Positions 1-64,000 of a stretch of DNA of 64,000 nucleotides are shown piece by piece. Origin of the DNA: Roseobacter cerasinus (lineage in GTDB: Bacteria; Pseudomonadota; Alphaproteobacteria; Rhodobacterales; Rhodobacteraceae); NCBI RefSeq assembly GCF_009811755.1, contig NZ_BLIV01000006.1, positions 1 through 64,000 of the forward strand. Direction: 5' to 3'. The notes under the pieces were generated by a model, which did no database searches, had not been told where the DNA came from, and saw only the letters and a program-made list of their open reading frames with translations. The number at the start of each line of letters is the position of its first letter. Position 1 is the first letter of the stretch. Both the position numbers and the translations under genes were made by a program.

Positions 1-124
1 AGGCGATCAGCTCGATCTCGTCACGCTGACGGCCAAGCTCCCGGGTCACAGCATCGAAGATCTCAGGATCACTCTCAGACAAAGACTGTGTAAAAAAACC
101 AGGGGCACGGTGCGGGGCGTTCAT
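1..124 (-). CDS. glyA: Serine hydroxymethyltransferase, N-terminal fragment
   Basis: Only the first 41 codons are in the window; the gene runs off the left edge on the minus strand. The translation contains the family N-terminal segment SDPEIFDAVTREL followed by a QRDEIELIA stretch, which matches the start of GlyA, the PLP enzyme interconverting serine and glycine with tetrahydrofolate. The ATG at 122-124 has a GGGAG ribosome site 7-8 bases upstream, so the start is well supported. It is divergent from the NAD kinase gene across about 220 bases in which I see no clear element. The active-site lysine lies outside the window. Confidence 0.8.
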   Translation of the reverse strand, partial: MNAPHRAPGFFTQSLSESDPEIFDAVTRELGRQRDEIELIA

Positions 125-344
125 GGGGATCTCCCTCTCGAATGAGCAAATTTTGCGGTTTCCTATCGGAAACCAAACCGCCGGGAAAGGCAGTAAAGCG
201 ACGTCTGGGCCAGTCTTAGCGGCATTCATAAGGGCTTGGGCTTTGTCACGCAATCACGCAAGGCGCGCCAATTCCGCGCAACGCTGGTCACCGGGCCGGA
301 TATGTGCTTGTTTCGGATCAATAAGTCCTGGATCGGAAACCTCG

Positions 345-1106
345 ATGCCCGAAAAAATTGCCTTCGCTGCGGCTCATGCCGAGGTGGCACAAACCGCCAG
401 GGCGGCACTGATCACGCGATATGGCAACGCAACGCCAGAGGAGGCGGATGTGATTGTGGCTCTTGGTGGCGACGGTTTCATGCTCCAGACACTGCATGCA
501 GCTCAACACCTCAGTGCGCCGGTCTACGGCATGAACCGCGGCACCATCGGCTTTCTGATGAACACCTACTCCGAGACGGATCTGCCTGCCCGTCTTGCCG
601 CTGCTGAAGAGGCGGAGTTGAACCCCTTGAGCATGGTCGCCACTGGCGCGGACGGCACCGTGACCCAAGCCCTTGCCATCAACGAAGTATCGCTGCTGCG
701 CGCCGGCCCACAGGCGGCAAAGCTCAAAATCACCGTAGACGGGCGACTGCGGCTTGCTGAACTCGTTTGTGATGGGGCTCTGGTGAGCACGCCTGCCGGT
801 TCCACCGCCTACAATTATTCAGCCCACGGCCCCATTCTGCCCATCGGCTCCGAAGTCCTGGCATTGACCGCCATGAGCGCTTTCCGACCTCGGCGTTGGC
901 GCGGTGCCTTGCTGCCCATGACGGCGGTTGTCGAGATCGACGTGCTGGAACCGGAAAAACGCCCGGTCATGGCCGAGGCGGACGCGAACTCCGTGATGGA
1001 TGTGTTGCGTGTGAAGATCCAATCCGACCCTACGGTGGTGCACCGCATCCTCTTTGACCCTGGTCACGGGCTTGAGGAGCGGCTTATCAACGAGCAATTC
1101 ACGTGA
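345..1106 (+). CDS. nadK: NAD kinase
   Basis: This 253-residue protein phosphorylates NAD to NADP in the cytoplasm. The family GGDG motif is at residues 41-44, followed by the NE pair at 113-114 and the conserved TPAGSTAY segment at 149-156, all in the usual order and spacing. The length matches compact alphaproteobacterial NadK. An open frame extends upstream to 123, but that extra part has no NadK character; the start at 345 (MPEKIAF) puts the first beta strand at the terminus. Its stop overlaps the GTG start of the next gene in a 4-base GTGA, suggesting translational coupling. Confidence 0.9.
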   Translation: MPEKIAFAAAHAEVAQTARAALITRYGNATPEEADVIVALGGDGFMLQTLHAAQHLSAPVYGMNRGTIGFLMNTYSETDLPARLAAAEEAELNPLSMVATGADGTVTQALAINEVSLLRAGPQAAKLKITVDGRLRLAELVCDGALVSTPAGSTAYNYSAHGPILPIGSEVLALTAMSAFRPRRWRGALLPMTAVVEIDVLEPEKRPVMAEADANSVMDVLRVKIQSDPTVVHRILFDPGHGLEERLINEQFT

Positions 1107-2332
1107 TCCTGACGCCGGAAATCGGTCCGGCAGCCCCGCGCGGGCTCTGTACCGATTGCGGGGTGTCACGAATGAAAAACGCCAAGGCTTGCGGGCACGC
1201 CTGCCAGTTCATCGCGCCCGATTATCCCGCGCTGGAGACACGCGTGCACGCGCGCGCGCGCAGTCATTGTGACGAGCGGTTTTTCGGACCGTTCCAAGCG
1301 ATGTACCGGGCTGAAATGGTGGTGCCTCGCGCCGGCGCGCAATGGACGGGTATCACAACCTCACTGGGCGCGCGATTGCTGGAGCAAAATGCGGTGCAGG
1401 CGGTTTTGACAATGATCCCGGACGCGACGGATCGCTGGCGCCCGCACCCTGCGCTGATTACCGAAGCAGCGGATATGGCGCAGGCGCGGGGGATGCGCAT
1501 GGGCTATGCGCCGCTTCTTGCTCTGCTGGAACAGGCCCAGGCGCAGGGGTTCACGCGCTTGGCCGTTATCGGCATCCCCTGCCAGATCTACGCGCTGCGC
1601 TGCCTGGAGGCAGAGCTGGGGCTGGAGCGGCTCTACGTGATCGGCACACCCTGCTCGGACAATACCACAACCGAGAACTTCCATAAGTTTCTCGGCCTTC
1701 TGGATACGGATCCTGACGCGATAGACTACCTTGAGTTTCGAGCGGACTACCGAGTCGAACTGCGCTACACCGACGGGCGCCAGCGTCTCATCCCTTTTCT
1801 CAAATTGCCCATTTCCGACTTGCCGCAAGATTTCTTTCCGCTCACCTGTCGGACCTGTGTCGACTATACCAATGCGCTTGCCGATATAACGGTGGGTTAT
1901 ATGGGCGGCGAGGGCCAGCAGTGGCTGCTGGTGCGCAACGACAGAGGGGCCGAGATGCTGGCGGCCCTCGGGCCTGATATCCGGCTGAGCGCCCCGGGCA
2001 GCGCGGGCAAGCGGGCGGGCGCCGTGAAAGGCTTTGTCGCCAACACCGAGCGCGCGGCAGGCGGCCTGCCGCTGCGCCGGATGCCAGAGTGGCTCCGCCC
2101 CCTCGTCAGCTGGCTGCAGCCGCGCTTTGGCCCCCGCGGGTTGGAGTTTGCCCGCGCCCGGGTCGAGATGAAGGCGGCCGAGACCATCCTGCACCTGCGC
2201 CGCGCCGCTCCGGCAAAAATGAAGAACATGATCCCGCAGCACGTGTGGGACATCGCAGCACCCTACGAGCTGAGGCCCGCACCGGAGGAACAGCCCGCTT
2301 CTTCTGGCCAAAAATATCTCGGGGGAGACTGA
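1103..2332 (+). CDS. FrhB-family iron-sulfur flavoprotein, BciB/HCAR-like
   Basis: A 409-residue protein of the coenzyme F420 hydrogenase beta subunit family. Visible features are an N-terminal cysteine cluster (CTDCG at 16-20, Cys30, Cys34), a GAQWTGI motif, IGIPCQIYALRC, IGTPCSDNTTT and, further on, CRTCVDYTNALAD followed by VGYMG. From memory of the family, this order closely follows BciB, the ferredoxin-dependent 8-vinyl reductase of chlorophyll synthesis, and plant 7-hydroxymethyl chlorophyll a reductase. No other pigment gene is nearby, so the substrate is unknown. It starts with GTG overlapping the nadK stop. The last ten codons (SSGQKYLGGD) are supplied by a dispersed repeat, so the natural C-terminus may have been altered. 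Confidence 0.75.
   Translation: MILTPEIGPAAPRGLCTDCGVSRMKNAKACGHACQFIAPDYPALETRVHARARSHCDERFFGPFQAMYRAEMVVPRAGAQWTGITTSLGARLLEQNAVQAVLTMIPDATDRWRPHPALITEAADMAQARGMRMGYAPLLALLEQAQAQGFTRLAVIGIPCQIYALRCLEAELGLERLYVIGTPCSDNTTTENFHKFLGLLDTDPDAIDYLEFRADYRVELRYTDGRQRLIPFLKLPISDLPQDFFPLTCRTCVDYTNALADITVGYMGGEGQQWLLVRNDRGAEMLAALGPDIRLSAPGSAGKRAGAVKGFVANTERAAGGLPLRRMPEWLRPLVSWLQPRFGPRGLEFARARVEMKAAETILHLRRAAPAKMKNMIPQHVWDIAAPYELRPAPEEQPASSGQKYLGGD
2296..2327 (-). repeat. Dispersed repeat family B, copy 1 (within 3' end of a CDS)
   Basis: On the minus strand it reads GATATTTTTGGCCAGAAGAAG preceded by a C-rich block. It matches the copy at 10363-10392 at nearly every position and more weakly two sites near 25.2-25.4 kb. 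Here it overlaps the last codons of the FrhB-family gene. Confidence 0.65.
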
Positions 2333-2345
2333 GCCAAAGGCTCAG
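2329..2345. terminator. Possible bidirectional hairpin between convergent genes
   Basis: CTGAGCC, loop AAA, GGCTCAG forms a perfect 7-bp stem that includes the stop codon of the FrhB-family gene; a second short GC hairpin (GGGGGC-TG-GCCCCC) follows at 2348-2361. It lies between two convergent genes. There is no T-run, so Rho-independent termination is uncertain. Confidence 0.4.
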
Positions 2346-2362
2346 GCGGGGGCTGGCCCCCA

Positions 2363-2920
2363 CTACCCGCGCGGGGCCAGATAGCCCCGTACGATGTCGG
2401 CAGTACGGTCTGCATCCAGAACGGGCGGCAGGAGCGTCAGCATCTCGCCCTCACCATCCAGCAGATGCACAAAGCTGCCATGCGAATAGATCCAGCCGTA
2501 TTCGGGGTCTTCAAAGAGCGGCTCCACCGCTATTGCAAAGGCGTCATAGGCTATTTGCAAAGCCCGCTGATCTCCGGTCAAGCCAATGAAATCCCGGTGG
2601 ATTTCCGCAAGCGGCGCGCCCATGGTCTCGATCCGGTCCTGTTCCGGTGCCACGGTGATCATCACCGGGGTGACCGCGATGCCCTCCTCGGCGAGCATAT
2701 CCACCACCTCGGCCATGAGCGGCAGAGCGGCCGAGCAGATGTTGAGGCAATTGGCGTAGCCGAAGAACAAGAGCTGCGCATGGCCTTGGGGGTCCGCCTG
2801 CGTGCGGGTCTCGCCGAACTGGTTGGTCAGCGCGTAGGCGCCCCCCAGATCGAAGGGCAGAGGCGTCTCTGCCGCGGCCCCGCTCGCCGCCAGCACGGCC
2901 AGCGCCAACGCGCGCAGCAT
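2363..2920 (-). CDS. SCO1/SenC family copper-binding redox protein
   Basis: A 185-residue exported thioredoxin-fold protein with an N-terminal signal peptide (about residues 1-17). The copper-binding pair is present as NCLNIC (Cys58 and Cys62, CxxxC) and the distal histidine is His147 in the YSHGSF segment. SCO proteins deliver copper to, or reduce, the CuA centre of cytochrome oxidases; some act in other periplasmic redox tasks. It is the third gene of a minus-strand trio, and its start overlaps the stop of the preceding gene by one base. No oxidase gene is nearby, so the client protein is not evident. Confidence 0.82.
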   Translation of the reverse strand: MLRALALAVLAASGAAAETPLPFDLGGAYALTNQFGETRTQADPQGHAQLLFFGYANCLNICSAALPLMAEVVDMLAEEGIAVTPVMITVAPEQDRIETMGAPLAEIHRDFIGLTGDQRALQIAYDAFAIAVEPLFEDPEYGWIYSHGSFVHLLDGEGEMLTLLPPVLDADRTADIVRGYLAPRG

Positions 2921-3483
2921 CAGAAATTCTCTTCCGCGTAAGCCGCGTCTGCCTCAAGCCCAAGCCCGAGGTAGCCTTCCGAGGCGATGATCTCCTTGAT
3001 GCGCGGATCGCGACGGAACCAGGGCCCCTTGCCCGCCGCCTCCGGGTGCGCCTCGGCCCATTTCTTCGTCCAGGTATTGGCCTTGATCCAGTCGGCGCCC
3101 CCCGCTTTGATCCGCTGCACCAGATAGATGTTGCGGGCGTTCAGATCCGCGTCCTCGACCATCAGCCCGTCCACTTCGATCACCTGCCCGCAGAAGGGCG
3201 CAAGCTCGGCCACGGCGCCGGTGAAGGCGGGCTGGGAGTTCTTCATCGGCAGCACCATCACGTCGTCCGCTGTACGGATGAGCCCCAGCTGCCGGGTGCC
3301 ATCGCCGCAGTTCTCGGGGCAATCGCCGCTGAGCTCGCAGAGCACATCGACGACCCTCGCCTCGAAGCGCGCGGGCACTTCGGCGTAGAGGTTCCAGGAG
3401 CGCGCCTCGGAGCCTTCGGAAAAATCCTGCGCCGCTAGAGGGCTGGCGATCAGGGCGATGAGAGCTGTCAGTTTGCGCATCAT
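2920..3483 (-). CDS. Secreted protein of unknown function with cysteine cluster
   Basis: I do not recognise this 187-residue protein. It has a clear signal peptide (hydrophobic residues 5-18 ending LAAQ), then a small cysteine cluster CELSGDCPENCGDG (Cys49, Cys55, Cys59) and a further cysteine at 98. The C-terminal third contains WIKANTWTKKWAE and is rich in Trp and charged residues. The start overlaps the stop of the upstream gene by ATGA, and its own stop overlaps the SCO gene start, so the three are almost certainly one operon. A periplasmic role in metal or thiol chemistry is an inference from the context only. Confidence 0.7.
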   Translation of the reverse strand: MMRKLTALIALIASPLAAQDFSEGSEARSWNLYAEVPARFEARVVDVLCELSGDCPENCGDGTRQLGLIRTADDVMVLPMKNSQPAFTGAVAELAPFCGQVIEVDGLMVEDADLNARNIYLVQRIKAGGADWIKANTWTKKWAEAHPEAAGKGPWFRRDPRIKEIIASEGYLGLGLEADAAYAEENF

Positions 3484-3923
3484 TTAGGCTCCGGGAAAGA
3501 GAAGGGCGGCACGGTGCCATAGTCTTCATGGGTGGGGGTCACGATGTCCATGTCGCTGACGACCTCGCTCACCACGATGTAGTTGAGCCCGTCGCGTTCA
3601 TAGACCATGCCATCGGCGGTCACCGTATGCGCGGCGAGGCTGAGCTGCGTGTCGCCGCTGGCGGAACCGGCATCCTGTGCGATCTTCAGCACCATGTAGA
3701 CGGTGCCGTCTTCGGCCAGCAGGCCGACCGGAATACCGCCCGCCGAGCACCAGAGCGCGCAGGTGTGATGCGCCGAGCCCACCACAGCATCCGGCCCCCC
3801 CATGACACCCGAATAATAGCACCAGGTGTCGATGATCTCACCGGTCACCTGGATCCGCGTGCGCTCGGCCGAGAGGGCGGGGAGGGCGAGGCTGCTGAGC
3901 AGCAGCGGCAGGGCGTATCGCAT
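3480..3923 (-). CDS. Secreted Cys/His-rich protein of unknown function
   Basis: First gene of the SCO trio; 147 residues. A signal peptide occupies about residues 1-19. The mature part has a beta-rich pattern opening with GEIIDTWCYYSGVMGG and then AHHTCALWCSAGG, giving Cys35, His52, His53, Cys55 and Cys59, a plausible metal or heme-edge binding set. I do not recognise a named family with confidence. The start at 3923 follows a purine-rich GGAGACG sequence in its leader. It overlaps the next gene by 4 bases. Function unknown; the context suggests a periplasmic partner of the SCO protein. Confidence 0.7.
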   Translation of the reverse strand: MRYALPLLLSSLALPALSAERTRIQVTGEIIDTWCYYSGVMGGPDAVVGSAHHTCALWCSAGGIPVGLLAEDGTVYMVLKIAQDAGSASGDTQLSLAAHTVTADGMVYERDGLNYIVVSEVVSDMDIVTPTHEDYGTVPPFSFPEPK

Positions 3924-4107
3924 CGGTCGTCTCCTTCATGACGTTGCGGAAAGCCTACGAGGCACGCGGGGTTCGCGCAATGCGCGAAAACCGGCCTGCC
4001 GATCACTTTTTTCGGGGAACCAAGTCCGGCGATGTGGCGTTGGCCCGGCAAGAGCATGTGATGCCCATATGCTCGGTTCAACGAGATCAACTGCAAAGGA
4101 GAGACCA

Positions 4108-4317
4108 ATGAACTGGGACATTATCAAAGGCAACTGGAAACAGATGAAGGGTCAGGTCCAATCGAAATGGGGTGAGTTGACCGATGACGAGATCGACCAG
4201 GCGGAGGGCGACCGCGCGCGCCTCGCCGGGCTCATCCAGGAGCGCTATGGCGTGGCCAGGGATGAGGCAGAGCGCCAGATCGACGCCTTCATCGCACAGC
4301 ATAAATCAGCCGCGTAA
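4108..4317 (+). CDS. CsbD family stress-response protein
   Basis: A 69-residue acidic, helical protein beginning MNWDIIKGNWKQMKG and containing the family pattern WGELTDDEIDQAEGDRARLAGLI in two pieces of the usual spacing. CsbD-like proteins are general-stress proteins of unknown biochemical role. The ATG at 4108 has a strong AAAGGAGAG ribosome site 5-6 bases upstream. It stands alone between a divergent operon and a convergent hydrolase and is followed by a good intrinsic terminator, so it is probably a monocistronic, highly expressed unit. Confidence 0.88.
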   Translation: MNWDIIKGNWKQMKGQVQSKWGELTDDEIDQAEGDRARLAGLIQERYGVARDEAERQIDAFIAQHKSAA

Positions 4318-4340
4318 TTACCTCGTCGAGGCTGATTTTT

Positions 4341-4371
4341 TAAAGGGCGGTCCCAAGGGGGCCGTCCTTTT
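4341..4371 (+). terminator. Intrinsic terminator after the CsbD gene
   Basis: AAAGGGCGGTCC and GGCCGTCCTTT form a 12-bp stem with two G-T pairs around a short loop, preceded by a T-run (for the opposite strand) and followed by TTTTA. The symmetry fits termination of the convergent genes on either side. Confidence 0.7.
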
Positions 4372-4375
4372 ACGT

Positions 4376-5338
4376 TCAAGGAGCAGGCAGTACGGACGCC
4401 AAAGCTGCCTCGAACTGAGCAGGGCCTTCCACCTGAGGGATGTGCCCGAGACCGGGCAGAACACTCAACTTGGCGCCGGGCACCAGCGCGGCGAGTATTT
4501 CCCCTTGGTTGAGGGGGGTCACGCTGTCTTTTTCGCCCCATAGGAAGGCCGTCGGCAGGGTTAGAGCGCGATAGGCTTCCGGGTGTGTGGACCGTGCCTC
4601 AATGGGCGGCACAAGCAAGGCAGGCAACCACTCGGCAAAGGCGGCGGTGCTGCCCATCCGCACCATGGGGCGCTGCAGAACTGCAACCACCTCATCGCTT
4701 GCGGCCTCTTTCACATGGATCAGAGATTTCAGTAGGCGTTTGGTGAGCAACGGGTTGGTGGCCGTGGCGGACAGCGCCATTTCTCGCATGGTTGCGCTGC
4801 GCAGGGGCAAGGGCAGGGGCTTGTCCGTCAGGTGGCTATCGAGCCCAAGCGCGCCATCGACCACCACAAGACCGGCGAACGCATCCGGGTCGCGCATGGC
4901 CGCTTCAACACCCGCGCCCGCACCAAAAGAATGCGCCACCAGCACAGGGCGGATCTCCATTGTCTGGATCAGGGCCAGCAGGCGATCTGCGCTGCGTGTG
5001 CGGCTGTAGTCCCCATCCGCCGCGCGCTCCGAGAAGCCGAAGGGCGGCATGTCAAACCCGATGGCGCGATATCCCAGGGCAGCCATCGTCTCCAATGTCG
5101 GTTGCCAGAGGCCGGACCAAGCCGCCGTTCCGTGCAGAAAGAGCAGAACCGTCCCGTCCTTTGGCCCATATTCCAGCACGAAGATCTGGCCTTCGGTCGT
5201 GGCGACCAGCCTGCCACTGTCAGGCAGCACAGCGGCAAGTGGTTGGGTCTCGCGCAAGGTGGCTGCCCCCCGAAAGCCCAGAGGAACAGCGATGAGGCCT
5301 ATCAGAAAGACAAGGATGAGGCGGCCCAGCCAGCGCAT
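4376..5338 (-). CDS. Alpha/beta hydrolase, membrane-anchored
   Basis: A 320-residue alpha/beta hydrolase. An N-terminal hydrophobic segment (about residues 6-22) is a membrane anchor or signal. The oxyanion HG pair is at 69-70, the nucleophile elbow is AHSFGA with Ser137, the acid is Asp271 in WGEKDSVTP and the base is His299 in GLGHIP, so a full catalytic triad is present. The substrate cannot be predicted. I start it at 5338, two bases past the prpE stop, because a longer frame would run into prpE and adds no family sequence. It is likely cotranscribed with prpE. Confidence 0.8.
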   Translation of the reverse strand: MRWLGRLILVFLIGLIAVPLGFRGAATLRETQPLAAVLPDSGRLVATTEGQIFVLEYGPKDGTVLLFLHGTAAWSGLWQPTLETMAALGYRAIGFDMPPFGFSERAADGDYSRTRSADRLLALIQTMEIRPVLVAHSFGAGAGVEAAMRDPDAFAGLVVVDGALGLDSHLTDKPLPLPLRSATMREMALSATATNPLLTKRLLKSLIHVKEAASDEVVAVLQRPMVRMGSTAAFAEWLPALLVPPIEARSTHPEAYRALTLPTAFLWGEKDSVTPLNQGEILAALVPGAKLSVLPGLGHIPQVEGPAQFEAALASVLPAP

Positions 5339-5339
5339 G

Positions 5340-7229
5340 TCAGTTGGCGTAGCCAACGGTTTGCAGCGCCGCCTTGATTTCATCGAGGATCGCCGGGTCG
5401 TCGATGGTGGCGGGCATCTTGAACGCCTGGCTGTCGGCGATCTTCACCACCGTGCCGCGCAGGATCTTGCCCGAGCGGGTCTTGGGCAGCCGGTCCACGA
5501 CGACGGCAGTCTTGAAGGCCGCCACCGGCCCGATCTGATCGCGCACGAGCTTCACGCATTCCTGCGTGATCTCGTCGTGGGGTCGGTTCACGCCCGAGGT
5601 CAGGCACAAAAGCCCCAGCGGGGACTGCCCCTTCAGCGCATCGGAGACCCCGACAACGGCGCATTCGGCCACATCCGGGTGCGCGGCGAGCACTTCTTCC
5701 ATCGCGCCGGTCGAAAGCCGGTGGCCTGCGACATTGATCACGTCATCGGTGCGCGCCATGATGTAGAGATAGCCGTCGTCGTCGATCATGCCCGCATCCC
5801 CGGTCTCGTAATAGCCCGGGAAGGTGGTCAGGTAGCTCTTCTGAAACCGCTCGGTCGCGTTCCAGAGTGTGGGCAGTGTGCCCGGCGGCAGCGGCAGCTT
5901 GATTGCAATGGCGCCGAGTTCGCCCGGCGCCTGCGGGTGACCCGCTTCATCGAGGATCTGTACGTCATAGCCGGGCATCGCCACGGTGGGCGAACCGATC
6001 TTTACGGGCAGCGCCTCGAGCCCGGCGGGATTGCCCGCGATGGTGTAGCCCGTCTCGGTCTGCCACCAGTGGTCATAGACCGGCACCTGCAGCAGGTTCT
6101 GGGCCCATTCGATGGTGTCCGGGTCGGCACGCTCTCCTGCAAGGTACAGGGCGCGCAGGCCGGAGAGGTCGTATTTCGCCTTGTAGGTGCCTTTCGGATC
6201 CTCCCGCTTCACCGCCCGGATGGCCGTGGGCGCAGTAAAGAAACTGCGCACGTTATGTTCGGAAATCACCCGCCAGAAGGTGCCGGGGTCCGGCGTGCCA
6301 ACGGGTTTGCCCTCAAAGACGACGGTGGTGTTACCGTGGATGAGCGGCGCGTAGCAGATGTAGCTGTGGCCCACGACCCAGCCCACGTCGGAGGCGGCCC
6401 AGAATACATCGCCCGGGTCGCATTGGTAGATGTTCTTCATCGTCCAGTTCAGCGCCACCAGATGCCCGCCGGTGGGGCGCACGACGCCCTTGGGCGCGCC
6501 GGTGGTGCCGGAGGTATAAAGGATATAGGCGGGGTGATTGCCCTCGACCGGCACACAGGCGGCGGGTGCGACACCCTCCTGCGCGGCGTGCCAATCCAGA
6601 TCACGCCCCGGGATCAGGTCCGCCCGTTCCTGTTCGCGTTGCAGGATGAGGCAGACATCCGGGCGATGCTGAGCCTGTGCAATCGCGTCATCAAGCAGCG
6701 GCTTGTAGTGGATCACCCGTCCCGGTTCGATCCCGCAAGAGGCTGCCAGGATCGCCTTGGGCGCGCAATCATCAATGCGCACGGCCAACTCATGCGCGGC
6801 AAAGCCACCGAACACAACCGAGTGAATGGCACCGATGCGGGCGCAGGCCAGCATCGCTTCCAATGCCTCAGGCACCATTGGCATATAGATGATCACCCGG
6901 TCGCCCTTGGTCACGCCCTGCGCAACCAGCGCCCCCGCCAGAGAGGCCACACGGGTTTGCAGCTCCGCGTAGGTCAGCGTCGATTTGCTTCCTGTGATCG
7001 GGCTGTCATGGATGATCGCGGGCTGATCTCCGCGCCCTTGCTCCACATGACGGTCCACTGCGTTGTAGCAGCCGTTGGTCAGCCCGTCCGCGAACCACTC
7101 ATACATATTGTCGCCGCGATCAAAGAGCGCCTTGCTCGGGGGTTTTGTCCAGTGGATGGCCTTTGCGGCCTGCATCCAGAATGCGTCGGGATCTGCCATG
7201 CTGGCATCATAGGTGGCACGGTAGGTCAT
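5340..7229 (-). CDS. prpE: Propionyl-CoA synthetase (AMP-forming)
   Basis: A 629-residue adenylate-forming enzyme that activates propionate (and more weakly acetate) to the CoA thioester. The N-terminus carries the PrpE-type opening with DPDAFWMQAAKAI and NMYEWF...GLTNGCYNAVDR; the AMP-binding loop YTSGTTGAPKG is near residue 240, ASDVGWVVGHSYI and WWQTETGYTIAG follow, and the acetylatable lysine lies in KTRSGKILRGTV near the C-terminus. These details and the length favour PrpE over Acs. ATG at 7229 has an AGGGGGAG site 8 bases upstream; a TTG six bases earlier is less likely. Confidence 0.88.
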   Translation of the reverse strand: MTYRATYDASMADPDAFWMQAAKAIHWTKPPSKALFDRGDNMYEWFADGLTNGCYNAVDRHVEQGRGDQPAIIHDSPITGSKSTLTYAELQTRVASLAGALVAQGVTKGDRVIIYMPMVPEALEAMLACARIGAIHSVVFGGFAAHELAVRIDDCAPKAILAASCGIEPGRVIHYKPLLDDAIAQAQHRPDVCLILQREQERADLIPGRDLDWHAAQEGVAPAACVPVEGNHPAYILYTSGTTGAPKGVVRPTGGHLVALNWTMKNIYQCDPGDVFWAASDVGWVVGHSYICYAPLIHGNTTVVFEGKPVGTPDPGTFWRVISEHNVRSFFTAPTAIRAVKREDPKGTYKAKYDLSGLRALYLAGERADPDTIEWAQNLLQVPVYDHWWQTETGYTIAGNPAGLEALPVKIGSPTVAMPGYDVQILDEAGHPQAPGELGAIAIKLPLPPGTLPTLWNATERFQKSYLTTFPGYYETGDAGMIDDDGYLYIMARTDDVINVAGHRLSTGAMEEVLAAHPDVAECAVVGVSDALKGQSPLGLLCLTSGVNRPHDEITQECVKLVRDQIGPVAAFKTAVVVDRLPKTRSGKILRGTVVKIADSQAFKMPATIDDPAILDEIKAALQTVGYAN

Positions 7230-7557
7230 GGACAAAACTCCCCCTCATTGGTCCTCGGCGCCATCGTTATGCGCAAGGTGCGGGGGCGTGCAAGCCTGTG
7301 AGGGCTAACGGTGACGCATATTCGCGCCAGACGTGGTCTGCTGCGTACAAGATAGGGCGGCCTTTTGATAGGGACGACCCTGAGTGACGCTGGCCGGGCG
7401 ACCTGCGTCATCAGCGGTTCAGCGTGCAGATGCCTCCAACATGTGAGATGTGTGCATCAAAAGTGGCGCCCTTGCATCGCAGCGGGGCTGCGAGGTGCAC
7501 GGTGGGAGCAGTATCGCCTTAGCGGATGAAAAGGCAGCCCAGGGCGTGAGCGACGCA
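7230..7557. other. Intergenic region without a recognisable gene
   Basis: About 330 bases between prpE and a small lipoprotein gene. Short frames here have no family character. One compact hairpin is visible at 7478-7492 (CGCAGC, loop GGG, GCTGCG) with outer TGCA arms; it has no T-run, and could be part of a terminator or small RNA. The prpE promoter should lie here, but I cannot assign its -35/-10 elements with confidence. Confidence 0.4.
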
Positions 7558-7815
7558 TCAGCGCGCCTCCACGCGGGGGCGCAGGGCTTCGAGGGCGGCA
7601 GCCTGACAATCACCCGGACTGTCGATCAAGCAGCGTTCAGTCCGACCACGGACGTTGACGCGCGACACATCATAGACCCGCTCGCCCGCTTTCAGTGTTT
7701 GCGTTTTGACTGGGTAGGTCTTGCCACGCACCTCGACGGTGCTGGTTCGCTCCGACAACACCTCGGCGCAAGCGGTCAGCATCAACATCGGCAAGATCAG
7801 AAGTGCAGGTTTCAT
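7558..7815 (-). CDS. Small putative lipoprotein
   Basis: An 85-residue protein with a lipoprotein signal: MKPALLILPMLMLTAC ends in a lipobox LTAC with Cys16 as the modified residue. The mature part (about 70 residues) is charged and has two cysteines in the second half (ERCLIDSPGDCQ). No family is recognised. The ATG at 7813-7815 has an AAAGGATG ribosome site. A longer open frame upstream lacks a signal sequence and is not preferred. Confidence 0.65.
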   Translation of the reverse strand: MKPALLILPMLMLTACAEVLSERTSTVEVRGKTYPVKTQTLKAGERVYDVSRVNVRGRTERCLIDSPGDCQAAALEALRPRVEAR

Positions 7816-7954
7816 CGGGTCATCCTTTCCGGAAGGGGAGCATCTATGTCCCAACAGACGTAATGACCTTCCGTTGCCCTTCAACGCGCGCGCGATCACC
7901 TTGGCGCGAGTCAATGTCAGCGGTACCCTTAAGCGGATCAGGTTCCTGCGACGC

Positions 7955-10231
<2,277 letters not shown>

Positions 10232-10256
10232 GGTCGTGCTGTCTCCTGCCCTCGAA

Positions 10257-10274
10257 TAGTTTAGTGTTAAACTA
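10257..10274. promoter_or_regulatory. Palindromic putative operator upstream of maeB
   Basis: TAGTTTA, spacer GTGT, TAAACTA: two perfect 7-bp arms in an AT-rich island within GC-rich DNA, 26 bases upstream of the maeB start. The form resembles MarR/GntR-type operators, but I cannot name the regulator; repression or activation of maeB is inferred from position. Confidence 0.5.
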
Positions 10275-10321
10275 GTTGTGCAGAGTGGCCAAGGTGTTGA
10301 ATGGGTGAGGGGCATCGTCCA

Positions 10322-10346
10322 TTGTTCTCGAACCAATGGCGAACAA
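10322..10346. promoter_or_regulatory. GAAC-N7-GAAC element (LexA-box-like) inside a dyad
   Basis: GAAC at 10330-10333 and GAAC at 10341-10344 are separated by seven bases, which on the minus strand reads GTTC-N7-GTTC, the alphaproteobacterial LexA box form. The outer TTGTTC and GAACAA (10322-10327, 10341-10346) also make a 6-bp dyad with a 13-base spacer, so another regulator is equally possible. It lies between the divergent maeB and cupin genes. Confidence 0.35.
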
Positions 10347-10362
10347 GGATCGATCCCTCACA

Positions 10363-10392
10363 CTCCCCGGGATATTTCTGGCCAGAAGAAGC
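10363..10392 (+). repeat. Dispersed repeat family B, copy 2
   Basis: Reads CTCCCCGGGATATTTCTGG followed by CCAGAAGAAGC. Nearly identical to the reverse complement of 2296-2327. Intergenic, about 65 bases before the cupin gene. Confidence 0.65.
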
Positions 10393-10455
10393 GGGGGGTG
10401 TCTTGCCAAAGCGGGCGGCGGGGCGCAGGGTGCGGCGCAGATCTGAGGGGTGAGA

Positions 10456-11547
10456 ATGGGTGAGATCAGGGCTGAGGTGCTGTTGCCGACGCAGGAGTTG
10501 CGCGACGATATTCCGTTTTTCACGAAGGTCTTGGGGATGCGGATGGAGATGATCTACCCCGCCGATGATCCATCTGTGGCGGTGTTTTCTGGTCATGGGG
10601 TGCGGGTCCGTGTGGAGAAGGATGCGCAGGCATCGCCTGGGCTGCTGCGGCTGCTGGCGGAGGTTCCGGATGAGGTGGCCGCTGGGCAGCGTGACCTGGT
10701 GGCGCCGAATGGCACGCGGGTTGAAGTGCGGTCTTTGCATGAGCCTCTGATCATGCCGGAGACGGTGCACAGTTTTACCGTGCGGCGGCTGGCGGATCAG
10801 GCGCCGTGGATCATCGGGCGGGCGGGGATGCAGTATCGCGATCTGATCCCGGATCGGCTGGGCGGGTCGATCATCGCCAGCCACATTCGTATTCCCGATG
10901 GCGGGCCGGTGCCCGACATGGTGCACTATCATACGGTCGGGTTTCAGCTGATCTTCTGCTATCGCGGTTGGGTTGATCTGGTCTATGAGGACCAGGGGGA
11001 GCCGTTCCGGCTACATGCGGGCAATTGCGTGATCCAGCCGCCACAGATCCGCCATCGGGTGCTTTATGCCTCGGATAACATCGAGGTGATCGAGATCGGG
11101 GTGCCTGCGGAGCATGTCACCACCATTGATCATGACATGGAACTGCCCAACGGGCCTGCAAATCCCGACCGGGTGTTTCAGGGCCAGCGCTTTGTGCATC
11201 ACAGGGCGGATGAGGCGACGTGGGACGCGTTTCGTGTGCCGGGGTTTGTAAGCCGCGACACGACCATTGCTGCGCACACCGGCGATGTGGCGGCTGTGCA
11301 TGTGGTGCGACCTGACGGGACGGACAGCCCGTGGACGCAGCATGACGGTGACATTCTCTTCACCTTTGTGATGGAGGGGGGCCTGGTGCTGGAAGGTGAA
11401 GGGCGCGCGCCGCATGACCTAGCTGCGGGTGATGCTTTTGTGGTCCCGCCGGGCATGCCGGTGCGCTACACACCCACGACAGACAATCTGGAGCTGCTTG
11501 AAGTGGCGCTGCCCGGAGCGTTTCAAACGGTGGTTCTGCCTCGTTAG
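10456..11547 (+). CDS. Glyoxalase-like/bicupin fusion protein
   Basis: A 363-residue cytoplasmic protein. The N-terminal 80 residues look like half of a glyoxalase/VOC module (EVLLPTQELRDDIPFFTKVLGMRMEM split over two strands). Two cupin domains follow: one near residues 130-215 with HYHTVGFQLIFCYRGWVDLV and AGNCVIQPPQIRHR, and one near 265-355 with TQHDGDILFTFVMEGGL and AGDAFVVPPGMP. Metal-binding histidines are present in both cupins. The reaction is unknown; small-molecule or sugar-acid chemistry is typical of such folds. A GTG at 10450 is in frame, but the ATG at 10456 is better spaced from GAGGGG. Confidence 0.72.
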   Translation: MGEIRAEVLLPTQELRDDIPFFTKVLGMRMEMIYPADDPSVAVFSGHGVRVRVEKDAQASPGLLRLLAEVPDEVAAGQRDLVAPNGTRVEVRSLHEPLIMPETVHSFTVRRLADQAPWIIGRAGMQYRDLIPDRLGGSIIASHIRIPDGGPVPDMVHYHTVGFQLIFCYRGWVDLVYEDQGEPFRLHAGNCVIQPPQIRHRVLYASDNIEVIEIGVPAEHVTTIDHDMELPNGPANPDRVFQGQRFVHHRADEATWDAFRVPGFVSRDTTIAAHTGDVAAVHVVRPDGTDSPWTQHDGDILFTFVMEGGLVLEGEGRAPHDLAAGDAFVVPPGMPVRYTPTTDNLELLEVALPGAFQTVVLPR

Positions 11548-11676
11548 GCGACCCGGATGATGTCTGCCGCTGGCGCGCGGTTTTCAGCTTTGATCTGAAC
11601 TTTTGGGTCGACCTTGGGACTTGGCGGTGCGACGTGGTAAGCTCAAAGAAAAATGGTGCGATTGGACGGGGTGTCG

Positions 11677-12072
11677 ATGTCTGATGATCTGAGACAAGCG
11701 GCGGCAGCGGTGCGCGACAACGCCTACGCGCCGTATTCGAATTTCAAGGTGGGTGCGGCTTTGCGCGGCGCTTCGGGTGCGATCTATGCGGGCTGCAATG
11801 TGGAGAATGTGGCCTATCCTGAGGGCACCTGCGCCGAGGCAGGGGCGATTGCCGCGATGGTGGCTGCGGGCGAGTCGCGGCTGACCGAGGCCTATGTGAT
11901 TGCGGGCTCTCCCACTCCGGTCACGCCCTGCGGGGGCTGCCGACAGAAGCTGGCGGAGTTCGCAGATGGCGGGGCCCGCGTGACCATGGCGACCACCGGT
12001 GGGGTGGAGCAGGTGACAACCGTGGGTGACCTGCTGCCGGGCGTTTTCAACGCAGGGCATATGGATCTGTGA
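11677..12072 (+). CDS. cdd: Cytidine deaminase (tetrameric type)
   Basis: A 131-residue zinc enzyme deaminating cytidine and deoxycytidine. The zinc/catalytic motifs are CAE at 52-54 (Cys52, Glu54) and PCGGC with Cys85 and Cys88, the three-cysteine arrangement of the small homotetrameric class. The opening AYAPYSNFKVGAA is also typical. A start at 11653 is possible, but ATG 11677 gives the usual N-terminus and follows GGACGGGG. It overlaps deoA by GTGA and begins a four-gene salvage operon. Confidence 0.9.
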   Translation: MSDDLRQAAAAVRDNAYAPYSNFKVGAALRGASGAIYAGCNVENVAYPEGTCAEAGAIAAMVAAGESRLTEAYVIAGSPTPVTPCGGCRQKLAEFADGGARVTMATTGGVEQVTTVGDLLPGVFNAGHMDL

Positions 12073-13385
12073 GCGAGGTGACGGCCCGGAGCTTGCTGGC
12101 GCGGTTGCGCCATGGTGTGGAGCTTGAGGCCGCAGATGTGCAGTGGGCGGCGGCGGGCCTGGCCGATGGGCGCTTGAGCGACGCGCAGGCCGGTGCCTTT
12201 GCCATGGGGATTTGTCTGAACGGGCTGACCAAACCGACGCGCGTGGCGCTGACGCTGGCCATGCGGGACAGTGGCCAGGTTTTGTCCTGGGGGGTGGATG
12301 GGCCGGTGCTCGATAAGCACTCCACCGGGGGCATCGGGGACTGCGTGTCGCTGGTGCTGGCACCCGCGCTGGCGGCCTGCGGGGCCGTTGTGCCGATGAT
12401 ATCCGGTCGCGGCTTGGGCCATACAGGCGGGACATTGGACAAGCTTGAGGCGATCCCGGGTTTGGCCACCCGGTTGGACGAGAGCCGGTTTCGCGACGTT
12501 GTGGGGCAGGCCGGGTGTGCCATCGTCAGCGCCACCTCGGATATCGCCCCTGCGGACAAGCGGCTTTATGCGGTGCGGGATGTAACCTCGACCGTGGACA
12601 GCCTCGATCTGATCACCGCCTCCATCCTGTCGAAGAAGCTGGCAGCCGGTCTTCACGGGCTGGTGCTGGACGTGAAAACCGGCAGTGGTGCCTTCATGAA
12701 GGATATGGCCTCCGCACGGGCCCTCGCCACGGCGCTGGTGGAGACCGCCAATGCCGCTGGCTGCAAGACCACGGCGGTGATCAGTGATATGAACCAACCG
12801 CTTGCGCCGAGCGTCGGCAACGCGCTGGAGGTGGCCGAGGCCATGCGCGTGCTGGCCGGGGAAGCGCAGGGTGCGCTTTTTGACATTTCGGTTGCGCTTG
12901 GGGGGCAGCTTTTGGCTGGGTCCGAGCTGGCTACGGATGCGCAGGAGGGATCCCGCAGGATCGAAGCGGCCATCCAGGATGGGCGCGCGGCGGAGCGTTT
13001 TGGCCGGATGATTGCAGCGATGGGCGGGCCGGTGCGCTTTGTGGAGAATTGGGGGCGGTTCCTGCCAGAGGCGCCAGTCATTTGCGAAGTGAAAGCAACC
13101 GAGGCAGGCTACGTGACGGCCATTGATGGTGAGGCTTTGGGTCTTGCAGTGGTCCGGCTGGGCGGCGGGCGCATGGTCGAGACCGACAAGATAAACCCCG
13201 CCGTCGGGCTGGGCGAGGTGGTTCGGCTTGGTGCAAAGGTGGCGGCGGGGCAGCCTCTGGCTGTGGTGCATGCGGCCCGGTCCGATGCGGCGGATCAGGC
13301 TGCTGCAATCGTGCGTTCAGCGGTCACTGTCCGGCCGGAGATGGGCGTACAGGTGCCGGACCTGATCTTGGAAAGGGTGGGGTGA
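12069..13385 (+). CDS. deoA: Thymidine phosphorylase
   Basis: A 438-residue enzyme that phosphorolyses thymidine or deoxyuridine to the base and 2-deoxyribose 1-phosphate. The family signature region around KHSTGGIGDCVSLVLAP, the glycine-rich SGRGLGHTGGTLDKLE and DVKTGSGAFMKD are all present; the C-terminal domain is complete. It begins with GTG overlapping the cdd stop and ends against deoB. In the operon it feeds deoxyribose 1-phosphate to DeoB. Confidence 0.93.
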   Translation: MSEVTARSLLARLRHGVELEAADVQWAAAGLADGRLSDAQAGAFAMGICLNGLTKPTRVALTLAMRDSGQVLSWGVDGPVLDKHSTGGIGDCVSLVLAPALAACGAVVPMISGRGLGHTGGTLDKLEAIPGLATRLDESRFRDVVGQAGCAIVSATSDIAPADKRLYAVRDVTSTVDSLDLITASILSKKLAAGLHGLVLDVKTGSGAFMKDMASARALATALVETANAAGCKTTAVISDMNQPLAPSVGNALEVAEAMRVLAGEAQGALFDISVALGGQLLAGSELATDAQEGSRRIEAAIQDGRAAERFGRMIAAMGGPVRFVENWGRFLPEAPVICEVKATEAGYVTAIDGEALGLAVVRLGGGRMVETDKINPAVGLGEVVRLGAKVAAGQPLAVVHAARSDAADQAAAIVRSAVTVRPEMGVQVPDLILERVG

Positions 13386-14581
13386 TGGCGCGCGCATTTC
13401 TTGTGGTGATGGATTCGGTTGGTATTGGCGGGGCACCTGACGCTCATATGTACTTCAACGGCGATGTGTCCGATGAGGGCGCAAACACAGTGGCCCATAT
13501 TGCGCGGGCCTGTGCCCAGGGGCAGGCTGCAGAGGGCCGCGTCGGGCCGCTTCGGCTGCCAACGCTGGATGCGTTGGGGTTGGGGCGTGCGGTGCAGCTT
13601 GCCAGCGGTCAGTTCGCGCTGGGTCTAGGGCAGGAACCCTTGGGGGCCTGGGGCGTTGCGACGGAGGTCTCCAAAGGCAAGGACACGCCGTCGGGGCACT
13701 GGGAATTGGCGGGCGTGCCCGTCCCTTGGGACTGGCACTACTTTCCCAGGCAAGAGCCTGCGTTCCCGGCGGATCTGACAACGCTGGTGGCCGATCTGGC
13801 GGGAACGGATGGTATTCTTGGCAATTGTCATGCCTCCGGGACGAATATCATCGATGCGCTCGGCGCAGAACACATCGTGACAGGCAAACCCATCTGCTAC
13901 ACCTCTGCAGATTCGGTCTTTCAGATCGCCGCGCATGAGCAGACATTCGGGCTTCAGAAATTGATGTCTCTGTGTGAGGCGCTTGCGCCGCGGCTGCACC
14001 ACATGCGGGTCGGTCGTGTGATCGCGCGGCCCTTTGTCGGCAAACCTGAAAGCAAATTCGAGAGAACATCCAACCGGCGCGATTTTGCCATGTCGCCGCC
14101 GCGTCCGATCCTGACCAACTGGGTGCAGGACGCCGGGCAGACTGTCTATGGCGTTGGCAAGATTGGCGATATCTTTTCGATGCAGGGCATCGATCATATC
14201 CGCAAGGGGCCGGACAGGATGTTGATGGACCATCTCGCCAATCTCGTTGACACTGCCGAAGATGGCAGTCTGACATTCGCCAATTTCGTCGAGTTCGACA
14301 GTCTCTATGGTCACCGGCGGGACGTGTCGGGTTATGCGCGCGCGCTGGAGTGGTTTGATGGGCAGATCGGCAAGCTGATCCGGCGTCTGCGCAGGGACGA
14401 TATTCTGGTGTTGACAGCGGATCACGGCAATGACCCGACCTGGGTAGGCGCGGATCACACGCGTGAGCGCGTGCCGGTTCTGATTGCGGGGATCGGTCCG
14501 CAGGCCCTGGGCCATATGGGGTTTCAGGACGTCGCCGCCATCGTCGCCCGTCATCTGGGCGTTCCGGTTCCTGCTGGATAA
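13385..14581 (+). CDS. deoB: Phosphopentomutase
   Basis: A 398-residue alkaline-phosphatase-fold enzyme that converts (deoxy)ribose 1-phosphate to the 5-phosphate. Metal-site residues are visible in LVVMDSVGIGG near the N-terminus, DTPSGHWE, and ADHGNDPTW with ADHTRERVP near the C-terminus. The ATG at 13385 shares a base with the deoA stop; a GTG one codon earlier is an alternative. Third gene of the salvage operon. Confidence 0.93.
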   Translation: MARAFLVVMDSVGIGGAPDAHMYFNGDVSDEGANTVAHIARACAQGQAAEGRVGPLRLPTLDALGLGRAVQLASGQFALGLGQEPLGAWGVATEVSKGKDTPSGHWELAGVPVPWDWHYFPRQEPAFPADLTTLVADLAGTDGILGNCHASGTNIIDALGAEHIVTGKPICYTSADSVFQIAAHEQTFGLQKLMSLCEALAPRLHHMRVGRVIARPFVGKPESKFERTSNRRDFAMSPPRPILTNWVQDAGQTVYGVGKIGDIFSMQGIDHIRKGPDRMLMDHLANLVDTAEDGSLTFANFVEFDSLYGHRRDVSGYARALEWFDGQIGKLIRRLRRDDILVLTADHGNDPTWVGADHTRERVPVLIAGIGPQALGHMGFQDVAAIVARHLGVPVPAG

Positions 14582-14697
14582 GTCGACAGGGCGCGGCATC
14601 GCCTCGAGAGCGAGATGCGTGCAAAAAACCACCGGCAGGCATTCCAAAGCGGCTTCAACCGCCCTAAACCGGACCAAAGATCATCAAAAGGTAGCCC

Positions 14698-15330
14698 ATG
14701 TCCGACCATCTGACCGTCGTAGATCACCCGCTTGTGCAGCACAAACTGACCATCATGCGCGACAAGGAAACGCCGACAGCCGTTTTTCGCCAGTTGCTGC
14801 GCGAGATCAGCCAGCTTCTGGCCTATGAGGTCACGCGCGGCCTGCCGATGACCACCAAGCGTATCGCGACACCGATGCAGTCGATGGATGCACCGACACT
14901 CGATGGCAAGAAACTGGCGCTTATCTCGATCCTGCGGGCGGGCAACGGGCTTCTGGACGGTGTGCTGGAGCTTATCCCCTCGGCGCGGGTCGGGTTTGTC
15001 GGCCTCTACCGGGATGAAGAGACACTGCAGCCGGTGCAATACTATTTCAAAGTGCCCGAAGGCCTGGATGACCGCCTGGTGATTGCGGTCGATCCCATGC
15101 TCGCCACGGGCAATTCCTCGGTCGCGGCCATTGATCTGCTCAAGAAAGCGGGGGCGACGAACATCCGCTTTCTTTGCCTGCTGGCCGCGCCTGAGGGCAT
15201 TCGCCGCATGGAAGAGGCACATCCCGATGTGCCGATTGTCACGGCGGCTGTTGACGAAAAGCTGAACGACATCGGCTATATCGTTCCGGGCCTCGGGGAT
15301 GCGGGTGACCGGATGTTCGGCACCAAGTGA
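14698..15330 (+). CDS. upp: Uracil phosphoribosyltransferase
   Basis: A 210-residue enzyme making UMP from uracil and PRPP. The opening [19 protein letters not shown], the segment [14 protein letters not shown] and the PRPP-binding loop [11 protein letters not shown] are in canonical positions, and the C-terminus ([17 protein letters not shown]) is typical. It closes the cdd-deoA-deoB-upp block after a 116-base gap, so it may also have its own promoter. Together these genes recover bases and pentose from nucleosides. Confidence 0.95.
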
Positions 15331-15416
15331 GCCTTGGGCCGGGCGCCCGTCCTCCTTGCTTTGTGCATGGTCCTGAGGCAACGTCGCCGGACAGGACCGC
15401 AAAGGATGTGATCATC

Positions 15417-16010
15417 GTGAAATCATATGCCGTTCTTTTGGCCGCGTTTTGCGGTCTTGTGTCCGGGCCAACCTGGGCGCAAGGCACCCTTGGCCCGCGT
15501 GAGCGCCCGCCTGAAAGTTTCCAGGGTCTGCAATATGTGGACAGCGCCGGCTGTGCCTTTATCCGGGCCGGTCAGCCGGGTGCGGTGCGCTGGGTGCCGC
15601 GCGTCACGCGGGATCGCAGGCTTGTCTGCGGTCTGGAGCCGACGTTTTCTGGGGCTGTTGCACCCGCGCCGGTGCCTCAACCGCGCGATGTGCTGGTGCT
15701 CACCCCCGCTGCCAGACCGTTGGTGCCCGATGATGCTGTGGCGCCGCGCAGGGCTGCAACGGCACCGGTGGGCACGGTTGTCACGCAGGGCAATGCGCAG
15801 TCGAAGGGCGTGTCTCGGACCACCCGCGTTTTGCCAAAACACCTCTATGAGAGCCGTCGCAACGAGCAGCAGTTTGAAGTGCCCGAAGGCTATCGCAGTG
15901 CCTGGCAGGATGACCGGCTAAACCCGCGCCGGGCCGAGCAAACCCTGGGCGGTGCTGCCCGGATGGATGATGTCTGGACGCGGACAACGCCGCGCCGCCC
16001 GCAGAACTGA
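15417..16010 (+). CDS. Exported protein of unknown function
   Basis: About 197 residues from a GTG start with a signal sequence ([22 protein letters not shown]). After cleavage there is a short segment with two cysteines ([18 protein letters not shown] and RLVCGLEP), then a long Pro/Ala/Arg-rich low-complexity linker and a basic C-terminus. It looks like a periplasmic or cell-wall-associated protein, but I recognise no domain. An upstream frame to 15327 overlaps upp by 4 bases; the GTG at 15417 is chosen because it starts the signal peptide and follows AAAGGATG. Confidence 0.6.
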
Positions 16011-16032
16011 GCCTGTTCGCGCGGCTCTGTGG

Positions 16033-17049
16033 TCAGGTGCCACCGCAGATTGCCTGCAATCGCAGCCAATCGGCATCATTCAGCAGACGTCGCGGTGGCT
16101 GCCCCCGCATCGGGTCCGCTTCGATCAGCGGTAGAACGGTCTCGCCGGTGATATCACGGGCGTAGGCGTAAGGCGTGCTGCGCAGCTCCGCCGCCGCAAA
16201 GACGGGCAAGAGCGTGTCCGGATCAGGTGGCGCGGGAGGCTGCGTGAGCAGATGTTCCGCATAGCGGTCCAGGATCTCCGGATCCAGCGTCCCAGTGGTC
16301 AGAAGCTGAAAGCTGGCCCAGCTGCCGCTCCTGCGCAGCAAATCTCGCAGCGGGTCATTCTGTCGGGAGAGGCTGTGCTCCACCACCGCAAACCCCGCGA
16401 CCACGTCTGGCTCCTCGAAATCCTCCACCAGAGCACGGTTCAGCAGGATATGTCCGCCGGGCAGATGCAGGCTGGTCCGGCTCACGCCGGGAAGAATGCT
16501 GATGCGGTCCACGCTGAGCCGTGCGCGCAAGGTGCTCAGCGCGCGTTGGCCTGCAGCCTCGTCACAGGCAGGGCCGGTCATGCGCGTGATCCGCTGTAGC
16601 AGCGCGTCGCCAATCTCCACGCGCTTGACCTGCGGCACGACGGCAACGCTGTGATCGGTCAGGGCTTTTGGAACCCAGAACAGCGCACCTGCTAAAACAA
16701 CACAGGCAGAGAGCGCCATGCCCAGCCAACGCAGACGCCCCGGTCGGGGCCGGGTCCGCTCGACGGCGCGGCGCAGCGTCTCGATGGCCTCGATCATCTG
16801 CGCCTCATCCTTTGCCAGCTCCAAGGTCTCGCCAAGATCACCGTCGGGGAAATAGATCGCAGGTCGCTCGCCGGGGTTGGCGCGCTGCACGGCTGCCAGT
16901 GACCAATGCGTCAGAGGCCGGTCCTGCATGTCGGTGATGACCAAGGTGGCATCTCCAATGGAAACAACCACCTCGCGCCGCTGATCGTCGGGCGTGGGGC
17001 GCCACAGACCGCTGGCTTCCAGCCGCGCGTATTTTTTCAGGGCTGTCAT
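16033..17049 (-). CDS. Single-pass membrane protein, degenerate M48-like domain
   Basis: A 338-residue protein with a cytoplasmic N-terminal part (1-105), one transmembrane helix at about 108-127 and an extracytoplasmic C-terminal part. The latter contains PGGHILLNRALVEDF followed by EEPDVVAGFAVVEHSL (about 197-226), which resembles the M48 metallopeptidase helix region but lacks an HExxH motif, so peptidase activity is doubtful. Two cysteines (Cys162, near the C-terminus CGGT) might pair. The start at 17049 begins MTALKKYARL. No partner gene is obvious. Confidence 0.6.
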   Translation of the reverse strand: MTALKKYARLEASGLWRPTPDDQRREVVVSIGDATLVITDMQDRPLTHWSLAAVQRANPGERPAIYFPDGDLGETLELAKDEAQMIEAIETLRRAVERTRPRPGRLRWLGMALSACVVLAGALFWVPKALTDHSVAVVPQVKRVEIGDALLQRITRMTGPACDEAAGQRALSTLRARLSVDRISILPGVSRTSLHLPGGHILLNRALVEDFEEPDVVAGFAVVEHSLSRQNDPLRDLLRRSGSWASFQLLTTGTLDPEILDRYAEHLLTQPPAPPDPDTLLPVFAAAELRSTPYAYARDITGETVLPLIEADPMRGQPPRRLLNDADWLRLQAICGGT

Positions 17050-17113
17050 GATGGGGCGACGCTGCTCGTTTTGGCTTTGCCCCAACCTATCATTGGCGTG
17101 GCAACCCGGGCAA

Positions 17114-17151
17114 CCGGCAGGTGCGGTGGGCTTTCAGGCCACCGCCTTTGG
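17114..17151 (-). repeat. REP-like repeat family A, copy 1
   Basis: Contains GGCAGGTGCGGTGGGCTTTC followed by AGGCCACCGCC; the core GGTGGGCTTTCAGGCCACC forms an imperfect hairpin. Lies directly after the stop of the acyl-CoA synthetase gene. Six other loci in the window carry the same sequence. Confidence 0.75.
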
Positions 17152-18783
17152 TCATCCCATCTCGCGCGCCCGTTTGCGCAGCTCGAACTTCTGGATCTTG
17201 CCCGTCGATGTTTTGGGCAACTCGTCAAAGACCACATGTTTCGGTGTCTTGAACCCTGCAAGCGTCTGGCGCGCAAAGGCGATCAATGCCGGCGCATCAG
17301 GCTCCGCGCCCGGCTTCAACTCGACAAAGGCGCAGGGCACTTCCCCCCATTTCTCATCCGGCTTCGCCACCACCGCAGCCAGCAGCACATCCTCATGCCC
17401 CATCAGAACGCCCTCCACCTCAACGGATGAGATATTCTCTCCGCCCGAGATGATGATGTCCTTGGCGCGGTCGGCGATCTGCATATAGCCGTCGGGATGC
17501 TGCACCGCGATGTCACCGGAATGGAAGTAGCCACCCTCAAAAGCCTCCTGCGTCGCCTGCGGGTTCTTGAAATATCCCTTCATGACGGAATTGCCCCGGA
17601 TCATGATCTCGCCTTGTGCGCAACCGTCTTTCGGCACCTGCGCCATCTCCGCATCCAGAACGGTGATGTCTTCCATCATCGGGAAGGCCACGCCCTGGCG
17701 CGCCTTGATCGCAGCGCGCTCCGGGCCCTGCAGGTCGTCCCACTCCGCGTCGCGCCACAGGCATTCGGTCACATGCCCATAGGTTTCGGTCAGCCCGTAA
17801 ACCTGCGTGACGTTGAACCCCAACTCCTCAGTCTTGGCAAGCGTGGCAGGGGCTGGAGGGGCCCCGGCAGTGAAGACCTGCACCTCATGATCGAAGTGGC
17901 GACGCGCGTCCTCGGGCGCGTTTACCAGCATATTCAGCACGATGGGCGCCCCGCCCATATGTGTCACTTTTTCTTCTGCTACGGCTCCGAAGATCGCGGA
18001 CGCGCTTATGTCCCGACAGCAGACAAGGGTCCCACCCAATAGCGGCATCATCCAAGTGTGGTTCCAGCCGTTGCAGTGAAACAGTGGCACGATGGTAAGA
18101 TACACCGGGTGCAGCACCATACGCCAGCTGACCACCGTCCCCATGGTCATCAGGTAGGCCCCGCGATGATGATAGACGACGCCCTTCGGCCGCCCGGTGG
18201 TGCCAGATGTGTAGTTCAGCGCGAGGCCCTCCCACTCATCCTGCGGCAGGACCCAGTGAAAACCCGGATCCCCCCCCGCCAACATCTCTTCGTAAGTGTC
18301 ATGTCGTCCCGATGCCGGATAGTCCGCCAGTACGTCCGGCACCTCGATCAGCTTGGGCGTGGGCCCTTCCATCCGGGCGAAGGCTGCCTCTGCAAGCTCA
18401 AGGAACTGGCTGTCCACCAGCACGATCTTCGCCTCACCGTGATCTAAGATGTAGGCCACAGTATCCACATCCAGCCGGGTGTTGATCGTGTTCAGCACCG
18501 CACCGCAAGCTGGTACGCCAAAGCTCGCCTCTATCTGCGCGGGCACATTGGGCAGCAGCGTGGCCACCACATCGCCCGGTGCAACGCCCAGCCCGGCGAG
18601 TGCAGAGGCGAGACGGGTACAGCGCGCGTGATACTGCGCATAGGTGACCCGATGCCTGCCGTAGATCACGGCCGGGTGCTCGGCAAACACATGCGCCGCG
18701 CGCGTCAGATGTGATAGTGGGGTGAGAGGCACATAGTTCGCGGCGCATTTCTCCAGCCCGCTCTCATCGCTCATCCAGCCCAT
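17152..18783 (-). CDS. Acyl-CoA synthetase (AMP-forming)
   Basis: A 543-residue adenylate-forming ligase. The P-loop-like YTSGTTGRPKG, the substrate-pocket segment VPLFHCNGWNHTW, the A5 motif VYGLTETYGH, GDIAVQHPDGY and the catalytic-lysine motif PKTSTGKIQKFELR are all present. The opening MGWMSDESGLEKCAANYVPL is shared by medium/short-chain acyl-CoA synthetases in this group. The exact acid is not predictable; fatty or aromatic acids are possible, and the nearby beta-oxidation island suits a fatty acid. Start at 18783. Confidence 0.85.
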   Translation of the reverse strand: MGWMSDESGLEKCAANYVPLTPLSHLTRAAHVFAEHPAVIYGRHRVTYAQYHARCTRLASALAGLGVAPGDVVATLLPNVPAQIEASFGVPACGAVLNTINTRLDVDTVAYILDHGEAKIVLVDSQFLELAEAAFARMEGPTPKLIEVPDVLADYPASGRHDTYEEMLAGGDPGFHWVLPQDEWEGLALNYTSGTTGRPKGVVYHHRGAYLMTMGTVVSWRMVLHPVYLTIVPLFHCNGWNHTWMMPLLGGTLVCCRDISASAIFGAVAEEKVTHMGGAPIVLNMLVNAPEDARRHFDHEVQVFTAGAPPAPATLAKTEELGFNVTQVYGLTETYGHVTECLWRDAEWDDLQGPERAAIKARQGVAFPMMEDITVLDAEMAQVPKDGCAQGEIMIRGNSVMKGYFKNPQATQEAFEGGYFHSGDIAVQHPDGYMQIADRAKDIIISGGENISSVEVEGVLMGHEDVLLAAVVAKPDEKWGEVPCAFVELKPGAEPDAPALIAFARQTLAGFKTPKHVVFDELPKTSTGKIQKFELRKRAREMG

Positions 18784-18920
18784 GTATGTCCTCCCCTTTG
18801 CCCCTGGCACGCGCCCTGCGGTCCGGCTATCAGGATATTGGTCGTCCCAGATCTGGAAAGTCAATTGTCTTACATTTGCAAACAGCACTTCAAGGCCGGT
18901 CTTTCCGGCAGGAGGTGCCG

Positions 18921-19571
18921 GTGATCATCTCACCTGGACGCCGGTACATTTTCGTACATATCCCGAAAACGGGCGGCACATCGCTGGCTACGGCGCTTGA
19001 GGCGCGCGCGATGAAAGAGGACATTTTGATTGGTGACACGCCCAAGGCCCGCCGCCGCAAAGCGCGCCTCGCGCATCTCAACGCCCGAGGGCGTCTGTGG
19101 AAACATGCAACTCTGGCGGACATAGATGGGGTGCTGACACCGGAAGATATTGGCGCAATGTTCACCTTTACGCTGATCCGCAATCCGTGGGACCGGGTCG
19201 TGAGCTACTATCACTGGCTGAAGGTGCAAAGCTTTGACCACCCGGCGGTCGCTCTGGCGCGAGACTATGACTTCAAGAGGTTTTTGCAGGAGCCCGTTGT
19301 GCAACAAAGCTTGCAGGCGAGTCCCGCGCGCAGCTACATGCAGGACATAGAGGGCGTCGAGCGCTGCAACCTCTATATTCGCTTGGAAGCCTTTGAACGT
19401 GATGCCGCCCCGCTGTGGGATCACCTCGGCTTCACACTCTCCTTGCCCCATGTGAACCGCTCGGAGCGCCCGCCACAATACGCCAAGGCCTATGATGCAC
19501 AGAGCCGCGATCTTGTCGCACGGCTCTGCGCGGAGGACATCGCGCGGTTTGGCTATGTATTCGGGCATTAG
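18921..19571 (+). CDS. Sulfotransferase family protein
   Basis: A 216-residue protein with the 5'-phosphosulfate loop HIPKTGGTS (residues 13-21) and the 3'-phosphate motif RNPWDRVVSYY (87-97), the two PAPS-binding signatures of membrane or carbohydrate-type sulfotransferases. It has no obvious anchor, so it may act on surface polysaccharide precursors in the cytoplasm. The GTG at 18921 follows an excellent GGCAGGAGG site; the frame extends farther upstream but without family sequence. It is divergent from the acyl-CoA synthetase and flanked downstream by a repeat doublet. Confidence 0.8.
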   Translation: MIISPGRRYIFVHIPKTGGTSLATALEARAMKEDILIGDTPKARRRKARLAHLNARGRLWKHATLADIDGVLTPEDIGAMFTFTLIRNPWDRVVSYYHWLKVQSFDHPAVALARDYDFKRFLQEPVVQQSLQASPARSYMQDIEGVERCNLYIRLEAFERDAAPLWDHLGFTLSLPHVNRSERPPQYAKAYDAQSRDLVARLCAEDIARFGYVFGH

Positions 19572-19604
19572 ACCGGACTTCGGACACCGGGCCGAGCGAC
19601 GAGG

Positions 19605-19685
19605 GGTGGCCTGAAAGCCCACCCCACCTGCCAGCACAGAGGTCAGGACCGGCAGGTACGGTGGGCCTTTGGGCCACCGCCTTGG
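19605..19685. repeat. REP-like family A doublet, copies 2 and 3
   Basis: Two copies in inverted orientation: 19605-19632 (GGTGGCCTGAAAGCCCACC then CCACCTGCC) and 19651-19685 (GGCAGGTACGGTGGGCCTTT then GGGCCACCGCC). The pair can fold into a long hairpin, like a REPIN. It lies between the convergent ends of the sulfotransferase and fadB genes and could help stop transcription. Confidence 0.75.
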
Positions 19686-19700
19686 CACTGCGTGCCCGCT

Positions 19701-21902
19701 TCAGGCAGCTTTGGCGGTCTTACTGAATCGGCCGTAGAAGCTCTGCCCCTTCGCTGCCATCTCGCGCAACAACTTCGGGCAGGCAAAGCGGTCTCCAAAG
19801 GCGTCTGTCAGCTGGTCACAGCGCTCGGCGGCGTAAGGCGCGCCGATCATGTCGAGCCAGCTGAGCGGGCCGCCGGACCATGGTGCAAAGCCCCAGCCTA
19901 GGATCGCGCCCACATCCCCTTCACGGATGTCCATGAGCACGCCCTCTTCCAGCGCGCGCACCGCTTCCAGCGATTGCGCAAAGAGCAGGCGGTGCTGCAC
20001 ATCCGTCAGCTCCGGCTGATCGTCGGCCACGGGGTATTGGGCTGCCAGCCCCTCCCATAGCCCCTGGCGTTTGCCTTTTTCGTCGTAGGCATAGAACCCT
20101 GCAGAAGACTTCCGGCCCAACCGGCCTTCGCCTTCCATCCAGAAGATCACGTCATCCACGGCAGCGTCGGGATAGGCGTCACCCATGGCAGCCTTGGTGG
20201 CGCGGGCGATCTTGGCGCCGAGGTCGATCGAGGTCTCATCAACCAGTTGCAGCGGACCCAGCGGCATGCCGACCAGACGCGCCGCATTCTCGACCAGCGC
20301 AGGCTCAACCCCTTCGGCCACCATGCGGATGCCTTCGTTGATGTAAGGAATGATGCAGCGGTTGGCATAGAAGAAGCGGGCGTCGTTCACCACAATCGGT
20401 GTCTTGCGGATCTGGCGCACGTAGTCGAGCGCCTTGGCCACCGCGCGGTCGCCTGTACCCTTGCCCTTGATGATTTCCACCAGCAGCATCTTTTCCACGG
20501 GCGAGAAGAAGTGGATGCCGATGAACTGCTCAGGACGGCTTGACGCCTTGGCCAGCTCGGTGATCGGCAGGGTGGAGGTGTTGGAGGCAAAGATGCAATC
20601 CTCGGGGATCACCGCCTCGACCCTTTGCGTCATCTCGGCCTTGACCTTCGGGTCCTCAAAGACCGCTTCGATGATCAAGTCACAGCCCTTGAGTGCGTCG
20701 AGATCGCTGGTCGCCGTGATGAGGCTGAGAAGCTGCTCTTTCTTCTCCGGCGTGGTTTTCTTGCGCTGAATGCCTTTGTCGGCAAACTTGGCCGTATAGT
20801 CTTTGCCGCGGTCTGCCGCCTCCTGAGTCTGGTCGATCAGCACCACCTCGATGCCCGCCTGTGCGGAGACCAGTGCGATCCCCGCGCCCATCATACCGGC
20901 ACCGAGCACGCCCAGCTTTTTCACACGTTGATCGGCCACCTCCTGCGGGCGCACGGCCCCTTTCTCCAGCGCTTCCTTGTTGATGAAAAGCGATCGGATC
21001 ATCGCCTCCGACGAGGGGTTCATCAGAACGGAGGTGAACCAGCGCGCCTCGATCTTTAGCGCGGTGTCGAAAGGCACCAGCGCCCCTTCGTAAACTGCTG
21101 AAAGCAGCGCCTTGGCCGCCGGATAGACCCCTTGGGTCTTGCCGTTGACCATCGCCGAGGCGCCCACGAAGGTCATGAAACCCGCCGGGTGGTAAGGCGC
21201 GCCACCGGGCATCTTATAGCCCTTGGCGTCCCACGGCTTCACCAAATCAGCATCCTTGGCGCTCAGCACCCACGCGCGGGCGTCGGCCGTCGGATCGTCA
21301 GAAACCTCGTCGATCAGACCCGCGCCTTTCGCTTTCACCGGATCGACCAGCTTGCCCTCCAGCAGGAAGGGCGAGGCAGCCATGGCGCCCATCTTGCGCA
21401 CCAGCCGCGTGGTGCCGCCTGCACCGGGGAAGATGCCCACCATGATCTCGGGCAGGCCGATCTTGGCCCTGGGATTGTTGGCGGCAAAGATGCGATGACA
21501 GCTGAGCGGCAGCTCCAGCCCGATCCCAAGCGCCGTGCCGGGCAGGACGCAGGCAATCGGCTTGCCACCCTTCTGGGTCTTGGGATCCATCCCGGCCAGC
21601 TCGATCTTCCGCAGCAGGCGGTGCATGTCCATCACGCCCTCAAAGAGCCCCTTGGCCGGGGTCTCGCCCGCATCCGCCTTCATCTTGGCGATGAGGTTGA
21701 GGTCCATCCCACCCGCGAAAGAGCCCGCCTTGCCCGAGGTCAGGACGATGCCCTTCACCGCCTCATCGGCCAGCGCCTCATCTATCAGCGTATCGATCTG
21801 CGCAAGCCCCTCATAAGACATCACATTCATGGATTTGCCCGGTACATCCCAGGTGATCGTGGCAATGCCGTCGCTGTCGGTCTGACTTGTAAACTCGGTC
21901 AT
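19701..21902 (-). CDS. fadB: Fatty-acid oxidation complex alpha subunit (enoyl-CoA hydratase / 3-hydroxyacyl-CoA dehydrogenase)
   Basis: A 733-residue bifunctional enzyme for the second and third steps of beta-oxidation. The N-terminal crotonase part (about 1-190) shows LTSGKAGSFAGGMDL and GLPEIMVGIFPGAGGT; the dehydrogenase Rossmann motif GVLGAGMMGAGIA is near residue 335, with NTSTLPITELA and HFFSPVEKMLLVEII after it, and a complete C-terminal helical domain. It forms a trifunctional system with fadA, which lies upstream in the same direction. Its first codons duplicate a sequence 394 bp upstream, and its ATG overlaps the preceding small gene by ATGA. Confidence 0.93.
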   Translation of the reverse strand: MTEFTSQTDSDGIATITWDVPGKSMNVMSYEGLAQIDTLIDEALADEAVKGIVLTSGKAGSFAGGMDLNLIAKMKADAGETPAKGLFEGVMDMHRLLRKIELAGMDPKTQKGGKPIACVLPGTALGIGLELPLSCHRIFAANNPRAKIGLPEIMVGIFPGAGGTTRLVRKMGAMAASPFLLEGKLVDPVKAKGAGLIDEVSDDPTADARAWVLSAKDADLVKPWDAKGYKMPGGAPYHPAGFMTFVGASAMVNGKTQGVYPAAKALLSAVYEGALVPFDTALKIEARWFTSVLMNPSSEAMIRSLFINKEALEKGAVRPQEVADQRVKKLGVLGAGMMGAGIALVSAQAGIEVVLIDQTQEAADRGKDYTAKFADKGIQRKKTTPEKKEQLLSLITATSDLDALKGCDLIIEAVFEDPKVKAEMTQRVEAVIPEDCIFASNTSTLPITELAKASSRPEQFIGIHFFSPVEKMLLVEIIKGKGTGDRAVAKALDYVRQIRKTPIVVNDARFFYANRCIIPYINEGIRMVAEGVEPALVENAARLVGMPLGPLQLVDETSIDLGAKIARATKAAMGDAYPDAAVDDVIFWMEGEGRLGRKSSAGFYAYDEKGKRQGLWEGLAAQYPVADDQPELTDVQHRLLFAQSLEAVRALEEGVLMDIREGDVGAILGWGFAPWSGGPLSWLDMIGAPYAAERCDQLTDAFGDRFACPKLLREMAAKGQSFYGRFSKTAKAA
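21861..21902 (-). repeat. Direct repeat of the fadB 5' end, functional copy
   Basis: Codons 1-14 of the intact fadB gene. Compared with 22255-22296, the first 39 bases differ at five positions; four are synonymous third positions and one changes Ser2 to Thr. Homology stops abruptly at about codon 14. Confidence 0.85.
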
Positions 21903-22222
21903 TTTTCGTCTCCGGGAATTAGGCCCAATTCAATCAGCTTCTTTTCCATATTATCGTCGTGATTTTCTGGGTGAGGCCACGTATCGATGGTGCACCAAAG
22001 ATTGTCCAAAGTGCCTGGTCCGGGATGGCTGGCAATCGCGTCCCAATACTTGGCTTGAAATTTTGCAAAGTCGGATTCGCTGATGTTTGAGTTCTGCCAT
22101 GTCCCCGTACTCGAGCCACCTGGACCTGTACGAAAATCATAGTTGTCGGCAATGCCAGCTAGTTTGTTCCTGAGCGTCGAACCGCTGTCACCTGTGATAG
22201 AGACTCTGATGATTGCTCTCAT
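21899..22222 (-). CDS. Small protein of unknown function inserted at the start of fadB
   Basis: A 107-residue protein that I do not recognise. It opens with a beta-strand-like MRAIIRVSI, then a helix (STLRNKLAGI), a Gly/Ser-rich loop, a helix (SDFAKFQAKYWDAIA) and a strand LWCTIDTW, a pattern compatible with a small ferredoxin-like fold; this is inference. The start overlaps a 25-codon leader by ATGA, and its stop overlaps the fadB ATG in the same way. A hand count gives about 49% G+C over 21901-22260, clearly lower than fadB or fadA. It lies exactly between two copies of the fadB 5' end and appears to be acquired. Confidence 0.7.
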   Translation of the reverse strand: MRAIIRVSITGDSGSTLRNKLAGIADNYDFRTGPGGSSTGTWQNSNISESDFAKFQAKYWDAIASHPGPGTLDNLWCTIDTWPHPENHDDNMEKKLIELGLIPGDEK

Positions 22223-22296
22223 CGTGCCGATTCCCGTGATTGCTTAGCAAAGCTTGTGATGCCATCGCTATCGGTTTGACTTGTAAACTCGCTCAT
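22219..22296 (-). CDS. Chimeric 25-residue leader: fadB N-terminus remnant plus new tail
   Basis: The short frame reads MSEFTSQTDSDGIT, matching the fadB start, then an unrelated 11-residue tail SFAKQSRESAR and a stop. Its ATG overlaps the stop of the upstream NTF2-like gene (ATGA), and its stop overlaps the start of the 107-residue gene (ATGA). It keeps the ribosome site AAAGGACCCG, presumably the original fadB one. Whether the peptide itself does anything is unknown; translational relay is the simplest role. Confidence 0.6.
   Translation of the reverse strand: MSEFTSQTDSDGITSFAKQSRESAR
22255..22296 (-). repeat. Direct repeat of the fadB 5' end, remnant copy
   Basis: Counterpart of 21861-21902; it encodes MSEFTSQTDSDGIT and then diverges completely. 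It occupies the position where fadB would start if the 394-bp segment were absent. Confidence 0.85.
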
Positions 22297-23243
22297 GTGC
22301 GGGTCCTTTCTTGGATCGTTCTGAGGGTCACCAGAGCCGTCGACGGCTTGGGGACATTGTAGGGAAACCTGGTGTTGGACAGGGAATTCGTGACGGATTT
22401 CAGATACCAGGTGGTGCCCTGGCGTTTGAGTATCATACGGGATTTGATCGGGCCGAAGACGCTGACCTCTCCGTTGTAGAAGTCGGTGGCGTGGTAGCCG
22501 CAGATGAGATCGCTGGCGATGAACTCCGCCCGTTCCGCGCGCCGCTCCAGCCGGTCGGCGCCGCGATCCTGCATCTCCCGGCGCAGCATGTCGAAAAACG
22601 GGCGCACCTCGTTTGGCGCTGAAATGATCGTGTCGAGCGCTTCCGTGTGCGAGCTGTAGGGGAAGAGCAGACAGCTGCAATAGGCGTCAAAATCCTCCTC
22701 GGTGGTGGCCTCGGAGAGCTCGTCGATGAAGCTCTGATAGATGATCCGCGGGTCAACGGACTGGCGGCGCGCGTCGTTCTCAGGCGAGGCCAGCGCCTCG
22801 GGGCGCGCGCCATCACGGTGCACATGCGGAATGTGGATGGGCCAATGCGGGTTGTCGAGCATGCATTCCACTTCCAGCACCTTCCAAAGCCCCTCCTCGC
22901 GCAGAAGCACCATGCGGTTGGCGTAGCTGTCGACCACTGGCACCGCATTGTTCAGCGTGTGGGTCACGTGATGCCCGGTCATGTAGTTCTCGCTCATGAA
23001 TTCCGCGTCGGTGGCCAACCGTACCAGATGCGTGGCCCCGCGCCCCAGGAGGGCATCGCGGAAGGCCGTGAGGCCGATGATCAGGTCCTCGGCCGTCTCC
23101 ACGACGATCTCAGTGCTTTGGGTGCGTTGAAGATGCGGCAGTTTGATCCGCGCCTGCGCCACTTCCCAGTCGCCGTCCATCAGGGCGCGGGAGAGCACGT
23201 CCAGCGTTTCCTGATAGACGGTAAGGGCGGTGACGCCGGCCAT
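22293..23243 (-). CDS. Tandem NTF2-like (SnoaL-type) protein of unknown function
   Basis: A 316-residue cytoplasmic protein between fadA and fadB. Two similar halves can be seen: each has an early helical segment, a middle with ...ATHLVRLATDAEFMSENYMTGHH versus ADRLERRAERAEFIASDLICGYHATDF, and ends in a strand such as LLREEGLWKVLEVECML or ILKRQGTTWYLKSVTNSL. This suggests duplicated NTF2-like domains. It has no recognised activity; the position in the operon suggests a role in fatty-acid breakdown. It starts 6 bases past the fadA stop. Confidence 0.65.
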   Translation of the reverse strand: MAGVTALTVYQETLDVLSRALMDGDWEVAQARIKLPHLQRTQSTEIVVETAEDLIIGLTAFRDALLGRGATHLVRLATDAEFMSENYMTGHHVTHTLNNAVPVVDSYANRMVLLREEGLWKVLEVECMLDNPHWPIHIPHVHRDGARPEALASPENDARRQSVDPRIIYQSFIDELSEATTEEDFDAYCSCLLFPYSSHTEALDTIISAPNEVRPFFDMLRREMQDRGADRLERRAERAEFIASDLICGYHATDFYNGEVSVFGPIKSRMILKRQGTTWYLKSVTNSLSNTRFPYNVPKPSTALVTLRTIQERTRT

Positions 23244-23248
23244 GGCGC

Positions 23249-24460
23249 TTACACGCGCTCGATGATGGTGGCAGCCCCCATCCCGCTTGCGATGCAGAGC
23301 GTGGCGAGACCGGTTTCCTTATCCGCACGCTCCATCTCATCGAGCAGGGTGCCGATGATCATCGCGCCGGTGGCTCCAAGCGGGTGACCCATGGCGATAG
23401 AACCGCCGTTCACGTTGACCTTGCCGTGGTCTACATCGAAGGCCTGCATGAAGCGCAAGACGACCGAGGCAAAGGCCTCGTTGACTTCGAAGAGATCGAT
23501 GTCTTTTATCTCCATGCCGTTGTCGGCAAGAATCTTCTCGGTCACGGGCACAGGGCCTGTCAGCATGATCGTGGGGTCGGTTCCGATCTTGGCAGTGGCT
23601 TTGATGCGCGCGCGGGGTTTCAGCCCGTGCGTTTCACCGAACGCCTTCGAGCCGATCAGCAGGGCGGCTGCACCGTCCACGATGCCGCTCGAATTGCCTG
23701 CGTGGTGAATGTGGTTGATCTTCTCTAGGTGCGGGTACTTCATCAGCGCGACCTTGTCGAAGCCCGGCATGACCTCGCCCATGGCCTGAAAGGCAGGGTT
23801 CAAACCGCCCAAGGACTGCATGTCGGTCTGAGGCCGCATATATTCGTCATGATCAAGGATCGGCAGGCCGTTCTGGTCCGTGATCTCGATGACGGATTTG
23901 GCAAAGCGCTTCTCATCCCAGGCCTGTTTTGCCCGGCGCTGAGACTCAACGGCCAGTTGGTCCGCATCATCGCGGGTGAAGCCATATTCTGTCGCGATGA
24001 TGTCGGCGCTGATCCCCTGCGGCACAAAGTATTGCTCCATGGCAATCGACGGATCGACGGCAACCGCGGCCCCATCTGAGCCCATGGCCACGCGCCCCAT
24101 CATCTCGACACCACCCGCGATATAGCCGTCGCCCGCACCGCCGCGTACTTGGTTGGCCGCAAGGTTCACCGCCTCCATACCGGACGCACAGAAGCGGTTG
24201 ATCGCAAGGCCCGGGATGCGCTCATCAAGGTCTGAGGCCAGCACGGCGGAGCGTGCCAGGCAGCCGCCTTGTTCCATCACTTGTGTGACGTTGCCCCAGA
24301 TCACGTCCTCGACGGCATGGCCTTCCAGGTTGTTGCGCGCCTTCACGGCGTTCAGCGTCTGAGCCGACAGGCGCAGCGCGGTCACCTCATGCAAGGCGCC
24401 GTCCTTGCGACCCTTCCCGCGCGGGGTGCGCAGCGCGTCATAGATATAGGCTTCGGTCAT
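23249..24460 (-). CDS. fadA: Acetyl-CoA acyltransferase (3-ketoacyl-CoA thiolase)
   Basis: A 403-residue thiolase for the last step of beta-oxidation. The acyl-accepting cysteine is in RFCASGMEAVN near residue 90, and the C-terminal signatures NGGSIAMGHPLGATGAM and CIASGMGAA are complete. ATG at 24460 follows CAAGGAGAGACAA. It lies downstream of a GST gene (39-base gap) and upstream of the NTF2-like gene and fadB, which together form one minus-strand operon. Confidence 0.92.
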   Translation of the reverse strand: MTEAYIYDALRTPRGKGRKDGALHEVTALRLSAQTLNAVKARNNLEGHAVEDVIWGNVTQVMEQGGCLARSAVLASDLDERIPGLAINRFCASGMEAVNLAANQVRGGAGDGYIAGGVEMMGRVAMGSDGAAVAVDPSIAMEQYFVPQGISADIIATEYGFTRDDADQLAVESQRRAKQAWDEKRFAKSVIEITDQNGLPILDHDEYMRPQTDMQSLGGLNPAFQAMGEVMPGFDKVALMKYPHLEKINHIHHAGNSSGIVDGAAALLIGSKAFGETHGLKPRARIKATAKIGTDPTIMLTGPVPVTEKILADNGMEIKDIDLFEVNEAFASVVLRFMQAFDVDHGKVNVNGGSIAMGHPLGATGAMIIGTLLDEMERADKETGLATLCIASGMGAATIIERV

Positions 24461-24499
24461 TTGTCTCTCCTTGTCGCACAAGAGGCGCGGTTTTCCGGG

Positions 24500-25138
24500 T
24501 CAGGCGCGATCAGCGGGGCTGCCGGGCATGAGGTCATAGGGGGCCTTCCAGCCCGGGGTGTCTGACAGGCGGGTGAGCCACGTGTCGATGTGAGGCCACT
24601 CGCTCCGGTCAAACCCGAAGGGCTCGGGGTAGTAAAGGTATCCGCAGCAACTGATGTCGGCATTTGTGACCCCATCGCCAACCACCCAGTCGCGGTTCTG
24701 CAGATGCGCGTCGAGCACCGCATAAGCTGCCTTGAGGCGCCCTTGCATGAAGGCGATCACTTCTGCGGGCCGCTTGTCTTCCGGCAGGAAATTCATCAGG
24801 AACCGCGTCATGCCCGCCGCCGAGCTGAGCTTGTGGTTGTCCCAAAGCAACCAGCGCAGAACCTCGCGCCGCTCAGCGGCGTCACTGCCTCCCAGCTTGC
24901 CGGATTTCTCGGACACATAGTCCTGGATGACGCCCGATTGCGTGAGCCGCAGATCGCCATCCACCAGCACCGGGGCCTCTCCCATCACATTGACGGTCTC
25001 GCGGTAGTCTTCTGACCGCGTCTCGCCGCCAAAAAAGTCGACCTTTACAGGCTCCCAATCGAGGCCCGAGAGTTCAAGCGCGAGTGCCGCCTTGTAGGAG
25101 TTGCCGCTTTCGCCGAAGCAATAGAGTTGCATGGTCAT
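24500..25138 (-). CDS. Glutathione S-transferase family protein
   Basis: A 212-residue protein with an N-terminal thioredoxin-like domain (MQLYCFGESGNSYKAALALE, cis-proline in GEAPVLVDG) and an all-helical C-terminal domain containing the N-capping DISCCGYLYY region. The likely catalytic Ser is in ESGNSYK near residue 13. Substrate is unknown; it may detoxify reactive acyl or carbonyl products of beta-oxidation, since it heads the fadA-fadB operon. An ATG two codons later (25132) is an equal start candidate. Confidence 0.8.
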   Translation of the reverse strand: MTMQLYCFGESGNSYKAALALELSGLDWEPVKVDFFGGETRSEDYRETVNVMGEAPVLVDGDLRLTQSGVIQDYVSEKSGKLGGSDAAERREVLRWLLWDNHKLSSAAGMTRFLMNFLPEDKRPAEVIAFMQGRLKAAYAVLDAHLQNRDWVVGDGVTNADISCCGYLYYPEPFGFDRSEWPHIDTWLTRLSDTPGWKAPYDLMPGSPADRA

Positions 25139-25179
25139 AAGGGATCGTCTTTCCGTGTTGGGGGAGAGGTCGGGATTTG

Positions 25180-25200
25180 AGTATTTCTGGAAGGGTGAAG
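25180..25200 (+). repeat. Repeat family B, left arm of an inverted pair
   Basis: AGTATTTCTGGAAGGGTGAAG. It matches the reverse complement of 25347-25367 at 18 of 21 positions and the ATATTTxTGGCCAGAAGAAG family elsewhere more loosely. The pair brackets about 145 bases of non-coding DNA. Confidence 0.55.
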
Positions 25201-25346
25201 CAGACTTTCGAACTGTCCTGAACGACTTGTTAACCCTGATCGGGTCAGCATGACAGTACGGTACAGGCTGGAGAGCCGATGACCGTGAAGGGTGAAGGCG
25301 TTTCGGTCGGGATGGCCAACGCCTAAAGAGCGAAGCGTCTTCGCGT

Positions 25347-25370
25347 CTTCACCCTTCGCCAAATACTCCC
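25347..25370 (-). repeat. Repeat family B, right arm of an inverted pair
   Basis: On the minus strand GGGAGTATTTGGCGAAGGGT then GAAG. Together with 25180-25200 it makes an imperfect inverted repeat about 188 bp from end to end. The 277-base gap between GST and the acyl-CoA dehydrogenase gene holds nothing else I can name; a 94-codon frame through it has no gene-like character. Confidence 0.55.
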
Positions 25371-25415
25371 GCCGGAGGCGGCTCAACGGATCACACCACC
25401 CTGCCGATTGACTGG

Positions 25416-26573
<1,158 letters not shown>

Positions 26574-26736
26574 GTAGCGTCCTCCCAAACGCGCATGTTC
26601 CCTGCAAACGTCAAGTACCGCGCCATGCGCCTGCGGCAAACCAAATCCGCCCGTCGCACCCGCACCCGGCCAAGACAACCGTGGCACATTGCGTCAGGCG
26701 GAACGGGTGGGGCATCAGCGGATTCCTCTCAAATGA

Positions 26737-26769
26737 CAGGTGGGGTGGGCTTTCAGGCCACCCCTCCCA
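26737..26769 (-). repeat. REP-like repeat family A, copy 4
   Basis: CAGGTGGGGTGGGCTTTCAG followed by GCCACCCCTCCC; single copy between two acyl-CoA dehydrogenase genes, 3' of the longer one. Confidence 0.7.
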
Positions 26770-26772
26770 GGG

Positions 26773-28554
26773 CTAGAAGTTGGCGGCATCGAGCGCCATG
26801 ACAGTGTCCGCCCCGGTCTCGATCCGGCTCAGGTGCAGGGCTGTTGCGGGCAATTGACGCGCCATGTAATAGCGCCCGGTGTGGAGCTTTGTTTCGTAGA
26901 AATCGACGTCTGAGGCGCCGCCTGCCAGCGCATCTTTCGCCGCCTTGCCCATCTTCGCCCACATCAGGCCGAGGCAGACATGCCCGAACATATGCATGAA
27001 ATCATAGGACCCCGAGAGCGCATTGTTGGGATTTTTCATGCCGTTCTGCATGAAGTACATTCCCGCCGCCTGCAGATCCTTGCTCGCGCGCTTCAGCGGC
27101 TCCAGGAACTGCGCGTCGAACTCTGCGTCCTGCCCGGCATTCTCCTTGATGAAGCCTTTGACCAGCTCGAAGAACGCCATCACATGCTTGCCGCCGTCCT
27201 GTGCCAGTTTACGACCGACGAGGTCGAGCGCCTGCACGCCGTTGGCACCTTCGTAGATCATCGCGATCCGCGCGTCGCGGGCGAACTGCGACATGCCCCA
27301 CTCCTCGATATAGCCATGCCCGCCATAGACCTGCTGCGCCTTGATGGTCATGTCGTAACCCTGGTCGGTCAGGAAGCCCTTGATCACCGGCGTCAGCAGC
27401 GACACCAGACCATCCGCGTCCTTGTCGCTAGACCGGTGCGCGGCATCGATCATCGTCGCACCCCAAAGGATGAAGGCACGCGCGCCCTCGGCAAAGCTCT
27501 TCTGGTCCATCAGGGCACGGCGGATGTCCGGGTGCACGATCAGCGGATCGGCTGGGCCTTTGGGGTTCTTCACGCCGGTCACGTCGCGGCCCTGCAGCCG
27601 ATCCTTAGCGTAGTCTAATGCGTTCTGATAGGCGACTTCCGCCTGGCTCAGCCCCTGCATGCCCACACCCAGACGCGCCTCGTTCATCATGGTGAACATC
27701 GCGCGCATGCCCTTGTGTTCTTCGCCCAGCAGATAACCGGTCGCACCGTCGTAGTTCATCACGCAGGTGGAGTTGCCGTGGATGCCCATTTTCTCTTCGA
27801 TCTTGCCAACGGCCACACCATTGCGCGCACCAAGGCTGCCATCGTCGTTCACGCATATTTTTGGAACAATGAAGAGCGACACGCCCTTGATGCCCTCCGG
27901 CGCGCCGGTGATCTTGGCCAGCACAAGGTGGATGATGTTGTCGGACATGTCGTGCTCACCGGCGGAGATGAAAATCTTCTGCCCGGTGATGCGATAGCTG
28001 CCATCACCCTGCGGTTCGGCCTTGGTGCGCATCAGGCCCAGATCGGTGCCGCAATGCGGCTCAGTCAGGTTCATCGTGCCGGTCCAGTCGCAGGCGACCA
28101 TCTTGGGCAGATACATGTCCTTCTGCGCCTCGGTGCCATGGGCCAGTATGGCGGACGCCGCACCATGTGTCAGGCCCTGATACATGGTGAATGCCATATT
28201 CGCGCCCGAGAACATCTCACCCACCGCCGTGCCGATGACGCAGGGCATGTTCTGCCCGCCATATTGCTCCGGCATATCAAGGCCGGGCCAGCCGCCCTCC
28301 TTGACCTGGTCAAAAGCCGCCTTGAAGCCCGTCGGCGTGCGCACAACACCGTTCTCCAGCGTACAGCCCTCAGTGTCGCCCACAACATTCAGGGGCGCCA
28401 GCACGTCTGAGCTCAGCTTGCCCGCTTCTTCCAGAATCGCGGAGGTGAAATCCGCCTCCAGCTCGTCATAGCCGGGAGTGTTCTGCTCAGTGACCTTCAG
28501 CACATCATGCAGCACGAATTGCAGATCTTTGGTCGGGGCGGTGTAGCGGGGCAT
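26773..28554 (-). CDS. Long-form acyl-CoA dehydrogenase (FadE/DmdC-like)
   Basis: A 593-residue acyl-CoA dehydrogenase with the extra C-terminal domain of the long family. Motifs include [41 protein letters not shown] and [20 protein letters not shown], then the extended helical C-terminus (DADFYETKL-like region). Proteins of this type act on fatty acyl-CoAs; the DMSP-pathway enzyme DmdC belongs to the same family, and sequence alone does not separate them. It lies 35 bases after a MerR gene on the same strand, probably its regulator. Confidence 0.85.
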
Positions 28555-28589
28555 CCTGGTCTCTCTCCCTGAAGGCGTGATGGCGTGTG

Positions 28590-28991
28590 TTACTCGGCGG
28601 CGCTGCGCGGCGTGCGCAAGGAGGTCAGCATCTCTTCACCCCATTTGAGTTGTTCTGTCAGTTCGGCAATGGCCTCGTTCAGCGCGTCGCGTTGGCTGAC
28701 CAGATCGGCAAGACGGTCGCGTGCAACCTCATAGGTCCGCTGCAACTGGGTCTGTTGCTGGTCACCCATGTCATAGAGGTCCAGCAACTGGCGGATTTCT
28801 TCGAGGCTGAAGCCGAATTTCTTGCCCCGCAGGATCAGCTTGAGCCGCGCGCGGTCGCGGCGGGTAAAGAGACGTCTTTGTCCTTCGCGAATGGGGAACA
28901 GCAGCTCCTTTGACTCGTAAAAGCGCAAGGTGCGCGGCGTGACGTCGAATGCGTCACACATCTCGCGGATGGTCATAATTTCGTCGGTCAT
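28590..28991 (-). CDS. MerR family regulator, proximal to acyl-CoA dehydrogenase
   Basis: A 133-residue regulator: winged-helix DNA-binding N-terminus ([20 protein letters not shown]), then a hydrophobic coiled-coil dimerisation helix rich in Gln/Leu ([19 protein letters not shown] onwards). It lacks the metal-binding cysteines of MerR/CueR, matching the LiuR-like subgroup that controls acyl-CoA catabolism. Start at 28991. A second regulator of the same type is just upstream, and a candidate ACGT-rich box precedes this gene. Confidence 0.85.
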
Positions 28992-29057
28992 CGTCGCTAC
29001 TCTTCTCACATCGGAATGCGGCACAAATATGAACTGGGGGGTCAACTACAACGCGAG

Positions 29058-29073
29058 ATAACGTTTACGTAAC
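29058..29073. promoter_or_regulatory. ACGT-repeat box, possible LiuR-type MerR operator
   Basis: Reads ATAACGTTTACGTAAC; two ACGT tetramers separated by two bases with flanking A/T, in the upstream region of the MerR-acyl-CoA dehydrogenase pair. Similar ACGT-containing palindromes are known for LiuR regulators. Assignment is by position and resemblance only. Confidence 0.4.
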
Positions 29074-29206
29074 CCGAACGTCACGTCACTTTGGCAGGTG
29101 TCATTGCGGAAGCCCAGAGGCACGTGGCGTCACATCACCAAGCTGCCCGACCAGGCCGCGCGTGGCATGCGAAAATCCGCCCATCTGGGCCGCTTGGGAG
29201 AGGATT

Positions 29207-29581
29207 TCAGCTCTTGCTGATCTCGCCGGCGACAGAATCACGTAGATCCTGCAGCTCTTGCATGGCCTCGTCGAGCTGTTGCCGCTGGTCGGCCAGTTCT
29301 TTCAACTGCCCATCCGCGAGATTGACCCAGGCCTCCATTTGCGCCGAGGTGCCTTCGTTTTCATAGATCAGCAGCCATTGCCGGATGTCCTCCAGCTGAA
29401 AGCCGAACTTGCGTCCGCGCAGGATCAGCTTCATCCGCGCCCGTTCCCGCGGCCCGTAAAACCGCGCGCGCCCCTCCCGGTCGGGCTGCAGCAATTCGAT
29501 GTACTCATAGTACCGGAGCGTGCGCGGTGTTACGTCGAACTCGGCGCACATCTCTTTGAACGTCAGGCGCTGGTCTGCCAT
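29207..29581 (-). CDS. MerR family regulator, second paralogue
   Basis: A 124-residue protein closely similar to the neighbouring MerR gene: [21 protein letters not shown] in the DNA-binding region, KLILRGRKFGFQLEDIRQWL in the second helical part and a C-terminal coiled coil (LADQRQQLDEAMQELQDL). No metal-binding cysteines. Start at 29581; the longer frame upstream has no HTH sequence. Tandem duplication followed by divergence is the simplest origin. It is divergent from the thioesterase pair. Confidence 0.85.
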   Translation of the reverse strand: MADQRLTFKEMCAEFDVTPRTLRYYEYIELLQPDREGRARFYGPRERARMKLILRGRKFGFQLEDIRQWLLIYENEGTSAQMEAWVNLADGQLKELADQRQQLDEAMQELQDLRDSVAGEISKS

Positions 29582-29712
29582 GCGATGTCTCTCCCTGACC
29601 TCCAAGCTAGGCCGCAGGTATCGCGAGTGCAACCGCAGGTCTTGCCCTTGGCGACAGGATGCGTTGATAAAGGGGCAGTGCAGTTCGGGCCGTGCCCGAT
29701 GGAGACGCTCCC

Positions 29713-30135
29713 ATGGCCACAAAAACCGATATCGCCCGGCAGTTTATCGAAGCCATTCCGCACAGCAAGGCGCTGGGCATGCGCCTGACGGACATGGGTG
29801 AGGGCGAAGCGATGATCGAGATGCCCTACGATGAAAAACTGGTGGGCGATCCCGAGACGGGCGTGATTCACGGCGGGGCTGTCTCGGCGCTGATGGACAC
29901 CTGCTGTGGTGCCGCAGTCATGAGCCATCCGGGCAATCCGGGCGGCACGGCAACCATCGATTTGCGCATTGACTACATGCGGGCCGCAACCCCGGGGCAG
30001 GCCATCACGGCGCGCGCGACCTGCTACCACGTAACCCGCACCGTGGCCTTCGTGCGCGCCACAGCCACGGATGAAGATGCCGAGAACCCGGTGGCCGCCG
30101 CCACCGGCGCCTTTACGGTGGAGGGCACCCGATGA
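29713..30135 (+). CDS. PaaI-type hotdog thioesterase
   Basis: A 140-residue single-hotdog acyl-CoA thioesterase. The family motif IHGGAVSALMDTCCG places the helix-start HGG at about residues 56-58, and DLRIDYMRAATPGQ follows. Such enzymes release free acids from CoA, often as a clean-up step. ATG 29713 follows GATGGAGACG. It overlaps the next thioesterase gene by ATGA. Confidence 0.85.
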   Translation: MATKTDIARQFIEAIPHSKALGMRLTDMGEGEAMIEMPYDEKLVGDPETGVIHGGAVSALMDTCCGAAVMSHPGNPGGTATIDLRIDYMRAATPGQAITARATCYHVTRTVAFVRATATDEDAENPVAAATGAFTVEGTR

Positions 30136-30647
30136 AGGCGCCACGGCGCAAGCCGGAGCCGGTGCAGGTGATAAAGCAGCGCCGCGATGCCACCTTGCGC
30201 GCACTGGTCGAAGGGGTGCCCTATATCCAGTATCTCGGTATGCAATTCGAGCGCAAAGGCGACGAGCTGACGGGTGTTCTGCCATTCGATCAAAAGCTGA
30301 TCGGCAACCCGATGCTCCCTGCGATCCACGGTGGGGTCACAGCGGCTTTCCTAGAGGTCACCGCGATCATCACGCTGAGCTGGACATACCTCTGGGAAGA
30401 TGTCGAGTCGGGCGCCATCGACACCGCCACGCTGGAGGCGGGCGGGCTGCCGCGCTTGCCGAAAACAATCGATATTTCAACGGATTATCTGCGCTCCGGC
30501 CTGCCGCGGGATGCATATGCGCGGGCCCGGATCAACCGCTCAGGCCGGCGCTATGCGTCGGTGCATGTGGAGGCCTGGCAAGACAATCGCACCCGCCTTT
30601 TTGCGCAGGCCACCGGACATTTCCTGATGCCGCAACGCCGTGACTGA
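30132..30647 (+). CDS. Second hotdog-fold thioesterase, 171 residues
   Basis: A diverged PaaI-type protein: IHGGVTAAFLEVTAIITLSW corresponds to the hotdog helix, and TIDISTDYLRSGLPRD to the following strand. It carries about 20 basic N-terminal residues (MKAPRRKPEPVQVIKQRRD) not present in its neighbour and an insertion after the helix. The two genes overlap by 4 bases, so a heteromeric pair is possible. It overlaps the MATE gene by 8 bases. Confidence 0.8.
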   Translation: MKAPRRKPEPVQVIKQRRDATLRALVEGVPYIQYLGMQFERKGDELTGVLPFDQKLIGNPMLPAIHGGVTAAFLEVTAIITLSWTYLWEDVESGAIDTATLEAGGLPRLPKTIDISTDYLRSGLPRDAYARARINRSGRRYASVHVEAWQDNRTRLFAQATGHFLMPQRRD

Positions 30648-31974
30648 CACCACATCTGACGCGCAGGCAGCTGTCAGCCACCGCCGCGTCCTGAAAATCG
30701 CCCTGCCCATCGTGCTGTCCAATGCGACGGTGCCAATCCTTGGCGCCGTGGATGTGGGCGTCGTGGGGCAACTGGGCGCGGCGGCCCCCATTGGGGCGGT
30801 GGGCCTTGGCGCCGTTATCCTGAGCACGGTCTACTGGATCTTCGGGTTTCTGCGCATGGGGACGGTGGGCCTTGTTGGCCAGGCGGCGGGGGCGGGAGAT
30901 GACGCAGAGGTGTCGGCGTGGTTGACGCGTGCGCTGCTGGTGGCGCTGGCGGGCGGGCTCACGCTCATCGTGCTGCAACCGCTGATCTTCTGGGGTGCAC
31001 TGACGCTCGCAGACGCCAGCGACGAGGTCACGGGACTTGCGCGGTCGTATCTCACCATCCGCATCTGGACGGCGCCTGCGGCCATCGCCGTATATGCGCT
31101 GACCGGTTGGCTGGTCGCGATGGAGCGGACGGGCGGTGTCTTCTGGGTGCAACTGGTGATGAATGGCACCAACATCCTGCTTGATCTGCTGTTTGTGTTG
31201 GTTCTGGATTGGGGTGTACCCGGTGTTGCGGTCGCGACGGTCATCGCGGAACTGACGGGGGCGGCGCTGGGGCTCTGGTTCTGCCGGGCGGCGTTTGCCA
31301 ACCTGGCGTGGCGAGAGTGGCCGCGGATTTTCGAACGCTCCAAACTTGTCCGCATGGCGCTTCTCAACACCGACATTTTGCTGCGCTCGGCCATGTTGAT
31401 GATCATCTTTTCCTCGCTCGGGTTCATCGGGGCGCGCCTGGGTGATGTGACGCTGGCTGCCAACCAGGTGCTGATCCAGTTCATGTATATTACCGCCTAT
31501 GCGATGGATGGCTTCGCCTTTGCGGCCGAGACGCTGATCGCGCGGGCCTTTGGGCGGGGCGACCGTGCCTATGTGCGCCGCGCCGCTCTGGTCACCTCGG
31601 TGTGGGGGCTGCTCATCTGCGTGTTCATGGCCACCGCCTTCGGATTCGTGGGGGGATGGGGCATTGATCTGATGGCCAAAAACGCCGATGTGCAGCAGAC
31701 TGCGCGGCAGTTTCTGCCTTATATGGTGGTGGCGCCCTTGCTCGGATGTGCCGCCTGGATGTTTGACGGTATCTTCATTGGTGCCACACGCAGCAAGGAC
31801 ATGCGCAATATGATGGCGCTGAGTTTTCTGATCTATTGGCTGGCGCTTGCGGTGCTTTTGCCCACCCTTGGCAATCACGGGCTCTGGCTCGCGCTGCTGA
31901 TCTCTTTCATTGCGCGGGGCGTAACCCTGGGCCTGCGCTATCCAGCACTGGAGGCGGCGGCAGGGAAGGCCTAG
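30640..31974 (+). CDS. MATE family efflux transporter
   Basis: A 444-residue polytopic inner-membrane protein with twelve predicted hydrophobic segments. The MATE repeat pattern is visible: [20 protein letters not shown] at the N-terminus, [10 protein letters not shown], and in the second half [17 protein letters not shown]. It is an ion-driven exporter of the DinF-like branch; substrate unknown. It starts with GTG inside the end of the thioesterase gene. Its stop shares the CTAG tetramer with the convergent pyrD stop. Confidence 0.85.
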
Positions 31975-33014
31975 AGCCAGTCGGCGCGGGCTGTGCCAAC
32001 GGCCTCCGCTACGCTGGAAAACCCGTCGCGTGCAAGCAGCGCGTCGAGGCCCTTGACGATGTCTGTGACCAGCGACAGCCCGCCAAAGACAAGCGCGGTG
32101 TAGAGCTGCACCGCCGAGGCGCCCGCGCGGATCTTGGCATAGGCTTGCTCGGCTGAGCCGACGCCGCCCACGCCGATCAGAGGGATGTCTGTCTGCGCAG
32201 AGAGCTGCGCCAATACCCGTGTTGACCGTTCGAACAGGGGTTGACCTGACAAGCCACCGGCTTCCGCTGCATGGCGGCTTTTCAGATTGTCTCGGGCAAG
32301 CGTTGTATTGGTGGCGATGATCGCATCGACCTGCGCGTCGCGCGCGACCGTGGCGATATCAGCAATCTCGGCCTCTGTCAGATCCGGCGCGATCTTCAAG
32401 AAGACAGGGGTTTTGTCCCGCACCTGCATCACCCCATCGAGCAGGGCCGCGAGCGCTGCTGGGCCTTGCAGGTCGCGCAGCTTTTCAGTGTTGGGAGAAG
32501 ACACGTTGACGGTTGCGAAATCGACCTCTTTGCAAAGGTGCACCATGACCTTTGCAAAGTCCGCAGCGCGGTCGGGGCTGGTCTTGTTGGCGCCGAGGTT
32601 CAGGCCAAGTGGGATGGATGCGGTTGCCGCCGCAAGCCGGGTGCCGATCACCTCCATCCCGTCGTTGTTGAAGCCAAATCGGTTGACGGCCGCCGCATCT
32701 TCGCTGAGCCGAAAGAGGCGGGGCCTGGGGTTGCCCGGCTGCGGCAGTGGCGTGGCGGCTCCGACTTCCACAAAGCCAAAGCCTGCGCGGGCCAGTGGGG
32801 CGATGGCGTCCGCATTTTTGTCAAACCCGGCGGCGAGTCCAATCGGGTTGGGCATGGTGAGCCCGGCCAGGCTCGTCTTCAGACGGTCGGAGGTGACGGG
32901 TCCGGGCGCGGGGGCCAGACCGCTGCGCAGGGCCCTCAGGGCAAGACCATGGGCCGCTTCCGGATCCATGCGGCGCAGAATGGAAAGCCCGAGCCGCTCG
33001 AGCGGTCGGCTCAT
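31971..33014 (-). CDS. pyrD: Dihydroorotate dehydrogenase (quinone), class 2
   Basis: A 347-residue membrane-associated flavoprotein oxidising dihydroorotate to orotate in pyrimidine synthesis. The class 2 N-terminal helix region ([13 protein letters not shown]), [23 protein letters not shown], the [15 protein letters not shown] segment with its catalytic Ser, and [10 protein letters not shown] are present. The start at 33014 overlaps the stop of the preceding DUF952 gene by 4 bases. Confidence 0.93.
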
Positions 33015-33361
33015 GCGCTGGCCTCGTCCAGCCCGGCGGGAAACTGGTGCATGCCGTCTTGCAGCGGCAGGGGTTGCGCCCAGACCACATCCTCCTGGCG
33101 CAGCACCCGGTAGAGATGAGGGAACAGCTGGTCTCCGCGCGAGACCTCCCACTTCAGATCATCGCCGAGCCGGTCTGTGTCAACGGCGAGGAGCATGAGG
33201 TCGTCTTCGCCAGCGAAATGCTTGGCGGCCGTCTCTGCCGCCTGATCTGCGGTGGAGAAATGCACATAGCCGTCTGCCACGTCGATGGGCGCGCCAGCGG
33301 TTTTGCCATCGGCCCGCAGTGTGGCCCATTCTTCGGCCCGGAAAATCTTGAAGATCAACAT
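33011..33361 (-). CDS. DUF952 family protein
   Basis: A 116-residue protein of a small conserved family: [17 protein letters not shown] at the start, [20 protein letters not shown] in the middle and a [18 protein letters not shown] segment. The function is unknown; the fold is related to ADP-ribosyl-binding or transferase-like beta structures in some annotations, which I cannot verify. ATG 33361 is preferred to an upstream frame which runs through the repeat at 33.4 kb. Overlaps pyrD by ATGA. Confidence 0.82.
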
Positions 33362-33401
33362 GAGGGGGTGATGCCCGCTGTGGTGTGTGGCGTCAAGCGG
33401 G

Positions 33402-33429
33402 GGTGGCCTGAAAGCCCACCCCACCTGCC
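33402..33429 (+). repeat. REP-like repeat family A, copy 5
   Basis: GGTGGCCTGAAAGCCCACCC followed by CACCTGCC; identical to one arm of the doublets at 19.6 and 39.6 kb. It lies in the leader of the DUF952-pyrD pair. Confidence 0.75.
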
Positions 33430-33532
33430 TGCTGCGCTGTCGCACATTTGAGCGCCGGTGCGCGTTGACGCATGGTCTGGTCTCCGTCAGCGCAAGCAGC
33501 CTTTGACACTCCGTCTGAGCAGCGTCACGATG

Positions 33533-33547
33533 CTGTCATAAACTCAT
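33533..33547 (+). promoter_or_regulatory. Weak PHO-box-like sequence
   Basis: CTGTCATAAACTCAT, in the leader of the 5'-nucleotidase gene about 15-28 bases before ATG. CTGTCAT is a PhoB half-site, but the second half is poor. Tentative. Confidence 0.25.
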
Positions 33548-33560
33548 AAGGGGAGACATC

Positions 33561-35120
33561 ATGAACCGATTCCTCACTGCCACAGCCGTGCTTGCTTTGA
33601 GCGCCGGCATGGCCTCTGCGGATTATACGCTGCACATCCTGCACACCAACGACATGCACAGCCGCATCGAGTCGATCAACAAATACGATTCGACCTGCAA
33701 CGCTGAGGGTGAAGCCGAAGGCACATGTTTTGGAGGTGTGGCCCGGGTAAAGACCGCTGTCGATCAGAAACGCGCCGAGCTGGAAGGCCAGAATGTGCTG
33801 CTGCTCGACGCTGGTGACCCGTTCCAGGGCTCGCTGTTCTATTCGACCTACAAGGGCGCGGCGGAGGCCGAGTTCATGCAGGCGATCGGCTATGACGCCA
33901 TGGCCGTGGGCAACCACGAATTCGACGACGGGCCGCAGGGGCTCGCGGATTTCATCGAAAAGGTGAGCTTCCCGGTGGTCTCGGGCAATCTCGACCTCTC
34001 GGGTGAGGCGCTGCTCGACGGCAAGGTCGAGAACCACGTCGTGCTGGATGTCGGCGGTCAGAAAATCGGCATTGTCTCGGCGCTGGCCACCGATACAGTC
34101 GAGACCTCCAGCCCCGGTGAGGGCGTGGTCTTTCAGGATGAGATCGAAGCCTTGAAGGCTGACGTTGCCACTCTTGAGGCGGAAGGCGTCGACATCATCA
34201 TTGCGCTCAACCACGTGGGCCTGAACAAGGACCTCGACATTGCAGCGAACGTGCCGGGGATTGATGTGGTCATTGGCGGGCACAGCCACACGCTGATGAG
34301 CAATGACGACGACGGTACCCCGGCCTATCCCGAGATGGTCGAGGGCACCCCCGTCGCACAGGCCTATGCCTATACCAAGTACCTCGGGCATCTGACCGTG
34401 ACCTTCGACGACGCTGGCGCTGTGACCGCGGCGTCGGGCGATCCTATGGTGCTGGATGCGTCTGTGGTGCCTGATGAGGCAATTGCCGCTCGTATTGCAG
34501 AGATGGGCGCGCCCATCGAGGAGTTGAAACAGCGGATTGTAGCCGAGACCGCCTCGGAGATCGTTGGTTCGCGCGACGTCTGCCGCGCGCAGGAATGCAC
34601 GATGGGCAACCTCATCGCCGATGCGATGCTCGACCGGGTGAAGGACCAGGGCGTGGAAATTGCAATCCAGAATGGTGGCGGAATTCGGGCCAGCATCGAC
34701 GCGGGTGAGGTGACAATGGGCGAAGTTCTGACCGTGCTGCCGTTCCAGAACACGCTGTCGACCTTTCAAGTCACGGGCGCCAGCATTGTCGATGCATTGG
34801 AAAACGGTGTGAGCCAGATCGAGGATGGCGCCGGGCGCTTCCCCCAGGTGGCGGGTATGAGCTATGCCTTTGACGTCAGCCAACCGGCGGGCAGCCGGGT
34901 CAGCGATGTGATGGTGAGTGGCGCGCCGATTGATCCGGAAAAGGTCTACTCCGTCGTGTCGAACAACTACGTCCGCAATGGCGGGGATGGGTATGCCATG
35001 TTCGAAGAAGCGCAGAATGCCTACGACTTCGGCCCTGACCTTGCGGATGTCACGGCGGAGTTCCTGGCCGCCAATGCGCCCTACACCCCGTACACAGATG
35101 GGCGCATCACCGCAAAGTAG
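33561..35120 (+). CDS. Periplasmic 5'-nucleotidase / metallophosphoesterase (UshA-like)
   Basis: A 519-residue exported enzyme with a signal peptide (1-20). The dimetal site motifs are HTNDMHSR from residue 28, DAGDPFQGS from about 83, GNHEFDDG from 117 and the distant GGHSHTLM near 238; the C-terminal nucleotide-binding domain (NGGGIRASIDAGEVTMGEV, NNYVRNGGDGY) is complete. It should hydrolyse nucleotides or UDP-sugars outside the membrane, releasing phosphate and nucleosides that the cdd-deoAB-upp set could use. ATG follows AAGGGGAGAC. A good terminator follows. Confidence 0.92.
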   Translation: MNRFLTATAVLALSAGMASADYTLHILHTNDMHSRIESINKYDSTCNAEGEAEGTCFGGVARVKTAVDQKRAELEGQNVLLLDAGDPFQGSLFYSTYKGAAEAEFMQAIGYDAMAVGNHEFDDGPQGLADFIEKVSFPVVSGNLDLSGEALLDGKVENHVVLDVGGQKIGIVSALATDTVETSSPGEGVVFQDEIEALKADVATLEAEGVDIIIALNHVGLNKDLDIAANVPGIDVVIGGHSHTLMSNDDDGTPAYPEMVEGTPVAQAYAYTKYLGHLTVTFDDAGAVTAASGDPMVLDASVVPDEAIAARIAEMGAPIEELKQRIVAETASEIVGSRDVCRAQECTMGNLIADAMLDRVKDQGVEIAIQNGGGIRASIDAGEVTMGEVLTVLPFQNTLSTFQVTGASIVDALENGVSQIEDGAGRFPQVAGMSYAFDVSQPAGSRVSDVMVSGAPIDPEKVYSVVSNNYVRNGGDGYAMFEEAQNAYDFGPDLADVTAEFLAANAPYTPYTDGRITAK

Positions 35121-35131
35121 TTGAAAACTTC

Positions 35132-35171
35132 AAAGGGGCGTGCGGGAAAGCCTAAACCGTGCGCCCCTTTT
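35132..35171 (+). terminator. Intrinsic terminator after the 5'-nucleotidase gene
   Basis: AAAGGGGCG and CGCCCCTTT form a perfect 9-bp outer stem, extended inward by about five more pairs, followed by TTTTGATT. Confidence 0.8.
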
Positions 35172-35355
35172 GATTGAGATGTGTAAAGTCAATGTCCGCC
35201 GGACGGGCACTGGCTTGTGCGCATCGGAGGTCTGGATCTCGACCGGAGTTGTTCAGGTCGTCATCTCCGTCCAAACAATAGCTGCTGTTATGCTGGTCTT
35301 CAGCACCTTAGATGGGGCGTAGGAATGCGTCGCCACGCAGCGGCTTTCAAAGCGC

Positions 35356-36246
35356 TTAGGTCGAGGATGCTTGGCCGGACAGCCACTCGCGAAAGGACAC
35401 CAGGGACGGCGGTTCCGGTCTGTCTGACGGCCAAACCAGATAGTAGCTGCCAATACTCTGTGATGTTTGTTCAGAGGCCAGCACAAGCGCTCCGCTAGCG
35501 AGATAGGGCTCTGCAAAGAACGTGGGCAGTAGCGCAATGCCCAACCCATGGATCGCTGCTTGTGCCATTGTTGCAAACTGGTCGAAGACCATGCCGGGCG
35601 GTGGCTCGACATCCTGTCCCAAGGCGCGCAGCCAGCGGGCCCAACCGCGCGGGCGCGTGTCCAGATGCAGCAGATCGTAGTTCAAGACATGGCTTGGGTC
35701 GCGCAAGGGCGTTGCGATCACCGAGGGCGCGCAGACTGGGACCACGATTTCAGGCAAGAGCGGCAGGTAGCGCACATGAGGCCAGTCTTCGCGGCCGAAA
35801 TGGATTGCGGCGTCGAAGGCACTGGTGCGGAAATCGAAAGGGGCCAGCTGGGTGGAGAGGTTCACGGTGACCTCTGGATGGCGCTGCGCAAACCCCTGCA
35901 AACGAGGCGCCAGCCAGTGCATCCCGAATGCGGGCAGGATGGCGAGATTGAGCGGCCCGACCCCGGCATCCGTCTGCGCCGAAACCGTCGCTTGCGACAG
36001 CCTGTGCAAGGTGTCACGCACCTCCCGCACGTAGGTCTGCCCTTTTGCTGTGAGCATCAGACCACGCCCCTCCCGGGCGAGCAGGGCGACACCAATCTGA
36101 TCTTCCAAGGCTTTCAACTGACGGCTGACGGCACTTTGGGTCAGTGACAGTTCCGCTGCCGCCTGTGTCGCGCTGCCGAGCCGCGCCACCGCCTCGAAGG
36201 CAAGCAGGGCGGAGATGGAGGGCAGCGAGCGGCGCGGCAGCGACAT
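35356..36246 (-). CDS. LysR family regulator (probable GcdR-type)
   Basis: A 296-residue LysR regulator: HTH in residues about 13-50 ([20 protein letters not shown] then [14 protein letters not shown]), followed by the effector-binding domain with [12 protein letters not shown] and [15 protein letters not shown]. It is divergent from gcdH, whose neighbours commonly include such a regulator (GcdR in other bacteria), so control of glutaryl-CoA dehydrogenase is inferred. The start at 36246 overlaps a palindrome that may be its own operator; an ATG five codons earlier is also possible. Confidence 0.85.
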
Positions 36247-36262
36247 ATGATTTTTTCTCATA
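36246..36262. promoter_or_regulatory. LysR-type T-N11-A palindrome in the gcdH intergenic region
   Basis: TATGA, seven T-rich bases, TCATA; contains T-N11-A (36248-36260). It covers the start codon of the LysR gene and lies about 90 bases before gcdH, the usual arrangement for autoregulation and divergent activation. Confidence 0.45.
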
Positions 36263-36348
36263 AGTGGCAGAACAAAGCATCGTTAGTCTTTTGCCATGAT
36301 CTTTGCAATAATCCCGATGCAACCACATATGCCACAGGAGGAGAGACC

Positions 36349-37572
36349 ATGAACGTCGAGACGCCAATCCTGAAAGCCAAGGACGCCCCTGACCTGGGTG
36401 CCTTTGACTGGTCTGACCCTTTTCGGCTGAACGACCAGCTTGCCGAAGATGAGCGCATGATCCGCGACAGCGCCAAGGCCTACGCCCAGGAAAAGCTGCA
36501 GCCGCGCATCGTTGAGGCCTTTGAAAAAGAGACGGCGGAGCCGGAGATCTTCCACGAGATGGGAGAGATGGGCCTGCTTGGCGTGACCTGTCCGGAAGCC
36601 TATGGCGGCTTGGGTGGATCTTATGTGTCATATGGCGTTGTGGCGCGCGAGATTGAACGGGTCGACAGCGGTTACCGCTCGATGATGTCGGTGCAGTCCA
36701 GCCTCGTGATCTATCCGATCTATGCCTACGGCTCAGAGGTTCAACGACAGAAATACCTGCCAAAACTCTGCGCGGGGGAGTGGATCGGCTGTTTTGGCCT
36801 GACCGAACCGGATGCAGGGTCTGACCCGGCGGGCATGAAGACCCGGGCGGAGAAGACGGCAACCGGCTATAAGCTGACTGGCGCGAAAATGTGGATCTCC
36901 AATGCGCCGATTGCGGATGTCTTTGTGATCTGGGCGAAGTCGGATGCGCATGATGGCAAGATCCGGGGGTTCATTCTTGAGAAAGGTATGGCGGGGCTGT
37001 CGGCGCCGAAAGTGGGCAACAAGCTAAGCTTGCGCGCGTCGATCACCGGCGAAATTGTCATGGATGGTGTGGAGGTCAGTGAAGACGCGCTGCTGCCCAA
37101 CGTGCAGGGTTTGAAAGGACCGTTTGGCTGTCTCAACCGCGCGCGCTATGGCATCGGCTGGGGCACCATGGGGGCCGCTGAGTTCTGCTGGCACGCCGCG
37201 CGGCAATACGGGCTTGACCGCAAACAGTTTGGTAAACCGCTGGCGGCAACGCAGCTGTATCAGAAGAAACTGGCGGATATGCAGACCGAGATTGCGCTGG
37301 GGCTGCAGGCCTCGTTGCAGGTCGGGCGCCTGATAGATAAGGCCGAAGCGGCCCCCGAGATGATCTCGATCATCAAGCGCAACAACTGTGGCAAAGCGCT
37401 AGACATCGCGCGGATGGCTCGCGACATGCACGGGGGCAACGGCATTTCAGGCGAATTCCAGGTGATGCGCCACATGATGAACCTTGAGACGGTGAACACC
37501 TACGAGGGCACGCACGATGTGCATGCTTTGATCCTGGGGCGTGCGCAGACGGGTTTGCAGGCGTTTTTCTGA
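36349..37572 (+). CDS. gcdH: Glutaryl-CoA dehydrogenase
   Basis: A 407-residue decarboxylating acyl-CoA dehydrogenase converting glutaryl-CoA to crotonyl-CoA in lysine and tryptophan breakdown. Family features: [14 protein letters not shown] at the start, [39 protein letters not shown], the [17 protein letters not shown] segment and the catalytic glutamate in [20 protein letters not shown] 36349 has a near-perfect ACAGGAGGAG site. Crotonyl-CoA formed here can be processed by fadB/fadA. Confidence 0.95.
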
Positions 37573-37654
37573 GCGAAGGCAGCCGAGATGCCGCGAGGGT
37601 GTTGACCTCATGGGTCCGGCGGATAGGGTCTGCCGGATCAGATCAGGAGTACAC

Positions 37655-38080
37655 ATGACCATCAGTCTCAGAAAAGCCCGCACCATCATTCGCAAGACCT
37701 TTGAGAAGGGCCGCGAGATGGAGTTGAAACCGCTCTCCATCGTCGTTTTGGATGCCGGCGGCAACGTACAGGCCTTTGAACGTGAGGATGGCGCAGCACC
37801 CGGGCGGTTCGAGATTGCCTTTGGCAAAGCCTATGGCACCGTGATGCTGGGCATTCCAGGGTCGGCACAGATGGCACGGGCCGAGAGCCAGGGCTACTTC
37901 ATGACCTGCGTGAATGGCGCTTATGGCGGCAATGTCATCCCCGTGCCGGGCGGCATCCTGATGCGCGATCGCAAGGGGGCAGTCGTTGGGGCCATTGGTG
38001 TCACGGGTGATACATCAGATAATGATGCCATCGCCGGTGTCGTTGGGGTCGAGGCTGCAGGGCTCGTTGCTGAAAGCTGA
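37655..38080 (+). CDS. GlcG/HbpS family heme-binding-like protein
   Basis: A 141-residue protein of the GlcG/HbpS (DUF336) family: SIVVLDAGGNVQAFEREDGA, AFGKAYGTVMLG, VPGGILMRDRKGAVVGAIGV and the C-terminal DNDAIAGVVGVEA are typical. Some members bind heme or sense redox state, others are of unknown role; no signal peptide is visible. It starts at 37655 after a CAGGAGT site, 82 bases downstream of gcdH, possibly cotranscribed. Confidence 0.83.
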   Translation: MTISLRKARTIIRKTFEKGREMELKPLSIVVLDAGGNVQAFEREDGAAPGRFEIAFGKAYGTVMLGIPGSAQMARAESQGYFMTCVNGAYGGNVIPVPGGILMRDRKGAVVGAIGVTGDTSDNDAIAGVVGVEAAGLVAES

Positions 38081-38179
38081 GGCATTTTGCAATTGTGCAC
38101 ATGTGGATGCGCGCTCATGGACTGTTAACCCGCCCCATGCGAAGCTATATCTTTATGAGTTGTAGCGAAGGGGGTCTTT

Positions 38180-38956
38180 ATGGCGCGGCCTGTCATTGGC
38201 ATCATCTGTAACCACTATCTCATCAATGATGAGTATCCGGTGCATGCAGGCGGAACGATGAATTCCGACGCGATATCAGCGGTTTCGGGCTGCATCCCCA
38301 TGATTGTTCCGTCTGATCCTGACTTTGTGACGGTCAATGATCTGATGGACGCCTGCGACGGCTTTCTGCTGACCGGGGGGCGGCCGAATGTGCACCCGGA
38401 GGAATATGGCGAGGATGCAACCGAAGCACACGGCGACTTTGATCGTGCGCGGGATGCGATTGCCCTGCCTCTGGTGCGCGCCTGCGTCGAGCGGGGGCAG
38501 CCATTCCTGGGCATTTGTCGCGGTTTTCAAGAGGTGAATGTGGCGATGGGCGGGTCGCTGCATCCGGAGATTCGCGATTTGCCGGGGCGCATGAACCACC
38601 GGATGCCCCCCGATGGCACGCTTGAAGAAAAGTTCGAGAATCGCCATACAGTGTCTTTCACCGATGGGGGCGTTTTCCATCGTTTGATGGGCGCGCAGGA
38701 GGTGGTGACCAATACGCTGCACGGGCAGGGTATCAAGCAGGCGGGCGCGCGGGTTGTGGTCGACGGCGTTGCGCCAGATGGCACGCCCGAAGCGATCTTC
38801 ATCAAAGATGCGCCAGGTTTCACCTTGGCAGTGCAGTGGCACCCGGAGTATCAGGCGGCGCAAGACCCGGTGTCTCGTCCGCTCTTCGCGGCCTTTGGAC
38901 GGGCGGCGCAGGCCTGGGCTGATGGTCGGCGGCTCACACCCGCACAGGTGGCTTAG
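38180..38956 (+). CDS. Gamma-glutamyl-gamma-aminobutyrate hydrolase family (peptidase C26)
   Basis: A 258-residue class I glutamine-amidotransferase-like hydrolase. The nucleophile elbow is GICRGFQEVNVAMGG with Cys113, and His221/Glu223 in QWHPE complete the triad. The family includes PuuD, which splits gamma-glutamyl-GABA in putrescine breakdown; no other puu gene is in the window, so the substrate is uncertain. It starts at 38180 and runs to within 4 bases of the stop of the convergent transposase-like gene. Confidence 0.82.
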   Translation: MARPVIGIICNHYLINDEYPVHAGGTMNSDAISAVSGCIPMIVPSDPDFVTVNDLMDACDGFLLTGGRPNVHPEEYGEDATEAHGDFDRARDAIALPLVRACVERGQPFLGICRGFQEVNVAMGGSLHPEIRDLPGRMNHRMPPDGTLEEKFENRHTVSFTDGGVFHRLMGAQEVVTNTLHGQGIKQAGARVVVDGVAPDGTPEAIFIKDAPGFTLAVQWHPEYQAAQDPVSRPLFAAFGRAAQAWADGRRLTPAQVA

Positions 38957-39492
38957 ACGCTTTCCGGCGCGACGGTCTTCAATCTCATCGTGCTGAACTT
39001 AGGCGCAGGCGCGCGGCTGTGTGCCATCGCCAGGTCGCGGTGCAGTGAGGTCCAACTCCAGTCACTGGCGCGCGTCACAAGCCCTGCCTCTACCGGTGCC
39101 GTGTGAATAAGCTTGCGATGCAGCAGCAGATCGTGCGCCGAGCGAATCCGATGCTCCCAGAAGCGCCGCTGCCAGATGCCTTTTTCCTTGCGCAGCATCT
39201 CGGTTGCCCTGCGCGTGTCTGGCGCCGGAAGCCCACGAGAGAAGCGCGCTTTCAGGAAACTCCACCTGGTGCTGAAGTCGGCATCCGTCTCCGGTAGCGT
39301 CCAGATCGTGTGGATGGCTGCGGGCAGGACCACAATATCATCAATAGTGAAAGGATAGCGATTGACGGTGTCGCGCATGGCGTGGCGCAACAGTTCAATC
39401 TCATCGGTTAAGAGCGTGCTGCGCGCATCGGCAAGGCGGGCGGTGAAGAAAAAGGTGCCGCCAGGCGTTTTTGAGCGGATCTGATGTCCCAT
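38953..39492 (-). CDS. REP-associated tyrosine transposase-like protein, active site degenerate
   Basis: A 179-residue Y1/HUH transposase relative. The RAYT framework is clear: PGGTFFFTARLADAR, IDDIVVLP, TIWTLPETDADFSTRW, EKGIWQRRFWEHRIR, DWSWTSLHRD. The HUH site, normally PDHxH, reads PAAIH (residues 57-61), so the first histidine is missing and only His61 remains. The catalytic-tyrosine segment, normally DYIHxNPV, reads KLIHTAPV (127-134), with Leu128 in place of Tyr. It is thus probably inactive or repurposed. A REP-like doublet lies about 60 bases upstream. Convergent overlap with the C26 hydrolase gene. Confidence 0.75.
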   Translation of the reverse strand: MGHQIRSKTPGGTFFFTARLADARSTLLTDEIELLRHAMRDTVNRYPFTIDDIVVLPAAIHTIWTLPETDADFSTRWSFLKARFSRGLPAPDTRRATEMLRKEKGIWQRRFWEHRIRSAHDLLLHRKLIHTAPVEAGLVTRASDWSWTSLHRDLAMAHSRAPAPKFSTMRLKTVAPESV

Positions 39493-39551
39493 GACATCAC
39501 GCTAGTCCCGCCATGGTTAAGAAAGGCTGAATCAAAGAGCCCCCGCCAAAG

Positions 39552-39631
39552 GGTGGCCTGAAAGCCCACCCCACCTGCCAATCCAGACCGCAGAACAGGC
39601 AGGTAAGGTGGGCTTTCAGGCCACCGCTTGG
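39552..39631. repeat. REP-like family A doublet, copies 6 and 7, beside the RAYT gene
   Basis: Inverted pair: 39552-39579 (GGTGGCCTGAAAGCCCACCC then CACCTGCC) and 39598-39631 (GGCAGGTAAGGTGGGCTTTC then AGGCCACCGC). The arms can pair over about 27 bases with an 18-base middle, the shape of a REPIN. It lies between the RAYT start and the stop of the SDR gene. Confidence 0.8.
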
Positions 39632-39633
39632 TG

Positions 39634-40386
39634 CTACATCTGCCCACCCGCGATCTCGATGGCTTGCCCGTTCACGCTCTCCGATCCTTCGGAGACCAGC
39701 CAGAGTGCTGCGGCCGCCACCTCTTCGGGCGCGATCAGCCGGTCGTGGCGGTTGGCGGAGACCATCATTGCACGCGCTTTTTCCGCACTGACACCGGCGC
39801 GTTCGGAGATTGAGGTGGTGTTGCGTGTCACGATGTCTGTGTCCACATAGGCGGGGCAGAGCGCGTTGAATGTGATCGGTTTGCCCAAGTAATCTTCGCT
39901 CAGCGCGCGGATCAGTCCGACCATCCCGTGCTTGGATGCGGTATAGCAGGCGGCCCCTTGCAACCCCCGCAGCCCGGCGATGGAGGACACAGCGATGACA
40001 CGTCCCCAATCCGTCTGCCGCATGGAGTGCAGTGCTTCGCGAATCGTCAGGAAGGTGCCGTCGAGATTGGTGGCCATCATGTCGCGCCAGAACGCCATGT
40101 CCGTCTTGTGCAGGGCGCGCCCTTCGGCGATGCCCGCGTTGGCAACACAGATCTGGATCGGGCCGCGTGCAGCCACCGCCGTGGCCATCGTTTCGACCAC
40201 CTGTGTTTCATCCCGTACATCCATCGCCAGCCCGGTGATTCGGTCACTTACGACGCTGTTCAGTACCGCCTGCCGCCGCCCGGTGATCGTCACAACGCAC
40301 CCGTGATCCGCGAGCATACGGGCAATGGCAAGCCCGATGCCGCTTCCACCGCCGGTGATGACTGCGTGTTTCCCGTGGAGTCCCAT
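39634..40386 (-). CDS. Short-chain dehydrogenase/reductase, 3-hydroxybutyrate dehydrogenase-like
   Basis: A 250-residue classical SDR. TGGGSGIG is at 11-18, NAG at 83-85, the catalytic Ser135 in VSSIAG, Tyr148 and Lys152 in CYTASKHG; the segment LCPAYVDTDIV and an internal RHDRLIAPEE are as in D-3-hydroxybutyrate dehydrogenases. That substrate would link to acetoacetate/PHB metabolism, but sugar or steroid-like substrates cannot be excluded. A good ribosome site (AGAAAGGG) precedes the ATG at 40386. Confidence 0.8.
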   Translation of the reverse strand: MGLHGKHAVITGGGSGIGLAIARMLADHGCVVTITGRRQAVLNSVVSDRITGLAMDVRDETQVVETMATAVAARGPIQICVANAGIAEGRALHKTDMAFWRDMMATNLDGTFLTIREALHSMRQTDWGRVIAVSSIAGLRGLQGAACYTASKHGMVGLIRALSEDYLGKPITFNALCPAYVDTDIVTRNTTSISERAGVSAEKARAMMVSANRHDRLIAPEEVAAAALWLVSEGSESVNGQAIEIAGGQM

Positions 40387-40591
40387 GGCAGGCCCTTTCT
40401 GTTGTTTCTTCCGACCCTAGCGGTGGTTTGCCGCAGCACAAGGCGGTCGGGTTGTCGGCGCGTGTTGCGGGGCGTAGCGTTGCACAGGCAAAAAGGGCAA
40501 AAGATGCAGCGGGTAAGTGTGATCGGAGACGTTATCTTCCGGGCTGGTGATCGGGAGGGCAACCGGATTGGGCTGTGGCAGCCTAAACGGA

Positions 40592-41053
40592 ATGGTGATA
40601 ATCGTGAAACGGATTGATCTGCCGCCCGTCTGGTTGGCCGCGTTCGCCGTCTTGGCCTGGACGCAGGCGCAGCACCTGTCCGTCGATCTGAGCCTCGCAC
40701 ATCCGGTCACGTTCTTCGCCGCGGGGCTGCTGATCGGGGGCGGCATCATCCTTGCGGGGCTCGCGGTGATGGAGTTTCGCAAGCATCAAACCACCATCAT
40801 TCCCCATGAAACACCCAGTAATCTGATCCAATCGGGCATATTCAAGCGCAGCCGCAACCCCATCTACCTCGCCGATGTGCTGATCCTCGCGGGGCTCTGC
40901 CTGTGGTGGGATGCGGTGCTGGCGCTGGCGCTGGTTCCGATCCTCGTCTGGGTGCTGGAGCGGCGGTTCATCGTGCCGGAGGAGAACCGCATGCGGCGGG
41001 AATTTCGGGCAGATTACGCAAGATATGAGCAAAAGGTGCGCCGGTGGCTGTGA
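40592..41053 (+). CDS. ICMT/PEMT-like membrane methyltransferase family protein
   Basis: A 153-residue polytopic membrane protein with about four hydrophobic segments. The C-terminal half has the isoprenylcysteine methyltransferase-like motif: GIFKRSRNPIYLADVLIL followed by EENRMRREFRADYARYEQKV, which includes the Arg-Asn-Pro and E-E residues used for S-adenosylmethionine binding. The substrate in bacteria is unknown. Starts at 40592 (ATG) or 40604 (GTG). It lies alone between the SDR and pntA. Confidence 0.72.
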   Translation: MVIIVKRIDLPPVWLAAFAVLAWTQAQHLSVDLSLAHPVTFFAAGLLIGGGIILAGLAVMEFRKHQTTIIPHETPSNLIQSGIFKRSRNPIYLADVLILAGLCLWWDAVLALALVPILVWVLERRFIVPEENRMRREFRADYARYEQKVRRWL

Positions 41054-41178
41054 CTTCTTTGCGTTTGTTGCGCGCCGTCTGAGGCGGGGGGATTGTACCT
41101 TTGGACCCTGCGGGGTAGTGGACAAGGCGGGTCTGTGCGCCATTTCGGACCAAAACGCATCAAACGGGGGAGTTTCAG

Positions 41179-42753
41179 TTGAAGATCGGAACACCAAAAG
41201 AGATTTTTGAGGGCGAGGCACGCGTCGCGATGACACCTGAGAGTGCCACGCAGCTGCAAAAGCTGGGGCATGAGTGCATCATCGAAACGGGTGCCGGTAT
41301 GCGTGCCGGTTTCGCGGATGCAGACTACGAAGCGGCAGGTGTCGAGATCGCCAAGACGGCAGCGGCCCTCTGGAAGGCGGCGGATGTGATTGCGAAGGTG
41401 CGCGTCCCCGACGAGGCGGAGATGAAGCGGCTGCGCGCGGAACAGACCCTGATATCCTTCTTCAGCCCGGTCGCTGATGAGGCCAAGATGAAGGCGGCGG
41501 CCAAGAAAGGCGCCACGGTCATCGCGATGGAGATGATCCCGCGGATTTCCCGCGCCCAGAAGATGGACGCGCTGTCGTCCATGGCGAATATCGCGGGCTA
41601 CCGCGCCGTGATTGAGGCGGGCAACAACTTCGGGCGGTTCTTCACCGGGCAAATCACTGCCGCCGGTAAAGTTCCGCCCGCAAAGGTGCTGGTTGTGGGC
41701 GCGGGTGTGGCTGGTCTAGCGGCAATTGGCACGTCCACGAGCCTCGGCGCGATCACCTATGCCTTTGACGTGCGGCCCGAAGTGGCCGAACAGGTCGAAT
41801 CCATGGGTGCTGAGTTCGTCTATCTGGACTTCGAGGAAGAGCAGCAGGACGGGTCGTCGTCAGGCGGCTATGCCTCGGTCTCGTCGCCGGAGTTCCGTGA
41901 GGCACAGCTGGCCAAGTTCCGCGAACTGGCGCCTGAGGTGGACATTGTGATCACCACGGCACTGATCCCGAACCGCGAAGCCCCGGAGTTGTGGACCGAG
42001 GACATGGTGAAATCCATGAAACCTGGCTCGGTTGTGGTCGATCTGGCGGCAGAGAAGGGCGGCAACTGCAAGCTCACGGTCATGGACGAGAAGATTGTGA
42101 CCGACAACGGTGTCACGATCATCGGCTATACGGATTTCCCCAGCCGGATGGGCACGCAGGCCTCGAACCTCTATGCGACCAACATCCGTCACCTGATGAC
42201 CGATCTGACGCCAGAGAAAGACGGCGTGATCGTGCATGACATGGAAGATGACGTGATCCGGGGGGCGACAATTGCGCATGCCAAGGAGGTCACCTTCCCG
42301 CCGCCACCGCCGAAGGTGGCAGCCATTGCGGCAGCGCCCAAAAAGGAAGCGCCGAAGGAGCTGACGCCCGAAGAGAAGCGGGCCGAGGAAGTGGCGGCCT
42401 TCAAGAAGCAGACGCAAACGCAGGTGGGTCTGCTCGCCATCGGCGGGGCGCTGGTGCTGGCCGTGGGGCTGGTGGCGCCTGCGAGCTTCATGCAGCACTT
42501 CATTGTCTTTGTACTCTCGGTCTTCATCGGCTTCCAGGTGATCTGGGGTGTGGCGCATTCGCTGCACACGCCGCTGATGGCGGTCACGAATGCGATCTCG
42601 TCGATCATCATTCTGGGCGCGCTCATTCAGATCGGGTCAAGTTCGCTGCTGATCACGCTTTTGGCGGCGCTCTCGGTCTTCATGGCCTCGATAAATATCT
42701 TTGGTGGCTTCCTTGTCACCCGGCGCATGCTCGCCATGTTCCAGAAATCTTAA
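41179..42753 (+). CDS. pntA: NAD(P) transhydrogenase subunit alpha
   Basis: A 524-residue single-chain alpha subunit. The NAD-binding domain I occupies about 1-370 ([33 protein letters not shown], the mobile loop [10 protein letters not shown]), a Pro/Lys-rich linker follows, and about four transmembrane helices end the protein. With PntB it uses the proton gradient to reduce NADP with NADH. The start codon is TTG at 41179, preceded by a good GGGGGAG site. It lies 13 bases before pntB. Confidence 0.93.
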
Positions 42754-42766
42754 GGGGGTGGGAGCA

Positions 42767-44263
42767 ATGGAATTCGGATTTACGATTGCGGCCTATGCGG
42801 TCGCGGCAGTGCTCTTCATCCTGAGCCTTGGAGGCCTCTCCGGGCAGGAAAGTGCGAAACGCGCGGTCTGGTATGGCATCGTCGGGATGGCGATTGCGGT
42901 GGCGGCGACGCTGATTGGCCCCGGCTGGGGGCTAGGGATCGTTTCGCTGGTGCTGATCGCCCTGGGCGCTGCGGTGGGTTATCAGCTCGCCACCAAGGTG
43001 CAGATGACGCAGATGCCCGAGCTCGTGGCGATCATGCACTCGCTCGTGGGTCTCGCGGCGGTCTTTGTGGGCTTTAACGCGGACATCATGATCAACAGCG
43101 TCAGTGCGCTCTACGCTGAGAACGGCGGCGTGCTGGGGGCGGTTGGCCCGGATGGGTATAGTGCGGTTGGTTTGCCCAAGGAAATCTATGACGGGCTGTC
43201 GTCCTTTGGACAGCTGATCGCCAAGAAAACCAATGTCGAGATCAACATTCTGAAGGTCGAGCTCGTGCTCGGCATCTGGATCGGTGCTGTGACCTTCACC
43301 GGCTCGGTCATTGCCTATGGCAAGCTGGCGGGCAAGGTGGATACGTCGGCCAATAAGCTGCCCGGCGGCCACCTGCTGAACGCGGGTGCCGCGGCGCTGT
43401 CGTTGCTCTTTGCGATCATGTATCTGGGCGGCTCTGGCAGCTGGACACTGGTGCTGCTGACGCTGCTGGCGCTCTTCATCGGTTACCACCTGATCATGGG
43501 GATCGGCGGGGCGGATATGCCTGTGGTCGTGTCCATGCTAAACAGCTATTCTGGCTGGGCTGCGGCGGCGATTGGCTTCTCGCTCGGGAATGATCTGCTG
43601 ATCGTTGTGGGGGCGCTGGTGGGCTCCTCCGGTGCGATCCTCAGCTACATCATGTGCAAGGCGATGAACCGGTCGTTTGTGAGCGTCATTCTGGGTGGCT
43701 TTGGCGGCCCGGCAGGTGAGCAGATGGCCGTGGAAGGTGAGCAAGTCGCGATTGAGGCCGATGGTGTGGCCACGGCGCTCAATGAAGCCGACAGCGTGAT
43801 CATCATCCCCGGCTACGGCATGGCGGTGGCGCAGGCGCAGCAGGCAGTCAGCGAGCTGGTCAAGAAGCTGCGGGCCAAGGGCAAGAACGTCCGCTTTGCC
43901 ATCCACCCGGTGGCGGGGCGTTTGCCCGGCCACATGAACGTGCTGCTGGCGGAGGCGAAGGTGCCCTATGACATCGTGATGGAGATGGACGAGATCAACG
44001 AGGACTTCCCGGACACGGATGTGGCGATTGTCATTGGCTCCAATGACATCGTGAACCCGGCGGCCCAGGATGATCCGAACTCGCCCATTGCCGGCATGCC
44101 GGTGCTGGAGTGCTGGAAGGCCAAGCAGGTGTTTGTCTCCAAGCGGGGGCAGGGCACAGGCTATTCCGGCATCGAGAACCCGCTGTTCTTCAAGGAGAAT
44201 ACGCGGATGTTCTATGGTGATGCGAAGGCCTCGCTGGACAAACTCCTGCCGATGATTGATTAG
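42767..44263 (+). CDS. pntB: NAD(P) transhydrogenase subunit beta
   Basis: A 498-residue subunit: about eight to nine transmembrane helices (1 to about 300), including [16 protein letters not shown], then the NADP-binding domain III with [39 protein letters not shown]-like segment and [23 protein letters not shown] 42767 follows GGGGGTGGGAG. The operon ends at a clear terminator. Confidence 0.94.
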
Positions 44264-44289
44264 GGTTTAGGCCTTTGCAGGTGAGATGA

Positions 44290-44313
44290 AACGCCGCCCC
44301 GAGGGGCGGCGTT
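44290..44313 (+). terminator. Intrinsic terminator after pntB
   Basis: AACGCCGCCCC and GGGGCGGCGTT are perfectly complementary (11 bp) with a very small loop, 27 bases after the pntB stop. The T-run is weak (GTTGCTGTG), so the strength is uncertain. Confidence 0.65.
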
Positions 44314-44324
44314 GCTGTGTCAGG

Positions 44325-44353
44325 GGTGGCCCAAGGCCCACCCTACCTGCCGG
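44325..44353 (+). repeat. REP-like repeat family A, copy 8 (diverged)
   Basis: GGTGGCCCAAGGCCCACCC followed by TACCTGCCGG; core palindrome differs (CCCAAGGCC instead of CCTGAAAGCC) as in the second arm at 19.65 kb. Confidence 0.65.
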
Positions 44354-44489
44354 TGGCTGAGGGGTGCTGTGTTGCTCCAGTCGTGATCAGTATGCCGTTG
44401 TATCCACTTAACATGTTGATAAGTATTGAAAAATTATTTGACATCACGGGCGGGCGCATTATTCCTCTCCTAAAGCCGGAGCCCGTATC

Positions 44490-45773
44490 ATGCCCCCCAT
44501 CAGCGATCACCCTTTGCGTTACAAGCTGGCCAACGAGCTGCATGCGCGCCCGTTTCCCTCGATGACGGCGCCCTGCTCGGCGGCCTATGTGGCCATCAAG
44601 CAGCCAAATGATGCGGTCAGCCGGGATCGGTCGAAAGACATGGAGCATTTGGTTGCACTGCTTGATCGGCATGGCGCGCCGCACCCGCAGCCGGGGGCCA
44701 CGCATTACTATGGGCAGATCGGGAAGTATTGGCTGAAGTGGGAGCAGCACACGGAATTTGTGACCTACACGGCGTTTTCCGAAAACGGGGTCGCGCGGGC
44801 GTTTGATCCGGCGGAGTTCGAGGTGTTTCCGGCCGATTGGCTGGCGGAGGCGCCGGGGCAGCGGATGACATCGATCTTGCTCAATGTGGTGCCGAAGCCT
44901 GCTGAGACCGATGAGATCACCGAACGGTTGAAGGACTGGTTTGTATCCGAAAGTCTCGCGGTGTCGTCGGTTCTGGATGATGCGGCGGTAGTGGCCGGGG
45001 ATTTTCGGATCGATCTCAATGGGCATTTGCGGTTTGCCGTTTTTGCGGATGCGGCGACGGGTGCGCGGCGGATCGGGCGGATCGTGCAGCGGCTCTGTGA
45101 GATCGAAACGTATAAGACCATGTCGATGTTGGGCTTTGCGCGGGTGCGGTCGCTGCAGCCGCAGTTGAATGAGCTGGACACCAAGCTGACCGGTCTGATG
45201 GGGGCCATGAGTGAGGAGAGCGCCTCGGCGGAGGAGACGCTGCATGATCTGCTGGCGATCTCTGCGGAGTTGGAGACGCTGTCGGCGCGGTCATCTTTCC
45301 GGTTTGGGGCGACGGGGGCGTATGAGGCGCTGGTGGATCAGCGGATCGCCGCTTTGCGGGAGGAGCGGTTTTTGGGACGGCAGCATTTTGGGGAGTTCAT
45401 GATGCGCCGCTATGCGCCTGCGATGCGCACGGTACATGCGGCAGAAGCGCGGCTGGAGGCGATGTCGAGTCGGTCAATCCGCGCGTCGAACCTGTTGCGC
45501 ACGCGTGTGGATGTGGAACGGTCTGCTCAGAACCAGACCTTGTTGGAAAGCATGGACAAGCGCTCGGATCTGCAGCTGCGGTTGCAGCGTACGGTCGAAG
45601 GGTTGTCGGTGGTGGCGATCAGTTATTACGCGGTGTCACTGGTGGGGTATCTGCTCTATCCGTTGACGCAGACGACTGGCATGAGCAAGGGCATGTTGAC
45701 GGCGCTTGTGACGGTGCCGGTGGTATTGTTGGTGTGGTGGATGGTGCGGCGGTTGCGCAAGAGCGTGGAGTAA
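44490..45773 (+). CDS. DUF3422 family membrane protein
   Basis: A 427-residue protein of unknown function: DHPLRYKLANELHARPFPS opens the conserved domain and HYYGQIGKYWLKWEQHTEF continues it; long helical, coiled-coil-prone central part (about 200-370), then two transmembrane helices near the C-terminus (SYYAVSLVGYLLYPL and LVTVPVVLLVWWMV), giving a membrane-anchored cytoplasmic protein. Its leader around 44400-44465 is notably AT-rich. It stands alone. Confidence 0.85.
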   Translation: MPPISDHPLRYKLANELHARPFPSMTAPCSAAYVAIKQPNDAVSRDRSKDMEHLVALLDRHGAPHPQPGATHYYGQIGKYWLKWEQHTEFVTYTAFSENGVARAFDPAEFEVFPADWLAEAPGQRMTSILLNVVPKPAETDEITERLKDWFVSESLAVSSVLDDAAVVAGDFRIDLNGHLRFAVFADAATGARRIGRIVQRLCEIETYKTMSMLGFARVRSLQPQLNELDTKLTGLMGAMSEESASAEETLHDLLAISAELETLSARSSFRFGATGAYEALVDQRIAALREERFLGRQHFGEFMMRRYAPAMRTVHAAEARLEAMSSRSIRASNLLRTRVDVERSAQNQTLLESMDKRSDLQLRLQRTVEGLSVVAISYYAVSLVGYLLYPLTQTTGMSKGMLTALVTVPVVLLVWWMVRRLRKSVE

Positions 45774-45953
45774 GTAGGTCGATCTTTCCTTCGGCAAGTC
45801 GACCAACGGGACAGAGCGCAAATCCGCAGGATTTTTGCGGAGTCCCGACCGTACGTAAGTTTTGTTTTCGGACAGCAGGGCGGCGCTCTTTCTGCTTGCG
45901 CGAAAGACGCCCCGCCCGCCGTCCCATGTTGGGTTTTTTGAGATTGCGAAGGG

Positions 45954-45993
45954 GTGGCACCGCAGGTTTGCTATGCAAACCCACGTGTGCCAC
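45954..45993. other. Nested hairpin in the 235-base gap at 45.8-46.0 kb
   Basis: Outer stem GTGGCAC / GTGCCAC; inner stem GGTTTGC / GCAAACC with loop TAT. Together with the adjacent hairpin at 45995-46026 and an imperfect one near 45815-45840 it makes this gap strongly structured. No open frame of interest is seen there. Confidence 0.65.
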
Positions 45994-45994
45994 T

Positions 45995-46026
45995 CGGATC
46001 AGAGGGCGTTAGCGCCCTCTGATCCG
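45995..46026. terminator. 14-bp hairpin across the end of the ABC permease gene
   Basis: CGGATCAGAGGGCG and CGCCCTCTGATCCG, loop TTAG. It includes the last codons and stop of the oppC-like gene. There is no T-run on the minus strand, so it might protect or end the operon transcript. Confidence 0.5.
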
Positions 46027-46995
46027 GGGGTCCAACGCATCTCTCAGCCCGTCACCCAAATAGTTTACCGAGAGGACCGTCAGGGAGATCAGAATGCCCG
46101 GCAGCATGACTCGTTCGGGGAAGTCCTCCATGCGCGGTACGGCATCTGAGAGCAGCTTGCCCCAGGTTGGGAAATCAGACGGGAAGCCTACGCCGAGGAA
46201 GCTCAACGCGCTTTCTGTTATAATCGCCGTTGCGAGGCCAAGGGTGGCCGAGACCATGATGGGTGAGATTACGTTGGGCAGAAGGTGTCGTCGGATAATC
46301 TTGGCCGGGGTTGTGCCGATGGAGCGCGCGGCAAGGATGAACTCGCGTTCTTTTAGGGCGAGGATCTCGCCCCGCACGATGCGGGCTGTCTGCATCCAGG
46401 AGGTGATGCCGATCACACCGACGATAAGGATGAACATGCCCGTTTCCGGCCCGAAGTTGGCACGAAGAGGTTGGCGAAAGAGCGTCACCGCGACCAGCAG
46501 CAATGGCAGGATCGGCAAGGACAGGAAGAGGTCGGTGAAGCGCATCAGCGGTCCGTCGAGCCGCCGGAAGTAGCCTGCGCAGACACCGATCGCGGTTCCG
46601 ATTGAGAGGGCGAGAAGCATTGCCGTCCACCCAACCGCCATGGAGGCGCGCCCGCCAGCAAGCAGCGTCGCCAAAATGTCTCGCCCGAGATTGTCGGAGC
46701 CCAGAGGTTTGACCCAGCTGACCCGTGCGGTGCTGTCCCACAGAGCCGTGTAGATCGGCCGCATGTCCTTATTGCGGATATCCAGCTGTTTGGCGTCGAC
46801 CGTCCAGATCAGCGGGCCTATGAGGATCGCGAGCGTTATAAAGAGCAGGAACCCACCACCGATCAGCGCGCCTTTGTGCTTGCGGAACTGGTCCCAGACG
46901 TCACGCCATTGGCTGCGCGGCTCTTTCGGCGGCTCCTTGTCTTTGAGCGCGCCATAGAGTTCGACCTCGGGGGCCTGCGCGGTTTGATCAGTCAT
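46009..46995 (-). CDS. Peptide ABC transporter permease (DppC/OppC-like)
   Basis: A 328-residue inner-membrane permease with an N-terminal cytoplasmic extension, about six transmembrane helices and the EAA-loop REFILAARSIGTTPAKIIRRH for the ATPase contact; the C-terminus LGDGLRDALDPRIRGR is typical of the OppC branch. It overlaps the OppB-like gene by 8 bases. Third component of a minus-strand SBP-permease-permease operon whose ATPase is divergent. Confidence 0.88.
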   Translation of the reverse strand: MTDQTAQAPEVELYGALKDKEPPKEPRSQWRDVWDQFRKHKGALIGGGFLLFITLAILIGPLIWTVDAKQLDIRNKDMRPIYTALWDSTARVSWVKPLGSDNLGRDILATLLAGGRASMAVGWTAMLLALSIGTAIGVCAGYFRRLDGPLMRFTDLFLSLPILPLLLVAVTLFRQPLRANFGPETGMFILIVGVIGITSWMQTARIVRGEILALKEREFILAARSIGTTPAKIIRRHLLPNVISPIMVSATLGLATAIITESALSFLGVGFPSDFPTWGKLLSDAVPRMEDFPERVMLPGILISLTVLSVNYLGDGLRDALDPRIRGR

Positions 46996-48025
46996 AGCGG
47001 ATCCTCGGGTCGAGCACGCCGTAGAGGACGTCGGCGATGAGGTTGAAGAGCACAATCAGCACGGCGAAGATGAAAGTTAGCGTCATGACCATGGGCAGAT
47101 CATTGGCAAAGAGCGCGGTGAGAAGCAGTTGTCCGATGCCGTTCACCTTGAAGAGCGTTTCAGTGATGATGGCGCCACCGAAGACGGACGGCACCCCAAG
47201 GGCGATGACGGTGATGATCGGGATCATCGAGTTGCGTAGCACGTGCACAAGGACCACGACGCTCTCCTTCAATCCCTTTGCGCGGGCGGTGCGGACATAG
47301 TCCTGGTTGAGGTTGTCAAGCATGGAGGAGCGCATGAAGCGGCTGATCTGCGCGGTGGTTTGCAGGGCGAGCACCATCACCGGCAGGATCATCTGATTGA
47401 GTTGGATTTTAAAGCTGGCCCAGTCCGTGACCACATGGGTGGTGTCATAGATTGACGGAAACCAGCCGAGGTTGACGGAGAAGATGACAATCACCAGCAC
47501 GCCGGAGAAGAAGGGCGGAATGGAGAAACCGATCATCGACACGAATGTGCCCGCCTGATCGAAGAGGGAATACTGCTTGTAGGCGGAGTAGATCCCGATG
47601 GGTAGGGCAATGAGAATGCCAACGATGTAGGACATGCCGACAACCCAGAGTGTTTGCGGCATCCGCTGGACGACAATGTCCATAACGGGTGAACGGCTCT
47701 GCCAAGAGATCACACGCAGCTTGCCTTCGGACAAAGTAGTGTCGGGCAACCAACCGAAAAGCCAGCTGTCGCGTGTCGCCCAATCGACCAGCACCTGCGG
47801 TTCAATCCAGAAGAACTGAACCAGCCACTTCCAGTATTGCACGTGGATTGGTTGGCCGAGACCAAGCGCTTCGCGCATCTTTTGCTTGACCTCGGGCGGA
47901 ACGGTCAGCGGAACCTGCGCCATCGGGTCGCCCGGGGCAAGTTGCAGTAAAAGAAAAATAACGATGCTGATGAAAAGCAGAGTGGGGATCGACAGAACCA
48001 GCCGGCGGATGGTGTATGTCAGCAT
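46988..48025 (-). CDS. Peptide ABC transporter permease (DppB/OppB-like)
   Basis: A 345-residue permease with the OppB N-terminus MLTYTIRRLVLSIPTLLFIS, a periplasmic loop (about 40-130), five more membrane helices, the EAA-like QDYVRTARAKGLKESVV segment and a DPRIRYD end. It lies after a strong hairpin that follows the binding-protein gene. Confidence 0.88.
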   Translation of the reverse strand: MLTYTIRRLVLSIPTLLFISIVIFLLLQLAPGDPMAQVPLTVPPEVKQKMREALGLGQPIHVQYWKWLVQFFWIEPQVLVDWATRDSWLFGWLPDTTLSEGKLRVISWQSRSPVMDIVVQRMPQTLWVVGMSYIVGILIALPIGIYSAYKQYSLFDQAGTFVSMIGFSIPPFFSGVLVIVIFSVNLGWFPSIYDTTHVVTDWASFKIQLNQMILPVMVLALQTTAQISRFMRSSMLDNLNQDYVRTARAKGLKESVVVLVHVLRNSMIPIITVIALGVPSVFGGAIITETLFKVNGIGQLLLTALFANDLPMVMTLTFIFAVLIVLFNLIADVLYGVLDPRIRYD

Positions 48026-48077
48026 GTGCTACGCCTTTGTGCGTCAGTCTTGTTGTTGATTTTGGAACGGTGGGGGA

Positions 48078-48131
48078 GCGGGGGGCGCCGGGCGGCGCGG
48101 GCCTTGGCCCGCGCCGCCCGGCGCCCCCCGC
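48078..48131. other. Perfect 26-bp GC hairpin between binding-protein and permease genes
   Basis: The arms 48078-48103 and 48106-48131 are fully complementary, contain only G and C, and are separated by TT. It starts 9 bases after the substrate-binding-protein stop and lies inside the operon. Such intercistronic stems are known to let the upstream mRNA segment accumulate (premature stop or 3'-exonuclease block), giving excess binding protein over permease; that role is inferred. Confidence 0.8.
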
Positions 48132-48139
48132 GGATCGCA

Positions 48140-49870
48140 TCAATTCTTGATGCGATACCAGTCTGCGATGTTCCACAATTCGCTGTCCCAGTCGGACATT
48201 TTGACACCGCCAAGGCTGTTGGCATGGGCCGACGGATTGCCGCGGTGCACCAGCGGGATGATGGAATAGCTCTGCATGATCATATCGTTCATCTGCTTTG
48301 CGAGCTCACCACGTTCTTCAAGGTTGGCTGTGACCGACATCTTTTCGACCAGTTCATCATACTCTGGCGTGCAGAAGCGCTGGATGTTCGATCCCTGCCA
48401 CTGGGTGGCTGGTGTCGGGATGTCCGAGCAGAGCCAATTGGCCATGTAGGCTTCGGGGTCGACGCCGGCGAAGTTGTTCGTATACATCTCGATGTCGGCA
48501 TAGAATTTCTGGAAGGTGTCGGGCGAACCGGGATCACCGCCGAAGAAGACCGAGGCGTCCACATTGCGCAGCTCGGTTTCAACACCGATCTGGCGCCACC
48601 AGTCCTTGATCAAGGCCTGCGTGTCCTGACGTACGGCATTTGTCGACGTCTGGTAGAGCACCGACAGCTCCACGCCGTCCTTGTCGCGGATGCCGTTGCC
48701 ATTGCTGTCGACCCAACCGGCCTCATCAAGCAGGGCGTTGGCGCCTTCTATATCCTGGACCAGGCAGCCGTCATTTGCGGTCGATGCATAGAGCTCAGGC
48801 GCAGGCAGAACGTTGCAGGTGGGTTGGCCACCGGCCCCATAGCCGACATCGACGATCAACTGCCGGTCAATCGCCATGGACAGCGCTTGACCCACCTTGG
48901 GGTCAGTTAAAAATGGATGCGCGTTCTCACCGTTCATGAACACCGACCGCATATCCGGCCCCAGCGCCGGGTCGGGGTTGGTCTGGTTGAGGTGCAGACG
49001 CTCCACCGAGGTGCCATAGGCGGCCACAACTGTGCCCTTGCCCGCCGCCTCCATACGGTCCAGCACGTCGGGGGCCAGTTGCAAGTTCCAGGCGTAGTCG
49101 AACTCGCCAGTTTCCAGAACGGACCGCGCCGCCGCAACTGCGTCACCACCCCCCTTGAAGGTGATGGAGGCGAAGGCGGGTTTGCCCTCCTCGCGGTAGT
49201 TCTCATTCGCCACATAGGTGATCACATCGTTGGGGCGGAATTCACTGACAACAAAGGGGCCGGTGCCGATCGGGCCAAAGTTCGCATCCGTGCATTCCGG
49301 TGCGCGCGCGCCAAGACATTCCTGGAATTGTGCTTTTTGCAGGATCGGCGCTTCCGCACCCACAAAGGCGGTGTAAGGGAAGGGTTTGGGCGCATCGAAG
49401 GTGATCTTGACGCCGCGTTCCCCTTCGGCCTCGACCGAGGTGATCCCGTCAAAATAGCTGACAGACGCGCAGCCGCTTTCCGGGTGGGTGCAATACTCAT
49501 GGGTGAAAATCAGATCGTCCGCTGTGAATGCAGAGCCGTCTGACCAGACAACGCCCTCTTTCAGGGTCCAGGTGATCGACGTCAGATCCTCGGCCACACC
49601 GCCGTTTTCCACGGTCGGAATACTTTCAGCCAGCCAAGGGACCATCTCGCCGTTTTCGTTGAACCGCGCCAGCGATTCCAGAACAAGGCTGGCTGCTTCG
49701 TTTTCCTTGGTCCCGCCGGACAGGAACGGGTTCAGCGTCGAGGGCGCCTGCCAATAGATGATGTTGAGCTGGCCGTCTCGGCCGCGTTCACCGGCGTGGC
49801 CATCGGCGACGGCCACCGTGGCCACGGCACTGGTCGCGACCGCTCCCATCAAAAGGGTTCTGAGTTTCAT
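48140..49870 (-). CDS. Peptide ABC transporter substrate-binding protein
   Basis: A 576-residue periplasmic binding protein of the DppA/OppA (SBP family 5) type with a signal peptide (MKLRTLLMGAVATSAVATVA). The SBP-5 motifs LTSITWTLKEGVVWSDGSAFTADD (in two parts), GPIGTGPFVVSEF and VGQALSMAIDRQLI are present. Extra cysteine-containing loops occur (for example THPESGCAS and LGARAPEC). The start at 49870 follows GGAGTACAAC; in-frame ATGs at 49882 and 49891 are less well placed. Confidence 0.9.
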   Translation of the reverse strand: MKLRTLLMGAVATSAVATVAVADGHAGERGRDGQLNIIYWQAPSTLNPFLSGGTKENEAASLVLESLARFNENGEMVPWLAESIPTVENGGVAEDLTSITWTLKEGVVWSDGSAFTADDLIFTHEYCTHPESGCASVSYFDGITSVEAEGERGVKITFDAPKPFPYTAFVGAEAPILQKAQFQECLGARAPECTDANFGPIGTGPFVVSEFRPNDVITYVANENYREEGKPAFASITFKGGGDAVAAARSVLETGEFDYAWNLQLAPDVLDRMEAAGKGTVVAAYGTSVERLHLNQTNPDPALGPDMRSVFMNGENAHPFLTDPKVGQALSMAIDRQLIVDVGYGAGGQPTCNVLPAPELYASTANDGCLVQDIEGANALLDEAGWVDSNGNGIRDKDGVELSVLYQTSTNAVRQDTQALIKDWWRQIGVETELRNVDASVFFGGDPGSPDTFQKFYADIEMYTNNFAGVDPEAYMANWLCSDIPTPATQWQGSNIQRFCTPEYDELVEKMSVTANLEERGELAKQMNDMIMQSYSIIPLVHRGNPSAHANSLGGVKMSDWDSELWNIADWYRIKN

Positions 49871-50085
49871 GTTGTACTCCATGTTGGACACGTGAATGTC
49901 GATGCGCGTCTTTTGGCGACGCTACATATTCTGCGGTTTTTCAGGGAGATGCAGGTGTTTGCAAGACGTCATTTCAGCGCATTATTCCCACCTGTCCCCC
50001 AGGTGCATTTGCCCATCGAAGCAGCTTTTGCGGAAAAAGCAACCCTTGTCGTAGGGGACCCCTGCAAAACCAATCCGCTACGGGT

Positions 50086-50114
50086 TTGACACTGCCGCAA
50101 GCTTGGGCATAGCG
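50086..50114 (+). promoter_or_regulatory. Possible promoter of the double-ATPase gene
   Basis: TTGACA (50086-50091), 17-base spacer, ATAGCG (50109-50114), about 30 bases before the ATG. The -35 is perfect, the -10 poor. The 273-base divergent region otherwise shows no element I can name. Confidence 0.35.
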
Positions 50115-50143
50115 TCAGGCTGCAATACTAAACAGGAAAAACC

Positions 50144-52081
50144 ATGCTGGATCACATCCCGGAACAGGCAACGGCGGATCCCGTCGCGCGGCTCAATGGC
50201 CTGAGGGTTGAATTCCAGACCAAGGATGGCCCCGTGGTTGGTGTCGAGGATGTCTCCTTCGATATCAACGCGGGCGAGACCGTTTGTGTCGTGGGCGAGA
50301 GCGGGTCGGGCAAGTCCGTTTCATCCCTGTCACTGATGCGGTTGGTCGAGTTCGGCGGCGGTGAGATCACCGGGGGTCAGCTGTGGTTCGGCCGCGATGG
50401 CGGTCAGGATATCGATCTGGCAACGACCAGTGGCGACGACATGCGCCATATCCGTGGCAATGAGATCGGCATGATTTTCCAGGAGCCGATGACCGCGCTC
50501 AACCCCGTGTTCACCGTTGGCCGTCAGCTGACCGAAGGGCTGCGTCTGCACAAGCAGATGAACAAGTCCGACGCCTATGCCCGTGCGCTTGAGTTACTGC
50601 GTGAGGTCCGCATTCCTGAGCCTGAGCGGCGCCTTGCGCAATATCCGCATGAACTCTCGGGCGGCATGCGCCAGCGGGTCGTGATTGCTATGGCGCTGGC
50701 GTGCAAGCCGCGCCTTCTGATCGCGGATGAGCCGACGACCGCGCTCGATGTGACCATTCAGGCGGAGATCCTCGCGCTGATGGACCGGCTCAAGCGCGAG
50801 ACGGGCACGGCCGTGATGTTCATCACGCACGACATGGCCGTGGTGGCGCAAATGGCCGACCGGGTGGTGGTCATGTTCCGCGGCAACAAGGTCGAGGAAG
50901 GCCCCGTGGAGCAGATATTCGAGAGCCCGCAGCACCCATACACCAAGGCTTTGCTGGCTGCGGTCCCGAAACTGGGAGAGATGCGCGGCAAACCCTATCC
51001 GGAGCCGATGAAGCTCTTGGGCAAACCGGGGGCCGAGATCAAGCCGATCCCTGGCACTGAGGAGCCCTTGCTGGAGGTGCGCAACCTCACCACGCGTTTC
51101 CCTGTCAAGGGCGGCTTCTTCCGCCGCACGGTGGCCAATGTTCACGCCGTGGAAGATGTGTCTTTCACGTTGAACAAGGGCCAGACACTGTCGTTGGTGG
51201 GGGAAAGTGGCTGCGGCAAATCCTCTGCCGGGCGTTCGATCCTGCGGCTGGTCGATCCGATGTCGGGCGAGGTGCGGCTGGACGGCACCGACATTATGGC
51301 ACTGGACCAGGCACAGCTGCGCCGCGCGCGACTGGATATGCAGATGATCTTCCAGGATCCCTTTGCCTCCCTGAACCCGCAGATGCAGCTATCGGATCAG
51401 GTGGCTGAGCCGATCCACAACTTCGGCACCCTGAAGGGTAAGGAGGTTCAGGCCCGCGTCGAGATGCTGTTTGATCGAGTGGAACTGCCGCGCAGCTTCA
51501 TGCGGCGCTATCCGCATGAGCTGTCGGGTGGACAGCGCCAGCGCGTGGCCATCGCGCGGGCACTGGCGCTCAACCCCAAGCTTATCATCGCAGATGAGGC
51601 CGTCTCGGCGCTGGATGTTTCCGTGCAGGCGCAGGTGCTGAACCTGATGATGGAGCTTCAGTCAGAGCTGGGCCTCTCGTTCCTCTTCATCAGCCACGAT
51701 ATGGCCGTGGTGGAACGGGTGAGCCACCATGTGGGCGTGATGTATCTGGGCCGCATTGTCGAAATGGGACCGCGTGCACGGGTCTTTGAAAACCCGCAAC
51801 ACCCCTATACCCAGGCTTTGATGAAGGCGGTGCCGATCGCTGACCCGCGCCAGCGCAAAAGCGAGCGGGATCTGAATTTCAAGCCGATCCCATCGCCGAT
51901 CCACCCTGCGGACCATGTTCCGGAGCCGTCTCGCTATGACGAAGTTGAACCGGGGCATTTCGTGCTTCAGGGGGATTGGGGCGGCTACACGCGCAGTGAT
52001 GCTGTGGTGCGCACCGAAAACAAGCTGCGCGAAGGCCAGGATGCGCCCGAGGGGCTGAGCGGACGCCGCCTTTATGACTGA
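50144..52081 (+). CDS. Peptide ABC transporter, fused double ATPase (DppD-DppF type)
   Basis: A 645-residue protein carrying two complete nucleotide-binding domains, equivalent to OppD and OppF joined. First domain: Walker A GESGSGKS at 51-58, signature [10 protein letters not shown], Walker [14 protein letters not shown]. Second domain: Walker [10 protein letters not shown] near 352, [25 protein letters not shown]. The oligopeptide C-terminal region follows each. Joined forms are common in this branch. It energises the divergent importer genes and overlaps argE-like by 8 bases. Confidence 0.92.
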
Positions 52082-53237
52082 TCGGCTCAGCCCGCTTGAG
52101 CTGATGACCCGGCTGGTGCGCTTCCCGACGGTCAGCCGTGACACCAATCTACCGCTGGTCGACTGGGTCGAAGACTACCTCAGGGGGCATGGCATCACCG
52201 CTCATCGATATACCGACCCCGACGAGCCCAAGGCCGCGCTTTTTGCCCATGTGGGTCCATGGGAAGAGGGGGCCATTGTGCTCTCCGGTCATACGGATGT
52301 GGTCCCGGTTGATGGCCAGCCCTGGGACAGCGACCCCTTCGACGTTGTCGAGCGGGATGGCAAGTATTTCGGGCGCGGCACCTGTGATATGAAAGGCTTC
52401 GACGCGCTGGCCCTCTGGGCGCTGGTGGAAGCACATCATGCAGGCGTGAAGCGCCCGCTGCAAATCGCACTGAGCTTTGATGAAGAGATTGGATGCATCG
52501 GCGCGCCGCCTATGATTGCAGCCATGCAGCCGGTTCTGCCCAAGGGCCGCGCGGTGATCGTCGGCGAGCCGTCCGGCCTGTGCGCTGTTTCCGGTCACAA
52601 GGGTGGTGCGGGCTTCGATACCCATGTGCAGGGGTTCGAAATCCACAGCTCCCTGATGGACCGTGGGGTCAACGCGGTGATGTTTGGCGCCAAACTGGTG
52701 GATTGGGCCAACCAGATGAATGCCGCCAACCGAGACGGTGCCCCGCACGGGATGGCCGCGCTCTTTGATCCGCCCTATAGCACGCTGCATGTGGGCATGA
52801 TTTCTGGCGGAACAGCCCATAACATCACGGCCAAGGATTGCCACTTTGCCATGGATTTTCGGGTGGTGCCGGGAGAGGACAAGCACGCCTGGGAGGCGCG
52901 ATACCGCGCGCGCGTGGCGGAAATTGAAGCGGAAATGCAGGCGATTGTGCCTGACACACGGATCGACATCACCCCGCGCTTTGACGTCCCCCCGCTGCAG
53001 CCCGAAGAGGGCGGCGCGGCGGAGCAGCTTGCGCGTAGCCTGACGGGGGACAATGGCAGCCATGTGGTCAGCTACGGGACAGAAGCGGGTCAATTCCAGC
53101 AGGCCGGGTACTCGGCGGTGATCTGCGGGCCGGGCAACATCGCGCAGGCGCATCAGCCCAACGAATATATCTCGATTGCAGATTTTCAGGCCGGTCATGA
53201 TTTCATGAAACGCCTCCTGACCCATCTCTGCGGCTGA
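52074..53237 (+). CDS. argE: Acetylornithine deacetylase (M20 family)
   Basis: A 387-residue zinc aminoacylase. Metal and catalytic residues appear in LSGHTDVVPVDG (His and Asp), GRGTCDMKGFDA (bridging Asp), FDEEIGCIG (Glu-Glu) and VGEPSGL; the dimerisation domain begins near 175, and the last ligand is in GNIAQAHQPNEYI. In arginine synthesis it removes acetyl from N-acetylornithine; here, cotranscribed with a peptide ATPase, it might also deacylate imported amino-acid derivatives. Confidence 0.85.
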   Translation: MTDRLSPLELMTRLVRFPTVSRDTNLPLVDWVEDYLRGHGITAHRYTDPDEPKAALFAHVGPWEEGAIVLSGHTDVVPVDGQPWDSDPFDVVERDGKYFGRGTCDMKGFDALALWALVEAHHAGVKRPLQIALSFDEEIGCIGAPPMIAAMQPVLPKGRAVIVGEPSGLCAVSGHKGGAGFDTHVQGFEIHSSLMDRGVNAVMFGAKLVDWANQMNAANRDGAPHGMAALFDPPYSTLHVGMISGGTAHNITAKDCHFAMDFRVVPGEDKHAWEARYRARVAEIEAEMQAIVPDTRIDITPRFDVPPLQPEEGGAAEQLARSLTGDNGSHVVSYGTEAGQFQQAGYSAVICGPGNIAQAHQPNEYISIADFQAGHDFMKRLLTHLCG

Positions 53238-53254
53238 GACGCCATCATTTGCGT

Positions 53255-53292
53255 CCGGCAGGTGCGGTGGGCTTTCAGGCCACCGCCTTTGG
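53255..53292 (-). repeat. REP-like repeat family A, copy 9
   Basis: CCGGCAGGTGCGGTGGGCTT followed by TCAGGCCACCGCCTTTGG, identical to 17114-17151 along its whole length. Between the two M20 hydrolase genes. Confidence 0.75.
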
Positions 53293-53438
53293 GCGAGAAA
53301 CCTCTCCGCCATGGGCGTCGGGTTGAAGCTCCTGCTCCGGTAGCTAAGGTAGTGACAAATGGCGAGAATCAGCGTCCGCCGCCGATTTGGCCCGAGGGAC
53401 GCCATAGCTATCACCACGACGAGGAGAGACTGCCCATC

Positions 53439-54602
53439 ATGCCCGTGAAAAACCGTTTTGCCGAATTGCACGACGAAATCACCGCCTGGCGCAGGGATTT
53501 GCACGAAAACCCGGAGCTGCTGTTCGACACCCATCGCACCTCAGCTCTGGTGGCCGAGAAACTGCACGCGTTCGGCTGCGACGAGGTGGTCACAGGTCTT
53601 GGGCGCACCGGCGTTGTGGGGGTCATCAAGGGCCGCGCCGATACATCGGGCAAGGTCATCGGGCTGCGCGCCGATATGGATGCCCTGCCGATCTTAGAAC
53701 AGACCGGCGTGCCCTATGCCTCCAAGACCCCCGGCGCGATGCATGCCTGTGGCCATGACGGGCATACGGCAATGCTTTTGGGAGCTGCCAAATACCTGGC
53801 TGAGACCCGCAATTTCGACGGCACCGCTGTGGTCATCTTCCAGCCCGCCGAAGAGGGCGGCGGCGGTGGCCGCGAGATGTGCGAAGATGGTATGATGGAG
53901 CGGTTCGGCATCCAGGAAGTCTACGGCATGCACAACTGGCCCGGCAGCCCGCTGGGCAGTTTCGCGATCCGGCCCGGTGCGTTTTTCGCCGCGACAGACG
54001 TCTTTGACATCGAAGTCGAAGGTCTGGGCGGTCATGCTGCCAAGCCGCATGAAACCATCGACACCACGGTTGTGGCCAGCCAGATCGTGATCGCGATCCA
54101 GAGCATCGCCAGCCGCAATGCCGACCCCGTCGACCAGATCGTGGTGTCAGTGACCTCTTTCCAGACCTCATCCAATGCGTTCAATGTGATCCCACAACGG
54201 GTGGCGCTAAAAGGCACCGTCCGCACCATGACGCCTGAAATGCGCGATCTGGCTGAGAGCCGCCTGACAAAGCTGGCCGAGGGCGTGGCCGAGAGCTTTG
54301 GCGCAACAGCAAAGGTCGACTACACGCGGAACTACCCCGTCATGGCCAACCACGACGAACAGACCGCATTTGCCGCCAAGGTGGCAACGGATGTGTCGGG
54401 CAGCTGTGAAGAAGCCCCCATTGTCATGGGCGGTGAGGATTTTGCCTTCATGCTGGAGGAGCGCCCCGGCGCCTATATCCTCGTTGGCAACGGAGATAGC
54501 GCGGCCGTGCACCACCCCGAATACAACTTCAACGATGATGCCATCCCTGCGGGGTGCAGCTGGTGGGCCGAAATCATCGAGCAGCGGCTGCCTGCGGCTT
54601 AG
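53439..54602 (+). CDS. M20 amidohydrolase (hippurate hydrolase-like)
   Basis: A 387-residue metal-dependent hydrolase of the M20D branch: ITAWRRDLHENPELLFDTH, GLRADMDALPI, MHACGHDGHTAMLLGAAKYL (ligand Cys-Gly-His), QPAEEGGGGGREM and VMGGEDFAFMLEE. Such enzymes cleave N-acyl or N-benzoyl amino acids or small amides. ATG 53439 follows GAGGAGAGAC. It ends the peptide-uptake cluster, consistent with processing of imported material. Confidence 0.88.
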   Translation: MPVKNRFAELHDEITAWRRDLHENPELLFDTHRTSALVAEKLHAFGCDEVVTGLGRTGVVGVIKGRADTSGKVIGLRADMDALPILEQTGVPYASKTPGAMHACGHDGHTAMLLGAAKYLAETRNFDGTAVVIFQPAEEGGGGGREMCEDGMMERFGIQEVYGMHNWPGSPLGSFAIRPGAFFAATDVFDIEVEGLGGHAAKPHETIDTTVVASQIVIAIQSIASRNADPVDQIVVSVTSFQTSSNAFNVIPQRVALKGTVRTMTPEMRDLAESRLTKLAEGVAESFGATAKVDYTRNYPVMANHDEQTAFAAKVATDVSGSCEEAPIVMGGEDFAFMLEERPGAYILVGNGDSAAVHHPEYNFNDDAIPAGCSWWAEIIEQRLPAA

Positions 54603-55654
54603 GCCAGCAGGCGCCGATACACATCGACAAGAGCCGTTGCTTCCCGTTCGATAGAAAACCGGCGCTCCACGTGGCGCCGTGCTGCGACCGACCACTGCTG
54701 CAATCGCTCCGGGTCAGACAGGATGTGGTCCGCGGCCTGTCTGATGACTTCCGGATCGCCGGTTTCAACGAGCAGACCGGTCTCATCCTGCACCACCAGC
54801 GCTTCAAATGCGCCAACGCGGGTTGCCACAACCGGGCAGCCGCAGGCCATGGCCTCAATGGGCGTCAGGCCAAAGCCCTCCCACCGTTGCGGTGCGACGT
54901 AAAGGTCCAGAATGCGATACCAATCCGCCATGGCTTCGGGTGGCACCTCGGGCATGAACCGCAGCCGTTCCGACAGCCCCGCCTCTGCAATCTTGCCGCG
55001 CAGGTCTTCCTCAAACCCGCGGTGCTCTGCCGTCGCGCGGCCCATCACAAGTGCTGTCGCAGTGGGGTGATCCCGCAGCAGTCCGATCATGGCGTCGACA
55101 TAGACATCGGTGCCCTTCTGCGCGCGAATGCGACCATAGCAGCCAATCACCGGACCATCGTCCGCCACTCCAAGAGTGTCGCGCAGCGAGCTCCGGTCTG
55201 CGCTGGGAGAGAACCCTGCAATATCGATCCCATGCATGATGACTTCGGACGGTATCTCCAGGTAGCTCGCCGTTTTCTCCGAAGTGGCGATCACCGCGTC
55301 CATGCGCCGGATCAGCCAGCGCGTGAGACCTGTCTGCTTGCGTTGCGAGGCGGAGGTGAACAGAAGCTTCAGGCGTTTGCCAAGCAGGTAGCGCAGCGCC
55401 AGCCCGCCGATCATCTCCACATTGCGCCGCGCGTGCCAGACCCGCCAGCCGTTTGGCCCGCGCCGGGGCATCATTGGCAACGCAGAGAGCGGCACCTGCG
55501 GCACGTGGTCGGGCAGCACCGGGCCGGTCGCCGCAATTGCGATTTGCTCGGCCTGAATTGGCACGAGGCGGATCACCGTCGAGGTCACACCCGACAGCCG
55601 ACGTTTGAAGTTTGGTGCCAGCACCTCGATCCGGCGGATGTCCGGCGCGCTCAT
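54599..55654 (-). CDS. Glycosyltransferase family 4, probable LPS core mannosyltransferase
   Basis: A 351-residue GT-B glycosyltransferase. The donor-site region WEGFGLTPIEAMACGCPVVA includes the E-x7-E motif of GT4, with GCYGRIRAQKGTDVYVDA before it. It overlaps waaA by 4 bases on the same strand, so it most likely adds a sugar to the inner LPS core, as LpcC (mannosyltransferase) does in rhizobia. The acceptor is inferred. Confidence 0.83.
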   Translation of the reverse strand: MSAPDIRRIEVLAPNFKRRLSGVTSTVIRLVPIQAEQIAIAATGPVLPDHVPQVPLSALPMMPRRGPNGWRVWHARRNVEMIGGLALRYLLGKRLKLLFTSASQRKQTGLTRWLIRRMDAVIATSEKTASYLEIPSEVIMHGIDIAGFSPSADRSSLRDTLGVADDGPVIGCYGRIRAQKGTDVYVDAMIGLLRDHPTATALVMGRATAEHRGFEEDLRGKIAEAGLSERLRFMPEVPPEAMADWYRILDLYVAPQRWEGFGLTPIEAMACGCPVVATRVGAFEALVVQDETGLLVETGDPEVIRQAADHILSDPERLQQWSVAARRHVERRFSIEREATALVDVYRRLLA

Positions 55655-56949
55655 CGGATATCCTCGTCCAGTTTCAGCATCCGGATGAGCCGCGATGCAA
55701 TGCCGCCAAGCACATTGGATTTGTCTTCCAGCATGACATCGCCCGCGCGCAAGGCCTCATCCCGCAGCTCCGCATCATCCAGAAACCGGGCAACTGTTTG
55801 CGCGAGCATCGGCGCGTCTTCGACCACAGTTGCGGCACCGCTGGCCTGCATCTCATCATAGGTTTCCGCAAAGCTGGCCACATGTGGGCCGGAGATCACC
55901 ACGGCGCGGGCTTGCACCACCTCAAAAGGATTGTGGCCCCCAATCGGGTGCAGCGAGCCCCCCAGAAATACAATCTCGCTGAGTGCGTACCAATTGCCCA
56001 GCTCGCCCAGCGTATCGGCCAGATAGATCTGCTCACCCGCGCGGGGCAGAACGCCTTCCGACCGGGTTGCGAAGCTCAATCCGGCCTGGCGGATCAGCTC
56101 GGCGACCTCTGCGCTGCGGTCCGGGTGGCGGGGGATCAGGATCAGCACAAGCTCGGGATGAGACGCCTGCAGGGTGGCATGGGCGGCCAGAACCGTGGCT
56201 TCCTCGCCGGGATGTGTAGAGGCGGCGACCCAGACAGGGCGCCCCTTCAGTGCAGCACGCACCTGCGCCAGCAAGGCCGGGTCCGTGGGCAGAGGAGCAG
56301 ACAGCGATTTGAGGTTTGTGCCGCGCGCGACACGGTCCGTTGGCGCGTGCATATCCACCATGGCCTGCGCCATCTGGTCGTTCTGCGTGAGGATGAGGTC
56401 GAAGACATCCAGCACATAGCGGGCGATACCGGGCTGCCGGGCCCAGGCGGCGCGCGACTTTGCGCTCAGCCGCGCATTCACCAGGGCCATCGCGGTGCCG
56501 CGTGCGCGTGTCATGCGCAGCATCTGAGGCCACAGCTCGCTCTCCACGAAGATCGCAGCATCCGGGCGCCAGTGTGACAGGAACCGCGTGAGAGGCCCGC
56601 GCGCATCCAGCGGGGCAAACTGATGCACGGTGCGGGGCGGGATCCGGTCGGCCACGAGTTTGGCAGAGGTCGCCGTGCCCGATGTGATCAGGAACTGCGC
56701 ACGCGGCAGCATCTCTCCCATCTTCGCAATCAGGGCCAGCACGGAGAGGCTCTCTCCCACGGAGGCGGCATGAAACCAGATCAAAGCCCCGCCACCCCGG
56801 CGCGGCGCGCTGGCATTGCCCATGATCTCATGCGCGCGGAGCGCCGGAATGCCCTGTTTGCGCAGCTTGCGGATCTGCGCCCATGCGACAAACGGGGCCA
56901 GCAGCACCGTGGCCGCCACATAGAGATGATAGAGCGGCGGCGCGCGCAT
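55651..56949 (-). CDS. waaA: 3-deoxy-D-manno-octulosonic acid transferase
   Basis: A 432-residue GT30 enzyme attaching Kdo to lipid A precursor. An N-terminal membrane anchor (LYHLYVAATVLLAPFVAW) is followed by WFHAASVGESLSVLALI, the nucleotide-sugar domain with FVESELWPQML, VWVAASTHPGEE and FLGGSLHPIGGHNPFEVV. It forms a minus-strand unit with the LpcC-like gene, responsible for LPS core assembly at the inner membrane. Confidence 0.93.
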   Translation of the reverse strand: MRAPPLYHLYVAATVLLAPFVAWAQIRKLRKQGIPALRAHEIMGNASAPRRGGGALIWFHAASVGESLSVLALIAKMGEMLPRAQFLITSGTATSAKLVADRIPPRTVHQFAPLDARGPLTRFLSHWRPDAAIFVESELWPQMLRMTRARGTAMALVNARLSAKSRAAWARQPGIARYVLDVFDLILTQNDQMAQAMVDMHAPTDRVARGTNLKSLSAPLPTDPALLAQVRAALKGRPVWVAASTHPGEEATVLAAHATLQASHPELVLILIPRHPDRSAEVAELIRQAGLSFATRSEGVLPRAGEQIYLADTLGELGNWYALSEIVFLGGSLHPIGGHNPFEVVQARAVVISGPHVASFAETYDEMQASGAATVVEDAPMLAQTVARFLDDAELRDEALRAGDVMLEDKSNVLGGIASRLIRMLKLDEDIR

Positions 56950-56957
56950 TGGAGGTC

Positions 56958-57965
56958 TCAGCCGCCCGTATGGCTCATATGCCGGGGCATCTGACCATCC
57001 AGCTGCTGGCGCGAATAGTCAAAGTCGTGCCCTTTGGGTTTGAGCGCGATTGCAGCACGGATCGCATCTTCAAGCGGGCCGTCGTTGGCAGGGTGCGCGC
57101 GCAGCGGGGCTCGCAGATCCGCACGATCTTCCTGCCCGAGACACATGTAGATCTCTCCGGTGCAGGTGACGCGCACCCGGTTGCAGCTTTCGCAGAAGTT
57201 ATGGCTGAGCGGGGTTATGAACCCAACCTTCTGACTTGTCTCCTCCAGCCGGGCATAGCGTGCAGGTCCACCCGTGCGTTCAGCCAGATCGGTGACCGTG
57301 TAATGTTCGGCATAGCGCGCGCGCACATCCTTGAGCGACCAGTACTGGCCCAGACGATCCTCGTTTCCGATGTCACCCATCGGCATGACCTCGATCCAGG
57401 TCAGATCGATCCCGCGTTTGGTGCACCATTCGGTCATCGAGGGCAGCTCGGCCTCGTTGAACCCTTTCAGCGCCACGGCGTTCAGCTTGACGCGCATGCC
57501 AGCGGCCTGCGCCGCATCAATCCCGCGCAAAACCTGAGGCAGGCGGCCCCAGCGGGTAATCTCGGCAAATTTCGCCTCGTCCAGCGTATCGAGCGAGACA
57601 TTCACCCGGCGGACGCCGGCAGCATAGAGGTCCTTGGCAAAGCGCTCCAGCTGGCTGCCATTGGTCGTCAGCGTCAGCTCTTTCAGCTGGCCAGTCTCCA
57701 GATGGCGAGACATGCTTTGAAAGAACGTCATGATGCCTTTGCGCACCAAAGGCTCACCGCCAGTGATCCGCAGTTTCTCGACACCCAGCTGCACAAAGGT
57801 GGAGCAGAGCCGGTCCAGCTCTTCCAGCGTCAGCAGCTCTTTCTTGGGCAGAAACGTCATGTTCTCCGACATGCAATACACACAGCGGAAGTCGCAGCGG
57901 TCCGTCACCGAGACGCGCAGATAGGTGATGGCGCGGGCAAAAGGATCAATCAAAGGCACTGTCAT
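56958..57965 (-). CDS. moaA: GTP 3',8-cyclase (molybdenum cofactor biosynthesis protein A)
   Basis: A 335-residue radical SAM enzyme. The N-terminal iron-sulfur motif CDFRCVYCM has Cys24, Cys28 and Cys31; the second cluster has [15 protein letters not shown], with the C-terminal double glycine (TGG end) that is functionally needed. It converts GTP to the cyclic pterin precursor with MoaC. The ATG at 57965 is tight to its ribosome site; an upstream frame to 58001 is an alternative. Starts 9 bases upstream of waaA. Confidence 0.92.
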
Positions 57966-58050
57966 ATCCCCATAGGTAATGGTCTGCGCAAGGCGCAGCA
58001 AGAGGTGAACGGCATGGCCTTAAGTCGGAATGCGCCCCAAAAGCGCCCCG

Positions 58051-58602
58051 TTAGGTGCCGGGTTCGGTCACGTAGGTTGGTGCGCCATCGATTGTCTGCT
58101 GGTTTCTGGTGGTCCAATAGTCCGAGACACCATCCGGCCCTTTCTGCTCCGCCCAACCTTTCAACACCTCACGGTCTTCTACGTAATCCATGAAAGGTAC
58201 CGCGTATCCGCAGCTCGACTGCACCAGGTCGATCAACATGTCATAGACCTGCCGCGCGCCGGGCGAGGCGGGGAAGAGCGCATTCAGCTCTGCAAAATCG
58301 GCGTCGCGGGGGTGCAATGTCCGGGCCGAACCATAGGTGCGCAGGATCATCGGCTTGGCCTCAAACCCGCACCACATCAGCGTCATGCGGTTGATCTGCG
58401 CCAGATGGCCCGCCGTTTCATTGCCCGACCCGGTAAGGTTGCGCCAGACGATCCGGTTCGGCGACATCACCCGCAGACTGTCCATACCCTTGGGTGAGAT
58501 ATTGACCCGGCCCTGGGGCCCGGCGGTGCCCACGAAGAAGATATGTTGTGCCTCAATGAAGCGCGTGAGCACCTCGCTGAGCTGATCGAATTGCTGGCCC
58601 AT
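58051..58602 (-). CDS. Pyridoxamine 5'-phosphate oxidase-like FMN-binding protein
   Basis: A 183-residue split-barrel flavoprotein: IEAQHIFFVGTAGPQGRVN, SPKGMDSLRVM, GSGNETAGHLAQINRMTLMW and LRTYGSARTLH match the family that often is annotated as general stress protein or pyridoxamine oxidase-like. Substrate unknown. It lies 3 bases after the glmS stop on the same strand, so it is the last gene of a glmU-glmS-linked unit. Confidence 0.8.
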   Translation of the reverse strand: MGQQFDQLSEVLTRFIEAQHIFFVGTAGPQGRVNISPKGMDSLRVMSPNRIVWRNLTGSGNETAGHLAQINRMTLMWCGFEAKPMILRTYGSARTLHPRDADFAELNALFPASPGARQVYDMLIDLVQSSCGYAVPFMDYVEDREVLKGWAEQKGPDGVSDYWTTRNQQTIDGAPTYVTEPGT

Positions 58603-58605
58603 GCG

Positions 58606-60426
58606 CTATTCCACCGTGACCGATTTGGCGAGATTGCGCGGCTGGTCGACGTCTGTGCCTTTGGCGACTGCTGTATGGTAGGCAAGCAGCTGCGCCGGGA
58701 TTGCATACAGGATTGGGGCCAATACATCCGGCACCGTGGGAAGCGTTATGGTCGCAAAGGCACCTTCGCCCGCATCCTCGACACCCTGCCTATCGGACAC
58801 GAGGATCACGCGGCCCTTGCGTGCCATGACCTCCTGCATGTTGCTCACCGTCTTGTCGAAGAGCGCGTCACGTGGTGCCATGACCACAACGGGCACATAT
58901 TTGTCAACCAGCGCAATGGGCCCGTGTTTAAGTTCGCCTGATGCATAAGCTTCAGCATGTATGTAGCTGATTTCTTTCAGTTTAAGCGCGCCTTCATGGG
59001 CGAGAGGATACATCGCACCACGCCCCAGAAAGAGTACGTCTCGGGCTTCGGCCAGCCGCAGTGCTGCCGCCTGCATTTGCTGATTGGCTTCAAGCGCGGT
59101 TGCGATCAGGCTGGGCATACTGCGCAAGGCTGACAGATGATCCGACAGGCTGCGATCATCGATCTCGCCGCGGTCATGAGCCGCTTTGAGCGCAAGAATG
59201 AAGAGAACGGTCAGCTGGCAGGTGAAGGCCTTGGTGGAGGCGACACCTACTTCGACACCGGCGTGAATTGGCAAAACCAGATCGCTTTCGCGGGCAATCG
59301 AGCTTTCTGAGACATTCACCACCGAGACGATCTTGTCGGCTTTATCCGCGCAATAGCGCAGCGCGGCGAGCGTGTCTGCCGTCTCCCCGGATTGGCTGAC
59401 GAAGAGCGCTGTGGTCCGTGCAGGCACGGGCGGCTCTCGGTAGCGGAATTCGGAGGCCACGTCGACGTCCACCGGCAGCCGCGCGATTTGCTCGAACCAG
59501 TATTTCGCCGTCAGGCAAGCAAAGTAGGCGGTGCCACAGGCGACCATGCTGAGGCGGTCGATCTTAGCAAAGTCGAGACCGGGCTCCGGCAGATGGATGT
59601 TGCCGTTGTGATCCAGATAGTTGCTGAGCGCTTCACCGATAACCGTCGGTTGCTCGGCAATTTCCTTTGCCATGAAGTGTTTATGGCCGCCTTTGTCGAT
59701 CAGCGTATCGCCGATCTGTACGGTTTTTACCGGGCGATTGGCCAGCGATCCATTGGCGTCACGGATTTCGACGCCTTCGCGGGTGACCACGGCCCAGTCG
59801 CCTTCCTCAAGATAGCTGATCCGGTCAGTCAGCGGGGCCAGTGCAATGGCATCCGAGCCCACGAACATCTCCCCTTCGCCATGACCGATGGCCAGAGGAG
59901 ACCCCTTGCGGGCTGCGACGATCAGGTCATCTTCGCCCGAAAACAGAAAGGCCAGCGCAAAAGCTCCCTCCAGCCGTCCAAGGGTTTGCTTGGCCGCCTC
60001 GACCGGGCCTGCGCCCTGTTTCATGTGGTGCTCGGTCAGCAGGGCGATGGTTTCTGTGTCGGTCTCTGTGACAAAACCGACACCATGATCGGCCAGTTCC
60101 GCGCGCAACTCGCGGAAATTCTCGATGATGCCGTTGTGCACCACAGCCACGGGACCCGCCTGATGCGGGTGTGCGTTAGTCACGCTGGGCGCGCCATGGG
60201 TGGCCCAACGGGTGTGACCGATGCCGGATTTGCCGGTCAACGGCTCGTGCATCAGAAGATCAGAGAGGTTGATCAGCTTGCCAACCGCGCGGCGGCGATC
60301 CAGTTGGCCGTCCTCGACCGTGGCAATGCCCGCGCTGTCATACCCGCGATATTCCAGTCGTTTCAGCGCTTCCACCAGGATTGGTGCGGCTTCATGACTG
60401 CCCAGTACCCCTACAATTCCACACAT
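58606..60426 (-). CDS. glmS: Glutamine-fructose-6-phosphate aminotransferase
   Basis: A 606-residue enzyme that makes glucosamine 6-phosphate for wall and LPS synthesis. The N-terminal Cys (MCGIVGVLG, after Met removal) is the glutaminase nucleophile; HTRWATHGAPS and DTETIALL follow. Two SIS domains hold CGTAYFACL, VSQSGETADTLAALR and the C-terminal DQPRNLAKSVTVE. It begins two bases downstream of glmU. No glmS ribozyme is seen, as expected for a proteobacterium. Confidence 0.96.
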   Translation of the reverse strand: MCGIVGVLGSHEAAPILVEALKRLEYRGYDSAGIATVEDGQLDRRRAVGKLINLSDLLMHEPLTGKSGIGHTRWATHGAPSVTNAHPHQAGPVAVVHNGIIENFRELRAELADHGVGFVTETDTETIALLTEHHMKQGAGPVEAAKQTLGRLEGAFALAFLFSGEDDLIVAARKGSPLAIGHGEGEMFVGSDAIALAPLTDRISYLEEGDWAVVTREGVEIRDANGSLANRPVKTVQIGDTLIDKGGHKHFMAKEIAEQPTVIGEALSNYLDHNGNIHLPEPGLDFAKIDRLSMVACGTAYFACLTAKYWFEQIARLPVDVDVASEFRYREPPVPARTTALFVSQSGETADTLAALRYCADKADKIVSVVNVSESSIARESDLVLPIHAGVEVGVASTKAFTCQLTVLFILALKAAHDRGEIDDRSLSDHLSALRSMPSLIATALEANQQMQAAALRLAEARDVLFLGRGAMYPLAHEGALKLKEISYIHAEAYASGELKHGPIALVDKYVPVVVMAPRDALFDKTVSNMQEVMARKGRVILVSDRQGVEDAGEGAFATITLPTVPDVLAPILYAIPAQLLAYHTAVAKGTDVDQPRNLAKSVTVE

Positions 60427-60427
60427 T

Positions 60428-61780
60428 TTAGCTGCCTCTTTGCAGTTTGGCTTTGCGAGCCTTTAACATTTCGAACAATTTTACCGCCATGCCGGGTTTT
60501 TCCACCTGCGGGGCACGCGCAATCGCCAATGCCTCCGGCTCGACATCTGATGTGATGACCGAACCGCTCCCGGTCATCGCCCGATCCCCGATCGAGACGG
60601 GGGCGACAAGCATGGTGTTGGAGCCGATGAAGACCGCGTCGCCGATTTCAGTGCGATGTTTCAGCACGCCATCGTAGTTGCAGGTGATTGTGCCCGCACC
60701 AACGTTGGTTTTGGCCCCCAAAGTGGCATCACCGATATAGCTCAGGTGGTTGACCTTGGTGCCTTCGCCGATCTGCGCGTTTTTGACTTCAACAAAATTC
60801 CCTATGCGGCTGTTTTCGCTCAGTTCTGCGCCTGGCCGCAGCCGCGCATAAGGGCCAACAATCGCGCCGCGCGCCACATGGCAGCCTTCCAGATGCGAAA
60901 ACGCCCGGATGGTCGCTCCGGACTCGACTGTGACGCCGGGGCCGAAAACGACATTCGGTTCAATCACAGTGTCCCGGCCGATCACCGTATCAAAGGCGAA
61001 GTGCACACTGCCCGGGGCGGGCATGGTCACACCGCTGTTAAAGGCCGCGCTGCGCGCGCGGGCCTGAAACGCCGCCTCGGCCTCAGCAAGCTCGGCCCGG
61101 GTGTTGATGCCCAGTGTTTCGCTTTCCTCGCAGGTCACCACTGTCGCCGACAGCCCGCGCGCGCGGGCCAGACCTACGATCTCCGTCAAGTAGTACTCGC
61201 CCGCCGCATTGTCATTGCCGACGGCCTCAATGAGATCGAACAGCAGCGCGGCCCGGCAGGCGATCACCCCGCTGTTGCAGAGCGTGATCGCACGTTCCGC
61301 CTCTGACGCGTCTTTGAACTCGACAATCCGGTCGAGTTGATCGCCCTGCATCACGAGGCGGCCATAACGGCCTGGATCCTTGGCCTGAAATCCCAGGACA
61401 ACCACATCATGCGCGCCTTGCGCCTCTACCATCGCCGTCAGCGTCTCAGGCCGGACGAAGGGTGTGTCGCCAAACAGAACGATGGCGGTGCCCTCGAAAT
61501 CGCCCAAGGCTGGCCGCGCTTGCGCTGCGGCATGCGCGGTGCCCAGTTGTTCGGTCTGTTCCACGACCTGCGCTGCCTCATCATAGTCGAGCGCCGCTTT
61601 GCGCACGTGCTCCACGCCATGGCCAGCCACAACAACTGTGCGTTCGGGCGCCAGGCTTGCGCCTGCGCGCATGGCATGAACCAGGAGCGGGGCGCCTGCC
61701 AGCGGGTGCAAGACCTTGGGCAGGTCGGAGTTCATGCGTGTGCCCTTGCCAGCAGCCAGAACGATCAATCCGGTGTTCAT
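60428..61780 (-). CDS. glmU: Bifunctional GlmU (glucosamine-1-phosphate acetyltransferase / UDP-GlcNAc pyrophosphorylase)
   Basis: A 450-residue enzyme giving UDP-N-acetylglucosamine. The pyrophosphorylase loop LAAGKGTRMNSDLPKVLH (residues 8-25) starts the first domain; the second is a left-handed beta helix of hexapeptide repeats with IGNFVEVKNA and GAGTITCNYDG near 350-380 and the C-terminal tail. Tightly arranged with glmS, the two genes supply the amino-sugar precursor. Confidence 0.95.
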   Translation of the reverse strand: MNTGLIVLAAGKGTRMNSDLPKVLHPLAGAPLLVHAMRAGASLAPERTVVVAGHGVEHVRKAALDYDEAAQVVEQTEQLGTAHAAAQARPALGDFEGTAIVLFGDTPFVRPETLTAMVEAQGAHDVVVLGFQAKDPGRYGRLVMQGDQLDRIVEFKDASEAERAITLCNSGVIACRAALLFDLIEAVGNDNAAGEYYLTEIVGLARARGLSATVVTCEESETLGINTRAELAEAEAAFQARARSAAFNSGVTMPAPGSVHFAFDTVIGRDTVIEPNVVFGPGVTVESGATIRAFSHLEGCHVARGAIVGPYARLRPGAELSENSRIGNFVEVKNAQIGEGTKVNHLSYIGDATLGAKTNVGAGTITCNYDGVLKHRTEIGDAVFIGSNTMLVAPVSIGDRAMTGSGSVITSDVEPEALAIARAPQVEKPGMAVKLFEMLKARKAKLQRGS

Positions 61781-61920
61781 AATGTTTCTCTTTGTGTTCT
61801 GCTTGGGCTCTGTTTATCCATCTGGCGCAGCGGCGCAAGGCGCGGGCTCATCAAAGAAGGTTGCGGCCTGCAATATGTTTAGGCGGTGCTTTGCGCAGGG
61901 CAAGGGGGCGGGGAGCAACC

Positions 61921-62586
61921 ATGAAATCGGTCATATTTGACCTCGACGGGACGCTGGCAGACACCAGCGGAGATCTGATAGCGGCGGCCAACGCATGTTT
62001 CCGCGACATGGGCGCCGGTGACGTGCTCGATCCGTCAAGGGACGCCGCGACCGCGTTGCGCGGCGGTCGGGCGATGCTGACCCTCGGCTTGAAGCGCCTC
62101 GATCACGCAGATGGGGCTGGCCTCATCGATCACTATTACCCTGTGTTGCTGGAGGCGTATGGCGCGGCGATCGACGTGCATACGCATCTCTACCCGGGCG
62201 CGATGGAGGCAGTGGAGAGGCTCAAGGCCGCAGGCTACGGTGTAGGCATCTGCACCAACAAGCCAGAGGGTTTGGCACATAGTCTTCTGCGGCGTCTGGG
62301 CGTGCGAGATGCCTTTGCCTCGCTTGTAGGAGCGGATACCTTGCCAGTGCGCAAGCCGGACCCAGAGCCGCTGTTTGAGGCCGCGCGCCGCACCGGGGGG
62401 GACCCGGCGCGATGTGTGCTGATCGGCGACTCCGATACCGACCACAAGACCGCCCGGGCTGCGGGTGTGCCTTGTGTCCTTGTGACATTCGGCCCGGCGG
62501 GTGGGGACATGGCTGCGCTCGAACCCGAAGCATTGCTGGACGACTACCGTAACTTGCCCGCTCTGATAGGTCGTCTGCTGGCTTGA
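61921..62586 (+). CDS. gph: Phosphoglycolate phosphatase (HAD superfamily)
   Basis: A 221-residue HAD phosphatase: MKSVIFDLDGTLADTSGDLI has the catalytic Asp pair, GICTNKPEGLA the second motif, KPDPEPLFEA the Lys, and IGDSDTDHKTARAAG the last acidic pair. It removes phosphate from 2-phosphoglycolate. A longer frame upstream is rejected because ATG 61921 follows a GGGGAG site and gives the expected N-terminus. It is divergent from glmU. Confidence 0.88.
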   Translation: MKSVIFDLDGTLADTSGDLIAAANACFRDMGAGDVLDPSRDAATALRGGRAMLTLGLKRLDHADGAGLIDHYYPVLLEAYGAAIDVHTHLYPGAMEAVERLKAAGYGVGICTNKPEGLAHSLLRRLGVRDAFASLVGADTLPVRKPDPEPLFEAARRTGGDPARCVLIGDSDTDHKTARAAGVPCVLVTFGPAGGDMAALEPEALLDDYRNLPALIGRLLA

Positions 62587-62632
62587 CCGCGCCCGCCGCC
62601 GCCTGCAATGTCGGCGAACATGAGGGCAGCGG

Positions 62633-63841
62633 ATGACCGAGATCTTTAGAGGCAGTTTTACCCAGCAGGAGCCGATCCCGGAGGCGGGGATTGAGGCCGC
62701 GCTGAAGGTCATGCGCGGCGGTCGGTTGCATCGCTACAACACGAGCCCCGATGAGGTCGGCGAGACGGCTCTGCTGGAGCAGGAGTTCGCAGCAACGGTC
62801 GGGGCGACGTATTGCCTTGCGGTTGCTTCGGGTGGCTACGCAATGGCGACGGCGCTGCGGGCGGTTGGCGTGCAGCCGGGCGACCTGGTGCTGTCGAACG
62901 CCTTCACGCTGGCCCCGGTGCCGGGGGCAATTGCGGCGGTCGGGGCCAAGCCTGTCTTTGTGGGCGTGACCGAAGACCTGACCATCGACCTTGACGATCT
63001 GCGCGCCAAGGTGGGGCAGGCGAGGGTGCTTCTGCTCAGCCATATGCGCGGGCACATCTGCGACATGGATGCGCTGATGGAGATCTGCGATGGCGCGGGC
63101 ATCAAGGTGATCGAGGATTGCGCGCATACGATGGGCGCGGCGTGGAACGGTGTGCCCTCCGGTCGGCATGGTATCGCGGGCTGCTACTCCTGCCAGACCT
63201 ACAAGCATGTGAACTCCGGTGAGGGTGGCTTCCTGGTGACCGACGATGTGGAGGTTGCGGCGCGGGCGGTGATGCTATCGGGCTCTTACATGCTTTACGA
63301 GCGGCATTTGGCGGCACCGCCGAAGGAGGCTTTTGAGACGATCCGTTATGAGACGCCGAATATCTCGGGCCGGATGGACAATCTGCGCGCGGCGATCCTG
63401 CGCCCGCAGGTGGCGGATCTGGCGACGCAATGCGCCCGTTGGAACGAGCGCTACCTGCGGCTGGAGGCGGGGCTGCGCGGCACGCCGGGGCTGAGAGTGA
63501 TCGAGCGGCCCGAGGCCGAGACCATCGTGGGCTCGTCCATTCAGGTGTTGCTACTGGATTGGGCGCCCTCGGACGTGCAGGCCGTGGTGGCCCGCTGTGC
63601 GGCGCGGGGGGTGGAACTCAAATGGTTCGGCGGGGCGGAGCCGGTTGGCTTTACCAGCCGTTATGACAGCTGGCGCTATGCCGAAACCCCGCGCATGCCC
63701 GCGTCGGACCGGGTGCTGGCCGGTATCCTCGACATGCGCGTGCCGCTGACCTTTTCGCTGGAAGACTGTGACCTCATTGCCCGTATCATCCGGGCCGAGG
63801 TGGGCGCCGTCTATCAGGAGCAGTCGACCGCTGCGGAGTAG
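62633..63841 (+). CDS. DegT/DnrJ/EryC1/StrS family aminotransferase
   Basis: A 402-residue PLP enzyme of the sugar aminotransferase type. The PLP-binding lysine is Lys191 in TYKHVNSGEGGFL, Asp162 in IEDCAHTMGA pairs with the pyridine nitrogen and SGGYAMATALRAVGVQ binds the phosphate. Such enzymes aminate nucleotide-linked keto sugars, or act as sensory relatives. No other sugar gene is adjacent; it might use glmU-derived UDP-GlcNAc derivatives, an inference. Start at 62633 after GGGCAGCGG. Confidence 0.83.
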   Translation: MTEIFRGSFTQQEPIPEAGIEAALKVMRGGRLHRYNTSPDEVGETALLEQEFAATVGATYCLAVASGGYAMATALRAVGVQPGDLVLSNAFTLAPVPGAIAAVGAKPVFVGVTEDLTIDLDDLRAKVGQARVLLLSHMRGHICDMDALMEICDGAGIKVIEDCAHTMGAAWNGVPSGRHGIAGCYSCQTYKHVNSGEGGFLVTDDVEVAARAVMLSGSYMLYERHLAAPPKEAFETIRYETPNISGRMDNLRAAILRPQVADLATQCARWNERYLRLEAGLRGTPGLRVIERPEAETIVGSSIQVLLLDWAPSDVQAVVARCAARGVELKWFGGAEPVGFTSRYDSWRYAETPRMPASDRVLAGILDMRVPLTFSLEDCDLIARIIRAEVGAVYQEQSTAAE

Positions 63842-63879
63842 GCCGCCCGCTTGACCGGTGCGGTCCGCTATGACATTAA

Positions 63880-63893
63880 TGAACGCGTGTTCA
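63880..63893. promoter_or_regulatory. TGAAC-N4-GTTCA operator-like palindrome
   Basis: TGAAC, GCGT, GTTCA, in an AT-rich patch 27-40 bases before the last gene in the window. The shape fits TetR-family operators that govern acyl-CoA catabolism genes; the regulator itself is not in the window. Confidence 0.5.
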
Positions 63894-63919
63894 ATAAATT
63901 CTGAGGGGAGGTCCGCGCG

Positions 63920-64000
63920 ATGTTCATGGCCACCATGGCATTCGATCTGGGCGAGGATGTGAACGCGCTGCGCGAGGTCGTGCACCGCTGGGCGCAGGAC
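63920..64000 (+). CDS. Acyl-CoA dehydrogenase, N-terminal fragment
   Basis: Only 27 codons are present. MATMAFDLGEDVNALREVV followed by HRWAQD resembles the start of acyl-CoA dehydrogenases of the short/branched-chain type in this group. ATG 63920 follows GAGGGGAGG, a strong ribosome site. The gene continues beyond the right edge; which acyl-CoA it uses cannot be told. Confidence 0.55.
   Translation, partial: MFMATMAFDLGEDVNALREVVHRWAQD

Follow-up and report, generated by a model that had tools for sequence, protein, structure and literature searches.

The window is a 64,000-nucleotide stretch of the Roseobacter cerasinus genome (NCBI RefSeq assembly GCF_009811755.1, contig NZ_BLIV01000006.1, positions 1 to 64,000). 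It contains a fadB-type gene whose first 13 codons are present twice, with a small orphan gene inserted between the two copies. The features of the locus, from upstream to downstream on the minus strand, are the following:

23249..24460, minus strand: fadA-type gene, which we take to be a thiolase gene; upstream border of the variable slot (start set at the ATG of MTEAYIYDA, inside the open reading frame (ORF) 23249-24481)
22293..23243, minus strand: NTF2-like gene, 316 aa (ORF); its stop overlaps the ATG of copy 1
22258..22296, minus strand: copy 1, a diverged remnant of fadB codons 1-13 (differs from the nearest congener at 6/38 positions and from copy 2 at 5/39)
22219..22296, minus strand: 25-codon leader ORF headed by copy 1 (from translation); its stop overlaps the cargo ATG
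22223..22257, minus strand: linker between copy 1 and the cargo ATG (from the sequence)
21899..22222, minus strand: inserted orphan (cargo) gene, 107 aa, 49% G+C (ORF); its stop overlaps the fadB ATG (ATGA)
21864..21902, minus strand: copy 2, the native-like codons 1-13 at the head of the working fadB (differs from the nearest congener at 2/38 positions)
19701..21902, minus strand: fadB-type gene, 733 aa, an enoyl-CoA hydratase / 3-hydroxyacyl-CoA dehydrogenase fusion (ORF and Pfam)

The fadB product matches the Pfam families 3HCDH_N, 3HCDH and ECH_1 above cut-off, and its best NCBIfam matches are FadJ/FadB models, below their equivalog cut-offs. The label 'NTF2-like' is the name given by the first-pass annotation; the 316-aa protein has no Pfam match above cut-off. 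It seemingly consists of two related halves: in several congeners, one half aligns to the region of the other with approximately 26-31% identity. The leader ORF (MSEFTSQTDSDGITSFAKQSRESAR) was absent from the first-pass annotation. With it, three consecutive ATGA overlaps join the NTF2-like gene to the leader, the leader to the cargo gene and the cargo gene to fadB, whose frame is intact after the insertion. ATGA overlaps are common in operons, and those on both sides of the insert could keep translation coupled.

The duplication of the first 13 fadB codons in the same orientation, 394 nt apart, had already been reported, together with a sharp stop of homology behind it, and both statements hold. 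The direct repeat (21865-21902 / 22259-22296) comprises 38 nt, 34 of which are identical; with one more base (21864-21902 / 22258-22296) it comprises 39 nt with five differences. These differences are ACC/AGC (Thr/Ser), CAG/CAA, GAC/GAT, GAC/GAT and ATT/ATC, thus the four silent changes and one replacement that had been claimed. Just upstream of the ATG, at which similarity sets in, the copies agree at only 3 of 15 bases; beyond codon 13, where it ceases, they agree at 11 of the following 38. A chance repeat is rejected: among 200 first-order Markov simulations of 21501-22700, none gave a 38-mer match better than 26/38, versus 34/38 observed. At spacings between 38 nt and just below 1500 nt, the window contains no second direct pair of at least 32/38. 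The low G+C content of the insert was likewise confirmed (49.4% over the 356 nt of 21903-22258), and GC3 is 0.52 in the cargo gene versus 0.80 in fadB and 0.82 in the NTF2-like gene.

fadB was found in 19/19 genomes of the genus, our own included. The other 18 congeners were ranked by fadB score and the 11 nearest were used for the junction alignment, the remaining seven being aligned apart. In 11/11 of these nearest congeners the NTF2-like gene directly overlaps a single fadB start, without insert. The alignment across relatives that had been proposed as a check thus bears out the insertion, and different genes occupy the junction elsewhere. The slot of the remaining seven congeners holds a distant NTF2-like gene in two, a cupin gene in two and no gene in three. 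Within its own genome the insert has only matches of 15-25 nt besides itself; the recipient thus has a single copy of it, and close relatives lack it. The linker has no match that covers it elsewhere in this genome, and a template for it there was rejected on this ground. Deletion between the two repeats would restore the empty site.

Distances over 38 nt indicate which copy is native. L036, the nearest congener, differs from copy 2 at two bases and from copy 1 at six, and the copies differ from each other at four. The two bases that separate copy 2 from L036 are also present in copy 1; T18 and C19, common to both copies, are found in 0/18 congeners, and the copies therefore group together. 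This apparent sisterhood rests on two bases, and by raw distance copy 2 would lie nearer to L036 (2/38) than to copy 1 (4/38). The two shared bases also disfavor an ancestral arrangement that was lost in the relatives. In blocks of 150 nt, identity to L036 stays at 0.83-0.92 throughout fadB and the NTF2-like gene and does not change abruptly across the junction; a fadB 5' end of mosaic origin, from a diverged donor, is not seen. In fadB codons 14-200, third positions differ from L036 at 45/179 conserved residues. Judged by its sequence, the working fadB start is of the resident type, because it differs from L036 at only 2/38 positions and identity does not drop at the fadB 5' end.

The first-pass annotation had proposed that an incoming element brought its own recoded start and rebuilt fadB with it. 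This is not borne out, as the working copy is the native-like one (2/38, versus 6/38 for the upstream copy). The native-like working start and the bases shared by both copies mean that nothing shows an element-borne recoded start. Copy 1 carries four private changes, three of them at third positions, and the mostly silent pattern that had been taken as a sign of recoding is not significant (binomial P of approximately 0.11 for at least 3/4 third positions, calculated by hand). All three silent private changes replace the G/C of copy 2 and L036 by A/T, a pattern compatible both with drift of copy 1 and with the retention of some donor bases. Because T18 and C19 are shared, no distant donor of the start is visible; each copy must be resident or derive from a close relative.

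The 107-aa cargo protein has no Pfam, NCBIfam or PADLOC match, and PHROGs gave only insignificant matches (E 0.22-0.34). The insert consequently encodes no recognizable recombinase in these four collections, contrary to the mobile-element reading, and its product matches no nuclease or transposase family. Matches to the cargo were found in 2/295 genomes of the family, 1/19 of the genus, 1/84 of the genus of G278, 2/398 of the phylum, 4/390 of the order and 1/337 of the class, these counts coming from overlapping draws, with the central genome counted wherever it was drawn. In the drawn genomes, the only credible relative besides the window's own gene is that of G278, a genome from another genus. 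It encodes 126 aa, with 30% identity over the full alignment and 33% locally, and it too has no Pfam or PADLOC match, even at E 10, as is the case for the 107-aa protein. The gene is located between fadA and fadB, 4 nt after the fadA stop, and its own stop overlaps the fadB ATG (ATGA), so that the only credible homolog occupies the same slot with the same ATGA junction. The G278 slot is AT-rich (G+C 0.45 versus 0.49 for the window insert) and shows no duplicated fadB start (at best 19/38, versus 18.9 on average and 21 at most in shuffles).

Weak profile matches in G636 (E 6.8e-4), G254 (0.0055) and G900 (0.0075, two stops) were dismissed as noise; the G636 match, the only one of the three viewed at its locus, falls inside a 342-aa ORF. 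A donor carrying the cargo at high identity was not found in the family, genus, G278-genus, phylum, order or class draws. No cargo relatives were detected in viral contigs and plasmids, nor in phages (window protein as query only). A scan of genome contigs based on the alignment of the two proteins returned 160 pattern matches, none of which was confirmed. The fixed-spacing motif scan, which is blind to relatives with other spacing, returned nine stretches (seven from Streptomyces, one from Rhizobium and one from Ruegeria) that were judged unrelated by translation. An AlphaFold2 single-sequence model of the 107-aa protein (pLDDT 53) predicts, at low confidence, the order strand-helix-strand-strand-helix-strand. 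Foldseek with this model gave no match at E 0.001; the best one, a PII protein at E 5.9e-3, is too weak for naming a function. A profile of the protein against solved structures gave one chain at E 1.2, which was not accepted as a match.

The slot between fadA and fadB was surveyed in 78 loci, namely the best 30 of 61 family-draw genomes, the 18 congeners and 30 loci of the G278 genus (the best 30 of 72 matching genomes among 84 searched). No gene is present in 36 loci (gap of at most 130 nt; at L077 and L080, which end at contig ends, the fadA-fadB gap was taken as 15 nt each). An NTF2-like gene is present in 19 (one also with the cargo, one also with a cupin gene), a cupin gene in 17, other or unassigned genes in four, a member of the 107-126-aa family in two and a member of a 93-99-aa family in two (L005 and L067). 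The NTF2-like and cupin labels derive from tblastn with the 316-aa window protein and one cupin (Pfam Cupin_2). L005 and L067 belong to two genera and their 93-99-aa proteins are 35% identical. Matches to this second family occur in 2/295 genomes, G055 (L005, in the slot) and G218, where the 94-aa member (L104:1465-1746, minus strand) has no fadB match in the fetched 3.2-kb stretch; slot genes are therefore not confined to the slot. Judged by the gene content of these loci, this family has a variable gene slot at the fadA-fadB junction. In a literature search on this slot in Roseobacter, none of the 10 papers listed out of 29 describes it in its title or abstract opening, and the statement extends to those alone. 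As a separate observation, L066 (G767, the nearest relative of G278 by fadB) carries a different, unassigned slot gene approximately 520 nt upstream of fadB, with an apparently signal-peptide-like start as read by eye.

A second copy of the start was searched in 49 loci (30 from the family draw of 61 genomes, our own included, the 18 congeners and, of the 30 loci of the G278 genus, that of G278 alone). It was present in 0/48 other loci, at odds with the expectation that other cargo genes would each come with a recoded fadB start. The next best matches to a locus' own start are 26/38 in L015, 74 nt upstream of the fadB start and close to where the cupin gene of the slot ends, and 24/38 in L023 (shuffle maximum 23 for both). 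A few other loci have a match one above their shuffle maximum. We read these matches as probable coincidence.

Our best reading, which we hold to be slightly on the probable side of even, is the one-sided homologous import of the cargo gene together with a fadB start, leaving a remnant start behind. The incoming fragment would have carried a small foreign gene with a fadB start immediately behind it, as in a fadA-cargo-fadB operon of another family member. It would have recombined at the resident fadB start; homology would exist on the fadB side alone, so that integration would be one-sided, either by a single crossover or by homologous pairing at one end combined with end-joining at the opposite end (homology-facilitated illegitimate recombination, HFIR). 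The outcome would be the cargo gene with one full fadB start downstream and 13 fadB codons upstream as a remnant. We infer the donor, the crossover and the order of events. An incoming cargo gene with a fadB start is the simplest account because the cargo overlaps fadB at the very ATG with which the repeat begins. The cargo-fadB junction of G278 indicates that such a junction exists elsewhere and could supply the homology on the fadB side; since ATGA overlaps are so frequent, this shared border is supportive rather than decisive. Import is further supported by the empty site in the 11 nearest congeners, by the AT-richness of the insert in both genomes and by the unbroken similarity of fadB and the NTF2-like gene to the nearest congener. 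The right border is the fadB start, and the left border, any microhomology included, is unreadable without a donor. If 38 nt was all the homology there was, it is little for ordinary recombination, which counts against import. So do the failure of the draws to yield a high-identity donor and the two bases that the copies share.

Several observations can also be explained without an imported start. The cargo, from anywhere, may have been joined into fadB during repair by template switching or end-joining, with 38-39 nt of the resident start copied twice and copy 1 drifting thereafter, since it no longer starts fadB. We consider such an in-situ insertion with target duplication unlikely, though deserving of weight. 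The two bases shared by both copies and absent from 18 congeners fit it, as do the otherwise complete identity of copy 2 to the nearest congener over 38 nt and the confinement of private changes to copy 1; given the third-position divergence of fadB from that congener, four changes in 38 also fit neutral drift on the branch. However, it gives no reason for a right border placed precisely at the ATG, with a stop/start overlap, nor for the location of the only credible homolog at the identical border in another genus. In a further account, selection rather than mobility is at work: the slot would be a permissive operon position where small genes useful in beta-oxidation are exchanged via the flanking fadA and fadB by ordinary homologous recombination, the repeat being an accident of one exchange. 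The 78 loci, which are empty or carry four or more kinds of genes between them, agree with this account, as does the presence of the second small family in the slot of two genera. Against it, the G218 member of that family has no fadB in the fetched stretch, so that slot genes are not tied to the pathway, and usefulness in beta-oxidation is conjecture; we regard this account as improbable.

The view of the first-pass annotation, a site-specific one-gene mobile element (small homing or integrase-assisted) that targets and regenerates the fadB start, draws on two proteins of approximately 33% identity at one site in two genera, with no other credible member in the searched genomes. Against it stand the lack of a recombinase or nuclease family match, the count of 0/48 other tested loci with a duplicated start, G278 among them, and the native-like rebuilt start, which makes it rather more doubtful still. 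Its insertion part stands, whereas the recoded start, the repeats at other loci and the recombinase find no support. In an extension of this view, minimal one-gene elements would form a family with the fadB start as their address, where a circle of approximately 394 nt (cargo plus 13 fadB codons) would integrate by recombination; this seems to us the least probable. If it were true, fadB would be regenerated, the ATGA coupling kept, and gain and loss between the repeats would both be harmless. Compared with these alternatives, the locus looks like a one-off DNA import and not like a new kind of mobile element.

Known systems resemble the locus in part. As in an integrative element that restores its target, direct target repeats flank the insert (34/38); an integrase or recombinase of its own is lacking, the 107-aa ORF being the only one, and the one homolog, in G278, is without the repeat. 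A transposon or IS with target-site duplication does not fit, with no transposase family and five differences in the 39-nt repeat. Integron gene cassettes consist of a single small AT-rich ORF of approximately 400 nt, a description that the insert shares, but no attC is found 3' of the ORF by inspection, and there is no room for one because the cargo stop overlaps the fadB ATG. An SXT/R391 ICE supplies a new prfC start. These ICEs resemble the locus in inserting at a gene 5' end, that of prfC (PMC4344509), but are large, integrase-bearing conjugative elements, whereas the insert comprises 356 nt without a recognizable integrase. In E. coli, integration by single crossover with a partly duplicated homologous locus is reported for 56/60 Lac- clones by PCR, with duplications of 109-950 bp in the 14 sequenced clones, which are ascribed there to single crossing-over of a circular molecule and not to HFIR proper (PMC3240628). 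These integrants share with our locus foreign DNA beside a homologous stretch and a partly duplicated homologous locus; here only 38-39 nt, at a gene start, are duplicated. HFIR has been proposed for added T6SS immunity genes in Vibrio cholerae (PMC5361080), where small genes are likewise added one-sidedly into an operon position and older genes are left in place, but the remnant here is a 13-codon gene start, without a known effector-immunity relation.

The locus is thus a readable fossil of a foreign gene joining a core metabolic operon without breaking it, within a start-codon overlap and at the price of a 13-codon scar. It also flags the fadA-fadB junction as a slot in this family where unrelated small genes, some without a known family, come and go.
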